Of a stretch of DNA of 48,179 nucleotides, positions 1-48,179 are shown one piece after another (position 1 is the stretch's first letter; every line of letters starts with the position of its first letter). The stretch spans positions 1 through 48,179 of the forward strand of contig NZ_QGKM01000022.1 of NCBI RefSeq assembly GCF_003172875.1, read 5' to 3'. The position numbers and the translations under genes were made by a program. The stretch comes from Leucothrix pacifica. Lineage in GTDB: Bacteria; Pseudomonadota; Gammaproteobacteria; Thiotrichales; Thiotrichaceae. A model generated the notes under the pieces. It was not told the DNA's origin. It saw only the letters and a list, made by a program, of their open reading frames with translations, and made no database searches.

Positions 1-124
1 ATGCGTTCATATCATTCTCCTGAGTAAGCCATTGCTTTGTTGACTGTAACTTGCCATCGGTGAGTTTTAAAGAGTAATCTGTTTACTGTCGAACAAACAC
101 GACCTATCTGGAGAAAATAATCTT

Positions 125-592
125 ATGGCTACTACATTAAAAATTAATGGTGAGGTGCGAGAGATCAATGCCGACGCCGATACGCCGCTTCTATGGGTCA
201 TTCGTGATGAATTAGACCTGACCGGGACCAAGTTTGGTTGCGGGGTGGCGTCCTGCGGTTCTTGTACCGTGCATATCAACGGTCAACCTCAACGCTCTTG
301 TATTTACCCGATTAGTGCGGTGGGTGACAGCGAAGTCACAACGATCGAGTCACTGGACTCGCCGGAAGCAAAAGCCGTACAGGCAGCCTGGCAGGAACTG
401 GATGTCGTGCAATGCGGCTATTGCCAGTCCGGTCAGATCATGTCTGCTGTGGGTCTGCTCACTCAAAACACCAAACCAACGGATGAAGACATCGATAGCT
501 ACATGAATGGTAACGCTTGCCGCTGTGCGACGTATGTGCGGATTCGCGCAGCTATCCATCACGCAGCTGACCTACTGGAGGCTAAAGCATGA
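125..592 (+). CDS. (2Fe-2S)-binding subunit of molybdenum hydroxylase (IorA-like)
   Basis: Small electron-transfer subunit of a xanthine-oxidase-family enzyme of the isoquinoline 1-oxidoreductase type. It passes electrons from the molybdopterin subunit encoded next. At 155 residues it has the usual family length. A plant-type 2Fe-2S site is visible as C39, C44, C47 and C59, and the second cluster as C97-x-x-C100 with C132-R-C134. No signal peptide is present, as expected if it is exported folded together with its Tat-targeted partner. A Shine-Dalgarno GGAG lies upstream of the ATG. The stop overlaps the start of the next gene by 4 bases, so the two are translationally coupled. The family assignment is firm, but the substrate (an N-heterocycle or aldehyde) cannot be read from the sequence. 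Confidence 0.93.
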   Translation: MATTLKINGEVREINADADTPLLWVIRDELDLTGTKFGCGVASCGSCTVHINGQPQRSCIYPISAVGDSEVTTIESLDSPEAKAVQAAWQELDVVQCGYCQSGQIMSAVGLLTQNTKPTDEDIDSYMNGNACRCATYVRIRAAIHHAADLLEAKA

Positions 593-2784
593 GTACTTCA
601 ATGAATCGTCGTAGTTTTCTAAAAGGTGTCGGCGCTCTGGGGGCTACATTAGTGGTCGGATTTAATAGCAGTGGCTTGCTGGCTGCGGGTCATAGCGAAG
701 CGGCATCCGTCGCTGCTGACTTAAATCCCTTTGTCAGAATCGATGCTGACGGCACAGTTACTGTCATCGCCAAGCACTTTGAAATGGGTCAAGGCACCTC
801 TACCGGTTTAGCCACGCTAGTTGCGGAAGAGCTGGATGTAGACTGGGATCAGGTCAACGTTGAATTTGCCCCGTCTGATAATGCGAAATACAAAAACCTC
901 GCCTTTGGTGGACAAGGCACCGGAGGCTCCACCGCAATTGCCAACTCCTTTATGCAATATCGCCAAGCCGGAGCAGCTGCGCGGGATATGATTATTCGGG
1001 CCGCCGCTGAAGCGTGGGGTGTTGATGCCAGCGATATCTCGTTGAAAGGCGGCATGTTGAGCACGCAGGACCGCGTATCCGGTATTGGCCGTTTTGTTGA
1101 AGCAGCCTCTAAATTAACCGCAGCAGAAGAGCCAACACTGAAAGATCCGGCTGACTTCAGCTTGATTGGTAACAACAAACTACACCGCAAAGACAATACT
1201 GATAAAACTAATGGCAGCGCCATGTTCTCAATGGATGTCAAAGTCCCGAATATGGTTTATGTCACTATTCTGCGCTCACCGAAATTTGGCGGTAAGCTCA
1301 AAAGCTTTGAAGCCGGTGATGTCAAGTCGATCACGGGATTTGTAGATGCTAAAGCCTTACCGAATATGGCGGGTGTTGCGGTGTATGCAGAATCAACGTG
1401 GGGAGCGATTAAAGCCCGACGCTCGATTAAAGCGGTATGGGATGACAGTAATGCCGATAGCCGTGGCAGTGAAGAGCGCTTGTCAGAATACCTCGCCAAG
1501 CTCGATGCTGATCCAAGCTATGATGTCACCGGTAATGCTGATCTGGCGGACATGGAGGCTAAAGCCAAAGCGTCAGAGAAACAGGTCTCAGCAGACTTTA
1601 TCTTCCCATTACTCGCGCATGCACCGATGGAGCCATTGAATTGCGTGATCGAGCCAACAGAAAACGGTGGCATTCGGGTGCATGATGGTTGTCAGTTCCC
1701 AATGATTACGCACCCGACCATTGCGGCAATTAGCAAACTGCCGATGGAGAAGGTTGAGATCAAAACCTATTACGCAGGTGGCTCATTTGGTCGTCGCGCC
1801 AATACTGCCTCGGATTATCATGTCGAAGCCGTGCTTGCTTATCTGGCCCTAGGCGGCAAAAATGCTGTCAAACTGGTGTGGACGCGTGAGGATGATTTAG
1901 CCGGTGGATTCTATCGTCCGATGTTTGCCCAGCGTGCATCTATTGGCATAGGCGAAGACGGCAAAGTCAGTGCCTGGGCACAGCGCACGGTTGCTCAGTC
2001 CATCTTTAAAGGTGGCCCGATGGAGAAAATGGTAGTTCACGGTGGTGTTGACCATGCCTCTGTGGAAGGCGTCAGCGACACGCCCTACCAACTTCCAATG
2101 TCACTGGGGCTGACTGATTTTGAGTCCCCTATTCCGGTTTTGTGGTGGCGCTCGGTGGGTCATAGCCAATCGGCCTACACCATGGAGGTGTTGATGGATA
2201 TGGCGGCTGAAGCTGCGGGTAAAGACCCTGTCGAATTCCGTTTAGCACACCTAGATGAAAGTGACGAGAGTCAGGGAAGATTGGCTGCTGTGCTAAAGCT
2301 AGCGGCGGATAAAGCGGACTGGGGCAAAGCAATGCCAGAAGGTCAGGGACAAGGAATTGCCGTCCATAAGTCATTTAACAGCTATGTGGCTGAGGTCACT
2401 GAGGTGTCTACCAATGAAAAAGGTGCCGTCTCCATTAATAAAATCACTTGCGTTGTGGACTGTGGTATCGCAGTAAATCCTGATGTGATCCGCGCACAAA
2501 TCGAGGGCGGTATTGGATATGGCTTGGGTGCAGTGATGCGCAATGAGGTCACGCTAAAAGATGGTGTGGTTGTACAAGCCAACTTCCCACAATACGAACC
2601 GCTTCGCATGACGGATATGCCAGACATTGAGGTCCACATCATGCCTTCAGATAAACCACCGACCGGCGTTGGTGAACCGGGACTACCACCTGCCGGGCCG
2701 TCACTGGCTAATGCGATTTATGCGGCGACAGGTAAGCGTGTGACCAAGCTACCGATGAAAGCGAATGGGATTACCTTTGCCTGA
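589..2784 (+). CDS. Molybdopterin-binding subunit of aldehyde/isoquinoline oxidoreductase (IorB-like)
   Basis: Catalytic subunit, 731 residues, which binds the molybdenum-pterin cofactor and hydroxylates an aldehyde or N-heterocycle. The N-terminus has a Tat signal (NRRSFLKG near residues 6-13, then a hydrophobic stretch), so the enzyme should act in the periplasm. Pterin-contact motifs are visible: GGQGTGGST near residue 105, GGSFGRR near 400 and GVGEPGLPP near 693-701, which carries the expected active-site Glu696. Start: a GGAGG box sits 7 bases before the ATG inside the upstream subunit gene. No cytochrome c, XdhC-type maturation factor or third subunit lies next to it, so the electron acceptor is encoded elsewhere. 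The family is firm; calling it a true isoquinoline oxidoreductase is not justified. Confidence 0.92.
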   Translation: MSTSMNRRSFLKGVGALGATLVVGFNSSGLLAAGHSEAASVAADLNPFVRIDADGTVTVIAKHFEMGQGTSTGLATLVAEELDVDWDQVNVEFAPSDNAKYKNLAFGGQGTGGSTAIANSFMQYRQAGAAARDMIIRAAAEAWGVDASDISLKGGMLSTQDRVSGIGRFVEAASKLTAAEEPTLKDPADFSLIGNNKLHRKDNTDKTNGSAMFSMDVKVPNMVYVTILRSPKFGGKLKSFEAGDVKSITGFVDAKALPNMAGVAVYAESTWGAIKARRSIKAVWDDSNADSRGSEERLSEYLAKLDADPSYDVTGNADLADMEAKAKASEKQVSADFIFPLLAHAPMEPLNCVIEPTENGGIRVHDGCQFPMITHPTIAAISKLPMEKVEIKTYYAGGSFGRRANTASDYHVEAVLAYLALGGKNAVKLVWTREDDLAGGFYRPMFAQRASIGIGEDGKVSAWAQRTVAQSIFKGGPMEKMVVHGGVDHASVEGVSDTPYQLPMSLGLTDFESPIPVLWWRSVGHSQSAYTMEVLMDMAAEAAGKDPVEFRLAHLDESDESQGRLAAVLKLAADKADWGKAMPEGQGQGIAVHKSFNSYVAEVTEVSTNEKGAVSINKITCVVDCGIAVNPDVIRAQIEGGIGYGLGAVMRNEVTLKDGVVVQANFPQYEPLRMTDMPDIEVHIMPSDKPPTGVGEPGLPPAGPSLANAIYAATGKRVTKLPMKANGITFA

Positions 2785-2800
2785 CATGTAGAGTCAACTT

Positions 2801-2840
2801 GGCTTGGCTCGGCTCGGCTCGGCTCGGCTCGGCTCGGCTA
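2801..2840. repeat. GGCTC pentamer tandem repeat
   Basis: Six perfect GGCTC units (2806-2835) are flanked by one variant on each side, GGCTT (2801-2805) and GGCTA (2836-2840). The block starts 16 bases after the iorB-like stop and lies outside any gene. Such simple pentamer arrays can change length by slippage. No ORF crosses it, so it is not an obvious coding phase-variation switch. Confidence 0.9.
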
Positions 2841-2873
2841 TCAAAGCCTGTGTCATTTTAGCGTTAAGGTATA

Positions 2874-2900
2874 GAGGTCGTAACGGATAGTTGCGACCTC
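2874..2900. terminator. Hairpin between convergent iorB-like gene and dinB
   Basis: An 11-bp stem (2874-2884 with 2890-2900, one G-T wobble) closes a 5-base loop. It sits between two convergent genes and is followed by a moderately T-rich stretch on the plus strand. It could terminate transcription from either side. The T-tract is weak, so the call rests mainly on stem length and position. Confidence 0.5.
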
Positions 2901-2921
2901 TTACTTTAGGTAGATTCAAAT

Positions 2922-3977
2922 TTAAAAAGGCAACTCCAGCTGTTCCGGAATTCCTAACGGTGAAAACTGTACACCTAACCCAATCAATCTCACGGGTCTT
3001 TTACCACGCTGCCAAGCCTGCTCTATCAAATGCGCAAAGCCCTGCTCTGTTGGTATCGTGCCTGCCATTTGTATGGTGGTTGTTTCAAAGTCATCAAATC
3101 GCAGTTTCACAAATAAGGTTCTGGGTCGTAAGCTCATACGTTTTTGAGTACGCACTAAACGTCTTGTAAACTCTTCAAACAGAATCGGGATCTCCAGTAA
3201 ACACCGCGCCAAATCCGGTAAGTCTTCACTGTAAGTTTCTTCCACGCTTAATGATTTAGGCGTGCGATTAGTCGATACCGGACGCTCGTCTATACCCCGC
3301 GCCAATTCATACAAACGTGTACCAAACACACCGAAATGTTCTTTCAAACGCTCCTGTGAAAACGACTGTAAATCCTCACAACGCTCTACCCCCAGATTTG
3401 CCAGACGTTGGCCTGTCACCTTACCAACACCAAAGATTTTCGTAACCGGCAACTGCTTTACAAAGTCATCAACGTCCTCTGGTCTTACCACCCATTGACC
3501 ATTCGGCTTATTCCAGTCGCTAGCCACTTTCGCCAAAAACTTATTGGGCGCAACACCCGCAGAGGCGGTAATTCGCTCCGTTGAAAATATGCGGTGACGG
3601 ATTTCCTCCGCCATTAACGTGGCACTACCCCGACAATGTTCACTATCACTGACATCCAGAAAGGCCTCATCCAATGACAATGGCTCAACCAAATCAGTGT
3701 ATTGATAAAATAAGGCCTGAATGCGCGCAGAAACTTCTTTGTACAGTGACATTTGCACTGGAAGCAAAATAAGCTGTGGACACAAACGCAAGGCACGCGC
3801 TGTCGGCATGGCAGAATGCACACCGTATTTACGTGCTTCATAGGAACAGGTTGCGATGACACCTCGCGTAACACCTGAGCCTCCTACGGCGATTGGTTTG
3901 CCTCTGAGTGATGGGTTTTCGCGCACTTCCACCGCTGCGTAGAAACAGTCCATATCAATATGAATAATTTTTCTCAA
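2922..3977 (-). CDS. dinB: DNA polymerase IV (Y-family translesion polymerase)
   Basis: Error-prone lesion-bypass polymerase, 351 residues, the same length as E. coli Pol IV. The catalytic acidic residues are in their usual places: D8 in HIDMDCFYAAVE, and D103/E104 in SLDEAFLDV. The little-finger domain follows. The protein ends in QLELPF, which fits a beta-clamp-binding peptide and suggests the gene is full length. The start codon is TTG. It is chosen because the resulting N-terminus MRKIIHIDMDCF matches E. coli DinB position by position, and an AAGG box lies upstream. I saw no LexA-type CTG-N10-CAG palindrome in the short upstream region, so SOS control is not supported here. Confidence 0.97.
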   Translation of the reverse strand: MRKIIHIDMDCFYAAVEVRENPSLRGKPIAVGGSGVTRGVIATCSYEARKYGVHSAMPTARALRLCPQLILLPVQMSLYKEVSARIQALFYQYTDLVEPLSLDEAFLDVSDSEHCRGSATLMAEEIRHRIFSTERITASAGVAPNKFLAKVASDWNKPNGQWVVRPEDVDDFVKQLPVTKIFGVGKVTGQRLANLGVERCEDLQSFSQERLKEHFGVFGTRLYELARGIDERPVSTNRTPKSLSVEETYSEDLPDLARCLLEIPILFEEFTRRLVRTQKRMSLRPRTLFVKLRFDDFETTTIQMAGTIPTEQGFAHLIEQAWQRGKRPVRLIGLGVQFSPLGIPEQLELPF

Positions 3978-4165
3978 AAATCAAACCTTTTCCGCGTTTT
4001 CAGTCACCTATACTTTAAGTTAATATACACCCCCTGATAAGTCACAAACAAACGCGCTCTTATCTGTTAAATGATGCCTCAGAGTGATGAAATGCGTGTT
4101 TGTTTGTACCTTTAGACCCTTACTCCGTATAATTGAAGCCTGCCGCTTTACACAAGGATGCGAAT

Positions 4166-4834
4166 GTGACGAACTCCCGAAACAAACCAGATGCTACCGC
4201 GACAACACAAGATGTGGACACAGCCAAGCTCATGAATGAATGGCGTCGCCTCAATCTCAGCATCAAGGGCCAACCGGATAATTACCAAAAACAGAGCCAG
4301 CGAATTTTGTTTGCTCTGGAATCTAAACTCCATCACTTTTTACCAGGAGCGCTTCAGGATCTGTTTATCGCTCTGGGTGAAAAGGGCCGCCCACTTCGCG
4401 AACGTATGTACAGCCTTGTACTTCCGCTGCTAGACCAAAATGACCGTGAATACTTTCATGAGTGGCTGGCGCACGATTCTGACAAAACACTCTATTGCCA
4501 CCGCTTTCCCGGCTCTGTGCTCACCAGCACAACCTGCATTGGCACAGAGAGCGAATCTGATCCTTATGTCGCTAAAGCATCCGGCAGCCTGATTGAAAAG
4601 AGCCGTCACGCGATCACCTATGGTCGTGTCGAAACCGCTCAGTCTATGCTGGAAAACGCTTATACCAATACAACGACTAAGCCGGAGAACAGCATGGTTG
4701 AAGAGTTACTCAGCCTGTATGCCGCGACTCGCCAAAAGAACAGATTGATCAATTTTGCGGATAGCTTACAGCATCGGAAATTCAAACTCTCAAATCACTG
4801 GAAACAAGTTCTGCAATCCGCCAAGGAATGGTAG
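4166..4834 (+). CDS. Hypothetical protein upstream of fimV-like gene
   Basis: A soluble protein of about 222 residues that I do not recognise. It has no signal peptide or membrane helix. It looks mostly alpha-helical, with a helical C-terminal third (SLIEKSRHAITYGRVETAQ onward) that resembles tandem helical hairpins of the TPR kind, but no clean repeat consensus is visible. Start: the reading frame is open from a TTG at 4133, but the GTG at 4166 has an AAGGA box 7 bases upstream and is preferred. It ends 34 bases before the fimV-like start on the same strand, so the two are probably co-transcribed, and a role at the same membrane or polar complex is possible by context only. Confidence 0.6.
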   Translation: MTNSRNKPDATATTQDVDTAKLMNEWRRLNLSIKGQPDNYQKQSQRILFALESKLHHFLPGALQDLFIALGEKGRPLRERMYSLVLPLLDQNDREYFHEWLAHDSDKTLYCHRFPGSVLTSTTCIGTESESDPYVAKASGSLIEKSRHAITYGRVETAQSMLENAYTNTTTKPENSMVEELLSLYAATRQKNRLINFADSLQHRKFKLSNHWKQVLQSAKEW

Positions 4835-4868
4835 TATCGCCACCCAGACGGGAAGGAACCCTGATTCA

Positions 4869-6203
4869 ATGAGAAAAATTCACGCACCGGACAATACTCG
4901 CATGCCAGTTATTACTAAGCCTCATCATTCTGTTAAACGTATTGGACTTGCCCTGACTTTATGTCTGGCCAGTTCACTAAGCAATTTCGCGCTTGCCGAG
5001 AGCCATGTGGAGCGCACGGTTAAAGCGACGGGCACGCTGACTGCTATCGTTAATAAGAACTACATTGATGCGGGCGTATCGCGCAATCAGATCATGGTGG
5101 CAATTCTTGCTGCTAATCCGCATGCCTTCAAAGGTGGCAATATCAACTACATGTTAGGAGGTGTTGATCTTCGCCTGCCAACAGTGGAGAGCATTAAGAA
5201 TATCTCACAGGCAGATGCCAGCAACTTGCTAAGTGAACACTACCGCTACTTCCGCAGAGGTCAGACAGGAAACTTGCCGGCACCGACTTTTATTACCTTA
5301 GCTAGTTCGGATCAGGTTGATGCGCTTGTTAAAGAGAAGGAGCAACAGTCTGAAAAGCTGGATACGCTGACGGATGAGCGTAGCAAGCTTAGCGATATGG
5401 TTAAGCGCCTGGAGGAAGAGAAAGCGACCAGAGACCGTGAGCTAAAAGCACTGGAAGAACGCATACAAACACTTCAAGCCTCCTCCACCTCACTAGGTAA
5501 CACTACAGCTGATCTTAAATTAAAGCTGAATAACGGCGAACTCACCGGTGAAGGTGCAAAGCTGTTAGAAAGTCTGCAAGACAGAAACGAAAGCCTGAAT
5601 GCACAACTACAAAGTGCTCGTAGTGAGATGGCAGAAAGCACGCGCATGGAAATCTCTCTGGAACGTCGCATGAGTGACATTCAGGAAGAAAACGCAGCAA
5701 TGGCAGAAGCACTGAAGAAGCAAGGGATTTCACCCGTCGAAATTCTGGAAAAAACTCAGCAAGAGGGCGCTAAAGACAGCACTCAAGATGCCGCGCCTGT
5801 TACCACTACCACGGACGCTACAACCACTCCTGTCGACAACTCTGCGGCACTTGATTCTGGCATTATGAGCAAGATCAATTGGATTTGGTTGCTGCCTGCT
5901 CTGGGTATCTTGTTGCTTGCTGGACTACTGTGGAAACTGCTAAGCAAGCCAAAGAACCGGCGTCAAAAAGCAGCAGCACAGACCCCAACTCCGGCATTCG
6001 TTGATTACAACCAAGCGATTGATCCTGCCGCTGAAATTGAGCAAGAGCCACCATTAGAAGTGAGCATCAAGCTTGATGTTGCTCGTGCTTATATCGAAGC
6101 CGGTGACCACAACGCAGCACGTGAAATGCTCAACGAAGTCATGGATGAAGGAAATACTCAGCAGCAGTTAGAAGCTCAGGGAATTCTGGAGACGATTGCT
6201 TAA
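4869..6203 (+). CDS. FimV-like LysM/coiled-coil/FimV C-terminal domain protein
   Basis: Inner-membrane hub protein of the FimV/TspA type, linked in relatives to type IV pilus assembly, polar organisation and twitching. In order: signal peptide (hydrophobic IGLALTLCLASSLSNFALA); a LysM-like FimV domain (from GTLTAIVNKNYIDAGV through ILAANPHAF to LRLPTVESI); a long charged coiled coil (roughly residues 140-280); a Thr/Ala-rich linker; one membrane helix (WIWLLPALGILLLAGLLW); and a cytoplasmic C-terminal FimV motif (LDVARAYIEAGDHNAAREML) at the very end. At about 444 residues it is much shorter than the 900-residue Pseudomonas FimV, having lost most of the acidic cytoplasmic region. The ATG at 4869 is preferred over the longer frame from 4755 because it follows GGAAGGAA and lies after the upstream gene's stop. 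Confidence 0.82.
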   Translation: MRKIHAPDNTRMPVITKPHHSVKRIGLALTLCLASSLSNFALAESHVERTVKATGTLTAIVNKNYIDAGVSRNQIMVAILAANPHAFKGGNINYMLGGVDLRLPTVESIKNISQADASNLLSEHYRYFRRGQTGNLPAPTFITLASSDQVDALVKEKEQQSEKLDTLTDERSKLSDMVKRLEEEKATRDRELKALEERIQTLQASSTSLGNTTADLKLKLNNGELTGEGAKLLESLQDRNESLNAQLQSARSEMAESTRMEISLERRMSDIQEENAAMAEALKKQGISPVEILEKTQQEGAKDSTQDAAPVTTTTDATTTPVDNSAALDSGIMSKINWIWLLPALGILLLAGLLWKLLSKPKNRRQKAAAQTPTPAFVDYNQAIDPAAEIEQEPPLEVSIKLDVARAYIEAGDHNAAREMLNEVMDEGNTQQQLEAQGILETIA

Positions 6204-6303
6204 CTTAAAAAGCATAAAGGTTAGGTACTGAAACACAAGTAGCGCGCTTGTTGAATAGAGAACTAACCTGATTCGATTAGACGTTTGGAAGATAGATAAA
6301 CAG

Positions 6304-6332
6304 CCTGTCGCAACCACTGCGGCAGGTTTCCC
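6304..6332. terminator. Hairpin between convergent fimV-like and ETF-QO genes
   Basis: Stem 6304-6312 pairs with 6318-6326 (9 bp, one wobble) around a 5-base loop and is followed by TTTCCCT on the plus strand. It lies between two genes that converge. The T-tract is short, so efficiency is uncertain. It may serve both directions. Confidence 0.5.
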
Positions 6333-6354
6333 TACCGCAGCATCGCAATATGAC

Positions 6355-8013
6355 TTACATATTTGGATAGCTCGGTCCGCCACCACCTTCAGGTGTAACC
6401 CAAGTAATATTCTGGCTTGGATCTTTAATATCACAGGTTTTGCAGTGTATACAGTTCTGACTATTGATCTGTAACTCTGGCTCACCTTTTTCTTCAATGA
6501 TCTCGTACACACCCGCTGGACAATAGCGTTGCTCAGGCGCGTCATAGATTGGAAGATTCTTAGCAACCGGAATACTGGGATCAGTTAGTCTGAGGTGACA
6601 AGGTTGGTTTTCTTCGTGGAAGGTATTAGTGAGAAATACCGATGACAGCTTGTCAAAGCTCAACTTACCATCAGGCTTGGGATACTCAATCGTACGGCAG
6701 TCTGCCGCAGGCTTCATCGCTGCATAATCCGGGGTAGTGTCATGCAGTGTAAACGACATCTTGCCCTTAAATAGCTTCTGATCCAGGTAGTTGAATGCAC
6801 CACCAATCATCATGCCGTACTTATGCATCGCAGGACCGAAATTACGTGATTCATGCAATTCCTGACCTGCCCATGAATCCAAAAATGCCTGATCAAACTG
6901 AGTCAGATTTGCCGAACCAGCACCGTTATCTTTTAGCTGCTCAAATAGTACCTCAGCTGCAACCATGCCAGACTTCATGGCGGTATGGGTGCCTTTGATC
7001 TTTGCAAAGTTCAAAGTACCAGCATCACAACCGACCAATAAACCACCTGGCATACTCATCTTTGGCAAGGCATTTAGACCACCTTTTGCAATGGCACGTG
7101 CTCCGTAAGAAATGCGGCGGCCGCCCTCCAGTACTTTGGCAAATACCGGGTGGTGCTTCATGCGCTGGAACTCATCAAACGGACTGAGGTGTGGGTTTGT
7201 GTAATTCAGATCAACGATCAGGCCGACAACCACTTGGTTATTCTCAAGGTGGTAGAGGAATGAACCACCCGTTGCATCTTCTAATGGCCAACCAGAACCG
7301 TGAACCACCAAACCTTCTTCATGGTTCTCCGGCTTAATTTCCCATAATTCTTTCAGGCCGATGCCGTAGTGCTGTGCATCAGAGTCGGCATCCAGATTAA
7401 ACTTGCTCAGTAGTTCTTTGCCTAACTGACCACGACAGCCTTCGGCAAACACGGTGTACTTGGCATGAAGCTCCATACCCGGCTCATAGCTGTCTTTTTT
7501 CTCACCATTCTCATCCAGTCCCATATCAGGCGTTGCAACACCTTTAATACTGCCATCTTCGTGATAGAGGATTTCAGCTGCAGGGAAACCCGGATATATT
7601 TCAACTTCTAACGCTTCTGCTTGTTCACCCAGCCAGCGCGAGACATTACCCAGACTAACGATGTAATTGCCTTCATTGTGCATGCTTGGTGGAATCATGA
7701 AATTAGCGAGCTTGACTGACTTTCGCTCAGTCGTGAACAAATGTACTTCGTCACGGGTCACCGCAGCGTTCAATGGCGCACCATCGGCTTTCCAGTCTGG
7801 TAGCAACTCATCCAGCGCACGCGTCTCCATCACCGCACCAGATAAGATATGCGCACCCACTTCTGAGCCCTTTTCCAGTAAACACACTGAAATTTCCTGA
7901 TTTTTCTCTATCGCAAGCTGCTTTAAACGAATAGCGGTTGCCAAACCAGCGGGGCCACCACCAACCACCACCACATCATATTCCATACTTTCCCGTTCAG
8001 CACTCGTACTCAT
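6355..8013 (-). CDS. Electron transfer flavoprotein-ubiquinone oxidoreductase
   Basis: Membrane-bound flavoprotein that takes electrons from ETF, reduced by acyl-CoA dehydrogenases and similar enzymes, and delivers them to the quinone pool. Length is 552 residues, normal for the family. The N-terminus has the FAD-binding GGGPAGLATA (near residues 18-27). The C-terminus has the single 4Fe-4S ligand set, CPAGVYE and NCIHCKTCDIKDP, followed by the family ending with WVTPEGGGGPSYPNM. The ATG at 8013 has an AAGGG box 7 bases upstream. The ETF alpha and beta genes are not in the window. A PaaI-type thioesterase gene diverges from it, which fits acyl-CoA metabolism but proves nothing. Confidence 0.97.
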   Translation of the reverse strand: MSTSAERESMEYDVVVVGGGPAGLATAIRLKQLAIEKNQEISVCLLEKGSEVGAHILSGAVMETRALDELLPDWKADGAPLNAAVTRDEVHLFTTERKSVKLANFMIPPSMHNEGNYIVSLGNVSRWLGEQAEALEVEIYPGFPAAEILYHEDGSIKGVATPDMGLDENGEKKDSYEPGMELHAKYTVFAEGCRGQLGKELLSKFNLDADSDAQHYGIGLKELWEIKPENHEEGLVVHGSGWPLEDATGGSFLYHLENNQVVVGLIVDLNYTNPHLSPFDEFQRMKHHPVFAKVLEGGRRISYGARAIAKGGLNALPKMSMPGGLLVGCDAGTLNFAKIKGTHTAMKSGMVAAEVLFEQLKDNGAGSANLTQFDQAFLDSWAGQELHESRNFGPAMHKYGMMIGGAFNYLDQKLFKGKMSFTLHDTTPDYAAMKPAADCRTIEYPKPDGKLSFDKLSSVFLTNTFHEENQPCHLRLTDPSIPVAKNLPIYDAPEQRYCPAGVYEIIEEKGEPELQINSQNCIHCKTCDIKDPSQNITWVTPEGGGGPSYPNM

Positions 8014-8168
8014 ATCTTACCCTTGTATTTTTTCAACTATGTAAATTATTATGTAGCCTAACCTTTACGTAAAGGTCATGTGACATTGCAATCTATCACT
8101 AAGCGATTGTAAATGACAAATCTCCCGACGCGCAAAGTTTATTGATCAAACTATTAATGGGCATTGCC

Positions 8169-8597
8169 ATGTCAAAAATTAGCGTAAAACACTTTAATGA
8201 AGCCATCCTCTCCGAGCTACCCTGGGGCAGTGACCTAGGCTTGCGCCTTGATGAAGTGAGTCATGGAAAAGCCGTCATGCGGCTGCCATATGATGATCGC
8301 TCCACACGTCCGGGCGGTACGATCTCAGGCCCACACATGATGTTACTGGCCGATGCATGCATGTTTGCGGTTGTGTTAACCATGATCGGCGATGTGCGGC
8401 TTGCAGTAACCACCAATCTCAATATCAATTTTCTGAGAAAGCCTAGCCAAAGCGACCTGATTGGTACCGGAAATATTATTAAGCTTGGGAAACGTCTCGC
8501 CGTTGTTGAGGTGGATGTGACAGAAGAGTCTACGGGCAAGCGCGTTGCCCATGTGACCGGTACCTACTCTATTCCGCCAGCAGCCGGGGAGTCATAA
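8169..8597 (+). CDS. PaaI-family hotdog thioesterase
   Basis: A single hotdog domain of about 142 residues. The segment PGGTISGPHMMLLADACMFA is the central helix with its catalytic region, typical of PaaI/YiiD-like thioesterases that hydrolyse aryl- or acyl-CoA. The strand TTNLNINFLRKP is also typical. The frame is open from a TTG at 8142, and ATGs occur at 8157 and 8169. I chose 8169, which gives MSKISVKHF as N-terminus and places a TGGG about 7 bases upstream; the start is not certain. It diverges from the ETF-QO gene. The exact substrate is unknown. Confidence 0.8.
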   Translation: MSKISVKHFNEAILSELPWGSDLGLRLDEVSHGKAVMRLPYDDRSTRPGGTISGPHMMLLADACMFAVVLTMIGDVRLAVTTNLNINFLRKPSQSDLIGTGNIIKLGKRLAVVEVDVTEESTGKRVAHVTGTYSIPPAAGES

Positions 8598-8626
8598 GGA
8601 GTGCATTGCTTCCCTTATTCAGAATC

Positions 8627-8660
8627 AAAAAAGCCGGCTAAGGTGTTAACCCAACCGGCT
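8627..8660 (-). terminator. Rho-independent terminator of the NCS2 permease gene
   Basis: Read on the minus strand, AGCCGG (8660-8655) pairs with CCGGCT (8637-8632), with an inner GGGTTAACACC element, and the stem runs directly into a T6 tract. It lies 22 bases past the permease stop. The same hairpin may stop the convergent thioesterase transcript. Confidence 0.85.
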
Positions 8661-8681
8661 GTGTATTCCTGAAAAGACTGT

Positions 8682-10007
8682 TTAGTCGATTTCTGGTAAT
8701 ACCTTGTTCAGAAGGATAGCGATAAATGCAGCAGGAAGTAATCCTGAAGTCATCAAGACCTGAACCGTCTTAGGTGCATGTTGTAATGCCTCTGGCACCA
8801 GCTGAAGACCTAAGCCAATGGATAGTGAAATCGCAAAGATCAGCATGCTACGACGATTCCATTCAACCGCTGATAGCATGTTGACGCCTGCTGCAGCAAC
8901 CATACCGAACATAACGATAACGCCGCCGCCCAATACTTCAATAGGGATTGTTGAGATAACTGCACCGACTTTTGGCACCAGACCACAAATGATCAGGAAT
9001 ACCGCACCGATCGCCACGACATAACGACTCATGACACCAGTCATTGCAATCAAGCCTACGTTTTGACTGAATGAGGTATTTGGCAATGCACCGAATGCAC
9101 CAGCAATGGCTGTTCCCAGACCATCGGCATACGTTGCACCGGAAATCTCCTTATCAGTCGCTTCACGGCCTGCACCACCACGGGTAATACCAGAGACATC
9201 GCCTACGGTTTCGATGGCAGAGATAACACCCATCAGACAGAAACCAATAATCGCAGCGGCATTGAACTCAATCCCAAAGTGAAGTGGATTTGGCGCCATA
9301 AACCAGCTTGCTTTACCAACATTCGCGAAGCTAATTTCTCCCATCACCAAAGCAACCAAATAACCTGCCAGAATACCAAGGATCGCAGCACTCATCGAGA
9401 GCATACCCTTAGTGAAAAACTTCAGGGCCAAGGTAACAACAATAACGACTAATGCCATGAACCAGTTACCCAGACTTCCAAATTCTGGCTTACCAATTGC
9501 AGGCACACCACCTGCCGCGTACTGAATACCGACTTTGATTAAGGCGAGTCCAATCATCAGAATGATCAAACCTGTCACCAGTGGCGGCAACCAGCTTCGT
9601 AGACGACTAATAAACGTACCGAGGAACATGTGGAAAATACCACCAGCCACGACGCCACCCATCAAGCCAGCCATAGCGCCAACACCCTGCCCTGCAACTA
9701 AAGGAATCATGACCGGTATAAACGCAAAACTGGTTCCTTGTACGATAGGCAGTTTTGCACCTATCGGGCCAAGTCCAATAGCCTGAATAAGGGTTGCAAT
9801 ACCAGCAAAGAACATGCACATCTGAATCAGGTAGATCATCTGCCCCATATCTGCTGTGCCAAAGCCAAACCCTGCGGCAATGGCTACGATAATTGCCGGG
9901 GTCACATTACTGACAAACATTGCCAGAACATGTTGAATGCCTAGTGGAACCGCCTGAGCTATCGGCGGCATGTAATTCGGATCTCGTAAATCTACGGGGG
10001 TGCTCAT
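8682..10007 (-). CDS. NCS2 family purine/urate permease
   Basis: Polytopic inner-membrane nucleobase transporter, 441 residues, hydrophobic throughout with about 13-14 helices. The family signature is visible as QNVGLIAMTGVMSR, and IVQGTSFAFIPVM in the first half is also typical of uracil-xanthine permeases. The gene follows uraD on the same strand with a 52-base gap. UraD acts late in urate breakdown, so urate or xanthine is the likely substrate rather than uracil. This is inference from context. Start: ATG at 10007, with AAGGAG about 10 bases upstream. Confidence 0.93.
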   Translation of the reverse strand: MSTPVDLRDPNYMPPIAQAVPLGIQHVLAMFVSNVTPAIIVAIAAGFGFGTADMGQMIYLIQMCMFFAGIATLIQAIGLGPIGAKLPIVQGTSFAFIPVMIPLVAGQGVGAMAGLMGGVVAGGIFHMFLGTFISRLRSWLPPLVTGLIILMIGLALIKVGIQYAAGGVPAIGKPEFGSLGNWFMALVVIVVTLALKFFTKGMLSMSAAILGILAGYLVALVMGEISFANVGKASWFMAPNPLHFGIEFNAAAIIGFCLMGVISAIETVGDVSGITRGGAGREATDKEISGATYADGLGTAIAGAFGALPNTSFSQNVGLIAMTGVMSRYVVAIGAVFLIICGLVPKVGAVISTIPIEVLGGGVIVMFGMVAAAGVNMLSAVEWNRRSMLIFAISLSIGLGLQLVPEALQHAPKTVQVLMTSGLLPAAFIAILLNKVLPEID

Positions 10008-10059
10008 AGGGTAGTCTCTCCTTAATTATAGTCAGCTAACTCGTTGTTTATTAAATCGT

Positions 10060-10557
10060 TTAACTGTGTTCCTCCTCAAACCACGCTGCCAAACGAAATC
10101 CTGCGATTTTGTGCACCTCCTCCAGTGCAGTCTTAAACTCAACATCCCGACTATTTGTCAGACGCTTTTCAAACGCGGCTAAAATTAAATGCCGGTTAGC
10201 ACCTTTCACAGCCATGATGAAGGGAAAATCAAATCGGGATAGGTAGGATTCGTTGAAGTGTTTAAAGCACTCGAGCTCTTCAGGTGTGCATTGATCCAGA
10301 CCTGCTCCGGCTTGTTCGCTCGTACTGGCATCTGTAAGCTCACCTTGTAAGGCTGCTTTTCCGGCTAAATCCGGGTGGGCTCTAAGCAAAGCAAGCTGTT
10401 GCTCATGGCTGGCCGCATCCACTACGTCACGTAATGATTGCGTTAAAGAGTCAATATCATTTAAACCACTGCTTGCATGATCATAGGCTTGTTCAGCAAC
10501 CCAGGCAGAATGCTCATAAATCCCACCGAAGTGTTTCACAAACTCATCTCGACTCAT
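10060..10557 (-). CDS. uraD: OHCU decarboxylase (2-oxo-4-hydroxy-4-carboxy-5-ureidoimidazoline decarboxylase)
   Basis: Third enzyme of urate degradation; it decarboxylates OHCU to S-allantoin. The 165 residues match the family length. Signature motifs are visible: RAHPDLAGKAA, carrying the catalytic His; SEQAGAGLD, carrying the conserved Glu; and FDFPFIMAVKG. GGAGAT lies just before the ATG. It is the first gene of a two-gene unit with the purine permease. Urate oxidase, HIU hydrolase (PucM/UraH) and allantoinase are not in this window, so the rest of the route must lie elsewhere. Confidence 0.96.
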   Translation of the reverse strand: MSRDEFVKHFGGIYEHSAWVAEQAYDHASSGLNDIDSLTQSLRDVVDAASHEQQLALLRAHPDLAGKAALQGELTDASTSEQAGAGLDQCTPEELECFKHFNESYLSRFDFPFIMAVKGANRHLILAAFEKRLTNSRDVEFKTALEEVHKIAGFRLAAWFEEEHS

Positions 10558-10868
10558 CTTATCTCCAAAGTACTTTTTTGCCAGCGTGATACCTAAGTTG
10601 CCATATAAATGCTATGGCAATCTTTTAAGGTAAACCAATACTAACTATTAAAAACAATAAAGTGCAAGCGATAATCGAAATCAGCATTTAGTTTAATCCT
10701 GCCACACATCACTGCGTTCACCATTAACGAATAACCCCAAGCAATATCTATACCAAGCGATTAATAATTGAGGACGTGACGGCTAGGTGTTGGTGATAAC
10801 AGATAAAAAAAGGCCAGACAAAAGTCTGGCCGAATGCTTACATGAAACTGTCAATCAACTGCTAGCGA
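10558..10868. other. Intergenic stretch between uraD and the lipoprotein gene
   Basis: About 310 bases without a convincing ORF. It holds the presumed uraD promoter at its left part and the terminator of the lipoprotein gene (10805-10831). I see no RNA gene or repeat in the remainder. Confidence 0.6.
10805..10831 (-). terminator. Rho-independent terminator of the LruC/lipoprotein operon
   Basis: A perfect 8-bp stem GGCCAGAC/GTCTGGCC (10812-10819 with 10824-10831) around a 4-base loop. On the minus strand it is followed by a T7 tract. It lies about 40 bases past the lipoprotein stop. Confidence 0.9.
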
Positions 10869-11369
10869 TTACCGCCACACAATTGCTTGCGGGCCTGCAC
10901 CACGTCGGGCCACTTTTGCACCAACTTCCAGCATGAACTCTTTGTAAACAGGTGCAATGTCGGGATCTTTAAACCAAACAACACCAATCACGCTATTTAC
11001 ATCATTGGTTACATCCATTTGTCCCGAGTAGACACCGTCAACCAGTGGCGACTGCACCGTACAACTGTCGTAGTCAATATCGTATGCGCCATCCGATTCT
11101 GTGTAGTTAGTACACAAAGACATTAACCCTTCTGACACCCTCGCCTGCTCTACATCAAAGTCGATTGCAATGGCTCGTGAGGTTGCAAAGTCAAAGTCAG
11201 CAGAGCTTTTCAAGTCAGCGGTATATTCCAGTGCCGGTGTTGTATCCGGCGTTTCAGCAACCGGTCCACCATCACTAGTGCCTGACGATGAGCCAGTCTC
11301 ACTGAGTGGGCCGCCGCCACAAGCTGCCAGCAGCACTGCCATTGAAGCTAAAGTTATTAAGTTTTTCAT
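10869..11369 (-). CDS. Putative lipoprotein
   Basis: An exported lipoprotein of about 166 residues that I cannot assign to a family. The lipobox is LLAAC, followed by a Gly/Ser/Thr-rich linker and a small globular domain with two further Cys residues (in LCTNY and DSCTV) that could form a disulphide. The ATG at 11369 is chosen because GAGGA lies 7 bases upstream; a longer frame starts at a TTG that overlaps this ribosome-binding site. It follows the LruC-domain gene by 11 bases on the same strand and shares its terminator. It may be a companion of that surface protein, by context only. Confidence 0.8.
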   Translation of the reverse strand: MKNLITLASMAVLLAACGGGPLSETGSSSGTSDGGPVAETPDTTPALEYTADLKSSADFDFATSRAIAIDFDVEQARVSEGLMSLCTNYTESDGAYDIDYDSCTVQSPLVDGVYSGQMDVTNDVNSVIGVVWFKDPDIAPVYKEFMLEVGAKVARRGAGPQAIVWR

Positions 11370-11380
11370 TATTGTTATCC

Positions 11381-13486
11381 TCAATTTTTGAACAGAATGG
11401 ATTCACCCGCATTAGAGAATGTGTACCAAGATGGATTCTCCTCGCCTTCACTTCTGACAAAGCTTGGGAATTTAGGATAGGCATGCGTTACATCACGATA
11501 CTCTTTTGGATATTTCCATTCGTTACCAACTTCCATTGCCCAAGGCAGACCGTTAGTTGTCTGGAAGAAGTGTTTATTATCCGGGTTAGAAGCATCCTGA
11601 CCCGAGCCATTCATAAATTTATAATTAAATGCTTCAGTCGCGTGATGATTCTTTAGGTGAATCTCGTAGCTACGTCCCGGTGGTGTATCAAAATGATCAC
11701 CGTGCCAGGCACCTGGTGTTGCAAACAAGAATGGATCAAAGATACCTGAAATATCAGTCTCAATAGGCTCTTTAAACGGGATCGTCAGGTTAAAGCGCAT
11801 CTGAACATCAGAGCCACAACCTTCTTCCGTGCGGTAGAACGTACAATCTTCACCAGCACTTACATAACTCCAGGTGTTATAAGCCAGAATAAAGATTGCT
11901 TCATAACGACCTGCTTCCAGCGGTGAGTAGTTCACAACTTTACGATCATTTATCGTGTAGTTGATTCCATCTTCATCAACCTGATCGCGCAGCACATCCG
12001 GTAGGCGAATACCAAAACCATTGTGGTAAGCCGCACCAACCGCCGTTAGCTGACCTGAAATGTTTACTAATGTAGCTTTTTTGTCAGTATAGAAAATTGA
12101 TGTTTTCAGATTTACGACCAAATCATTCATGTCGTAGTCACCCTCGAAAGGCCAGTTGTCTTCAAACACAACCGTCGAGTAAGACTTGCTTGATGGATAG
12201 TAATTAACCGAAGCACCTTCTACGGTGATATTGACGCTATAGTCTTCAACCTCACCATCGCTTACGCCACCTGTTGGCTCCATACCGGCACTTGACGACA
12301 AACGGAAACGAGACCATGTAGAGCCTGGCTTAGCGTCAGCAGGCACATCGATATACACAGGTTGCTTGCCAGCGTTGACACTTAAGTCAGTCACAATTTG
12401 TTCATCAGCATCAAATGTGCCGTTTTGGTCAAAGTCGACCCAGGCACTCAACACGCCAGCTGCTGATGGCTCAACCATGACAACGGCTCTATCACCTGCC
12501 TGAAGGGTAGTCGCAAACTGCACACCGTCTTCATCGTCATTTCTGTCAGACACATCATCCGACAACGGCATTGGTTTACCATCACTTTCACCGTCCACAC
12601 CGGCACCTAAATATAACGAGGTGTCACTGGTCAGACCATGACGTGCACCATTGTCTTTCAGGTATGTGCCGTAAGACTCCGGAGCATCACCAAAATCAAT
12701 ATCTACATTTGACACATCGATTACCGGTGCTAACGCACAACGAGCGCCATCATTGATACTGGATGATGGCCCTAATGCAAACAACTGCGCCGTATAGTCA
12801 CCTGCACCAATCGCAATCTTGTACAACTTACCGTCGTTATTACTACTGATGTACAGATTTTCATCAACATCAAAATAAACTGCACCGAATGTGCCCGTCA
12901 CACCAACATCAGCTAGTTGCTCAGACGTACCATTCTCAACATCAATCTTGTGCAACAGCCCGCTTCTGTCTACAGCGTAGGCATAACCATCGGTGGGGTG
13001 GAAAGCGAGATCAAATATCTTAAGTTTTAAAGTGCCGCCATCAACGACGCGAACCATTTTGTGGAAGTTTTCAGAGCTCCCGTCTAATGAAATAGCATAC
13101 AAACCGTACCTTGAACCCGCTCTGTATACATAGTAGGTATTATTGGTCAGCGACACATCACCTACATAAAAGTTGATTCCTGCAATGTTGTCGACATCTA
13201 AGTATTCAACGGTAAAGTCATCGTGGATTCTGACTGGCTTAAACTTTTCATAGCCCCAGCCATAGAGATATTGGTCGTTTGGGTTAAAACCCGTAGCGTT
13301 TACCTTGCTTTTGGTTCCCATGTCATCCTGCACCAGGCCATAATCACCCGTTACCAGATTCACACCGTAAGTCTTTGCAACTGCATCTTGAGTCAAAAAC
13401 GCCCTTGATGGACATTCAGTAAACGCATCAGCCAAAACAGACTGACTAGCGCACAAGAGTAAGCCGCTTAATAATAATCGACGCAT
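11381..13486 (-). CDS. Secreted GEVED/LruC-domain surface protein
   Basis: Exported protein of 701 residues. Domains in order: Sec signal peptide (RRLLLSGLLLCASQSVLADA); a beta-propeller-like region of the DUF6923 type (about 25-255) with repeats such as GLYAISLDG and GKLYKIAIG; a GEVED domain (about 265-425) containing DFGDAPESYGTY and the namesake SDGEVEDYSV at about 409-418; and a LruC domain (about 430-690) with the signature VFEDNWPFEGDYDMNDLVV. Several Asp-rich loops (DFDQNGTFDADE, DRNDDEDG) look like calcium sites. Such architectures are typical of large adhesive or envelope proteins, with no known enzymatic role. The ATG at 13486 has AAGG 8 bases upstream. Confidence 0.85.
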   Translation of the reverse strand: MRRLLLSGLLLCASQSVLADAFTECPSRAFLTQDAVAKTYGVNLVTGDYGLVQDDMGTKSKVNATGFNPNDQYLYGWGYEKFKPVRIHDDFTVEYLDVDNIAGINFYVGDVSLTNNTYYVYRAGSRYGLYAISLDGSSENFHKMVRVVDGGTLKLKIFDLAFHPTDGYAYAVDRSGLLHKIDVENGTSEQLADVGVTGTFGAVYFDVDENLYISSNNDGKLYKIAIGAGDYTAQLFALGPSSSINDGARCALAPVIDVSNVDIDFGDAPESYGTYLKDNGARHGLTSDTSLYLGAGVDGESDGKPMPLSDDVSDRNDDEDGVQFATTLQAGDRAVVMVEPSAAGVLSAWVDFDQNGTFDADEQIVTDLSVNAGKQPVYIDVPADAKPGSTWSRFRLSSSAGMEPTGGVSDGEVEDYSVNITVEGASVNYYPSSKSYSTVVFEDNWPFEGDYDMNDLVVNLKTSIFYTDKKATLVNISGQLTAVGAAYHNGFGIRLPDVLRDQVDEDGINYTINDRKVVNYSPLEAGRYEAIFILAYNTWSYVSAGEDCTFYRTEEGCGSDVQMRFNLTIPFKEPIETDISGIFDPFLFATPGAWHGDHFDTPPGRSYEIHLKNHHATEAFNYKFMNGSGQDASNPDNKHFFQTTNGLPWAMEVGNEWKYPKEYRDVTHAYPKFPSFVRSEGEENPSWYTFSNAGESILFKN

Positions 13487-13580
13487 TGAAAGCACCTTAT
13501 TTTTATAATTTATAGAAGCGTTATGTATGACTAAATACTATGCCCCGATTAATACTTATTCAATGCCGTTTATCTGTTTT

Positions 13581-14318
13581 TTATAGCATACGATGAATCC
13601 AACGAATACGCAGAAGATCCAAGAACATCGTGATTGAATCCTTTAATGGATCAACGGTTGAGCCTTCTTTATGCCTCCACTCCACGGCAACCTCTTTGAT
13701 TTTAAAGCCTGATTTTCTGGCAATGTAGAGATGCTCCACATCGAACCCAAAGCCGTAGATGCGCTGACGCATGGCTATTCTATGTGCAACTTCTCGCCGA
13801 TATGCCTTAAAACCACATTGAGTATCATTGATTCCGCTGACAGAAATCAGACGAACGGCTGTATTGAACAATAAACTCATCGCATCACGATACCAGGGTT
13901 TCTTCTCCACCACAGATGCTTCCATATTGCGTGAACCGATAACAACGTCGTAACCTGCCTCAAATTCTGGTAGCAATTTCTCAATTTCAGAGATTGGTGT
14001 GGAAAGGTCTGCATCGGTAAACAGAATGATTTGGCCGGATGCCCGCATCATGCCCCGGGCAATTGAATACCCCTTACCAACATTTTTAAGATTTTCCATC
14101 AAGGTGCCTTCATCGTGTTCATTGACCTCCTTGCCATAGATATCAATAAATTTAACGATTTCAGTGGTGAGATCATTACTACCATCATCCACTACAATCA
14201 TTTCACTGCGATAAGGCTGCTCTGACAGATAGTCCTTGATGGCATAGAGTGAGTCCGCAATTCTGCTCTGCTCATTGAAGGCGGGAATTATGACGGACAA
14301 ATAAGGCTGCTTACTCAT
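13581..14318 (-). CDS. GT2 glycosyltransferase, polyprenyl-/dolichyl-phosphate glycosyltransferase type
   Basis: Cytoplasmic GT-A glycosyltransferase of about 245 residues that likely transfers a sugar from a nucleotide donor to undecaprenyl phosphate. Visible motifs are VIIPAFNEQSRI, VVDDGSND (nucleotide binding), KNVGKGYSIARGM, the metal-binding FTDADLSTP and NDTQCGFKAYRR. Together these match the Alg5/DPM1 subfamily. There is no C-terminal transmembrane pair. The ATG at 14318 overlaps the preceding SMR gene's stop by 8 bases, so translation is coupled; a longer frame to 14363 is not needed. It is the last gene of a GT-C/SMR/SMR/GT2 cassette and probably charges the lipid carrier used by the others. 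Confidence 0.88.
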   Translation of the reverse strand: MSKQPYLSVIIPAFNEQSRIADSLYAIKDYLSEQPYRSEMIVVDDGSNDLTTEIVKFIDIYGKEVNEHDEGTLMENLKNVGKGYSIARGMMRASGQIILFTDADLSTPISEIEKLLPEFEAGYDVVIGSRNMEASVVEKKPWYRDAMSLLFNTAVRLISVSGINDTQCGFKAYRREVAHRIAMRQRIYGFGFDVEHLYIARKSGFKIKEVAVEWRHKEGSTVDPLKDSITMFLDLLRIRWIHRML

Positions 14319-14715
14319 GTTGACGACTATCTCCGGAGTATCGTGTGATAATAATAACCCCAATGATTATTAAACACACACCCAGTGTTTTTTGTGGGCT
14401 AACCGCCTCGTTTACTGCTGGCCACCACACAGAGCCTACATAAACCACGACATAGCCAAGACTGAGTAAGGGATAAGCCATGTTTAATGGAAACACCTTC
14501 AGTACTTTGATCCATAACAGCACTGCGGCAAAGTAAGCACCTATCCCTGTGGCGATCCATGCCAGTCCGGCTATTGCAGGTAACTCAACACTGGTTCTGA
14601 AGTTTTCAAGGGCAAGACTTAATGGCCCCAGAGCCAATAACCCAGCCTTCATCATTAACTGCCCACAGGCACCTGCCAATATTGAAATAATCAGATAGAC
14701 CGATACTATTCGCAT
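14311..14715 (-). CDS. SMR/EamA-type transporter, second half-flippase subunit (ArnF-like)
   Basis: About 134 residues with four hydrophobic helices, including SVYLIISILAGACGQLMMKAGL and AYPLLSLGYVVVYVGSVWW. The size and the conserved helix-3 pattern (NMAYPLLSLGYV) fit the ArnE/ArnF group of small multidrug-resistance-like proteins that flip undecaprenyl-phosphate sugars. The ATG at 14715 overlaps the upstream gene's TAA by one base (TAATG). It is followed by the GT2 gene with an 8-base overlap. The paired arrangement points to a heterodimeric flippase for the lipid-linked sugar. Substrate unknown. Confidence 0.8.
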   Translation of the reverse strand: MRIVSVYLIISILAGACGQLMMKAGLLALGPLSLALENFRTSVELPAIAGLAWIATGIGAYFAAVLLWIKVLKVFPLNMAYPLLSLGYVVVYVGSVWWPAVNEAVSPQKTLGVCLIIIGVIIITRYSGDSRQHE

Positions 14716-15083
14716 TAGCCAATTCCCATCAGGCAACTGATTCCCAACATAATCAATGCCGCACCGAACCAACGCTGCCATGGAATATGTTCTTTAAATA
14801 TCCAGCGAGCCAGCACCATCACAATAATGTAACTGAGGCTCAACATTGGATATGCCCGGCTTACCGGCATCGCACTTAGCACAACTAACCACAACAATAA
14901 CGCTAAACCGAGGCATGCCAGACTAAGTAAGACAAGCAATCCCTGCGATTGTTTCCCGGAAGTAGCCGACTCCGTGGCGCTATTTGCCGCGAACTTCTGC
15001 AATATTTGCGCACTACTAGTCAAAATAATGGAAAAAAACAATGCCATATAAACCAGATTTGCACTCAAAGCATTGTCAGTCAT
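14715..15083 (-). CDS. SMR/EamA-type transporter, first half-flippase subunit (ArnE-like)
   Basis: About 122 residues and four membrane helices. The segment AMPVSRAYPMLSLSYIIVMVLARWIFKE matches the SMR/ArnE helix-3/4 region, and its twin in the next gene has the same AYP-LS pattern. The ATG at 15083 overlaps the end of the GT-C gene by 8 bases (ATGACTGA), which decides the start over the longer frame from 15137. The two SMR genes probably form one antiparallel or asymmetric dimer that moves a polyprenyl-phosphate sugar to the periplasmic face. Confidence 0.8.
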   Translation of the reverse strand: MTDNALSANLVYMALFFSIILTSSAQILQKFAANSATESATSGKQSQGLLVLLSLACLGLALLLWLVVLSAMPVSRAYPMLSLSYIIVMVLARWIFKEHIPWQRWFGAALIMLGISCLMGIG

Positions 15084-16629
15084 CACGCCCTCTCGCCTCA
15101 TAAACCTGCATTGCTTTGCCTCTACCGAATAAGTCATCCTCCAGCAGTGATAGTCGAGGTGCTTCGGTGCGTCGATACAGACTCATCGTGCCCGTGGTCT
15201 TGCGAGTCATTACATCCGACACCTCATACAACTCTGACCAGACAGGCTGATATTTTTTTAATGCCAGCAGTTTGCGCAATTTCACATTCAATGAAGGATG
15301 CAACTGATCATTCAGAAAAACGTAGGTGAATTTTGCATCCCAAACCGCTTCAATCACATCCTGAGTTTCGTGCTTGCCATCAAGGTTATTATCCAACCAA
15401 CCGGACTCTTTGATCTGTACCTGCGGCACCACATCATTCGCTAAATAACGGAATAAATAGGGGTCTTCACTAAGGATGGTTGTTTGGTGATCGAGCTGTC
15501 CATCAATCAGTTCAAGGACAGGCGATACATCAGCATAGGCAACTTCCATTTCCTTGAGTTGCTGATAAGAAATGACTGAAAATCCAAGCACCAGCACGCT
15601 GGCAATGGATTGTTTGAGATAACGATAGTCTGACTCTTTAAGTACCATACCGATAAGCCAGGCCGCAGCCGGAATCAAAAAATACACGGCATAGACCAAG
15701 TGCTTAAACAAGGAAATCATGTTTAAAGCGTTGAGGTGGTAGGCAGCCATTGGCAGTGAAAATAAGCCCAACAACATCAACTGAATCCAGCGCGCATCAC
15801 GCCAAAATCCTCTGCCACACTCCATGGCTCGCCAGATAACAGCCAGCAACCACATTAACAGCAACATCCACAGATACTTGATTTCACTCCAGATCAGGTA
15901 CTCAAAGCTACCATTGCTATTGCCATGCACGCCTTTGATTTGAACTTGGTAGAGTTGCTGAAGTGGCTCCCAGTTCATAGCAACGTAAGCAAGTAGTGCC
16001 ACCCCGACCAGCGCTCCAAAGGTAAAACCAAGCTTAGGCGCACGCAATAAAGCCAAGCCCGCAAGCAGTGGCATATACAAAATCACCACGTATTTACTGG
16101 TGATTGCCAGACTCATCAGTACAACCGATAACAAGAGGTAGAGGTAACGACTACGATCGGTTTTTTGACAGGCCAACACCAGCGGTGCAAGTGCCAGAGA
16201 GAAGCAGGCAAAACTAATAATGTCGTAGGTTGCAAACCGACTAATAAATAACTGAATAGACTGAAGTGCCAGTAAGCTGGTCGCGATAAAAGCAATTAGA
16301 CGACTACACCACAGTACATAAGTAAACAGATACATGCCGAGTAGTGACAGTAAGCCAAAAGCGGCTGAGACTATCCGCGCACCAGTCAATCCACCCAATA
16401 ACTGTTCGCCCAGTCCCAGTAAATACCAATTTAAGTCAGAACCAAATATATAACTATAGGATGGCCAACCTTGACCCGATAGCAGGCGTTGACCCACAAA
16501 TAAGTAGTCATACTCGTCCATGTGTCCGGCATTAAAGTCGAACAGCAGACGTAAATACGCAGATACTGCTAGCAACAATGCCAGAACAGTGAGAAACAAC
16601 AACGGCAAGCGCCGTGACAAGCCAGGCAT
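15076..16629 (-). CDS. GT-C fold membrane glycosyltransferase (PMT/ArnT-like)
   Basis: A 517-residue polytopic protein with about 10-12 helices in the first 350 residues and a periplasmic C-terminal domain. The first periplasmic loop carries AGHMDEYDYLFVGQRLL, whose Asp-Glu pair fits the catalytic acidic motif of PMT/GT39/GT83 enzymes. Such enzymes take a sugar from a polyprenyl phosphate and transfer it to a lipid A, glycan or protein acceptor. It is the first gene of a tightly overlapping cassette with two SMR subunits and a GT2 synthase, which supports a lipid-linked sugar donor. No arnA/arnB-type sugar nucleotide genes are nearby, so the sugar is probably not aminoarabinose made locally. 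Confidence 0.83.
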   Translation of the reverse strand: MPGLSRRLPLLFLTVLALLLAVSAYLRLLFDFNAGHMDEYDYLFVGQRLLSGQGWPSYSYIFGSDLNWYLLGLGEQLLGGLTGARIVSAAFGLLSLLGMYLFTYVLWCSRLIAFIATSLLALQSIQLFISRFATYDIISFACFSLALAPLVLACQKTDRSRYLYLLLSVVLMSLAITSKYVVILYMPLLAGLALLRAPKLGFTFGALVGVALLAYVAMNWEPLQQLYQVQIKGVHGNSNGSFEYLIWSEIKYLWMLLLMWLLAVIWRAMECGRGFWRDARWIQLMLLGLFSLPMAAYHLNALNMISLFKHLVYAVYFLIPAAAWLIGMVLKESDYRYLKQSIASVLVLGFSVISYQQLKEMEVAYADVSPVLELIDGQLDHQTTILSEDPYLFRYLANDVVPQVQIKESGWLDNNLDGKHETQDVIEAVWDAKFTYVFLNDQLHPSLNVKLRKLLALKKYQPVWSELYEVSDVMTRKTTGTMSLYRRTEAPRLSLLEDDLFGRGKAMQVYEARGRDD

Positions 16630-16699
16630 GGCTTTTAAACCCCATTAAAATATTTTTTATTATGGGGCGACCATACAAAAAAGACTCTGACGTCGCAAG

Positions 16700-17128
16700 C
16701 TAATCCCGCTGAAGTGCTTTGATCTTAGAGGCAATCTCCTCCGGAATCTCAACACTTCTGCCAGAGGCAAAATCAAAATACACCATCAGCCCTTCCCCAT
16801 CAGCAACAATCTTTTGCTGTTGCTCACTATAGACCACGTACTCCATTGACACGCGCTTAGCTTGCAGATCAAAAGTTCGGGTGGCGATGTGCAAGGTGTC
16901 AGGATACAGCACGGGTGCTTTAAAGTTGCAGCTGGTTGATGCCAGTACCGGCCCGGACTTGTGCTGCTTCATATAATCCAGCGAGCCGATCTCCTGTAAA
17001 TAAGCTAAACGTACATCCTCAAAATACCGGAAGTACACTTTATTATTCACATGCTGAAATGCATCCATGTCTCCCCAGTGAACATCCTGAGTGATGACGA
17101 CGGGGTATTTCTCTTGCCAGTTATTCAT
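16700..17128 (-). CDS. Acyl-CoA thioesterase, YbgC/FadM (4HBT) family
   Basis: A 142-residue single hotdog protein. The motif VHWGDMDAFQHVNNKVYFRYFE contains the catalytic Asp and the HVNN signature of 4-hydroxybenzoyl-CoA-type thioesterases such as FadM/YbgC. It should hydrolyse acyl-CoA thioesters in the cytoplasm. The gene lies 15 bases after epmB on the same strand, so the two are likely co-transcribed, although there is no known functional link. No strong ribosome-binding site is visible before the ATG. The substrate chain length is unknown. Confidence 0.9.
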   Translation of the reverse strand: MNNWQEKYPVVITQDVHWGDMDAFQHVNNKVYFRYFEDVRLAYLQEIGSLDYMKQHKSGPVLASTSCNFKAPVLYPDTLHIATRTFDLQAKRVSMEYVVYSEQQQKIVADGEGLMVYFDFASGRSVEIPEEIASKIKALQRD

Positions 17129-17143
17129 TAATTAGTCGCTCAT

Positions 17144-18166
17144 TTATTCCATTCGGGATTTGCTGCGCTCATTCGCCTGTTCACGCACAAATTTCGGGAC
17201 CAGATAGCCAGCAACGCGAGCGCTCAATGCCTCACGAAGTTGCTGAGCCTCCTCTTCCGGCACATCAAAATGAGCAGCACCTTGCACTTTATCCAATAAG
17301 TGCATGTAGTAAGGTAGGACTCGGCATTCAAATAAACGCTGGCTTAAATGCTCAAGCACTTCAACGTTATCATTAATTCCCCTGAGCAATACACTTTGAT
17401 TCAGCAAGGTTACACCGACATTCGCTAAATCATTCAGCGCAGATTCGACCTCTGCATCGATTTCCTGCGCATGATTACAATGAATCACCATGACTATTTG
17501 CAAACGACTCTGCTGCATCCAGCGCAGGCAATGCTCATCAATTCGCTGCGGAATCATAATCGGCAAGCGGCTGTGTAATCGCAGCGTCTTAACATGAGGA
17601 ATCGAGGCTATGTCATCGCATCGTTGAGATAGGACTTTGTCATTCATTGTGAGCGGGTCTCCACCGCTAAGAATCACCTCAGTAATGCTGTTATCAGCAG
17701 CAATATACTGCAATATCTCCTGCCAATGCTGCGCTGAAATCTGATGCTCCTGATAAGGGAAGTGACGCCTGAAGCAATATCTGCAATGAATGGCACAACT
17801 ACCGTTGAGTACTAATAACACACGCCCATGATACTTGTGCAACAAGCCCTGTACAGGTGTAAATTCGGCTTCCTCTAAAGGATCTGACACATAGCCAACC
17901 GTCTCATGTAGTTCTGCCGCCTGTGGCAAGGCCTGCAGTAATAAAGGATCTTGTAAATCACCACTGACGACCCTCGAAAAATACGGCCTTGGAATACGCA
18001 GTGGAAACTGACCACAATCCGCTTTTAGCGTGTCACGATCATTTCCCTTGAGATTCAGCAGATCACACAACTCTTCAGGGTCACGTAATAGATTGGAGAG
18101 TACCTGTTTCCACTCAGGTGTCGCAGTGGATGTCAGATGGGAATTAATTGGAATGATATTGGTCAT
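17144..18166 (-). CDS. epmB: EF-P beta-lysylation protein EpmB (lysine 2,3-aminomutase-like)
   Basis: Radical-SAM, PLP-dependent enzyme that converts (S)-alpha-lysine to (R)-beta-lysine for modification of elongation factor P by EpmA. The CX3CX2C cluster motif is visible in GSCAIHCRYCFRRHFPY. Other segments, such as DPLEEAEFTPVQGLLHKYHGR, LSGGDPL, LRLHSRLPI and LNQSVLLRGINDN, align closely with E. coli EpmB. The ATG at 18166 gives 340 residues against 342 in E. coli, and its N-terminus (MTNIIPIN) aligns well; the frame continues to 18334 but that extension has no counterpart. In many gammaproteobacteria epmB flanks efp; neither efp nor epmA is nearby here. Confidence 0.96.
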   Translation of the reverse strand: MTNIIPINSHLTSTATPEWKQVLSNLLRDPEELCDLLNLKGNDRDTLKADCGQFPLRIPRPYFSRVVSGDLQDPLLLQALPQAAELHETVGYVSDPLEEAEFTPVQGLLHKYHGRVLLVLNGSCAIHCRYCFRRHFPYQEHQISAQHWQEILQYIAADNSITEVILSGGDPLTMNDKVLSQRCDDIASIPHVKTLRLHSRLPIMIPQRIDEHCLRWMQQSRLQIVMVIHCNHAQEIDAEVESALNDLANVGVTLLNQSVLLRGINDNVEVLEHLSQRLFECRVLPYYMHLLDKVQGAAHFDVPEEEAQQLREALSARVAGYLVPKFVREQANERSKSRME

Positions 18167-18336
18167 AGCCACACGCACAGCTGATAAGTGCCTGTATTTT
18201 GCATGATTCATCCACAAATATCTAGCACCCAACCTTTGCTGTTTTTGTGGCCTGAAACATGAGGATATCTTGCATCGATTGTTGAGCAATGGCACTATGA
18301 ATTTATAATTATTATACAAAAAGAGATCATTCACGC

Positions 18337-19053
18337 ATGCCTACACGTTGGCGACGTTACCTGCTACCACTCACTCTACTGTCAATACTTCTTCCTGTTA
18401 CTGCTCACGCTACAACACCTCAGTGGGATCATAAGTGGCGCTGTGGAAAAGAAATTCAGATAAAAAAAAGTCATATCCAATACCTGAAGCGCAAAAAACT
18501 GATTCAGGCGTACCGGTTGAATGGCAAAGCACTGCCACTGCTTATGTCGGAAGATTATGCCGGCTCAGGATTAATACTTTATACCCGGCTAAATCATCGC
18601 TGGCGGGCTTACCCAATTGCCAATGCCAGTATTTCAATGGGTGTTTACAGTACCGCCTCGCATTTTCGCATCGCCATTTTTGGGATGAGCCGCTACCACC
18701 GCCTGAGCATGGTCAATATCAAGAATCAATTGCGTCATGTCAGCTGCAATATCTTGCCATTACCCAATGAGATTAAATCAGAAGATACACAGTTTCTTAG
18801 CATTCAAGACTTCAATGTACTTCCCAGTGGCACAGGACAACTTTTAGGGGCTTCCTATGACTTCAATAAGGCTGAGAGCAGCAAGTTGCGTTGGTTCCGC
18901 TATCACACTCACAACTGGGGATATCGTTGGGATAAACCAGGGCCGATTCGGGCACCTAAAAAAGGGACAAAACTAAAAGGTTCTTTTTACCGGACACAGA
19001 TGTTCCCGGCCCCTGACTGGCTTACCAACAGCCTCTTCAAACAAGCCCGCTGA
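18337..19053 (+). CDS. Hypothetical secreted protein
   Basis: 238 residues that I do not recognise. A Sec signal peptide is clear (RRYLLPLTLLSILLPVTAHA), so the mature protein is periplasmic or secreted. The mature part is basic and rich in Tyr, Trp and His (HRWRAYPIANAS, RWFRYHTHNWGYRWDKPG) and has two Cys residues (WRCGKE and HVSCN) that could form a disulphide. It has no membrane helix. It diverges from epmB and is followed by a structured leader for the HupE gene. Function unknown. Confidence 0.72.
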   Translation: MPTRWRRYLLPLTLLSILLPVTAHATTPQWDHKWRCGKEIQIKKSHIQYLKRKKLIQAYRLNGKALPLLMSEDYAGSGLILYTRLNHRWRAYPIANASISMGVYSTASHFRIAIFGMSRYHRLSMVNIKNQLRHVSCNILPLPNEIKSEDTQFLSIQDFNVLPSGTGQLLGASYDFNKAESSKLRWFRYHTHNWGYRWDKPGPIRAPKKGTKLKGSFYRTQMFPAPDWLTNSLFKQAR

Positions 19054-19062
19054 CGCTGGTCG

Positions 19063-19111
19063 GCTGTAGGGGCGCGTGATAGACTCGCGCTTAATCTTTA
19101 TGAGCTACAGC
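19063..19111 (+). promoter_or_regulatory. Nested hairpin in the leader of the HupE gene
   Basis: An outer 7-bp stem GCTGTAG/CTACAGC (19063-19069 with 19105-19111) encloses an inner 5-bp GC stem (19072-19076 with 19086-19090). The structure ends 7 bases before the AGGAG ribosome-binding site (19118-19122) of the HupE gene. It could be a terminator of the upstream gene or a cis-regulatory leader. There is no T-tract, which argues against a simple terminator. No known riboswitch consensus was recognised. Confidence 0.4.
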
Positions 19112-19129
19112 TTAATCAGGAGTGAAAGC

Positions 19130-19723
19130 ATGGAACGTATGATGAGAAATACGGGCTGGATAATCGCACTATTGTTGCTCAGCGCAACAAGTGTATTTGC
19201 ACACAGTGGTGAAGGCGTGACAGGTGGCTTTATCAGCGGAGCACTTCACCCGCTTGCAGGACTAGACCATGTTACAGCCATGGTCGCTGTCGGTATTTTA
19301 GGTGCCTTTTTAGGTCGCCCAGCCATTTGGGTGCTGCCCGTTGTTTTCCCATTGGTAATGGCATTGGGTGGCATTATGGGAATTATGGGTATCCCGGTCC
19401 CGGCGATTGAAACAGGTATCGCAGTATCATCCGTTGTACTTGGATTAATGATCCTTCTGGCACTCAAGCCACCGCTGTGGATCGCAGCCCTGATTGTCGC
19501 AGCCTTCGCTGTTTTTCACGGCCATGCGCACGGAACAGAACTCCCTAATGCCGCTAATGCACTGTCATACAGCGTTGGTTTTGTCATCGCAACGGGCCTG
19601 CTTCACCTCGCTGGTATTCTTATCGGTGAACTTATTCGCTGGCCTGCTGGTCTGATTATCGCACGTGGTATTGGTGGACTAATTGCCTTAGCCGGTGTCG
19701 GTTTTTTAACAGGTACGTTATGA
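19130..19723 (+). CDS. HupE/UreJ family metal permease
   Basis: Inner-membrane protein of about 197 residues with a cleavable signal peptide (NTGWIIALLLLSATSVFA) and 5-6 helices. The family metal motif HPLAGLDH is near the mature N-terminus, and HGHAHG lies mid-protein. HupE/UreJ proteins move nickel or cobalt for hydrogenases, ureases or cobalamin. The ATG at 19130 is chosen because AGGAG lies 7 bases upstream; a longer frame exists to 19076. It overlaps the next gene by 4 bases (ATGA). No urease or hydrogenase gene is in the window, so the metal's destination is not known. Confidence 0.9.
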   Translation: MERMMRNTGWIIALLLLSATSVFAHSGEGVTGGFISGALHPLAGLDHVTAMVAVGILGAFLGRPAIWVLPVVFPLVMALGGIMGIMGIPVPAIETGIAVSSVVLGLMILLALKPPLWIAALIVAAFAVFHGHAHGTELPNAANALSYSVGFVIATGLLHLAGILIGELIRWPAGLIIARGIGGLIALAGVGFLTGTL

Positions 19724-20325
19724 CAAAACAGATGATGGCCAGACTTACTTTAGTCTTATGCTGCCTACTTCCGGTAGTCAGTTTTGCTGCCGGAACAAAC
19801 TTTTTTATACAAGGTTTGTCTCACCCGTTAATGGTGCCGGCACACCTCATTGTGACTTTCTCATTAGGCCTGTTATTGGGCCAACAGGGATGGAAGCATA
19901 TGGGTATTGTTCTACCATTCTTTATCCTCGTGATTGGTGCATCGTTAGTTATGACGCGTCACTACAATCCAAGCTGGAATAGTGAAGCGATCTTATTGCC
20001 CTTAGCAGCTATCACAGGCGTTTTAGTGATTTTAAAACTACAACTCCATTGGATAATCACCGTAGTACTGGCAGCAGCGGCAGCCGTCGTCATTGGTCTG
20101 GACTCAGCAGTTCCGATGATTCCCGGTCTGCAAGCTCGTAAGATCTACGCCAGCCTCGCAGGTAGCGGTCTGACTGTATTTGGCCTACTGCTGGTGATCA
20201 GCGTGATTGCCTGGAGTTTGCGCAACTTACTTCAGGGCATCGTGTTGCGCGTACTCGGTGCCTGGGCAACAGCCGGTGCAGTATTGGTGTTAACACTGTT
20301 ATTGGCCAACACAACCGCGGCATAA
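19720..20325 (+). CDS. HupE-like membrane protein with degenerate metal motif
   Basis: 201 residues with a signal peptide (LTLVLCCLLPVVSFAA) and about five helices. Its size and layout resemble the preceding HupE. Where HupE has HPLAGLDH this protein has SHPLMVPAH, so part of the motif is kept (two His), but the Asp next to the second His is lost, and there is no HGHAHG. I read it as a diverged paralogue that may form a hetero-oligomer with HupE; this is inference. It overlaps HupE by 4 bases and is followed 28 bases later by the DUF1007-like gene. Confidence 0.75.
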   Translation: MTKQMMARLTLVLCCLLPVVSFAAGTNFFIQGLSHPLMVPAHLIVTFSLGLLLGQQGWKHMGIVLPFFILVIGASLVMTRHYNPSWNSEAILLPLAAITGVLVILKLQLHWIITVVLAAAAAVVIGLDSAVPMIPGLQARKIYASLAGSGLTVFGLLLVISVIAWSLRNLLQGIVLRVLGAWATAGAVLVLTLLLANTTAA

Positions 20326-20353
20326 CGTAATAATAATTGAAGGACAGATTTTA

Positions 20354-20968
20354 ATGAGACTTACCCGCTTATCGCAGAAACTACTTTTAGTTGCTTCAGC
20401 GATGTTACTGACCGCGACTAACAGCTTTGCTGCAGGCTCAGCATTTCATTATAAACTTGACCTAACGGCTCGCCTTGTAACCACTGAATCAGCAGAGTTG
20501 ACCGCTGTTCAAATGAGTTGGCTCTATGATGAAGGCTTGTCGCAAACACTCATGGATGGTGAAGACTTATCAGACGAGAACCGAGCAGCTACACTGCAAA
20601 AACGCGCTAGTGATATTCTGAGTGGTTTGAAGGGTATGGATTACTTCACTACTTTAAAACTTGACGGTACTGAGTTGGCCTTGAGAGAAGTGACACAATA
20701 CAACCTGAACTTAGTTGAAGGTGCACGTCTGCAAATGAATTTAACCTTACCACTTGAGACATCGACTGCCATGCAGGGACACCAACTGGAGATCATTATT
20801 TCTGATGAAACCGCGGTTGGACTTGCAACCTTCGTAGATCCCAGCCACCTAAAACTTGATGAGCCTCTAAAGAGCAGCTGTAAGGCACCTACGATGACTC
20901 AATCACAAATGGGCATGATTGATTCGCACGTTGTCATGTCAGAAACAATGACACTGGATTGTCGGTAA
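20354..20968 (+). CDS. DUF1007-like periplasmic protein
   Basis: 204 residues with a signal peptide (KLLLVASAMLLTATNSFAA). The body resembles the DUF1007 family: an early beta strand (FHYKLDLTARLVTTESAELTAVQMSWLYDE), a central helix, and the later strand pattern ending in the CKAPTM/TLDCR Cys pair. DUF1007 proteins usually accompany nickel/cobalt exporters or permeases and begin their mature part with HPHVF; that His-rich motif is replaced here by SAFHYK. AGGA lies upstream of the ATG. It completes a three-gene metal-transport unit with the two HupE-type genes and is probably its periplasmic partner. Assignment moderate. Confidence 0.7.
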   Translation: MRLTRLSQKLLLVASAMLLTATNSFAAGSAFHYKLDLTARLVTTESAELTAVQMSWLYDEGLSQTLMDGEDLSDENRAATLQKRASDILSGLKGMDYFTTLKLDGTELALREVTQYNLNLVEGARLQMNLTLPLETSTAMQGHQLEIIISDETAVGLATFVDPSHLKLDEPLKSSCKAPTMTQSQMGMIDSHVVMSETMTLDCR

Positions 20969-20996
20969 CAAACAGCAACTCACGTCCTACAGAATA

Positions 20997-21431
20997 TCAC
21001 TCATAGACAGCCTTACCCGCGACAATGGGTGAGGCTTTCCAGAGCTTACTTTGCATTTCATCGTTACAATAACTCCACTTCGCCTCCCAGCGTGACGGAA
21101 AGTCTCTGTCGATAAAGGTGATATGAAAACGCCCCCAATAATGTGATGTCTCACCGTTTTGCGTCGGTCTTACAGTTGTACAGCGCTTTTCTGACTTATT
21201 CTGAACCCAATACCCTTCGTAAGTCCCACGGTTGGAATAGATACCCGCTAACCCTGCGAGATTGATCAAACCGACGTAGTGCTCACTGCGATAGCTCCAA
21301 ATCGCGGTAGGACCAATATCTGTTTCGTAAATAACCCGCCCAAAGTTACTATCCCAGACCTCATCAGCAACCACCGACTGACTGAAAACAACAGTACACA
21401 TGAGGACTATTAGTATTATTCTCTCTTTCAT
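20997..21431 (-). CDS. Hypothetical secreted protein
   Basis: About 144 residues, not recognised. The signal peptide is KERIILIVLMCTVVFSQSVVA. The mature part reads as a small beta-rich domain with many aromatic residues (VIYETDIGPTAIWSYR, GTYEGYWVQN) and two Cys (KRCTTV, SYCNDE). An upstream in-frame ATG at 21455 exists, but the 21431 ATG places the GGAGG box upstream and gives a normal signal peptide. It converges with the DUF1007-like gene, 28 bases apart. Function unknown. Confidence 0.7.
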   Translation of the reverse strand: MKERIILIVLMCTVVFSQSVVADEVWDSNFGRVIYETDIGPTAIWSYRSEHYVGLINLAGLAGIYSNRGTYEGYWVQNKSEKRCTTVRPTQNGETSHYWGRFHITFIDRDFPSRWEAKWSYCNDEMQSKLWKASPIVAGKAVYE

Positions 21432-21589
21432 AAGAACACCACACCTCCGACACATTACTTCTTAGTATAGTTTATAAGCATGTTTTTATTTGCTATCAAT
21501 TATTCATTTTCGTCTTATTTTTATTAGAAGTTTTACTAAACTATTGAATTCGCTTAGGCTGATAATAACCGCAACAGAGGGAGTTGACT

Positions 21590-22198
21590 ATGGATGAGAC
21601 CACATCATCAGTGAAAGCCGACAAAGCAGGCATTCTTCGTAAGCTATTTGATGTCAATGTAAAGCAAGAACCGATCTTTTATGAAGCGGCTGAAAAAGCC
21701 ATGGATCGCCTCAGCAATATCCAAACGGATGATGTACGCGGAACTGCCGCTTCACAAATAGAGCTACTCTCGCGTTTTTATGATTTATCATTATCGCAGG
21801 CGCAACGGAGTTTTCGCTGGGCTTTAATTGCGGGAATTGTTGGTTTTATATTTATGTTAGGCGCAATTGTCAGCATTTGGACCAACAATCAGGACTTTAC
21901 TATGGTGACTTTAGCCAGTGGTGTGGTGATCGAGTTCATCGCGACAATCAACTTCTACCTCTACAATAAAACGATTACGCAACTCACCTTATTTCAGGGA
22001 CGGCTGGAAATAACACAGCGTTTCCTTCTGGCAAATAGCTTGTGCGAAAGCTTGGGTGATGAATTGCGCGATACGACCAGAGCAGCCTTGATCAACAAGC
22101 TTTCCTCTACGCATTCAGCAGAGCCAGCCGAACCTATTGAACCTCACTTACTAGCCCGCAGAAGAGGCCATAGACACACGGAGGGTGGTGAGCATTGA
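21590..22198 (+). CDS. TRADD-N-associated two-transmembrane-domain protein
   Basis: 202 residues. After an N-terminal amphipathic region, two membrane helices occur (WALIAGIVGFIFMLGAIVSIW and VTLASGVVIEFIATINFYLY). The flanking pattern, FYDLSLSQAQRSFRWAL before the first helix and QLTLFQGRLEITQRFLLANSLCESL after the second, matches the 'cyanobacterial TRADD-N-associated TM' domain. In other genomes this domain is often linked to effector or conflict modules; here it stands alone with a short basic, His/Arg-rich tail. The ATG at 21590 follows GAGGGAG by 6 bases. No nuclease, NTPase or TIR-like partner lies next to it. Role unknown. Confidence 0.7.
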   Translation: MDETTSSVKADKAGILRKLFDVNVKQEPIFYEAAEKAMDRLSNIQTDDVRGTAASQIELLSRFYDLSLSQAQRSFRWALIAGIVGFIFMLGAIVSIWTNNQDFTMVTLASGVVIEFIATINFYLYNKTITQLTLFQGRLEITQRFLLANSLCESLGDELRDTTRAALINKLSSTHSAEPAEPIEPHLLARRRGHRHTEGGEH

Positions 22199-22301
22199 AC
22201 TGACTTAGCGATGACATCTTGAACTAATGCAGCTACAAAAAAACAGGCTACCAACACTAAGGTAATCTATTCGCGCGTTAAACACCTTTCTTCAGAACAG
22301 G

Positions 22302-22697
22302 TTACTCTTTAGCGTCTAACTCAGTCAGTGTTTCACGGGCACGTTCACAGACACTTTCTATATCAACAACCGCGAGCTCCAGCTCTTCACGCTGCAACTT
22401 TAATGTCTCCAGACGTTGCTCCATGATGTCCAGCAAATACAGGATTTGTTTTTTCTCACCATCAATCGGTTTGGAGTCATAGAGATCAAACATATCTTTG
22501 ACTTCTGCTAGTGTAAAACCAATGCGCTTACCCCGCAAAGTCAGCCGCAAACGCACTCTGTCTTTTTCATGATATATGCGACGGCTACCATCTCGCTCAG
22601 GCGCCAATAGACCGGATTCTTCATACAAACGAATCGCACGAGTCGTGACATCGAACTCTTTGGCCAGCTCGGAGATGGTGTATGTTTTATTGCTCAT
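22302..22697 (-). CDS. MerR family transcriptional regulator (LiuR-like)
   Basis: 131 residues: an N-terminal winged HTH (YTISELAKEFDVTTRAIRLYEESGLLAPER, then RIYHEKDRVRLRL) and a C-terminal dimerisation coiled coil. The HTH and the RGKRIGFTLAEVKDMFDLYD segment closely resemble LiuR, which controls branched-chain amino-acid/isovalerate catabolism in Pseudomonas and Shewanella. There are no metal-binding Cys residues in the effector region, which argues against a metal sensor. The ATG at 22697 has AAGGGA 7 bases upstream. No liu genes lie beside it; the ETF-QO gene about 14 kb away is at best a distant functional match. Confidence 0.85.
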   Translation of the reverse strand: MSNKTYTISELAKEFDVTTRAIRLYEESGLLAPERDGSRRIYHEKDRVRLRLTLRGKRIGFTLAEVKDMFDLYDSKPIDGEKKQILYLLDIMEQRLETLKLQREELELAVVDIESVCERARETLTELDAKE

Positions 22698-22793
22698 TAA
22701 TGTCCCTTGTGATTCGCCATTCGCGCTCCATGCTAATGAGGATTCAAGGCTTGCGCAAGTCACTGTAACAACAGATATAAATAACGGCATTCA

Positions 22794-22841
22794 CAAAAAC
22801 AAACTGGCAGCCAACCAAGGTGACTTGGTGACTGCCGGTTT
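22794..22841 (-). terminator. Terminator of the alginate lyase gene
   Basis: A long hairpin just past the lyase stop: the outer 10-bp stem pairs 22801-22810 with 22832-22841 (one wobble), and an inner CCAAG/CTTGG stem continues it. On the minus strand it is followed by TTTGTTTTTG. Position, length and T-rich tail support an intrinsic terminator. Confidence 0.85.
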
Positions 22842-22861
22842 GATACCTAATGACTACCTGC

Positions 22862-24766
22862 TTAAGGCAGTACTTCAATCTTCACATTAGAGAAGTCGAT
22901 ACCGTTATCTGGTGTATCTTTCTTCTTAGAAGATCCAAACGTCTTACTGTTCACATGGAATGCCAACATACCAAGACTCGTCACATACAAACCAACACGG
23001 AACGCAGAACCTCGCTTAGTACCCAAGGTTTTAGGCGTTGTGAAAGTGAATGTCGCTTTTAAGGTTTGGCCATCGCTCAATGCCTGAGATGGGAATGTCG
23101 CTCGTAAACCACGACCTGAACCACCCGACACCAAGCCAAGCCTGCCTGTTGAGAACTCTAAGGCGCTGCTATTGGTTGTGGTAACCCAGTTTGCATCCAG
23201 AGCATCCGCGCCATTGTCGCGTCCACCATCCGCAAAGCTATCATCAACAACCACACCGGGCATAGCCAGAGCAATCACCTCTTTCTCTATCAATTTGATC
23301 GGCGCTGCACCTGCAGGTGCTTCTGGTGGAGGATTATGTGAGTAGGCTAACTTATAGAAAATAACCTTATCAAAGTCAGTCTCAGGCGTTGGGCTGGTGT
23401 TATTCCCTGAGTAAGCACCCGCCTTAAAGAACATGAACTCATTCTCAACACTAAAACCACTACCACTCATATCGTATGGCTCAGCAACAACCTCGCTACC
23501 ATCATCACGTATAATTTTCAGGTGAAGCATTGGAATAATTTTGTCGCCGTCTTTCTTGCCCTTTACTTCAATCTCATAGCTGAAGCGCTCATCTAAAGCG
23601 ATACCATCTTCAGGATTCTTAGCTCGATCAGAGCGAGATCCAATGACTTCTACCCACTTTTCTTTCCCCACTTCCGGGTCATGTGCGAAGTAAATCGAAC
23701 CGTATTTGTTCTGTGGCAACTTGCGATAGTAAAGACGGATCGGCTCATCATTTTTCGCGTGAATCTGACCAATCGTCACACGACCTACCTGATAAACTTT
23801 ACCCAAACGCGTCACCTGATTGACTGACAAGGTTGCTTTCAGTACACCATCAACTCCGGCTGAGGCTGCTTGAGCAGACAATGGTGCTGATGAGAATACC
23901 CAGTTGTTTTTATTGGGAATACCACCTTCCAAACGAGTTTCTATGCTGTAGTCACCACCGCGTAACATACCGCGCAACTCGGTGCGTGTGTATTTGGTAT
24001 TCTTTGATGTTTTTGCGCCAGCCGGCGTCGAACGGAACACCATGCCACCCGTTGCAGGATCAGTATAGAAATAGCGAGGATCAGTCCAGCCTTCAGCGAG
24101 TTCTTTTTCATACACACTATCTGCTTTGCCATCACCATCATCATCCGCAGGAGTAGTGATATACCAACCTAACAGATCAAAGTTTTTTCCGGGTGGACGG
24201 TCTTTATGAAGGTTAAACACACCAGTGCCTTTGCGATCAGTGACAACGGCCTTTTCAGGTTTCTTTACCGGAGTACCACAACCATAAGCAACTAGCTCGA
24301 CCATACTATTCCTGTCGTTACTTTCGTTACCGTTACTGGTTAGTTTGATAAATTGTGCTTTGGTATCGTCAAAGTCATAAGGTTCTAACTCTAACGTTGT
24401 ACCACTGGATTTCTGTTTCGGTAATATCTCAGTGTAAGCCTTGCCGTCTGCCGAAGCCTCTACCCAGAACTCTGACCAACGGCTATCACCTTTGTGCCAG
24501 GCAATACTGATAGATTTCAGTGTTTGCACCGCACCCAAATCCAATACCACTGACTTGGGGTCGCCGGTTGATTGGTTGGACCAGCGTGAATCAGGGTCAA
24601 GGTTGCTATCAATAATATTTTCCGGGCCATGAGTCTCCTCATACAAGCCATCATCAGTAGCTGAGATAATTGTCAGCGGTGCATTACCATCACAAGCAGT
24701 ATTTGCGTAAACAGAACCTGCGCACAACATCAGGGCAAGTGATGTGGCAGTCGTAATATGATTCAT
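22862..24766 (-). CDS. Secreted alginate lyase: F5/8C (discoidin) domain plus PL7 catalytic domain
   Basis: 634 residues. Order: signal peptide (1-21), a discoidin/F5-8 type C carbohydrate-binding domain (about 30-165, with SRWSNQSTGDPKSVVLDLG), a PL7 alginate lyase domain (about 180-478), a Pro/Ala linker (about 479-490) and an unassigned beta-rich C-terminal domain (about 505-634). The three PL7 signatures are present: RTELR at 261-265, QIH at 334-336 and FKAGAY at 447-452, so the catalytic His and Tyr appear intact. It should cleave alginate by beta-elimination outside the cell or in the periplasm. GGAGG precedes the ATG. No other polysaccharide-utilisation genes (oligoalginate lyase, TonB receptor) are adjacent. 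Confidence 0.93.
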   Translation of the reverse strand: MNHITTATSLALMLCAGSVYANTACDGNAPLTIISATDDGLYEETHGPENIIDSNLDPDSRWSNQSTGDPKSVVLDLGAVQTLKSISIAWHKGDSRWSEFWVEASADGKAYTEILPKQKSSGTTLELEPYDFDDTKAQFIKLTSNGNESNDRNSMVELVAYGCGTPVKKPEKAVVTDRKGTGVFNLHKDRPPGKNFDLLGWYITTPADDDGDGKADSVYEKELAEGWTDPRYFYTDPATGGMVFRSTPAGAKTSKNTKYTRTELRGMLRGGDYSIETRLEGGIPNKNNWVFSSAPLSAQAASAGVDGVLKATLSVNQVTRLGKVYQVGRVTIGQIHAKNDEPIRLYYRKLPQNKYGSIYFAHDPEVGKEKWVEVIGSRSDRAKNPEDGIALDERFSYEIEVKGKKDGDKIIPMLHLKIIRDDGSEVVAEPYDMSGSGFSVENEFMFFKAGAYSGNNTSPTPETDFDKVIFYKLAYSHNPPPEAPAGAAPIKLIEKEVIALAMPGVVVDDSFADGGRDNGADALDANWVTTTNSSALEFSTGRLGLVSGGSGRGLRATFPSQALSDGQTLKATFTFTTPKTLGTKRGSAFRVGLYVTSLGMLAFHVNSKTFGSSKKKDTPDNGIDFSNVKIEVLP

Positions 24767-25046
24767 TCCTCTCCTCCGAAAATCATTTACAGGGCGATAA
24801 GCCGCAGCCAGCTAATACACTAGAATTTATAATAATATGTTAGAGGATTCGTTAAAATTAGTTTTTGGGTACTAAGTAAATGATTTCCGCAGGTAAACCG
24901 GTGATAGTCCTACTTAAGGTGCAACTGAAGCAACAATCTGGTTGCTCGTTATTTTACATACAATCTAACTTTCCAACATTTAATTCTCAAAAACAAAGCC
25001 GACTGCGCTACCATTGACCACCCTATTCATTGACTCGTGAGCCACC

Positions 25047-26432
25047 ATGACCCCTGACGCATCTGATTTTTGGTTTTTACCGCTTGGCGGAACCGGTGAA
25101 ATCGGAATGAATATGAATCTCTACGGTCATGATGGGCAATGGTTAATGGTGGATTGCGGAATCACATTTGCCAAACCTACGGAAGAAGAAAAAGCATTAG
25201 GTCTGCCACCTTCAGCGCCACCGGTTCAAATGGCAGACCCAGAGTTTATTGCCTCGCGCAAGGAACAACTGGTTGGTTTAGTCATCACACATGCTCATGA
25301 AGATCATATCGGCGCTGTGCCCTATCTCTGGGAGCAATTACGATGCCCCGTCTACACAACAAAATTTACTGCTGAAATTCTCGACCGTAAACTCAAAGAC
25401 GTTGGCATCAATAAAAAAGTCCCGGTACATATTATTGACCCCACCGTACGACATGATATTGGGGTATTCAATCTACAGTGGGTCACGCTGACTCACTCGA
25501 TTCCGGAGCCTTATGCACTGCTTATTCGCACACCAGTAGCAAAAGTCTTTCATACGGCTGACTGGAAACTAGACCCGCAGCCGGTCATTGGTGAACCCTT
25601 TGATGAGAATGAATATCGCAAGATTGGTGATCAGGAAATTGACGCCATGATCTGTGACTCCACAACCGCCAATGTAAAGGGACACTCGATCTCAGAAGCT
25701 GATTTGGTCACGGGCTTAACAGATATTATTAGCAAGGCAAAAGGTCGCGTCGTTGTAACGTGCTTTGGCAGTAATCTGGCACGCTTAAAAACCCTGTACG
25801 ATATCGCTGGAACCTGTGATCGTCATATTGCGTTACTGGGGCGCTCTATGGTCAATATGGCGGATGCTGCTAAAAAGTCTGGTATCTGGCCTAATCAAAA
25901 GAACATCGTAGACTCCTCATATCTTTGCTATTTGCCGAAACACTCTGTACTGGCGATCGCGACCGGCAGTCAAGGCGAACCACGCACCGCGCTATACAGG
26001 CTGAGCCATGACAACTTTTTTGATATGGCTTTAGAACCGGGTGACACCGTGATCTTCAGCTCCAGAGCCATCCCCGGTAATGAGCAAGATATAGATGACT
26101 TAATCGAACGACTGGAGTCTATGCAAATTAATGTGGTGACTTATGCCAACAGTGAATTACCCATTCACGCTTCCGGCCATCCGGCAGTGGATGAGCTCAA
26201 GCTGATGTACCAATGGATTCATCCGGATATGTCCATTCCGGTTCATGGTGAGCCTCAACACCTGAGCGCCCATGGCAAGCTGGCAAAAGCCATTGGTGTA
26301 CCGCGACAACAGATTGGTAAGAATGGCGATATCTACTACATAGCGCCATACCGGGGCATTCGCCGCGCTGCCGTTGAAACAGGCAGGCTGGGGCTAAAAA
26401 ACCGCAAGTTAGTGCGCATGGATAACTGGTAA
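25047..26432 (+). CDS. Ribonuclease J-like MBL/beta-CASP protein (short form)
   Basis: 461 residues with a metallo-beta-lactamase core: GGTGEIGMN, then THAHEDHIGA (H82, H84, D86, H87 metal ligands), HTADWKLD, and the beta-CASP motifs (CFGSNLARL, SSRAIPGNE and SGHP). This is the RNase J family, with 5'-3' exonuclease/endonuclease activity on RNA. It is about 90-100 residues shorter than typical RNase J and lacks the C-terminal domain used for dimer or tetramer formation. RNase J is uncommon in gammaproteobacteria, which normally rely on RNase E. The ATG has only a weak upstream purine run. The stop is 4 bases from the convergent cyclase stop. Confidence 0.85.
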   Translation: MTPDASDFWFLPLGGTGEIGMNMNLYGHDGQWLMVDCGITFAKPTEEEKALGLPPSAPPVQMADPEFIASRKEQLVGLVITHAHEDHIGAVPYLWEQLRCPVYTTKFTAEILDRKLKDVGINKKVPVHIIDPTVRHDIGVFNLQWVTLTHSIPEPYALLIRTPVAKVFHTADWKLDPQPVIGEPFDENEYRKIGDQEIDAMICDSTTANVKGHSISEADLVTGLTDIISKAKGRVVVTCFGSNLARLKTLYDIAGTCDRHIALLGRSMVNMADAAKKSGIWPNQKNIVDSSYLCYLPKHSVLAIATGSQGEPRTALYRLSHDNFFDMALEPGDTVIFSSRAIPGNEQDIDDLIERLESMQINVVTYANSELPIHASGHPAVDELKLMYQWIHPDMSIPVHGEPQHLSAHGKLAKAIGVPRQQIGKNGDIYYIAPYRGIRRAAVETGRLGLKNRKLVRMDNW

Positions 26433-26436
26433 ACAC

Positions 26437-28095
26437 TTAAGCCGCCGATGTTGTCTCAGCGCTAGACAGATCAGAGTAGGTACACACCTGATCACGACCC
26501 TGTCGTTTTGCCTGATATAAAGCCTTATCCGCTGCCGCCAGGGCATCCCGGAAGTAATCATCACCCTGAGCAATACACTCAACGCCAATACTCACAGTCA
26601 CGCTGATATTGCCACTGCTAGTCATGACAGGAGACTGGCTGACCACGCGTCTTAAGCGCTCACACACAGCATGCGCACTCGCCAGATCAGCACCGATCAT
26701 TAGTAGTGCAAACTCCTCTCCACCATAACGCGTCAATATGTCCGATTTCTTCAACACATTGAGCATACGCTGGCTCACAACCACTAGCACCTCATCACCA
26801 ATAGGATGGCCAAAGGTATCGTTAATGGTTTTAAAGCGATCTATATCAATCATAGCAACAGACACTGGCTGCCCTTTTGCATGCTCCTCTTTGACCATCT
26901 CATCGCCAAACTGATCCAGTGCACGGCGGTTATAAAGTCCGGTCAGTGGATTACGAAGGACAGACTCTTGCAACTCATCAACAGGTTTTAGGAATCGCAA
27001 GGCCAGCAAAAAGGCAATCAAGGTAATCACCAGCGAACTGATGACTGCGGCCAAAATCTGCCAACGCTGCGCACTGCGGATCATTTCAATAAAGTCACTC
27101 TCAGGAGCCGTGACGACAACCGTCCATTCCAGTCCGAGTTTGTTGTAGGAATGAAAAACCGCGTGATAGGTTTCACCCTCAAACTCCAATGTCACTGTCC
27201 TTACATCATCTGATACGAAACTTTTTCCTTCAGCTTCCAGAGCCGCGATAGACTTCTTCGACAACTCATCATCAATGTCTGCCAGACTGATCATCATGTG
27301 TTTTTCAGGGTTAGCCGGATCTGGCTTCATAATAGTGTCAAAGTCAGTATGCGCCACCATCTCTTTATTGCGGGTTGCGATCAGCGCAGTGCTATTGTAG
27401 CTTAATTCATTTTTACTCAAAAAGTGAGATAGGTTACTGATTTCAATATCTAAGCCCATCACACCAATCGGCTCTTTGGCTGCATTTAATACCGGACTGG
27501 AAACACTGATACCGGGGCGCTGGGAAGTGAAGTAAACATAGGGTGCAGTCCAGCGATAACTGGAATCACTAACGACCTTAAACCAAGGTCTGGTTCGCGG
27601 GTCGAAGTCGGTGGGAGTATCTACCCTATCCCTTTCTATAAATGCGGCGGTTCGGTAGACCAGTTGAGTCTTTCGAACACCCTTATCTTTGACGACATAC
27701 TTAGTCACATAAGGTGATAGTTCATCGGCTTCGCCGTGTCTGGTAAACAGAAAACCACCATTTATCCAGCCAAAATACATCCCAGAAAAGTTCGCATTTA
27801 CGCTGACTTGCTGAAAGAAATACCGCTCCATGGTTTCTCCGGACGTCACCGGCAACACACCAGCCTCCATCAAGCCACGAGCATTTTTAATCAGATGCTC
27901 TGCCGGTTGAAGCAAGTTCTCGACACTCTGAACAGACTCAGTGGCCACCGCCTTCATCAACCCCCTAACGTGTTTGAGATACGCTTCTTCGCCCCATAAG
28001 TGGCTGATTAACATCATTAAACCGACTGTAACAATTTGTAGGCACAATAACGCAATAAATGTGATTTTAGCAATTGGCCACTTGTTCTTATCCAT
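26437..28095 (-). CDS. Diguanylate cyclase with periplasmic Cache domain
   Basis: 552 residues. One N-terminal helix (ITFIALLCLQIVTVGLMMLI), a periplasmic double-Cache sensor region (about 35-330, with the DPRTRPWFK and GVMGLDIEI Cache signatures), a second helix (ILAAVISSLVITLIAFLLALRFL) and a cytoplasmic GGDEF domain (about 375-535). The active site is GGEEF at 458-462, so it should make c-di-GMP. The inhibitory I-site position reads KKSD instead of RxxD, so product inhibition may be lost. DPLTG is NPLTG here. The Cache ligand is unknown. It converges with the RNase J gene. No clear ribosome-binding site. Confidence 0.93.
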   Translation of the reverse strand: MDKNKWPIAKITFIALLCLQIVTVGLMMLISHLWGEEAYLKHVRGLMKAVATESVQSVENLLQPAEHLIKNARGLMEAGVLPVTSGETMERYFFQQVSVNANFSGMYFGWINGGFLFTRHGEADELSPYVTKYVVKDKGVRKTQLVYRTAAFIERDRVDTPTDFDPRTRPWFKVVSDSSYRWTAPYVYFTSQRPGISVSSPVLNAAKEPIGVMGLDIEISNLSHFLSKNELSYNSTALIATRNKEMVAHTDFDTIMKPDPANPEKHMMISLADIDDELSKKSIAALEAEGKSFVSDDVRTVTLEFEGETYHAVFHSYNKLGLEWTVVVTAPESDFIEMIRSAQRWQILAAVISSLVITLIAFLLALRFLKPVDELQESVLRNPLTGLYNRRALDQFGDEMVKEEHAKGQPVSVAMIDIDRFKTINDTFGHPIGDEVLVVVSQRMLNVLKKSDILTRYGGEEFALLMIGADLASAHAVCERLRRVVSQSPVMTSSGNISVTVSIGVECIAQGDDYFRDALAAADKALYQAKRQGRDQVCTYSDLSSAETTSAA

Positions 28096-28300
28096 GTGTT
28101 AGTTATCAAGATGAAAGGCTGGCGGTTGAAACGTTGCTTAGTCAACAAATCATCACATGATATGTCTATTTTTTAAGCAAGTAATTACTGTATAGGATAC
28201 ACAAATCTTTCACTAAAATATGCGACTTTGATGCAAATCAAGCTGCTTTTTGTATTTATGGCTTAAAGTCCAATCAATATCTGCAAAGTTGTCTGGATCA

Positions 28301-29368
28301 ATGCACTCTCTGTCATACAAAAAAACTCTTAATTACCTGATTTGGCTAAGCCTCACTCTTCTGCCTGTACTGGCATCATCTTCTTTATATGCTCAAGAAA
28401 ATGGTGCAGCACTGTACAAACAACATTGTTCTGCTTGCCATAGCAATACCGGCGAAGGCGGCATTGGCTTACCATTGGCGACACCTTCTGTGATTGAATC
28501 ACTGCCTGACTCCTACATCAAAAAGACAATTATTCAGGGTCGTCCGGGACGCATTATGCCTGCCTTTGATCAACTGTCAGCTGATGAAGTCGACGCTATC
28601 GTAGGTCATATGCGTTTATGGGGAGAACAAAAAGTCAGTAACGATACAACACCGATTAAAGGGAATGCTTTAAAAGGTAAAGCGACTTACCAACAGCATT
28701 GTGCCAGCTGCCATGGTCAGAACCTTGAAGGAAATACACTAGGAACAGGGGTTACTTTTTCACGAGACAGATCATTGCCCGTGATGCCACCTGCGCTGAA
28801 TAATGCAGGTTTTTTAGATGCCGCCAGTGACGCCATGTTGAAATATAGTATTTCACATGGCCGTATCGGAACGCCTATGCCTGCGTTTGCCGACACTCTG
28901 ACTGAGCCACAAATTAACGATGTTGTTAGCTACATTCGGGCCGCTCATCAACAGCAAGCCAAGCCTCCGGTGGATGAAGATGCCTTGAGCCTGATGTATG
29001 ACTCGCCATTAGATTTTGATGAAACCGTGGACGCCGTGCGCAGTACAATCAGCGCCTACAATTTCAGAACGTTTCCCGACCGCTACATCGAGCAAGGACT
29101 TACCGACGAATTCTCCAGCAATAAGAAACAAGTCATTATTCGTTTCTGCAATTTCAAAAAACTCTACGATGCCATCCGCATAGAGCCACGCATCGGCACC
29201 ATTCTGCCTTGCAAGATCACCATCTTTGAAACTGAAGACGGCGAAGTAAAGCTGGTAACAGTCAACATCAAACGCTATGGCAGCTTGTTTAATAACGCTC
29301 AACTGGACAAGGCACTAGAAGCCATTAGCGAAGCTTATGAAGAAATCCTCGATGAGGTAACCTTGTAA
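28301..29368 (+). CDS. Dihaem cytochrome c fused to a DUF302 domain
   Basis: 355 residues. Signal peptide (LIWLSLTLLPVLASSSLYA), then two class-I cytochrome c domains with haem sites CSACH (43-47) and CASCH (134-138) and axial Met candidates in GRIMPAF and GTPMPAF. The last 125 residues form a DUF302-like domain (LMYDSPLDFDETVDAV to the C-terminus, with LPCKITIFETEDGEV as its core strand). The protein should be periplasmic and redox active. The ATG at 28301 gives a normal signal peptide; the frame is open to 28250. It overlaps the next gene, also DUF302, by one base (TAATG). Domain calls are clear, but the function of the fusion is unknown. Confidence 0.85.
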   Translation: MHSLSYKKTLNYLIWLSLTLLPVLASSSLYAQENGAALYKQHCSACHSNTGEGGIGLPLATPSVIESLPDSYIKKTIIQGRPGRIMPAFDQLSADEVDAIVGHMRLWGEQKVSNDTTPIKGNALKGKATYQQHCASCHGQNLEGNTLGTGVTFSRDRSLPVMPPALNNAGFLDAASDAMLKYSISHGRIGTPMPAFADTLTEPQINDVVSYIRAAHQQQAKPPVDEDALSLMYDSPLDFDETVDAVRSTISAYNFRTFPDRYIEQGLTDEFSSNKKQVIIRFCNFKKLYDAIRIEPRIGTILPCKITIFETEDGEVKLVTVNIKRYGSLFNNAQLDKALEAISEAYEEILDEVTL

Positions 29369-29844
29369 TGACAATAGCAATGAATAAATTACTGATCACA
29401 TTCCTTTACACGCTGGCGACCGCGATATGCGTTGTCAGCAATACAGCAGTGGCCACTGAGGATATTCTGACCGCCCGCACCTCATCAGACTTTGAAAGCA
29501 CTTTAGAAAAGTCCAAACTGGTCTTAGAAGAACACAACTTTACTGTAGCGCATGTGCAGCGTTGTGATGGTGGCTTACGACAAATGGGTTACCATACGGA
29601 TAATTATAAAATTATCTTCTTTGGCCGTTTAGAAGAAGTCAGAGAAGTAACTAGGGCTCATCCTGAACTAATGCCTTTTCTCCCGCTGAAACTGGCTGTT
29701 TTTGCTGAGAAGGACGAAACCCTGCTATCCATCGTCAATCCGACATCCATCCTGGCCATGATGCCAGCACTTGAGAAAGAGCTACAGCCTCTGTTCAGTA
29801 AATGGGAAAAGGAACTGAGACAAGTACTGGCAGAGTTTCAGTAG
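29368..29844 (+). CDS. DUF302 domain protein, exported
   Basis: 158 residues with a signal peptide (LLITFLYTLATAICVVSNTAVA). The mature part is one DUF302 domain: DFESTLEKSKLVLEEHNFTVAHV, then KIIFFGRLEEV, LMPFLPLKLAVFAEKDET and LLSIVNPTSI. DUF302 proteins are small periplasmic or cytoplasmic alpha/beta proteins of unresolved function. It overlaps the cytochrome-DUF302 fusion by one base, so both are expressed together and may interact through their DUF302 domains. An alternative in-frame ATG lies at 29380. It converges with the dioxygenase gene. Confidence 0.82.
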   Translation: MTIAMNKLLITFLYTLATAICVVSNTAVATEDILTARTSSDFESTLEKSKLVLEEHNFTVAHVQRCDGGLRQMGYHTDNYKIIFFGRLEEVREVTRAHPELMPFLPLKLAVFAEKDETLLSIVNPTSILAMMPALEKELQPLFSKWEKELRQVLAEFQ

Positions 29845-29846
29845 GC

Positions 29847-30605
29847 CTAGATAATACGAATAGCCGGTAAGCGATCCGACTTGGTTTGACTCACCGGCAC
29901 AGTCTCTTCTCCATGATAAGTAAACACCAAAGAACACTTTATCTCATCTGTCTTACAGCGGTCAGCCGCGTGGAAAATGAAAGGACTAAACAGCAGTACA
30001 TCCCCAGCATTTAACTCAACATAGATCGCTTTGGCTAACTGTGCCTGATTGCCCTCGTAATCCAGTTTCAGGAACTGTAAATCATCTAATCCCTGATCAT
30101 CAACATGCCACAGGTGTGACCCCGGAATCACTTTCATCCCACCGTTTTGTGCATGCTCCGGGCCTAGCGCAGTCCACGCATTGATCAGGCGATTATCAGA
30201 ATAATGCCAGTAACGCGTGTCACGATGCCACAAGGTGTCGCTGCTATATTTAGGATGTTTGGTCATCACCGTATTGTGATGATTGGGCGTCAGCCATAGC
30301 TCCTGAGAACCTAATAACTGTTGGATGTTTTGAGCGATGTACTCATTATGTGCCCATTTCCTGAAGATCTCATCACGCTCATAAGCCATCAAGATACGGC
30401 GTGCGGTATTACCACCGGGAGCATCCTTACTTTCCGGCGCACCGGGGTAGTTAACGGATGACTCTAACTCCAGCGGCTCTTCTCGTGACGCCAGACTCTC
30501 AAACGTTTTCTCACGCATTACCTCAATCGTTGCTTTGTCAGCGACAGCAGGTAGCACTATATAGCCTTGCTCATTAAAGGTTTGAACTTGATCTTGGGTC
30601 AGCAT
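29847..30605 (-). CDS. Phytanoyl-CoA dioxygenase family protein
   Basis: 252 residues, a non-haem Fe(II)/2-oxoglutarate-dependent oxygenase fold. The iron-binding facial triad is visible: WHRDTRYW supplies His and Asp, and FSPFIFHAADR supplies the distal His followed by the 2-oxoglutarate-binding Arg. GGMKVIPGSH is also a family hallmark. The family hydroxylates diverse small molecules, including compatible solutes, phosphonates and lipids, and the substrate cannot be predicted. A GAGGCG box lies before the ATG. It stands alone between the DUF302 gene (convergent) and the ABC exporter genes. Confidence 0.9.
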   Translation of the reverse strand: MLTQDQVQTFNEQGYIVLPAVADKATIEVMREKTFESLASREEPLELESSVNYPGAPESKDAPGGNTARRILMAYERDEIFRKWAHNEYIAQNIQQLLGSQELWLTPNHHNTVMTKHPKYSSDTLWHRDTRYWHYSDNRLINAWTALGPEHAQNGGMKVIPGSHLWHVDDQGLDDLQFLKLDYEGNQAQLAKAIYVELNAGDVLLFSPFIFHAADRCKTDEIKCSLVFTYHGEETVPVSQTKSDRLPAIRII

Positions 30606-30682
30606 AGGGATCGCCTCGGGGTTGTCGGACTAACACCATAAACCCCGATTATGAACCTGCTTTTAAGTGAATCAAGCTATAT

Positions 30683-31444
30683 TTATTGCTTCAAGCGATA
30701 ACCAGTTTTGAACATCCACCAAACCACTCCAAGGCATAAGCTGAGGAACACCGTAATCATCAATAAACTGGTGACAACAGGTACATCGCTCACACCAAAA
30801 AAGCTCCAGCGGAACCCGCTAATCAAGTACAGCACGGGGTTAAACAGTGTGATCTTCTGCCAGATCGGGGAGAGCATACTCACCGAATAAAAGCTGCCTC
30901 CCAGAAACACCAAAGGCGTAATCACTAACAAGGGGATCAACTGCAATTTTTCAAAATTGGTCGCCCATAAACCGATGATAAACCCAAATAAACTAAAGGA
31001 TATACAGGTCAGAATTAAGAAAGCCACCATCCAAACCGGATGCTTAACTTCCAAATCAACAAAAAATCCGGCAGTGAATAAAATGATTAATCCAATGATC
31101 AGCGACTTAGTTGCAGCAGCACCCACATAACCAATCAGAATTTCAAAAAACGAAATTGGTGCTGACATAACCTCATAAATCGTCCCGGTAAATTTGGGAA
31201 AAAATATCCCGAATGAGGCGTTAGAAATACTTTGTGTCAGCAATGACAACATGATCAAACCAGGTACGATAAACGAACCATAAGGCACACCTTCCACTTC
31301 CTGAATTCGCGACCCTATCGCGCTACCAAATACGACGAAATACAAGCAGGTGGAAAGCACCGGTGAGGCGATGGTTTGCAGTAAGGTATTCCATGCACGC
31401 AACATTTCGTTAAAGTAGATTACTTTTATTGCCTGAAAATTCAT
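30683..31444 (-). CDS. ABC-2 type exporter permease (YadH-like)
   Basis: 253 residues with six helices. The motifs [33 protein letters not shown] and [16 protein letters not shown] place it with the YadH/ABC-2 permeases, which act as homodimers with a matching ATPase. It overlaps the ATPase gene upstream by 4 bases. The substrate of YadGH-type exporters is not settled. No accessory fusion protein is nearby. Confidence 0.93.
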
Positions 31445-32367
31445 GCCTCGTCCTCCACTAATTTAACAAAAATATCTTCCAATGAACTCTGGGTCGTTTT
31501 TAAATCTTTAAGGGACAAACCAGCTTCATTCACCTGTTGTAGCAAACTGGTGATACCAGTGTGTTCCGCACGCGTGTCATAGGTGTAAGTCAGTGCCTGA
31601 CCATCCTCAGATAACTGCAGCTGGTATTTGGCCAGACTATCCGGCACTGCAGAAATCGAATCTTTAAGCTCAATCGTCATCTGCTTCTCACCCATCTTAT
31701 GCATCAGGGTATCTTTGTCCTCAATGAGTAACAGTTCACCTTTTGCAATCACACCCACACGGTCTGCAATTTCCTCTGCTTCCTCAATATAGTGAGTGGT
31801 CAGAATAATCGTCACACCCGACTCACGCAGCTTGTTAACGATCTTCCACATGTCCTTACGCAACTCAACATCCACACCGGCGGTCGGCTCATCTAAGAAG
31901 AGAATCTTTGGTTCATGGGACAAAGCCTTGGCAATCAGCACACGTCGCTTCATACCACCAGATAACGTCATCAATTCACTGTCTTTCTTATCCCACAAAC
32001 TGAGGTCTTTAAGCAGTTGTTCGATATAGGCATGATCAGGCTTTTTCCCGAATAAGCCACGGCTAAAATTAACCGTATCCCACACCAAATCGAATGCACC
32101 CAACGATAACTCTTGCGGCACTAAACCAATGTCTTTGCGTGTCAGACGATAGTCTTTGATAATATCGTTACCATCTACCGTGACCGTGCCCTCTGTCGGC
32201 GACACCAAGCCACAAATAATTGAAATCATGGTCGTTTTACCCGCACCATTTGGCCCCAGTAAAGCGAGAATCTCACCTCTTTCAATTTCTAAATTCACGG
32301 ATTTAAGCGCTTGATGCCCAGAGTCATAGGTCTTACTCAAGTCTTTTATCGAAATAATTACAGACAT
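31441..32367 (-). CDS. ABC transporter ATP-binding protein (YadG-like)
   Basis: 308 residues, the same length as E. coli YadG. Walker A is GPNGAGKTT, the Q-loop is LVPQELS, the signature is LSGGMKRR, Walker B is [12 protein letters not shown] and the H-loop is [12 protein letters not shown]. The C-terminal 85 residues form the family extension. It powers the YadH-like permease encoded by the next, 4-base-overlapping gene. The ribosome-binding site is weak. It diverges from the lysophospholipid recycling gene. Confidence 0.95.
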
Positions 32368-32604
32368 ATTTTAGCCATTTTTTTAAGGGACCAGAACGTA
32401 GATCCGGTCGATGGATACTATTCTGTCTCACTTAATAGCTCAATAGTTTTTCCGGAGGCTAGCCGCTCAAGCCTGCACAAGCATCACATATCACGACTAT
32501 TCGCCCCGTAAAATGCAACTCAGACATAAATAGTTGAGATAATCGTAACTGTTGCGCACTATGGTTATAGGCACAATAAATTATAGAGATAACACAGGAA
32601 TAAC

Positions 32605-35600
32605 ATGGGAAAGTTACTAAAAATTGCCGGAGCTCTGCCTTTTCTAATGGCGGTTTTTCTCAACACCGTCGTCGATCTTGGCCATAAAATTGTTATCCAA
32701 AACACCATCTTCAAGGTTTATGATGGCAGCGAACAGGTATATCTTACCGCCATCGTCAATGGCCTGATCCTGCTTCCGTTTATTCTTATGTTCAGCACCG
32801 CTGGCTATATTGCGGACAAGTTTCCGAAGAGTACCGTCATGCGACTCGCGGCATGGGCAGCGGTTGCATTAACCATCGGCATTACGATTTGTTATGCGAT
32901 GGGTTGGTTCTGGACTGCCTTTGCCATGACGTTCTTACTCGCGGTGCAATCTGCTATCTACTCTCCCGCTAAGTATGGCTATATCAAATCACTGTTTGGA
33001 AAAGAGCATCTGGCAGAAGGAAACGGAATTGTTCAGGCAATTTCTATCATCGGTATTTTAGCCGGCACGCTACTGTTTTCCATCCTATTTGAAATGTGGT
33101 TTCCAACAAGCTCGTTGGACAAAGGCGCCATTCTTAGCACACTGGTACCCGTAGGCTTTATTCTAATCGCCAGCAGTGTGCTTGAGCTGGTGATGATGTA
33201 TCGCCTGCCTCAACTGGAACCAATACAAGCAGATCAGCAGTTTGACTTTAAAGCACTACGTAGCGGATCAATGACAGCCGCCAACCTAAAACCCGTGTTG
33301 GCTAATAAAGTAATCTTCCTGTCTATTATCGGCTTGGCCGTATTTTGGTCGATTGGCCAAGTCATGCTGGCAGCCTTCCCTGCTTTTGCCAAAGCGCAAA
33401 CCGGTGAAACCAACACGATTGTTATTCAAGCAGTGTTAGCTGCATCAGGATTAGGCATCGCACTCGGCTCCTTAATAGCCGGACGTTTTTCAAAGAACTA
33501 TATCGAAACCGGTTTAGTACCGGTCGGTGCAGCGGGTATTGCGATCGGCCTGTTTATCCTACCGACACTCAGTAGCCAATGGCTAATGGGGCTGGATTTC
33601 TTCTTTATCGGTGTGATGGGCGGTATGTTTATCGTCCCGCTAAATGCTCTGATTCAATATCATGCGGAGGAAAACAACCTCGGGCGTGTTTTAGCCGCGA
33701 ATAATCTGATTCAAAACATCGCGATGCTTAGCTTCCTGTTGATTACCGTCGCGTTTGCGATCGCCGGAATTGGCAGTACACAGCTACTACTATTAATCGC
33801 AGTAGTGGCTGTTATCGGCTTTGGGTATACGGTTTACCAACTCCCACAAAGCTTAGTGCGCTTTATTCTGTCCTACCTGATGAATCTGAAATATAAGGTC
33901 AATGTAGAAGGCATGAAGAATATCCCTGCCAGTGGTGGCGTGCTCATGCTAGGCAACCATATCAGCTGGATTGACTGGGCAATTGTGCAATTAGCCTCAC
34001 CTCGTCCGGTTCGCTTCGTCATGTTACGGGCGATCTATGAGCGTTGGTATCTGACCTGGTTCTTTAAATTATTTGGTTCCATTCCGATTGAATCCGGCCC
34101 GCGCAGTGCTAAGGCCTTAGAAACAGTTGCCGAACTTCTCAACCAAGGTGAAGTGGTTTGCTTATTTCCGGAAGGCACTATCACCCGCACGGGGCACCTC
34201 AGCATTTTCAGGCAGGGCTATCAAAAAGCGGCTGCAATGTGTCACGATGATGTTGTTATTGTGCCGTTTTATTTACGTGGCCTGTGGGGCAGCCAGTTTT
34301 CACGCTCCTCAGACAGACTCAAAAACACACCGAAACAAGGCAGAAAGCGCGAGCTACTAGTGAGCTTTGGCAACGTGTTGCATAAAGACACAGATAGCAA
34401 AGTACTCAAGCAACGTATTTTTGACCTCTCCATCATCGCCTGGAAAAGCTATAGCAACACCTTGCCAACTTTAGCAGACGCATGGATTGATAGTGCCAAA
34501 CACGTCGATGGTGAAATGGCACTAGCAGACAGTATTAGCAAACCACTGTCCGCCAGAAACACGCTGGCAGCATCTATCGCATTTTCTCGTCGCATCAAAA
34601 AGTGTAGTCCGGAGCAAAATATCGGATTACTACTACCGACCAGTAGCGGTGGAGTGATTGCTAATATGGCGGGATTACTCGCAGGAAAAACACTGGTTAA
34701 CCTCAACTACACAGCCAGTCGCGAGGCATTTTCATCGGCACTAAAGCAAGCAAACATCACAACCGTTTACAGCTCCTCATTATTCTTAAATAAGCTAAAA
34801 AAGCGCGGTATTGATTTATCAGCAGCACTGGCAGATGCGAAAGTAATCCACCTGGAAACACTGAGAAAAGAGATCTCAACGCTGGAAATGATAAGCACAT
34901 TAACCATCATCAAACTGCTTCCGGCATCTGCTCTGAAAACACTCTACAGCAGCAACCACGACAACCAAACAACCGCAGCCATTCTATTTTCCAGCGGCAG
35001 TGAGGGCGCACCAAAAGGTGTTGAGTTAACTCACCGAAATATCATGGCAAACCTTAAGCAAGTGGGCGAAATATTAAATGCAGACAGCGATGATGTGGTC
35101 ATGGCATCTCTGCCATTATTCCACGCCTTTGGTTTAACCGTGACGCAGTTCCTCCCGTTGATAGAGGGCTTGCCGATGGTGTGTCACGCTGACCCAACCG
35201 ATGGCGAGGGAGTCGGTAAGGCCGTCGCAAAATACCGTGCAACCATATTATTTGGCACCTCGACTTTCTTCCGTTTATATACCCGTGATAAGAAGGTGAA
35301 ACCGCTGATGTTTGACAATTTACGCATCGTGGTCTCGGGTGCTGAAAAACTAAACCAGCAAGTGCGTGAAGCCTTCAAGATGAAATACTCAAAGGACATC
35401 TATGAAGGCTACGGCACCACAGAGACAACGCCAGTAGCCAGTGTAAACTTACCGGATGTTTTAGACACCACTTACTGGTACACGCAGATCGGCGGCAAGC
35501 AAGGCACTGTCGGCATGCCGCTACCCGGAGCAAGCTTCAAAATCGTTGACCCCGTTAGCTTTGAAGAGCTTCCCAATGGCGAAGACGGCATGATTTTGAT

Positions 35601-36060
35601 TGGTGGCCCTCAGATCATGAAAGGCTATTTAAATGATCCGGAAAGAACCCAAAAAGTTATCCGCAAGATAGACGATATTAGGTGGTATGTGAGTGGTGAT
35701 AAGGGCCACCTGGATGAAGATGGCTTCTTAGTCATCGTTGATCGCTATTCTCGATTTGCAAAACTCGGCGGTGAAATGATTAGCCTGAGTGAGGTGGAGG
35801 CAGCGGTGCGAATGAGTTTAGAAATGCCAGATATAGACTTGATAGCGACCAACATACCCGATGATAAAAAAGGTGAAAAAGTCGTATTGCTGACCGATCA
35901 GGATTTAGATCTACGCACCATCAGAGAAGCAATGCTTGAAGCTGAAATTAATCCGCTATTGATTCCCGCAAAGGTTTTACAAGTCGAGACTTTACCGACG
36001 CTAGGGGCTGGCAAGACAGATTTTGCAGGGGCTAAAGTATTGGCAAGTCAGTCAGCTTAA
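32605..36060 (+). CDS. LplT-PlsC-Aas fusion: lysophospholipid transporter / acyltransferase / acyl-ACP synthetase
   Basis: 1151 residues with three modules. Residues about 1-420 form an MFS transporter like LplT (NTVVDLGHKIVIQNTIF, SPAKYGYIKSLF). Residues about 435-650 form a PlsC acyltransferase with the HX4D motif in GNHISWIDW and FPEGTITRTG. Residues about 690-1151 form an AMP-binding acyl-ACP/acyl-CoA ligase with SSGSEGAPKG, GYGTTETTP and a SGDKGHLDEDGF segment. Together they flip lysophospholipids inward and re-acylate them with an activated fatty acid. In E. coli LplT and Aas are separate genes; fused forms are known in other Gram-negatives. AGGAA precedes the ATG. Confidence 0.94.
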   Translation: MGKLLKIAGALPFLMAVFLNTVVDLGHKIVIQNTIFKVYDGSEQVYLTAIVNGLILLPFILMFSTAGYIADKFPKSTVMRLAAWAAVALTIGITICYAMGWFWTAFAMTFLLAVQSAIYSPAKYGYIKSLFGKEHLAEGNGIVQAISIIGILAGTLLFSILFEMWFPTSSLDKGAILSTLVPVGFILIASSVLELVMMYRLPQLEPIQADQQFDFKALRSGSMTAANLKPVLANKVIFLSIIGLAVFWSIGQVMLAAFPAFAKAQTGETNTIVIQAVLAASGLGIALGSLIAGRFSKNYIETGLVPVGAAGIAIGLFILPTLSSQWLMGLDFFFIGVMGGMFIVPLNALIQYHAEENNLGRVLAANNLIQNIAMLSFLLITVAFAIAGIGSTQLLLLIAVVAVIGFGYTVYQLPQSLVRFILSYLMNLKYKVNVEGMKNIPASGGVLMLGNHISWIDWAIVQLASPRPVRFVMLRAIYERWYLTWFFKLFGSIPIESGPRSAKALETVAELLNQGEVVCLFPEGTITRTGHLSIFRQGYQKAAAMCHDDVVIVPFYLRGLWGSQFSRSSDRLKNTPKQGRKRELLVSFGNVLHKDTDSKVLKQRIFDLSIIAWKSYSNTLPTLADAWIDSAKHVDGEMALADSISKPLSARNTLAASIAFSRRIKKCSPEQNIGLLLPTSSGGVIANMAGLLAGKTLVNLNYTASREAFSSALKQANITTVYSSSLFLNKLKKRGIDLSAALADAKVIHLETLRKEISTLEMISTLTIIKLLPASALKTLYSSNHDNQTTAAILFSSGSEGAPKGVELTHRNIMANLKQVGEILNADSDDVVMASLPLFHAFGLTVTQFLPLIEGLPMVCHADPTDGEGVGKAVAKYRATILFGTSTFFRLYTRDKKVKPLMFDNLRIVVSGAEKLNQQVREAFKMKYSKDIYEGYGTTETTPVASVNLPDVLDTTYWYTQIGGKQGTVGMPLPGASFKIVDPVSFEELPNGEDGMILIGGPQIMKGYLNDPERTQKVIRKIDDIRWYVSGDKGHLDEDGFLVIVDRYSRFAKLGGEMISLSEVEAAVRMSLEMPDIDLIATNIPDDKKGEKVVLLTDQDLDLRTIREAMLEAEINPLLIPAKVLQVETLPTLGAGKTDFAGAKVLASQSA

Positions 36061-36222
36061 CACCAACCACGCCAGCAGACATCGCCATGAAGTCACGACG
36101 ATTTGGGTGATCTATGATGTTTTCCATGTCTGTACCTATCATTTTGTATTATTCTCTTTAACAACGGGCAACAGCAGATTTTAGTTGCAACAATAGGTAT
36201 TTAGCAGATCAGAGGGACGAGA

Positions 36223-36399
36223 ATGACTGACAAGGCGGCGATTTTAGTATTGATATTGGCTTCTGGTTTAGCAGCATGCTCAAACCCGAATAAGGACTGC
36301 CTAAAGGCGGATGCGTTCGGTCACTGCAAACAATGGAAGGATCAACCGAATACTTGTGAAAAGCCTGATTTCTTGGGGTTTTGTCCCGGCAATAAGTAA
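36223..36399 (+). CDS. Small Cys-rich lipoprotein (58 residues)
   Basis: A short gene with good support: ATG preceded by GAGGGA at 7-12 bases, and a short lipoprotein signal peptide with a LAAC lipobox (Cys19). The mature peptide is 40 residues with four more Cys at 26, 35, 45 and 54, evenly spaced (DCLK, GHCKQW, NTCEKP, GFCPGN), enough for two disulphides. It would be an outer- or inner-membrane-anchored peptide in the periplasm. I do not recognise a family. It ends 15 bases before the 3' end of the convergent tRNA-Arg gene. Confidence 0.7.
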   Translation: MTDKAAILVLILASGLAACSNPNKDCLKADAFGHCKQWKDQPNTCEKPDFLGFCPGNK

Positions 36400-36414
36400 A
36401 AGCCTGAGAGGAAA

Positions 36415-36491
36415 TGGCGCACCCGATGCGATTCGAACGCATGACCTTCGCCTTCGGAGGGCGACACTCTATCCAGCTGAGCTACGGGTGC
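36415..36491 (-). tRNA. tRNA-Arg (anticodon CCG)
   Basis: On the minus strand a full cloverleaf can be folded: acceptor GCACCCG/CGGGTGC, D-arm GCTC...GAGT, anticodon stem TCGCC/GGCGA with loop CTCCGAA (anticodon CCG, reading CGG), T-arm ATGCG-TTCGAAT-CGCAT, discriminator G and an encoded CCA. Length is 77 bases. It lies 34 bases after speB on the same strand, so it may have its own promoter or be cut from a readthrough transcript. Confidence 0.96.
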
Positions 36492-36525
36492 TTGTGGCGC
36501 GATTATACAGTAATCCAAAGAAAAA

Positions 36526-37449
36526 TCAGGCACTATCTTCGCTTTGTGAGGCGATTAAATACAACATTTCCAGACCCAATGTGGCGGCGGCCAGCGACGT
36601 GATTTCAGCATGATCATAAGCCGGAGAAACCTCAACCACATCCATACCAACAATATTTAAACCTTGCAGGCCTCTGATAATTTTCAATACTTTATCCGTC
36701 GTCAGTCCACCCACTACAGGTGTTCCGGTGCCGGGCGCAAAGGCCGGATCTAAACAATCAATATCAAAGGTTAGATAAACCGGTGTTGTCTCATCGCCTA
36801 CTCTGGACTTAATACGCTCAACAATCTGATCCGCATGGAGGTCATTTGCTTGCGCGGCATTAACAACCTCAAAAGGATGCCCTTTAACCGTATATTCTGT
36901 GCGAATGCCTATCTGTATCGACTTTTCAGAGTCAATCAACCCTTCTCTAGGGGCATGATAAAACATGCTGCCGTGATCAAACGCTGCACCTTCCTCAGAA
37001 TAGGTATCGGTATGTGCATCAAAATGAATCATCGCCAACTTGCCATGCTGAGCGGCATGAGCTCGCAATAACGGTAATGCAACGAAATGATCTCCACCAA
37101 AACAAAGCACTTTTTTACCTGCTTGCAGCAGAGCACCTACATGTGACTCAACCTCATCTAACAATGACTGCTGGTTACCTGTCAGTAACTCCAAATCACC
37201 ATAGTCGGCGACACGAATGCGCTCAAAAGCCGCAAAATTCCATGGCCAGCGCTTTTCTTCCCAGCGTAAATTTGCGCTCGCCTGGCGAATGGCTGAGGGG
37301 CCACTGCGTGTGCCTGCCCGGCCTGTGGTTGCAAGGTCATAAGGAATTCCCAAGACGAATATATCGGCATCATCGAGGTTGCGGCTCAGAGACAACCCCA
37401 TATAACTAAAGATATTACAAAAAGCTGAATCGCTCGCTATGAATGACAT
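36526..37449 (-). CDS. speB: Agmatinase
   Basis: Hydrolyses agmatine to putrescine and urea. About 307 residues, against 306 in E. coli. The binuclear manganese motifs of the ureohydrolase family are present: [24 protein letters not shown] and [17 protein letters not shown], and long stretches align with E. coli SpeB. Start: ATG at 37449, one base after the upstream GAF-EAL stop; an in-frame ATG at 37467 inside that gene would give 313 residues and cannot be excluded. The gene is tightly linked to a c-di-GMP phosphodiesterase gene, which is unusual. Arginine decarboxylase is not in the window. Confidence 0.97.
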
Positions 37450-37450
37450 A

Positions 37451-38686
37451 TTAGGTCCGATGGGCATCTACTGTTGGGGTGTATAATATAACCTGTTCTA
37501 CCGGCATGGGATAGCCAACATAATAGCCCTGAATACTATCAACACCAATCCTTAATAACTCCAGATATTCTTCCTGCGTTTCCACGCCTTCCGCGATCAC
37601 TTTGGTGTTAGTTTCTCGGGCAAAAGCGATCAACGCACTCGCCAGCGCACTGCGGGCAGGATCTTTAGCCAGACCTTTTATCAGGCTGATATCGAGCTTA
37701 ATGATTTCAGCGCGTAACTCCAAAACATGCTGAAAGCTGGCATACCCTGCACCGGCATCATCAACGGCAACCCGCACACCTTTTTTCCTCAACGGGGAGA
37801 GTGCCTCGCGGAACAACTGATAATCGGGGACTTTGGCATGCTCAGTCACTTCCAGAACAATACGGTGAGCAATCTCATCACTAAAAATATTCGTTAGAAT
37901 GCCTGACAAAATAATCTCAGCTGACACATTTAAGGACAAATAAGCCGACTCATCGATCAGATGAATGCTTTCGAGTCCTTGCTTAATGGCTAACAACTCC
38001 AGCTGTTGATCCAAGTCCACCAGTTTTGCTTGATCAAACCAAATATCCGGCGTTTGATAAGGCTGTGTATCAAACCTTGCCAGTGACTCGTAGCCGACGA
38101 CTTTTTTTTGCTGTAGGTCGTAAATGGGTTGATAGCTGATGTTTAGCTTTTCCGGCTTCATGACCTCCAGAATCCGACGCTGCGCATTCAGATAGCTTTG
38201 CCTCTTTTTAATTTGCTCCCTGATCTCAGTACCGGCCATATCAGCAAACATAGACATCACAGCCAGATCACTCTCACTAAGATGCCCCCCGTCTTTATGA
38301 CCGATGCAACTAAACACACCGTAAGTAGCGCCATCAGCATCCCGTAAAGGAGCGGCAATATAAGACACGATATTGAGCTTATGGGTTAAAGTTAACTTTC
38401 TGGCGACAGGGTCCAGTGATGTATCGCGAATAATCGAGGGCAGAACGCCCCCTGCGAACAGATGGCAATAACTCTCATGCCTGGGGATACAAGCGCCGGG
38501 CAGACTTGTCGCATGTTCTGAGTCACCTTCTACAAAGCGCACAATATTGTGTTCATCAACAAAATCAGTAATGAATGCAATATCCATGCATAAATGAGCA
38601 CGTATAGCAGCAATCGTCTGTTGCATTTTTTCAGGGACTAAATCGCCTAGGTGGTACCCCTGATTTTCATGCAACACTGCAACCAT
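37451..38686 (-). CDS. GAF-EAL protein, predicted c-di-GMP phosphodiesterase
   Basis: About 411 residues. An N-terminal GAF sensor domain (about 15-160; typical YGVFSCIGH strand) is followed by an EAL domain (about 175-400). The EAL catalytic set looks complete: YESLARF (ESL in place of EAL), [41 protein letters not shown] and the final QGYYVGYP. So c-di-GMP hydrolysis is expected. There is no signal peptide or membrane helix, so it is cytoplasmic. Two ATGs are adjacent; the second (38686) has better spacing to AGGAG. It ends one base before speB, implying co-expression with polyamine synthesis. The GAF ligand is unknown. Confidence 0.92.
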
Positions 38687-38847
38687 CATCTCTCCTTTGT
38701 TATTAGTTTCGTATCTAAAAAATCAGCCCTGATACTTCGGTGAAGCTTACCGTTTATTTGACTTATCAACAAACAATACACCCGCAATGAATTGATGACT
38801 CACTCCGCAACAAACATCGCTCCTATATTGGGTAACGAACTTGTTTG

Positions 38848-39642
38848 TTATTTTTTGTTCTGCACCAATTCTTCAAATTTATAATTCTGAAAGCGTGATG
38901 AAAGTACTTTTAATGACTCATATGAAAAAAACAATAACACAAGTGAAACAATGAACATGCAGAACCACAATAGTGACTCTACAGTCAGTAAGATATTTAA
39001 TTGTTCTCTCAAGTCAATTTCTCGCCCCACCAAAGACTCATTGTATTTGCTATAAAAAGAAATCCCTAACAATAACAAGCCGGCCAAAAAAGCACCAGTA
39101 ATGAGCCCAAGGTCTTTTACCAGCGCTTTATACTTCTGATTACTCTCAGTCTTTGTAAATGCTTGCTGATGTAGTTTTATGGGTTTGCCCTTGACTAATT
39201 TTGCAGACACCTCCGGTGGATTTAGCTGCTTGCTGTGTCCTCCCGTTAAAACCTCAAAAGTAATGTGGTTATTAGGTTTTATAGGCTCTATTCCAACAGT
39301 GACCGCATGGTCATCCAATTCAAAGGCTGGTTCACTAGCGCTACCAGAGTAAGTGAGATGATGGGAAACAACCTGTAAACTATCAAACGCAATAACCAAC
39401 TCATTTTCAAAATCTGCAGCTTTCAAATCCTCTTTTCCGCTATTAAACAGTGTAATTTGATAACGAATAAAATCTGAAATGGGTTCCCCCAGATACAGCA
39501 TTTCAACACCGGGCTTTTGCTTACCCTCAATTAATTCACTTGAATAAATGATGGTCAGCTCTTTAGTCAGGCGGTTTTTATAATAGGCATAAGCACCGAA
39601 TAAAAAACCGGCAATTCCTATGATTATTGATATTAATTCCAA
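38848..39642 (-). CDS. Hypothetical membrane protein
   Basis: 264 residues, not recognised. One N-terminal helix (ISIIIGIAGFLFGAYAYY), a soluble beta-rich domain of about 150 residues (with IRYQITLFNSGKEDL, an Ig-like or arrestin-like strand pattern) and two C-terminal helices (LGLITGAFLAGLLLLGISFY and LLWFCMFIVSLVLLFFSY), ending in a basic tail. The start is TTG at 39642 with GAGG upstream. Base composition appears more AT-rich than the flanking genes, which could mean recent acquisition; I have not computed this. It stands alone. Confidence 0.65.
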   Translation of the reverse strand: MELISIIIGIAGFLFGAYAYYKNRLTKELTIIYSSELIEGKQKPGVEMLYLGEPISDFIRYQITLFNSGKEDLKAADFENELVIAFDSLQVVSHHLTYSGSASEPAFELDDHAVTVGIEPIKPNNHITFEVLTGGHSKQLNPPEVSAKLVKGKPIKLHQQAFTKTESNQKYKALVKDLGLITGAFLAGLLLLGISFYSKYNESLVGREIDLREQLNILLTVESLLWFCMFIVSLVLLFFSYESLKVLSSRFQNYKFEELVQNKK

Positions 39643-39773
39643 GCTATAGAACCTCTTTGAGCAAGTCAGACTGGGGGATTTTGAAACTTAACAATAGCTT
39701 AACATCATCTTAAAACCTGCCAACAAGACTTACAAGGTATAGTTTTTCGGTCATTTCTGACAACAAGTACGGA

Positions 39774-40724
39774 TTAAGCTGTTCTAATGAAGCTCAAGGC
39801 TCTGGCTTCAGACCACATCACATTCCCCATACCAAACTTAAAGAAGCCAACATGCCCACCGTATTTTGGTACCTCTAATGACACGGTTTGGCTCGCCGCA
39901 ACCTCATCATAGGGGTAACACTCTTTTGAAAGAAAGGGATCATTCGCTGCATTCACAATCAGAGTTGGTCGCTTGATATCTTTAATAAAGTAACGCGAAC
40001 TACACTGCTCATAATAATCATCTGAATCTTTGAAACCGTGTAATGGGCCAGTGAACTGATCATCAAAGTCCGGCAGTGTGCGTAGCTCATTCAAGCGTGA
40101 AAGATCAAACCCCTGGCGACTTAATAATGCGTGCTTATCAACCACCTTCTGGCGAAGCGATTTAACAAAGGTTTGGGTATATATTCGGTTGAACCCTGTC
40201 GCTAATTGATGGCTCGCCGTCTTAAGATAGCAAGGTGTTGAGAACACACAGATGGATTGAATTCGCGGATCAAGCCCCTCTGCTTTCTCCCCTGCATACT
40301 TCAGGGTGAGATTACCCCCTAAGCTGAAACCAATCAGCGACACAGAGTCATAATCATTATTTTTTAGGGCATGAGCGACGACCACGTCCAAGTCATCACT
40401 GGCACCGGAATGGTAATAGCGCGCGGTACGGTTCATCTCACCTGAGCAACTGCGGTAGTTCCAGGCCAACACATCAAAGCCATTTTGCTTAAACAGGTCG
40501 GCCATGCCCTGAACATATTGTGCGCGTGAACTCGACTCCAACCCGTGGGAGATGATCAGTAATTTCTTCTGACCACGCTTGACCCAATCCAAATCTAAAA
40601 AATCACCATCAGGAGTATCAATGCGTTGCCGCTGATAGTCCTGCTGTTTGACCGGACGTAATAAGTAAGGCAATAGCGTTTCTATATGACCATTGCCTAA
40701 ATTAGTGGGCATACCCTGCGACAT
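39774..40724 (-). CDS. YheT family alpha/beta hydrolase
   Basis: About 316 residues, AB-hydrolase of the YheT/COG0429 group. The N-terminus NGHIETLLPYLLRP is a family marker. The nucleophile elbow is GFSLGGNL (Ser), the acid is in NAANDPFLS, and the His is in KYGGHVGFF, so the triad is intact. ISHGLESSS forms the oxyanion region. Substrate unknown, probably an ester or lipid. The ATG at 40724 follows AGGA; a longer frame to 40754 has no support. It diverges from msrB. Confidence 0.92.
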   Translation of the reverse strand: MSQGMPTNLGNGHIETLLPYLLRPVKQQDYQRQRIDTPDGDFLDLDWVKRGQKKLLIISHGLESSSRAQYVQGMADLFKQNGFDVLAWNYRSCSGEMNRTARYYHSGASDDLDVVVAHALKNNDYDSVSLIGFSLGGNLTLKYAGEKAEGLDPRIQSICVFSTPCYLKTASHQLATGFNRIYTQTFVKSLRQKVVDKHALLSRQGFDLSRLNELRTLPDFDDQFTGPLHGFKDSDDYYEQCSSRYFIKDIKRPTLIVNAANDPFLSKECYPYDEVAASQTVSLEVPKYGGHVGFFKFGMGNVMWSEARALSFIRTA

Positions 40725-40826
40725 AATGGATTCCTGAATAAATAAGCACAGCATTAGAGTACTTATCTTTCAATAATTCAATCTATGCTAGGATTCAATC
40801 CTATTAAACAGTCAATGGAGCGCATA

Positions 40827-41270
40827 ATGCTAAAGTGGGATGACATTCTGAATTTCGCAAAAACGGGTAATCCAGACCCTGATAATACCGTTAGCAAAAC
40901 TGATGACGAGTGGCGAGCACAGCTTTCGGAAGACGCTTATTTGGTGACCCGAAAGGCAGGTACTGAGCGTCCTTTCAGTTCCGATATGTGCAGTCTGTTT
41001 GAGCCGGGTTTATATGGTTGCACCTGTTGCGATACATTGCTGTTCGATGCTAACGAGAAGTTTGAGTCGGGCACTGGTTGGCCGTCATTTACACAACCTG
41101 CTAAGGCGAATGCCATCTCCTATCATGTCGACACCAGCCTTGCCAGCACGCGGGTTGAAACACTTTGCAATACATGCAACGCCCATCTTGGCCACGTATT
41201 CCCTGATGGACCGCCACCAAGTGGATTGCGCTATTGCATGAATGCGGTAGCATTAAAGAAGCTGGACTAA
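40827..41270 (+). CDS. msrB: Peptide-methionine (R)-S-oxide reductase
   Basis: Repairs oxidised methionine residues. About 148 residues. Visible are the two zinc CxxC motifs (CTCC and CNTC), the GTGWPSF substrate loop, HLGHVFPDGP, and the catalytic Cys in RYCMNAVAL. No signal peptide is present, so it is cytoplasmic. The ATG at 40827 has TGGAG 6 bases upstream; the longer frame from 40785 lacks one. There is no msrA nearby. Confidence 0.96.
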   Translation: MLKWDDILNFAKTGNPDPDNTVSKTDDEWRAQLSEDAYLVTRKAGTERPFSSDMCSLFEPGLYGCTCCDTLLFDANEKFESGTGWPSFTQPAKANAISYHVDTSLASTRVETLCNTCNAHLGHVFPDGPPPSGLRYCMNAVALKKLD

Positions 41271-41289
41271 TCACGTTATATTAAATTGT

Positions 41290-41359
41290 TGGTGAGGCAG
41301 GGCTCGAACCTGCAACGCTCTGATCAATACCAGACGCCTGCCACATCAGCTACACACCA
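41290..41359 (-). pseudogene. Degenerate tRNA-like element
   Basis: On the minus strand the sequence nearly folds as a tRNA: acceptor TGGTGTG/CTCACCA with one mismatch, a short D-arm (GCT/GGC), variable GCGTT, and a perfect T-arm GCAGG-TTCGAGC-CCTGC. The anticodon arm is one base short: TCTGG/TCAGA leaves a 6-base loop (or 4 bp with an 8-base loop), so no normal anticodon can be placed. No CCA is encoded, unlike the tRNA-Arg at 36.4 kb. I read it as a decayed tRNA gene or remnant; a functional unusual tRNA is possible but less likely. Confidence 0.6.
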
Positions 41360-41386
41360 ACTTAGGTTTAAACAAATTTCAGGCAT

Positions 41387-41414
41387 AAAAAAAGCCGCAA
41401 CTAAGTGCGGCTTT
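41387..41414. terminator. Strong hairpin, best terminator orientation on minus strand
   Basis: A perfect 9-bp stem AAAGCCGCA/TGCGGCTTT (41391-41399 with 41406-41414) and a 6-base loop. On the minus strand it runs into seven Ts, a textbook intrinsic terminator; on the plus strand it has only TTT plus mixed bases. No ORF on the minus strand ends here: the 310 bases to its right hold no convincing gene, so it may end an unannotated small RNA, or act for msrB readthrough in the other direction. Confidence 0.75.
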
Positions 41415-41724
41415 ATCTCGGAATCTGTTTAGTTAGATTACGCGCACGCACACGGGGATCGACGAATCTGGTCCGCTCATCCACTGTGTTTTATATATGC
41501 ATAAAGTAATCATGTCTTTTAGACTAGCTTTTAAGCACCTCTGAAGTCAATTAAAATTTCCCAGTGCAAACCCGGCATTGCTCCGTTTTCACCTAAATTA
41601 CCTCTACATTCAGAAAACAGCAATAATGAGCCTTAATTTAATATAAGAGGATCTAATTCTTATTAGTGCTTGATCTTATGGCATAATCAATACAGATAGT
41701 CTCAGAAACAAAAAAAATACTACA
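41415..41724. other. Intergenic stretch upstream of the second diguanylate cyclase
   Basis: 310 bases without a convincing ORF on either strand. The left 90 bases are GC-richer (around 41440-41490) and lie just before the minus-strand terminator, compatible with a small RNA. The right part is AT-rich and probably holds the cyclase promoter. No repeat or known RNA family was recognised. Confidence 0.5.
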
Positions 41725-43500
41725 ATGAGAGATAAGACGCTTTTTAATTATTTTGGGCGATCAATCAAACGCTTAGTCATGGCTAGCTTTGTATTCGTGT
41801 TACTCCTGCCCATCATGTTTTTCCTGCACAGCCTATTCCAAAACTCCTGGCATCAGGTTGAGCAGAAAATGCTGGAAAAACATCAACTGATTTCAGAAGC
41901 ACTGGTTGAGCCGTTAACATTGTTCGTGACCACACGCCAGCAGTCACTGCAAACGATTGGTCAGGAACTCACCAAGCTGTCGAATGAAGTGGCCGTGGTA
42001 TTGGGGAAGGAAGACAAACGAGCGCGTATCCAATACATCCTCGACACTCATCAAAAATCGTTTGGAAACTTTGTTGCACTCTCCTATTCCTCAACGCCTC
42101 ATTCTGAGCTCAGCTGCATCTCCACCGCCCCTCCCAAGCAGCCCGGCTCAAACAAACCTGACTACTCACATCTTAAACTCACCGGGCTTCCTGCAGCGGC
42201 CAATGGTATCGAGGGACAAGACGCAATGTCTCCCGTTTTCGCGAGCAGTATCAGTGGTAAACCGGTGGTGTTAATACAGCACAAAATCCTCAATCAACAC
42301 AGCATTGTCGATGGCATGCTTTACGCAGAAATATCACTGGAGCATATTGCGAGCATTTGCTCCAAAATCGACTTCGGAGGGCGCGGCCATTGCGCGGTGG
42401 TCGACAATATAGGTCAGGTTGTTGCGCACCCTAGCCCGGATTGGGTGGATGAGGTTAAAGACTTATCGAAACTATCGATTGTACAAAAAATGCTGGCTGG
42501 CCAATCCGGTACCGCGGAATTCTATTCACCGGCCTTAAAAACAGACATGGTCGCAGGGTTTAGCGCCATTCCTAAACTTGGCTGGGGCGTAATGATCCCT
42601 CAATCCAAAGCCGAACTAACGGAAATGCTGGACCACTTTCGCCTAAATACCCTAATTTGGTTAGCGTTTGGCGTACTGGTCGCACTGCTTATGGCCGGTT
42701 TTCTGACTCGTAAAATTACGCGACCTATTAACCGTTTGATCAGACGAACCAATCTATCCGCCCATAGCAATAACACGATGAGCATAGGTCGTGCTCCTGA
42801 TGACACACCAAGTGAAATCAAACAATTATGGAGTTCTTTCTCAAACCTGTTGACCGGCTTACAGCAGTCCAACAGAGAAATAAAAAGACTCAACCTGTCG
42901 CTACAGGAAGAAATAGAAATCGCCACCACCGAGCTGCGCCAGGCCAATAAAGATCTCTACAAAACCAGCACACAGGACTACCTCACATCACTCTCTAACA
43001 GACGTCACTTCACAGATCATCTGGAAGCAATCCTTGAAGTTAACACAGGTCACCGCGTTGGCATTATCATTATTGATATGGATAATTTTAAACAGGTTAA
43101 TGATCTGTATGGCCATGAAACGGGAGATATTGCTATTAAACATCTGGCCACTATCCTGAAAGACTGTGTGCGAAACGTTGACCTTGCCGCGCGATTGGGC
43201 GGTGATGAGTTTGTCGTTTATATCAATGACGCCACTGATCAGGAAGTAACGGCTATCGCAGAAAAAATTCGTCAGTCCGTTCAGGAAAGCCCCTTGCACC
43301 TATCTGGATTATCGCTATCACTTACCCTTTCAATTGGCACGGTCAATCAAACCAATGAAGGCGGACTATCATTACAAACACTCCTGAGCCAAGCCGACAA
43401 GGCTATGTATCGGGCTAAAACCTCCGGGCGAAATAAAATCGTCTCGCATCCTGATAAGGAGACATCGCCGGAAAAACCGAAACAGCCTCAGACAGCCTAG
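41725..43500 (+). CDS. Diguanylate cyclase with dCache, HAMP and GGDEF domains
   Basis: 591 residues. N-terminal helix (LVMASFVFVLLLPIMFFL), a periplasmic Cache-type sensor region (about 40-305, ending FSAIPKLGWGVMIPQ), a second helix (LIWLAFGVLVALLMAGFL), HAMP (about 330-385), a short coiled coil and a GGDEF domain (about 415-575). The active site is GGDEF at 492-496 and the inhibitory site RNVD starts at 483, so both catalysis and product feedback look intact. This differs from the cyclase at 26.4 kb. No obvious ribosome-binding site precedes the ATG. The sensory ligand is unknown. Confidence 0.94.
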   Translation: MRDKTLFNYFGRSIKRLVMASFVFVLLLPIMFFLHSLFQNSWHQVEQKMLEKHQLISEALVEPLTLFVTTRQQSLQTIGQELTKLSNEVAVVLGKEDKRARIQYILDTHQKSFGNFVALSYSSTPHSELSCISTAPPKQPGSNKPDYSHLKLTGLPAAANGIEGQDAMSPVFASSISGKPVVLIQHKILNQHSIVDGMLYAEISLEHIASICSKIDFGGRGHCAVVDNIGQVVAHPSPDWVDEVKDLSKLSIVQKMLAGQSGTAEFYSPALKTDMVAGFSAIPKLGWGVMIPQSKAELTEMLDHFRLNTLIWLAFGVLVALLMAGFLTRKITRPINRLIRRTNLSAHSNNTMSIGRAPDDTPSEIKQLWSSFSNLLTGLQQSNREIKRLNLSLQEEIEIATTELRQANKDLYKTSTQDYLTSLSNRRHFTDHLEAILEVNTGHRVGIIIIDMDNFKQVNDLYGHETGDIAIKHLATILKDCVRNVDLAARLGGDEFVVYINDATDQEVTAIAEKIRQSVQESPLHLSGLSLSLTLSIGTVNQTNEGGLSLQTLLSQADKAMYRAKTSGRNKIVSHPDKETSPEKPKQPQTA

Positions 43501-43626
43501 ATGACCGGTTTATCGATTTATACTCGTAAGATCAGGACAGCACTATGCGTCCGGCAGCTCGTGAGCAAAGCTCGCTATATTCAAGCTATAATGTTGATTA
43601 CACTACCCTAAACACGACCACTCACC

Positions 43627-44370
43627 ATGTCACAAACTGCTCCGCTTATCCAAACGCTAAAACGCCTCTTGAAACACAATGGCAAGACTTATGTCGATGT
43701 CGCGAACTGCCTGTCATTATCAGAGGCTAGTGTGAAGCGACTGTTTTCTGAGAAGAATATTTCCTTGCAGCGTCTGGATGCGATTTGCCTGATGCTGGAG
43801 ATTGAGATCTCAGACCTGGTCAGAGAAATGCAAGCCGAACACAGCAAAGCCATTAGCGAACTCACCTATGCGCAAGAAAAGGAAATTGCTGACAATCTTG
43901 ATCTGTTAATGATCACGGTTTATGTGCTCAACCACTGGAGTCTTCAGGACATTGTATCGCGTTATGACTTCACAGAAGCGCAATGCATCAATCACTTAGC
44001 GCATTTGGATCGGCTTAGAATTATCGAGCTATTACCGGGCAACAAGATAAAGCTATTGGTGGCGGCTAACTTCAAATGGCTGGATGACGGCCCGATTATG
44101 AAGTTATTTTGCGCCAAGATCGAAACCGAGTTCTTCCGCACCCGATTCACACGTGAAACCGAAAAACTCGTCGTGCTCAATGGCATGCTCAGTGACGCCA
44201 GCAATGCATTGTTTCAACGCAAGATGCAGCAGTTAGCGAAAGACTTCGACACTCTGAGTAAAGACGATGCCAACTTACCGATTGGGCAACGCAAAGGTTA
44301 TACCCTGCTAATGGGTATGCGTGACTGGAACTATGAGCGACTGTTTGGTGATCCACGTAAGATAAAGTAA
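43627..44370 (+). CDS. Helix-turn-helix (XRE-type) regulator with unassigned C-terminal domain
   Basis: 247 residues. The first 65 form a Cro/C1-type HTH (YVDVANCLSLSEASVKRLFSE with ISLQRLDAICLMLEI). The remaining 180 contain a probable winged-helix-like region (LNHWSLQDIVSRYDFTEAQCINHLAHLDRLRIIELLPGNKIKLLV) and a C-terminal helical segment. I do not recognise the effector part. It is likely a DNA-binding regulator; targets are unknown, but the downstream YiaA/B-PspA pair, 221 bases away on the same strand, is a candidate. No clear ribosome-binding site. Confidence 0.8.
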   Translation: MSQTAPLIQTLKRLLKHNGKTYVDVANCLSLSEASVKRLFSEKNISLQRLDAICLMLEIEISDLVREMQAEHSKAISELTYAQEKEIADNLDLLMITVYVLNHWSLQDIVSRYDFTEAQCINHLAHLDRLRIIELLPGNKIKLLVAANFKWLDDGPIMKLFCAKIETEFFRTRFTRETEKLVVLNGMLSDASNALFQRKMQQLAKDFDTLSKDDANLPIGQRKGYTLLMGMRDWNYERLFGDPRKIK

Positions 44371-44591
44371 GCCCGCTGTACAAACGTTTCCGGTTCCTCC
44401 TCAAAGCGACTCCGCTTGTTATATTTTCGTCATTAGTGATCACATCAAATCATATTGGTATCACTATATAATACCTAAAGACGCGTAATATTCATTTTTT
44501 ATCATCATCGTTGCCCAAGGCAGTACCACTCTCTTAATCTTCATTCATCGAAACACAACAGCATAAACACACAAGATGAGAGGAAGACCCC

Positions 44592-44864
44592 ATGAACGAA
44601 GTAACACTACAACCTAATTCGACTAGCTGGTTATTATTCGTAAGACTGACATTTGGTATCTCAATCGCCGCAATGGCCGCCTTTATTTTCTTCATGGAAG
44701 GCAGCCTGTTAATGAGAGGCTACTTAGCCCTTAACTCACTATTCCTGATCAGCTCCACAATCATGATGTCAAAAACCATGCGTGACGAGCACGAAGCTCA
44801 AAGCCTGATTCACAAAATCAGCGAGGCAAAGACCAACAAAATTCTTAAAGAATACACGGAGTAA
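44592..44864 (+). CDS. YiaA/YiaB family two-helix inner membrane protein
   Basis: 90 residues with two membrane helices (SWLLFVRLTFGISIAAMAAFIFF and MRGYLALNSLFLISSTIMM) followed by SKTMRDEHEA, the conserved K-x-x-RD ending of the YiaA/B domain. A short charged tail follows. AGAGGAAG precedes the ATG. Its stop is immediately followed by the PspA-like gene, so they form one unit. YiaA/B function is unresolved, but the pairing with a PspA homologue suggests a role at the inner membrane under stress. Confidence 0.82.
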   Translation: MNEVTLQPNSTSWLLFVRLTFGISIAAMAAFIFFMEGSLLMRGYLALNSLFLISSTIMMSKTMRDEHEAQSLIHKISEAKTNKILKEYTE

Positions 44865-44873
44865 GTGGCAGTC

Positions 44874-45536
44874 ATGATGCAATTAATACAAAAAATATCC
44901 ACTGCCATGCGAGGTGGTACGAGAGAAGTGCTGGAAGATGTGGTTGACGCAAATTCACTGCGTATATTGTCTCAGGAGATTTACGAATGTGAAACCAGTC
45001 TGAGGGAATCCAAAGAACATCTGGCCAATGTGGTTGCTCAAAAGCTCAGTTTGAAACGCAAACTGGACGCTCTGAAGGACAAGGTTGAGAGCAAAGAAGC
45101 CGCTATTAAACAGCAACTGGCGCAGAAAAATGGCACTGTCGCCATGCAGCTTGCCAATGATCTGGCAGATCTGGAAACCGTTCTGAAGCAACAGCAGTCA
45201 CAGTATGATCAGCTGCAATCCTACGAACAAAACTTGTTACAAGTCCTGAAAAACACGGCCCATACACTTGGCCACTACCGTTCAGAACTGGGCATGGCAA
45301 GGGCAACACAGGAGGCACAGAAGTCGATGGGCAAGTTATCAGGACATCGTAATGTCCATAGCGATAACTTCTCCAAACTGCAGGACTCTCTGGATAGAAT
45401 TCGCAGTCGGCAGGATGGTTTTAATGACAAAATGCAGGCCATGCAAGAAGTTGAAGCCCATCTCAATGGCGAGGCAACACCTCAACAACAAAAGAAGCAG
45501 AAGGTAAAAGACATTCTGGCACGCTACAAAAGCTGA
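44874..45536 (+). CDS. PspA/IM30 family membrane-stress protein
   Basis: About 220 residues, nearly all alpha-helical coiled coil, as in PspA/Vipp1. The N-terminus has a short amphipathic segment, and the hallmark helix LRILSQEIYECETSLRESKEHLANVVAQK resembles the PspA alpha1/alpha2 pattern. Members bind and stabilise damaged inner membrane, often as ESCRT-III-like rods. The frame opens at a GTG (44865) directly after the YiaA/B stop; the ATGs at 44874/44877 are also possible and I chose 44874. No pspB, pspC or pspF is nearby, and no sigma-54 promoter motif was seen upstream. Confidence 0.82.
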   Translation: MMQLIQKISTAMRGGTREVLEDVVDANSLRILSQEIYECETSLRESKEHLANVVAQKLSLKRKLDALKDKVESKEAAIKQQLAQKNGTVAMQLANDLADLETVLKQQQSQYDQLQSYEQNLLQVLKNTAHTLGHYRSELGMARATQEAQKSMGKLSGHRNVHSDNFSKLQDSLDRIRSRQDGFNDKMQAMQEVEAHLNGEATPQQQKKQKVKDILARYKS

Positions 45537-45545
45537 GGGAGACAC

Positions 45546-45580
45546 GGGGAGGCACTGTAAGGTGCACTCCCCCTTTCCTA
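45546..45580 (+). terminator. Terminator after the PspA-like gene
   Basis: Stem GGGGAG-GCAC (45546-45555) pairs with GTGC-A-CTCCCC (45562-45572) with one bulged base, followed by CTTTCCTACT. It starts 10 bases after the stop. The tail is pyrimidine-rich rather than pure T, so moderate support. Confidence 0.6.
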
Positions 45581-45661
45581 CTACTCCTTTTTCCTATCAC
45601 GCCCTCTCTTATTTATCGTAATTCACTTTTCAAGCTCACACTGTCGTGACACTATGCAGCG

Positions 45662-46237
45662 ATGCAATACAAAATCATCAGCAAACACACACCCTTCAAG
45701 AAATTCTTTCAGATCGATATTTACGAACTGCGCCATGAGTTATTCGCCGGCGGCTGGTCTGATGTAATGACCAGAGAAATATTTGAACGCGGTCAAGCCG
45801 TTGCTGTCCTACTGCACGATCCTTCAACAGATCAGTTATTACTCATCGAACAATTCAGACCGGGCGCAATCAACGATCCTGATGGGCCGTGGATGTTAGA
45901 GATTGTTGCGGGCATGGTAGAACCTGGTGAAACACCACAGGACGTGGCACGTCGTGAAGCATTGGAAGAAGCGGATTGTTCCGTGGGTGAGATGGAATTC
46001 ATTATGGATTTCTACCCCAGTGCAGGCGGCTCCACAGAGATGATCAGCCTGTACTATGCAGCGGTTGATTTGTCTCACGTCAAAACAGGCATTCACGGGC
46101 TGGAATCTGAAAATGAAGACATCCGAACTTCAATTGTTCCGACGCAAACGGTCATGCAGTGGTTACGACAAGGTAAAATAAAAGCATCACTCGCCATCAT
46201 TGCCCTGCAGTGGTTGGCGCTGAAACAGCAAAAATGA
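45662..46237 (+). CDS. nudF: ADP-ribose pyrophosphatase (Nudix)
   Basis: 191 residues. Hydrolyses ADP-ribose to AMP and ribose-5-phosphate. The Nudix box GMVEPGETPQDVARREALEEA matches GX5EX7REUXEE. Upstream, LLIEQFRPGA and GPWMLEIVAG, and downstream FYPSAGGSTEMI, are typical of NudF. No signal peptide. It is a single gene between the PspA-like terminator and rhlE. Confidence 0.95.
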   Translation: MQYKIISKHTPFKKFFQIDIYELRHELFAGGWSDVMTREIFERGQAVAVLLHDPSTDQLLLIEQFRPGAINDPDGPWMLEIVAGMVEPGETPQDVARREALEEADCSVGEMEFIMDFYPSAGGSTEMISLYYAAVDLSHVKTGIHGLESENEDIRTSIVPTQTVMQWLRQGKIKASLAIIALQWLALKQQK

Positions 46238-46421
46238 TATTCTAGCGGTAGAATTGCAAATTAATTATACAAAGTAAAATAGTGCAATCAGCGGCTTAAG
46301 CATCAGTTTTTTTGACCATCCACCACATAAACCATTGATAGCGCTTCAGTTAGAGATACTGTAAGCTTCAGCACCCGTCTTTTAGGCGGCATACACAATT
46401 ACGTAGTAAAAGAGAAAAACT

Positions 46422-47741
46422 ATGAGCTTTGACTCACTGGGCCTATCGGCCCCAATCCTTGACGCAGTTAAAGAGCAAGGATACGACACACCCTCTCCCA
46501 TTCAGGCACAAGCAATACCACTCGTATTGAAAGGTCGGGATGTGATGGCGGCCGCTCAGACCGGCACAGGAAAAACAGCAGGCTTTACCCTGCCATTATT
46601 AGAGAATTTGGCCGATGGGCCACGCGCGAAACCGAATCAGGTTCGCGCATTAGTACTGACTCCTACCCGCGAATTAGCGGCGCAGGTGCACGACAGTATT
46701 GTTACATACGGCAAGAATTTGCCATTACGCTCTGCCGTTGTATTCGGTGGTGTAAAGATCAACCCACAGATGATGAAGTTGCGCAAAGGCGTCGACATTC
46801 TGGTGGCCACTCCCGGTCGTCTGTTGGATCTTTATAACCAAAATGCGGTTCGATTCAACCAGGTTGAAGTACTGATTCTGGATGAAGCGGATCGCATGTT
46901 GGATATGGGCTTCATTCACGATATTCGTAAAATATTATCGTATATGCCTGCAAAACGTCAGAACCTGATGTTTTCTGCGACCTTCTCTCCGGAGATTCGC
47001 ACACTGGCAAAAAGCATTGTTAACGACCCGGCTGAGATTTCAGTCACGCCACGTAACACCACAGCAGCGACGGTTGAACAATATATCTGCCCGGTTGATA
47101 AGAAGAAAAAGTCCGGCCTGTTGGCTGAACTGATTAAAGAGAATCAATGGCATCAGGTATTGGTATTCTCGCGCACTAAACACGGTGCCAACCGCTTAGC
47201 GAAACAATTGGATGATGCAGGCATTCCGGCAACGGCGATTCATGGCAACAAAAGCCAAGGCGCACGGACTAAGGCATTAGCGAACTTCAAACGTGGCGCG
47301 GTTCAGGTACTAGTTGCGACCGACATTGCAGCTCGCGGTATCGACATTAGCGATCTGCCATACGTGGTGAACTTTGACCTGCCAAATGTACCGGAAGATT
47401 ATGTGCATCGTATTGGCCGTACCGGCCGTGCAGGTGCCAACGGTTTGGCGGTGTCGCTGGTAGCTGCGGATGAAATCACCTTGCTGCGTGATATCGAAAA
47501 GCTGATTAACAAAGAACTGGATCGTAAATTGATCGACGGTTTCGAGCCGGTTCATGATTTGCCACCGTCAATGTTTGGTATGAAGCAACCTCGCGTTAAA
47601 AAGCCACAACCTCAGGGTCGTGGTGGCGGGCGTGGTCGCTCAAATAACTCTGGTAAAGGTGGCAATGGCGGTAATGGCGATAGCAAAGGTAAGCGCCCGC
47701 CAAGACGTCGTAAGCCAAAGCCTAAAAATACCAGTGCTTAG
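46422..47741 (+). CDS. rhlE: DEAD-box ATP-dependent RNA helicase RhlE
   Basis: 439 residues. All core motifs are visible: Q-motif with FDSLGL...[14 protein letters not shown] (I), PTRELA (Ia), TPGR (Ib), DEAD (II), SAT (III), ARGID and [10 protein letters not shown] (V/VI). The last 60 residues are a low-complexity Gly/Lys/Arg/Asn tail typical of RhlE, used to contact RNA. It unwinds RNA in ribosome assembly and mRNA turnover. The 184-base leader upstream is long enough for post-transcriptional control, but no defined element was seen. Confidence 0.96.
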
Positions 47742-47759
47742 TTTGTAAGCGCTTCATTT

Positions 47760-47806
47760 GGAGAGTGGTGCTTGATTCTCATATCAAGTATCACTCTCCC
47801 CTGATT
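47760..47806 (+). terminator. Long hairpin after rhlE
   Basis: A 17-bp stem (47760-47776 with 47783-47799, two G-T wobbles) with a 6-base loop, 18 bases past the rhlE stop, followed by CCTGATTTATT. The stem is unusually long; the T-tract is imperfect. A terminator is the simplest reading; an inverted-repeat element is the alternative. Confidence 0.7.
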
Positions 47807-47965
47807 TATTCCAGCCAAAGTAATACCCCTTCCTACAGCCATCTACCACTTCTTGCACTTTACCATCCAAGACTACTTGTATGGCATGCACTCTTCTGAG
47901 CACTTAAATTTCCCGCCATATCTGATCCCAAATATTAGTGTTTCAGTTTAGAAAGCTACTTTTAA

Positions 47966-48179
47966 GTAAGTGTCAATCCAACCACCTACTCGGCTAAATT
48001 ACTCACCTTTGCTAATATTCCAGGGCAATAACGCGTCATAGTCTTCAATTCGCTGGGCGTTAGGCAGTGCTTCAAACAATCTCTTCAGATAATCGTAAGG
48101 ATTGAGTCCGTTAGCTTTCGCTGTCTCAACCAGACTGTACAGGTTGGCACTGGCTTTGGCCCCAGATTGACTGTTGGCA
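47966..48179 (-). mobile_element. IS66-family insertion sequence, one end
   Basis: The element begins at a candidate terminal inverted repeat GTAAGTGTCAATCC at 47966, which matches the GTAAG start common to IS66-family ends. It lies 33 bases outside the transposase stop. The rest of the element runs out of the window, so the other end, the target duplication and intactness cannot be checked. Confidence 0.6.
47999..48179 (-). CDS. IS66 family transposase (TnpC), C-terminal part, cut by window edge
   Basis: The reverse strand encodes the last 59 residues of an IS66 transposase: ANSQSGAKASANLYSLVETA, then KANGLNPYDYLKRLFEALPN and EDYDALLPWNISKG before the TAA. These are the conserved IS66 C-terminal motifs. 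The gene continues past the window's right edge. Whether it is complete is unknown. Confidence 0.85.
   Translation of the reverse strand, partial: ANSQSGAKASANLYSLVETAKANGLNPYDYLKRLFEALPNAQRIEDYDALLPWNISKGE

Follow-up and report, generated by a model that had tools for sequence, protein, structure and literature searches.

A four-gene cassette in Leucothrix, a marine filamentous gammaproteobacterium, probably encodes a three-component system that adds a single sugar in the periplasm, with an acceptor linked to the secreted LruC-domain protein encoded beside it. The genes for the loader, the flippase pair and the GT-C glycosyltransferase are encoded together in the window (the whole 48,179-nucleotide stretch of DNA that was analysed), and they are kept together in most relatives. 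The features are as follows.

15076..16629, minus strand: GT-C glycosyltransferase with the ArnT/PMT fold (517 aa; PF02366, ArnT as the best match of the model, invariant residues)
14715..15083, minus strand: SMR1, predicted ArnE-like flippase subunit (122 aa; ArnE NCBIfam and family profile)
14311..14715, minus strand: SMR2, predicted ArnF-like flippase subunit (134 aa; ArnF NCBIfam and family profile)
13581..14318, minus strand: GT2, of the polyprenyl-phosphate sugar synthase type (245 aa; PF00535 and PDB matches)
11381..13486, minus strand: secreted LruC-domain protein, a conserved partner (domain matches to DUF6923, GEVED and DUF4842/LruC)
10869..11369, minus strand: small lipoprotein with a LAAC lipobox, partner of LruC (its homologs adjoin LruC ORFs)
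10812..10831, minus strand: terminator-like hairpin 3' of the lipoprotein gene (8 pairs, 6 of them G-C, then T7; a consensus match only)

As the preliminary description had it, the four genes of the cassette overlap by 1 to 8 bases: 8 between GT-C and SMR1 (15076-15083), 1 between SMR1 and SMR2 (14715), and 8 between SMR2 and GT2 (14311-14318). It was also right that the cassette contains no genes for sugar-nucleotide synthesis. The ATG start of SMR1 lies inside a longer mechanical ORF, and the start codon of the LruC gene is at 13486. The terminator scan as a whole gave 6 terminator-like sites against a mean of 6.0 in shuffled sequence, which is no excess.

The GT-C protein matches the PMT family (PF02366, 30.6 bits with a cut-off of 22.7). 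Its AlphaFold2 model (pLDDT 85.7) has the GT-C fold, and the best structural match is ArnT (5f15; Z = 26.5 over 427 residues, rmsd 4.5). At Z of about 24-25 the model also matches Pmt4 (25.1) and oligosaccharyltransferases, and ALG6 follows at 13.7. The preliminary description had allowed that the catalytic acidic pair might be missing. It is present in the first periplasmic loop: D38-E39 aligns with D31-E32 of E. coli ArnT and, like D136 and K179, is invariant in all 15 relatives in the alignment. Furthermore, D38/E39, D136 and K179 align with the ArnT residues that PMC7801869 names as D55/E56, D158 and K203. The GT-C gene of genome G019 had been reported to contain a stop, which we disregard: its reading frame stays open over 509 aa, and the stop that was counted is probably its own.

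SMR1 matches EamA (39.9 bits) and SMR2 has no match in Pfam. We call the predicted pair ArnE/F-like, rather than ArnE and ArnF, because both scores fall under the NCBIfam equivalog cut-offs (74 bits for SMR1 against the ArnE model NF011625, cut-off 92; 87.9 bits for SMR2 against the ArnF model NF002816, cut-off 99). The two adjacent proteins are nearest to different subunits: the SMR1 family profile scores E. coli ArnE at 84 bits versus 40.5 for ArnF, and the SMR2 family profile scores ArnF at 61 bits versus 43 for ArnE. Q26 and K30 of SMR1 are invariant (13/13).

The GT2 protein has a glycosyltransferase domain (PF00535, 94.3 bits) with the conserved aspartate motifs (D44, D45, D102 and D104, invariant in 16/16). 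Its best matches in the PDB are dolichol-phosphate mannose synthase (5mlz, E = 1e-16) and ArnC (E = 5e-15), and the GT2 family profile scores ArnC at 76 bits. A hydropathy scan of GT2 found no hydrophobic segment and hence no membrane part. All of its NCBIfam matches are far under the cut-offs, with no curated subfamily reached, and all of its matches in plasmids are below 60% identity. These low NCBIfam scores, and a mannose-phosphate synthase as the top match in the PDB, count against the reading that we prefer. There is also a DTQCGFK block, which we take to resemble that of ALG5.

From these data we infer the following route. On the cytoplasmic side, GT2 would charge undecaprenyl phosphate with a common hexose, of which glucose, donated by UDP-glucose, is the likeliest; the SMR pair would flip the loaded lipid to the outer face of the inner membrane; and the GT-C protein would transfer one sugar, probably in alpha linkage, to a periplasmic or outer-envelope acceptor. 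The acceptor would belong to the same surface structure as LruC and the lipoprotein, being either those proteins or a glycan held by them. The preliminary description had proposed the same division of labor among the proteins. The homology, the fold and the invariant residues support it; its interpretation as a whole is partly supported.

The enzymatic route is of a known kind; the arrangement and the partners are new. In Gtr-type systems (GtrA/GtrB/Gtr and CsbB/GtcA/YfhO) and related ones, a single sugar is added outside the cytoplasm by a loader, a flippase and a GT-C enzyme, according to PMC11127046 and PMC7389260. In contrast, our cassette has a predicted heterodimeric flippase of the ArnE/F type, a GT2 without the membrane anchor that PMC11127046 describes for GtrB, and LruC, lipoprotein or GH31 partners. 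The eukaryotic systems, in which DPM1 or ALG5 works with a PMT or ALG6-type GT-C, share with it a GT2 in the dolichol-phosphate sugar synthase group and a GT-C fold common to Pmt4 and ALG6, whereas here the carrier would be undecaprenyl phosphate and the SMR flippase is dedicated. Our literature search found no description of this arrangement (Arn-like SMR pair, anchorless loader, no sugar-nucleotide genes) or of these partners, and no paper that combines the words LruC and glycosylation.

Orthologs of GT2 occur in 12 of the 63 genomes from the order Thiotrichales, in 13 of 48 Granulosicoccaceae, and in just 1 of 369 genomes sampled across the class, which is the window's own genome. The gene order is not unique to this genome, as the preliminary description had considered possible. 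Among the 12 genomes of the order, GTC-SMR1-SMR2-GT2 is contiguous in 5, the same order has a GH31 gene inserted after GT-C in another 5, the cassette is split in G015, and G005 lacks the SMRs. In 12 of the 13 Granulosicoccaceae the order is kept (with GT-C broken into two ORFs in G440), and G435 lacks the SMRs. The earlier claim that every membrane step is present therefore stands for the window and most relatives but not for G005 and G435, where SMR genes are missing from the stretch that joins GT-C to GT2. These two cassettes count against our reading; the G005 genome is 64% complete.

The cassette recurs with the secreted LruC/lipoprotein pair, which indicates where to seek the target. Within the order, LruC with the lipoprotein is present in 7/12 GT2-positive versus 1/51 GT2-negative genomes, and within Granulosicoccaceae in 11/13 versus 11/35 (Fisher's exact tests that ignore phylogeny, P = 1.1e-5 and P = 0.0013, respectively). 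In 11 of the 25 cassettes LruC comes immediately after GT2. Of 38 LruC ORFs with at least 43% identity, 36 adjoin a homolog of the lipoprotein, and the remaining two end at contig edges. Two observations count against the proposed link. LruC is absent from 7 of the 25 cassette genomes (5 of the 12 in the order, and G429 and G441 among the 13 Granulosicoccaceae), and it occurs in those 11 Granulosicoccaceae that lack the cassette, in 8 of which it is beside a GT4 gene. G438 does not fit neatly either: the LruC next to its cassette is a divergent one (32% over 295 residues), and a LruC of the GT4-associated type lies elsewhere in the genome.

In our last tree of LruC proteins, one Granulosicoccaceae clade has 10 rows, all from cassette genomes, and the adjoining clade has 13 rows, 12 of them from cassette-less Granulosicoccaceae; the LruC subtype thus sorts with the cassette. 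G435_L093 and G440_L097 fall outside both clades. A single clade of all LruC rows from cassette genomes was neither supported nor rejected (p-AU = 0.25). Ten LruC ORFs were omitted from this tree as divergent or fragments (one ORF each of G469, G435, G437, G438, G406, G301 and G105, and fragments of G467, G470 and G437), and G001 and G445 are likewise absent. We do not rely on an earlier tree, which held long-branch rows. The structural model of the LruC protein is poor (pLDDT 56). The preliminary description had named LruC as a speculative acceptor. The link between LruC and the cassette has gained ground, as it recurs in a second family and LruC co-occurs even when it is not adjacent; LruC itself is a candidate acceptor. 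We also considered the G445 locus (L075), where GT-C is beside LruC without GT2 or the SMRs. We rejected it as evidence for LruC as the acceptor because the C-terminus of GT-C and the N-terminus of LruC are both missing; what is left there reflects either a deletion or an error of assembly.

Among the cassette genomes of the order, each of the five without LruC encodes a secreted GH31 within the cassette, and a sixth has both LruC and GH31 (Fisher's exact test for LruC against GH31 among the 12, ignoring phylogeny, P = 0.015). In these 6 of 12 genomes, the GH31 gene adjoins GT-C. The nearest solved relatives of this GH31 are an oligosaccharide 4-alpha-glucosyltransferase and alpha-glucosidases, hinting that the sugar is alpha-glucose. 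The argument for glucose is carried over from the relatives because we found no GH31 relative at E = 1e-20 in the window's genome (nor in five other LruC-type cassette genomes). More distant matches (27-31% identity) are present in G004, G429, G431, G432 and G434.

Could the cassette instead modify lipid A or the LPS core, with LruC as a mere neighbor? As in the arnBCADTEF operon of E. coli K-12, GT-C is followed by ArnE-like and ArnF-like SMRs, the two SMR genes overlap by 1 base, and the loader is related to ArnC; among solved structures, ArnT also fits the GT-C model best. However, GT2 is downstream and has no counterpart of the membrane part at the C-terminus of ArnC, GT-C is only weakly similar to ArnT in sequence (21% over 169 residues), and no full-length ArnA-like protein turned up in the 19 cassette genomes, out of 25, that we searched with E. 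coli ArnA. In all 19 the matches covered just one half of ArnA or the other (27-31% identity for the best match of each genome), which is what generic formyltransferases and epimerases would give. We therefore set aside aminoarabinose, which by these searches is unlikely to be the sugar; this bears on the aminoarabinose form of the explanation only. Overall, we consider modification of lipid A or the core quite improbable. Addition of alpha-glucose to a periplasmic glucan of the osmoregulated type, with the LruC link secondary, would fit the GH31 within the cassette and also the Thiothrix-like genus g2, where GT-C has an OpgC_C acyltransferase gene as its divergent neighbor (L022, L023 and L042). 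But the match to OpgC in G080 and G081 is confined to a remnant of 92 aa, and the OpgC query revealed no such neighbor at the Leucothrix and Granulosicoccaceae loci examined (L056-L064), and we think this explanation improbable as well.

It is also unlikely, in our judgment, that the adjacency and co-occurrence of LruC reflect shared ancestry or hitch-hiking rather than function, with the acceptor being something else. The cassette and LruC each have a patchy distribution that clusters by genus, and besides the genomes without LruC there are six in which it is unlinked from the cassette (G014, G015, G030, G434, G437 and G440). On the other hand, the linkage persists in two families though the other flanking genes differ, unlinked LruC still co-occurs, and within Granulosicoccaceae the LruC subtype follows the presence of the cassette.

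To our knowledge, no function has been assigned to the LruC/DUF4842 domain. LruC and GH31 occur in near-complementary patterns, which opens both sugar and acceptor to direct testing. More tentatively, LruC proteins and the lipoprotein could act as partners of envelope glycans in general, alongside either this cassette or a GT4, with a secreted GH31 inside the cassette replacing LruC in part of Thiotrichales. The cassette might then be the first to glucosylate the LruC surface complex or to build its ligand, which would give the domain a role.

We give no weight to the composition of the lipoprotein linker, which is rich in Ser and Thr in 8 Thiotrichales genomes (24-36% of the first 45 residues). 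In Granulosicoccaceae the proportion is 13-24% for the 7 cassette genomes in which a lipobox was recognised (not counting the G445 remnant, at 40%) and also 13-24% in 8 lipoproteins beside other LruC genes. The Ser/Thr richness of the linker tracks phylogeny.

The cassette most likely encodes a periplasmic glycosylation system of three components, which belongs to a known kind and has flippase subunits resembling those of Arn; what we contribute is the pattern of partners: the secreted LruC-domain (DUF4842) protein, a small lipoprotein, GH31, and, mostly beside LruC genes of genomes without the cassette, GT4. The preliminary description had placed four genes on the minus strand, and its coordinates match those that we computed:

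15076-16629, minus strand, GT-C
14715-15083, minus strand, SMR1
14311-14715, minus strand, SMR2
13581-14318, minus strand, GT2

Successive genes overlap by 8, 1, and 8 bases. GT2 is separated by 94 bases from the LruC gene (start codon at 13486), which is followed by the small lipoprotein gene and a terminator-like hairpin (10831-10812), a type of site that was no more numerous in the whole scan than in shuffles. All six genes may be expressed as a single transcript.

The GT-C has a Pfam PMT score of 30.6 bits. Searching the PDB with its sequence alone gave no match at E 1, and the only match to the family profile was yeast Pmt4 (E = 0.89). An AlphaFold2 model was good (pLDDT 85.7, pTM 0.86) and was most similar to ArnT, the GT-C of the Arn pathway (5f15: Z 26.5, rmsd 4.5, 427 aligned; 5ezm: Z 26.0), with oligosaccharyltransferases, Pmt4, and ALG12 next, no more than about 2 Z units lower. 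In Cupriavidus ArnT, PMC7801869 gives D55/E56, D158, and K203 as active-site or sugar-contacting residues. By an alignment via E. coli ArnT, in which the numbering of the two ArnT proteins was linked by inference, these correspond to D38/E39, D136, and K179 of the GT-C, which are invariant in 15 of 15 relatives.

The nearest E. coli counterparts of SMR1 and SMR2 are ArnE and ArnF, respectively, with scores below the NCBIfam equivalog cut-offs for ArnE/ArnF. Each SMR has a glutamine in helix 1 (Q26 and Q19), probably equivalent to the position of the central glutamate, which is often absent from lipid-type SMRs according to PMC9574504. Because arnT, arnE, and arnF adjoin in that order in E. coli K-12 (overlapping by 4 and then 1 base), the cassette retains the T-E-F order, with the loader placed downstream. 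Among solved structures, GT2 is nearest to dolichol-phosphate mannose synthase and ArnC; a hydropathy scan of GT2 found no hydrophobic segment. A test for membership in the aminoarabinose (Arn) system was negative: E. coli ArnA gave only half-length matches in the 19 of 25 cassette genomes searched.

Using a profile E-value of at most 1e-60 to define orthologs of GT2, we found them in 12 of 63 Thiotrichales genomes (the order of the window's genome), in 13 of 48 from the family to which locus L014 belongs (recorded as Granulosicoccaceae), and in 1 of 369 genomes sampled across the class, which was the window's own. The order GT-C-SMR1-SMR2-GT2 is found in 12 of the 13 GT2-positive Granulosicoccaceae and, in its plain form, in 5 of the 12 genomes of the order; in another five of these 12, GH31 is inserted between GT-C and SMR1, and in G015, GT-C-GH31 is convergent with GT2-SMR2-SMR1. 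(In G440, GT-C is split into two ORFs, L056:3585-5140, and the rest of the cassette is intact.) In G005 (L026:6497-8795) and G435 (L061:110-2403), GT2 directly follows GT-C with no intervening SMR genes, which makes these genomes natural cases in which to ask how the donor would be flipped; the G005 assembly is 64% complete, so its SMRs could sit elsewhere. Several genomes of the Thiothrix-like genus g2 have an OpgC_C acyltransferase gene divergent to GT-C (L022:8581-9879, L023:8643-9869, and L042:11902-13131), which has shrunk to a 92-amino-acid remnant in L044 and L045 (L045:3077-3355).

Within the order, LruC is present in 7 of 12 GT2-positive genomes versus 1 of 51 GT2-negative genomes. 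The sole exception, G001, has a completeness of 56%, and the LruC gene opens its contig, which cuts off the cassette side. In Granulosicoccaceae, the corresponding counts are 11 of 13 and 11 of 35. LruC is the gene immediately after GT2 in 4 of 12 cassettes of the order (G000, G003, G005, and G006) and in 7 of 13 Granulosicoccaceae cassettes (G430-G433, G438, where it is divergent, G447, and G450), a count in which the contigs of G441 and G435 end within about 110 bases of GT2 and hide the downstream neighbor. LruC is distant from the cassette in G014, G015, and G030, so linkage alone does not account for the co-occurrence. A lipoprotein homolog adjoins 36 of 38 LruC ORFs of at least 43% identity, and the remaining two are at contig edges. 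(LruC of G437 is in two ORFs of 559 and 136 amino acids, L080:7060-9182, reflecting a frameshift in the gene or the assembly.)

All five GT2-positive genomes of the order that lack LruC (G019, G075, G079, G080, and G081) have a secreted GH31 within the cassette. G015 has both, and the LruC-bearing genomes G000, G003, G005, G006, G014, and G030 have no GH31 relative at E 1e-20. The nearest solved relatives of this GH31 are an oligosaccharide 4-alpha-glucosyltransferase and alpha-glucosidases, and WTDLGEP, the block that holds the nucleophile, aligns with WWGDLGEP. If GT2 and GT-C both invert, as such enzymes generally do, two inversions starting from UDP-glucose would give alpha-linked glucose, the type of bond on which GH31 enzymes act. 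It is mainly because GH31 acts on the bond expected from double inversion that we name glucose as the putative sugar.

The LruC protein, or its lipoprotein, might be the acceptor of this sugar, or LruC might handle a surface glycan. DUF4842 is described as an immunoglobulin-like beta-barrel of unknown function (PMC9957290), and PMC8280789 places the Leptospira LruC among outer-membrane proteins. Among 11 GT2-negative Granulosicoccaceae with LruC, there are 8 in which at least one LruC has a GT4 gene as a neighbor (G436, G453, G454, G460, G461, G465, G467, and G468); the others have a remnant (G445), a divergent LruC (G469), or a contig edge (G470). In cassette genomes, this GT4 gene was linked to LruC only at the second LruC of G438, among three listed ORFs on each side. 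The LruC tree has a Granulosicoccaceae clade of 10 rows (SH-aLRT 99) from cassette genomes only and a neighboring clade (99) of 13 rows, 12 from cassette-less genomes plus that second LruC of G438; the split recurred in a smaller tree built with more care (9 rows, 100/99, versus 7). Across the class sample, 7 of 369 genomes have LruC, and we covered its neighbors in 5 of the 6 besides the window's own (all except G138). A gene with similarity to GT4 follows the lipoprotein in G305 and G400 (tested with Pfam in G305 only), GT4 and a polysaccharide flippase are nearby in G105, and GT2 and an export protein are nearby in G406; in G301, judged without Pfam, no glycosyltransferase or export gene was recognized. 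Because LruC pairs adjoin two unrelated types of glycosyltransferase, we lean slightly towards LruC as a handler of surface glycan rather than LruC or its lipoprotein as the acceptor.

Three Granulosicoccaceae without the cassette have tandem LruC pairs with adjoining lipoprotein genes (L073, L074, and L085). The window's genome is 5.02 Mb, and the closest named relatives of its GT-C are from an uncultured Leucothrix (61%) and Leucothrix arctica (58%). At 22862-24766, the window also encodes an alginate lyase (PF08787) that looks secreted and carries an F5/8 type C domain, as would suit an epiphyte of algae.
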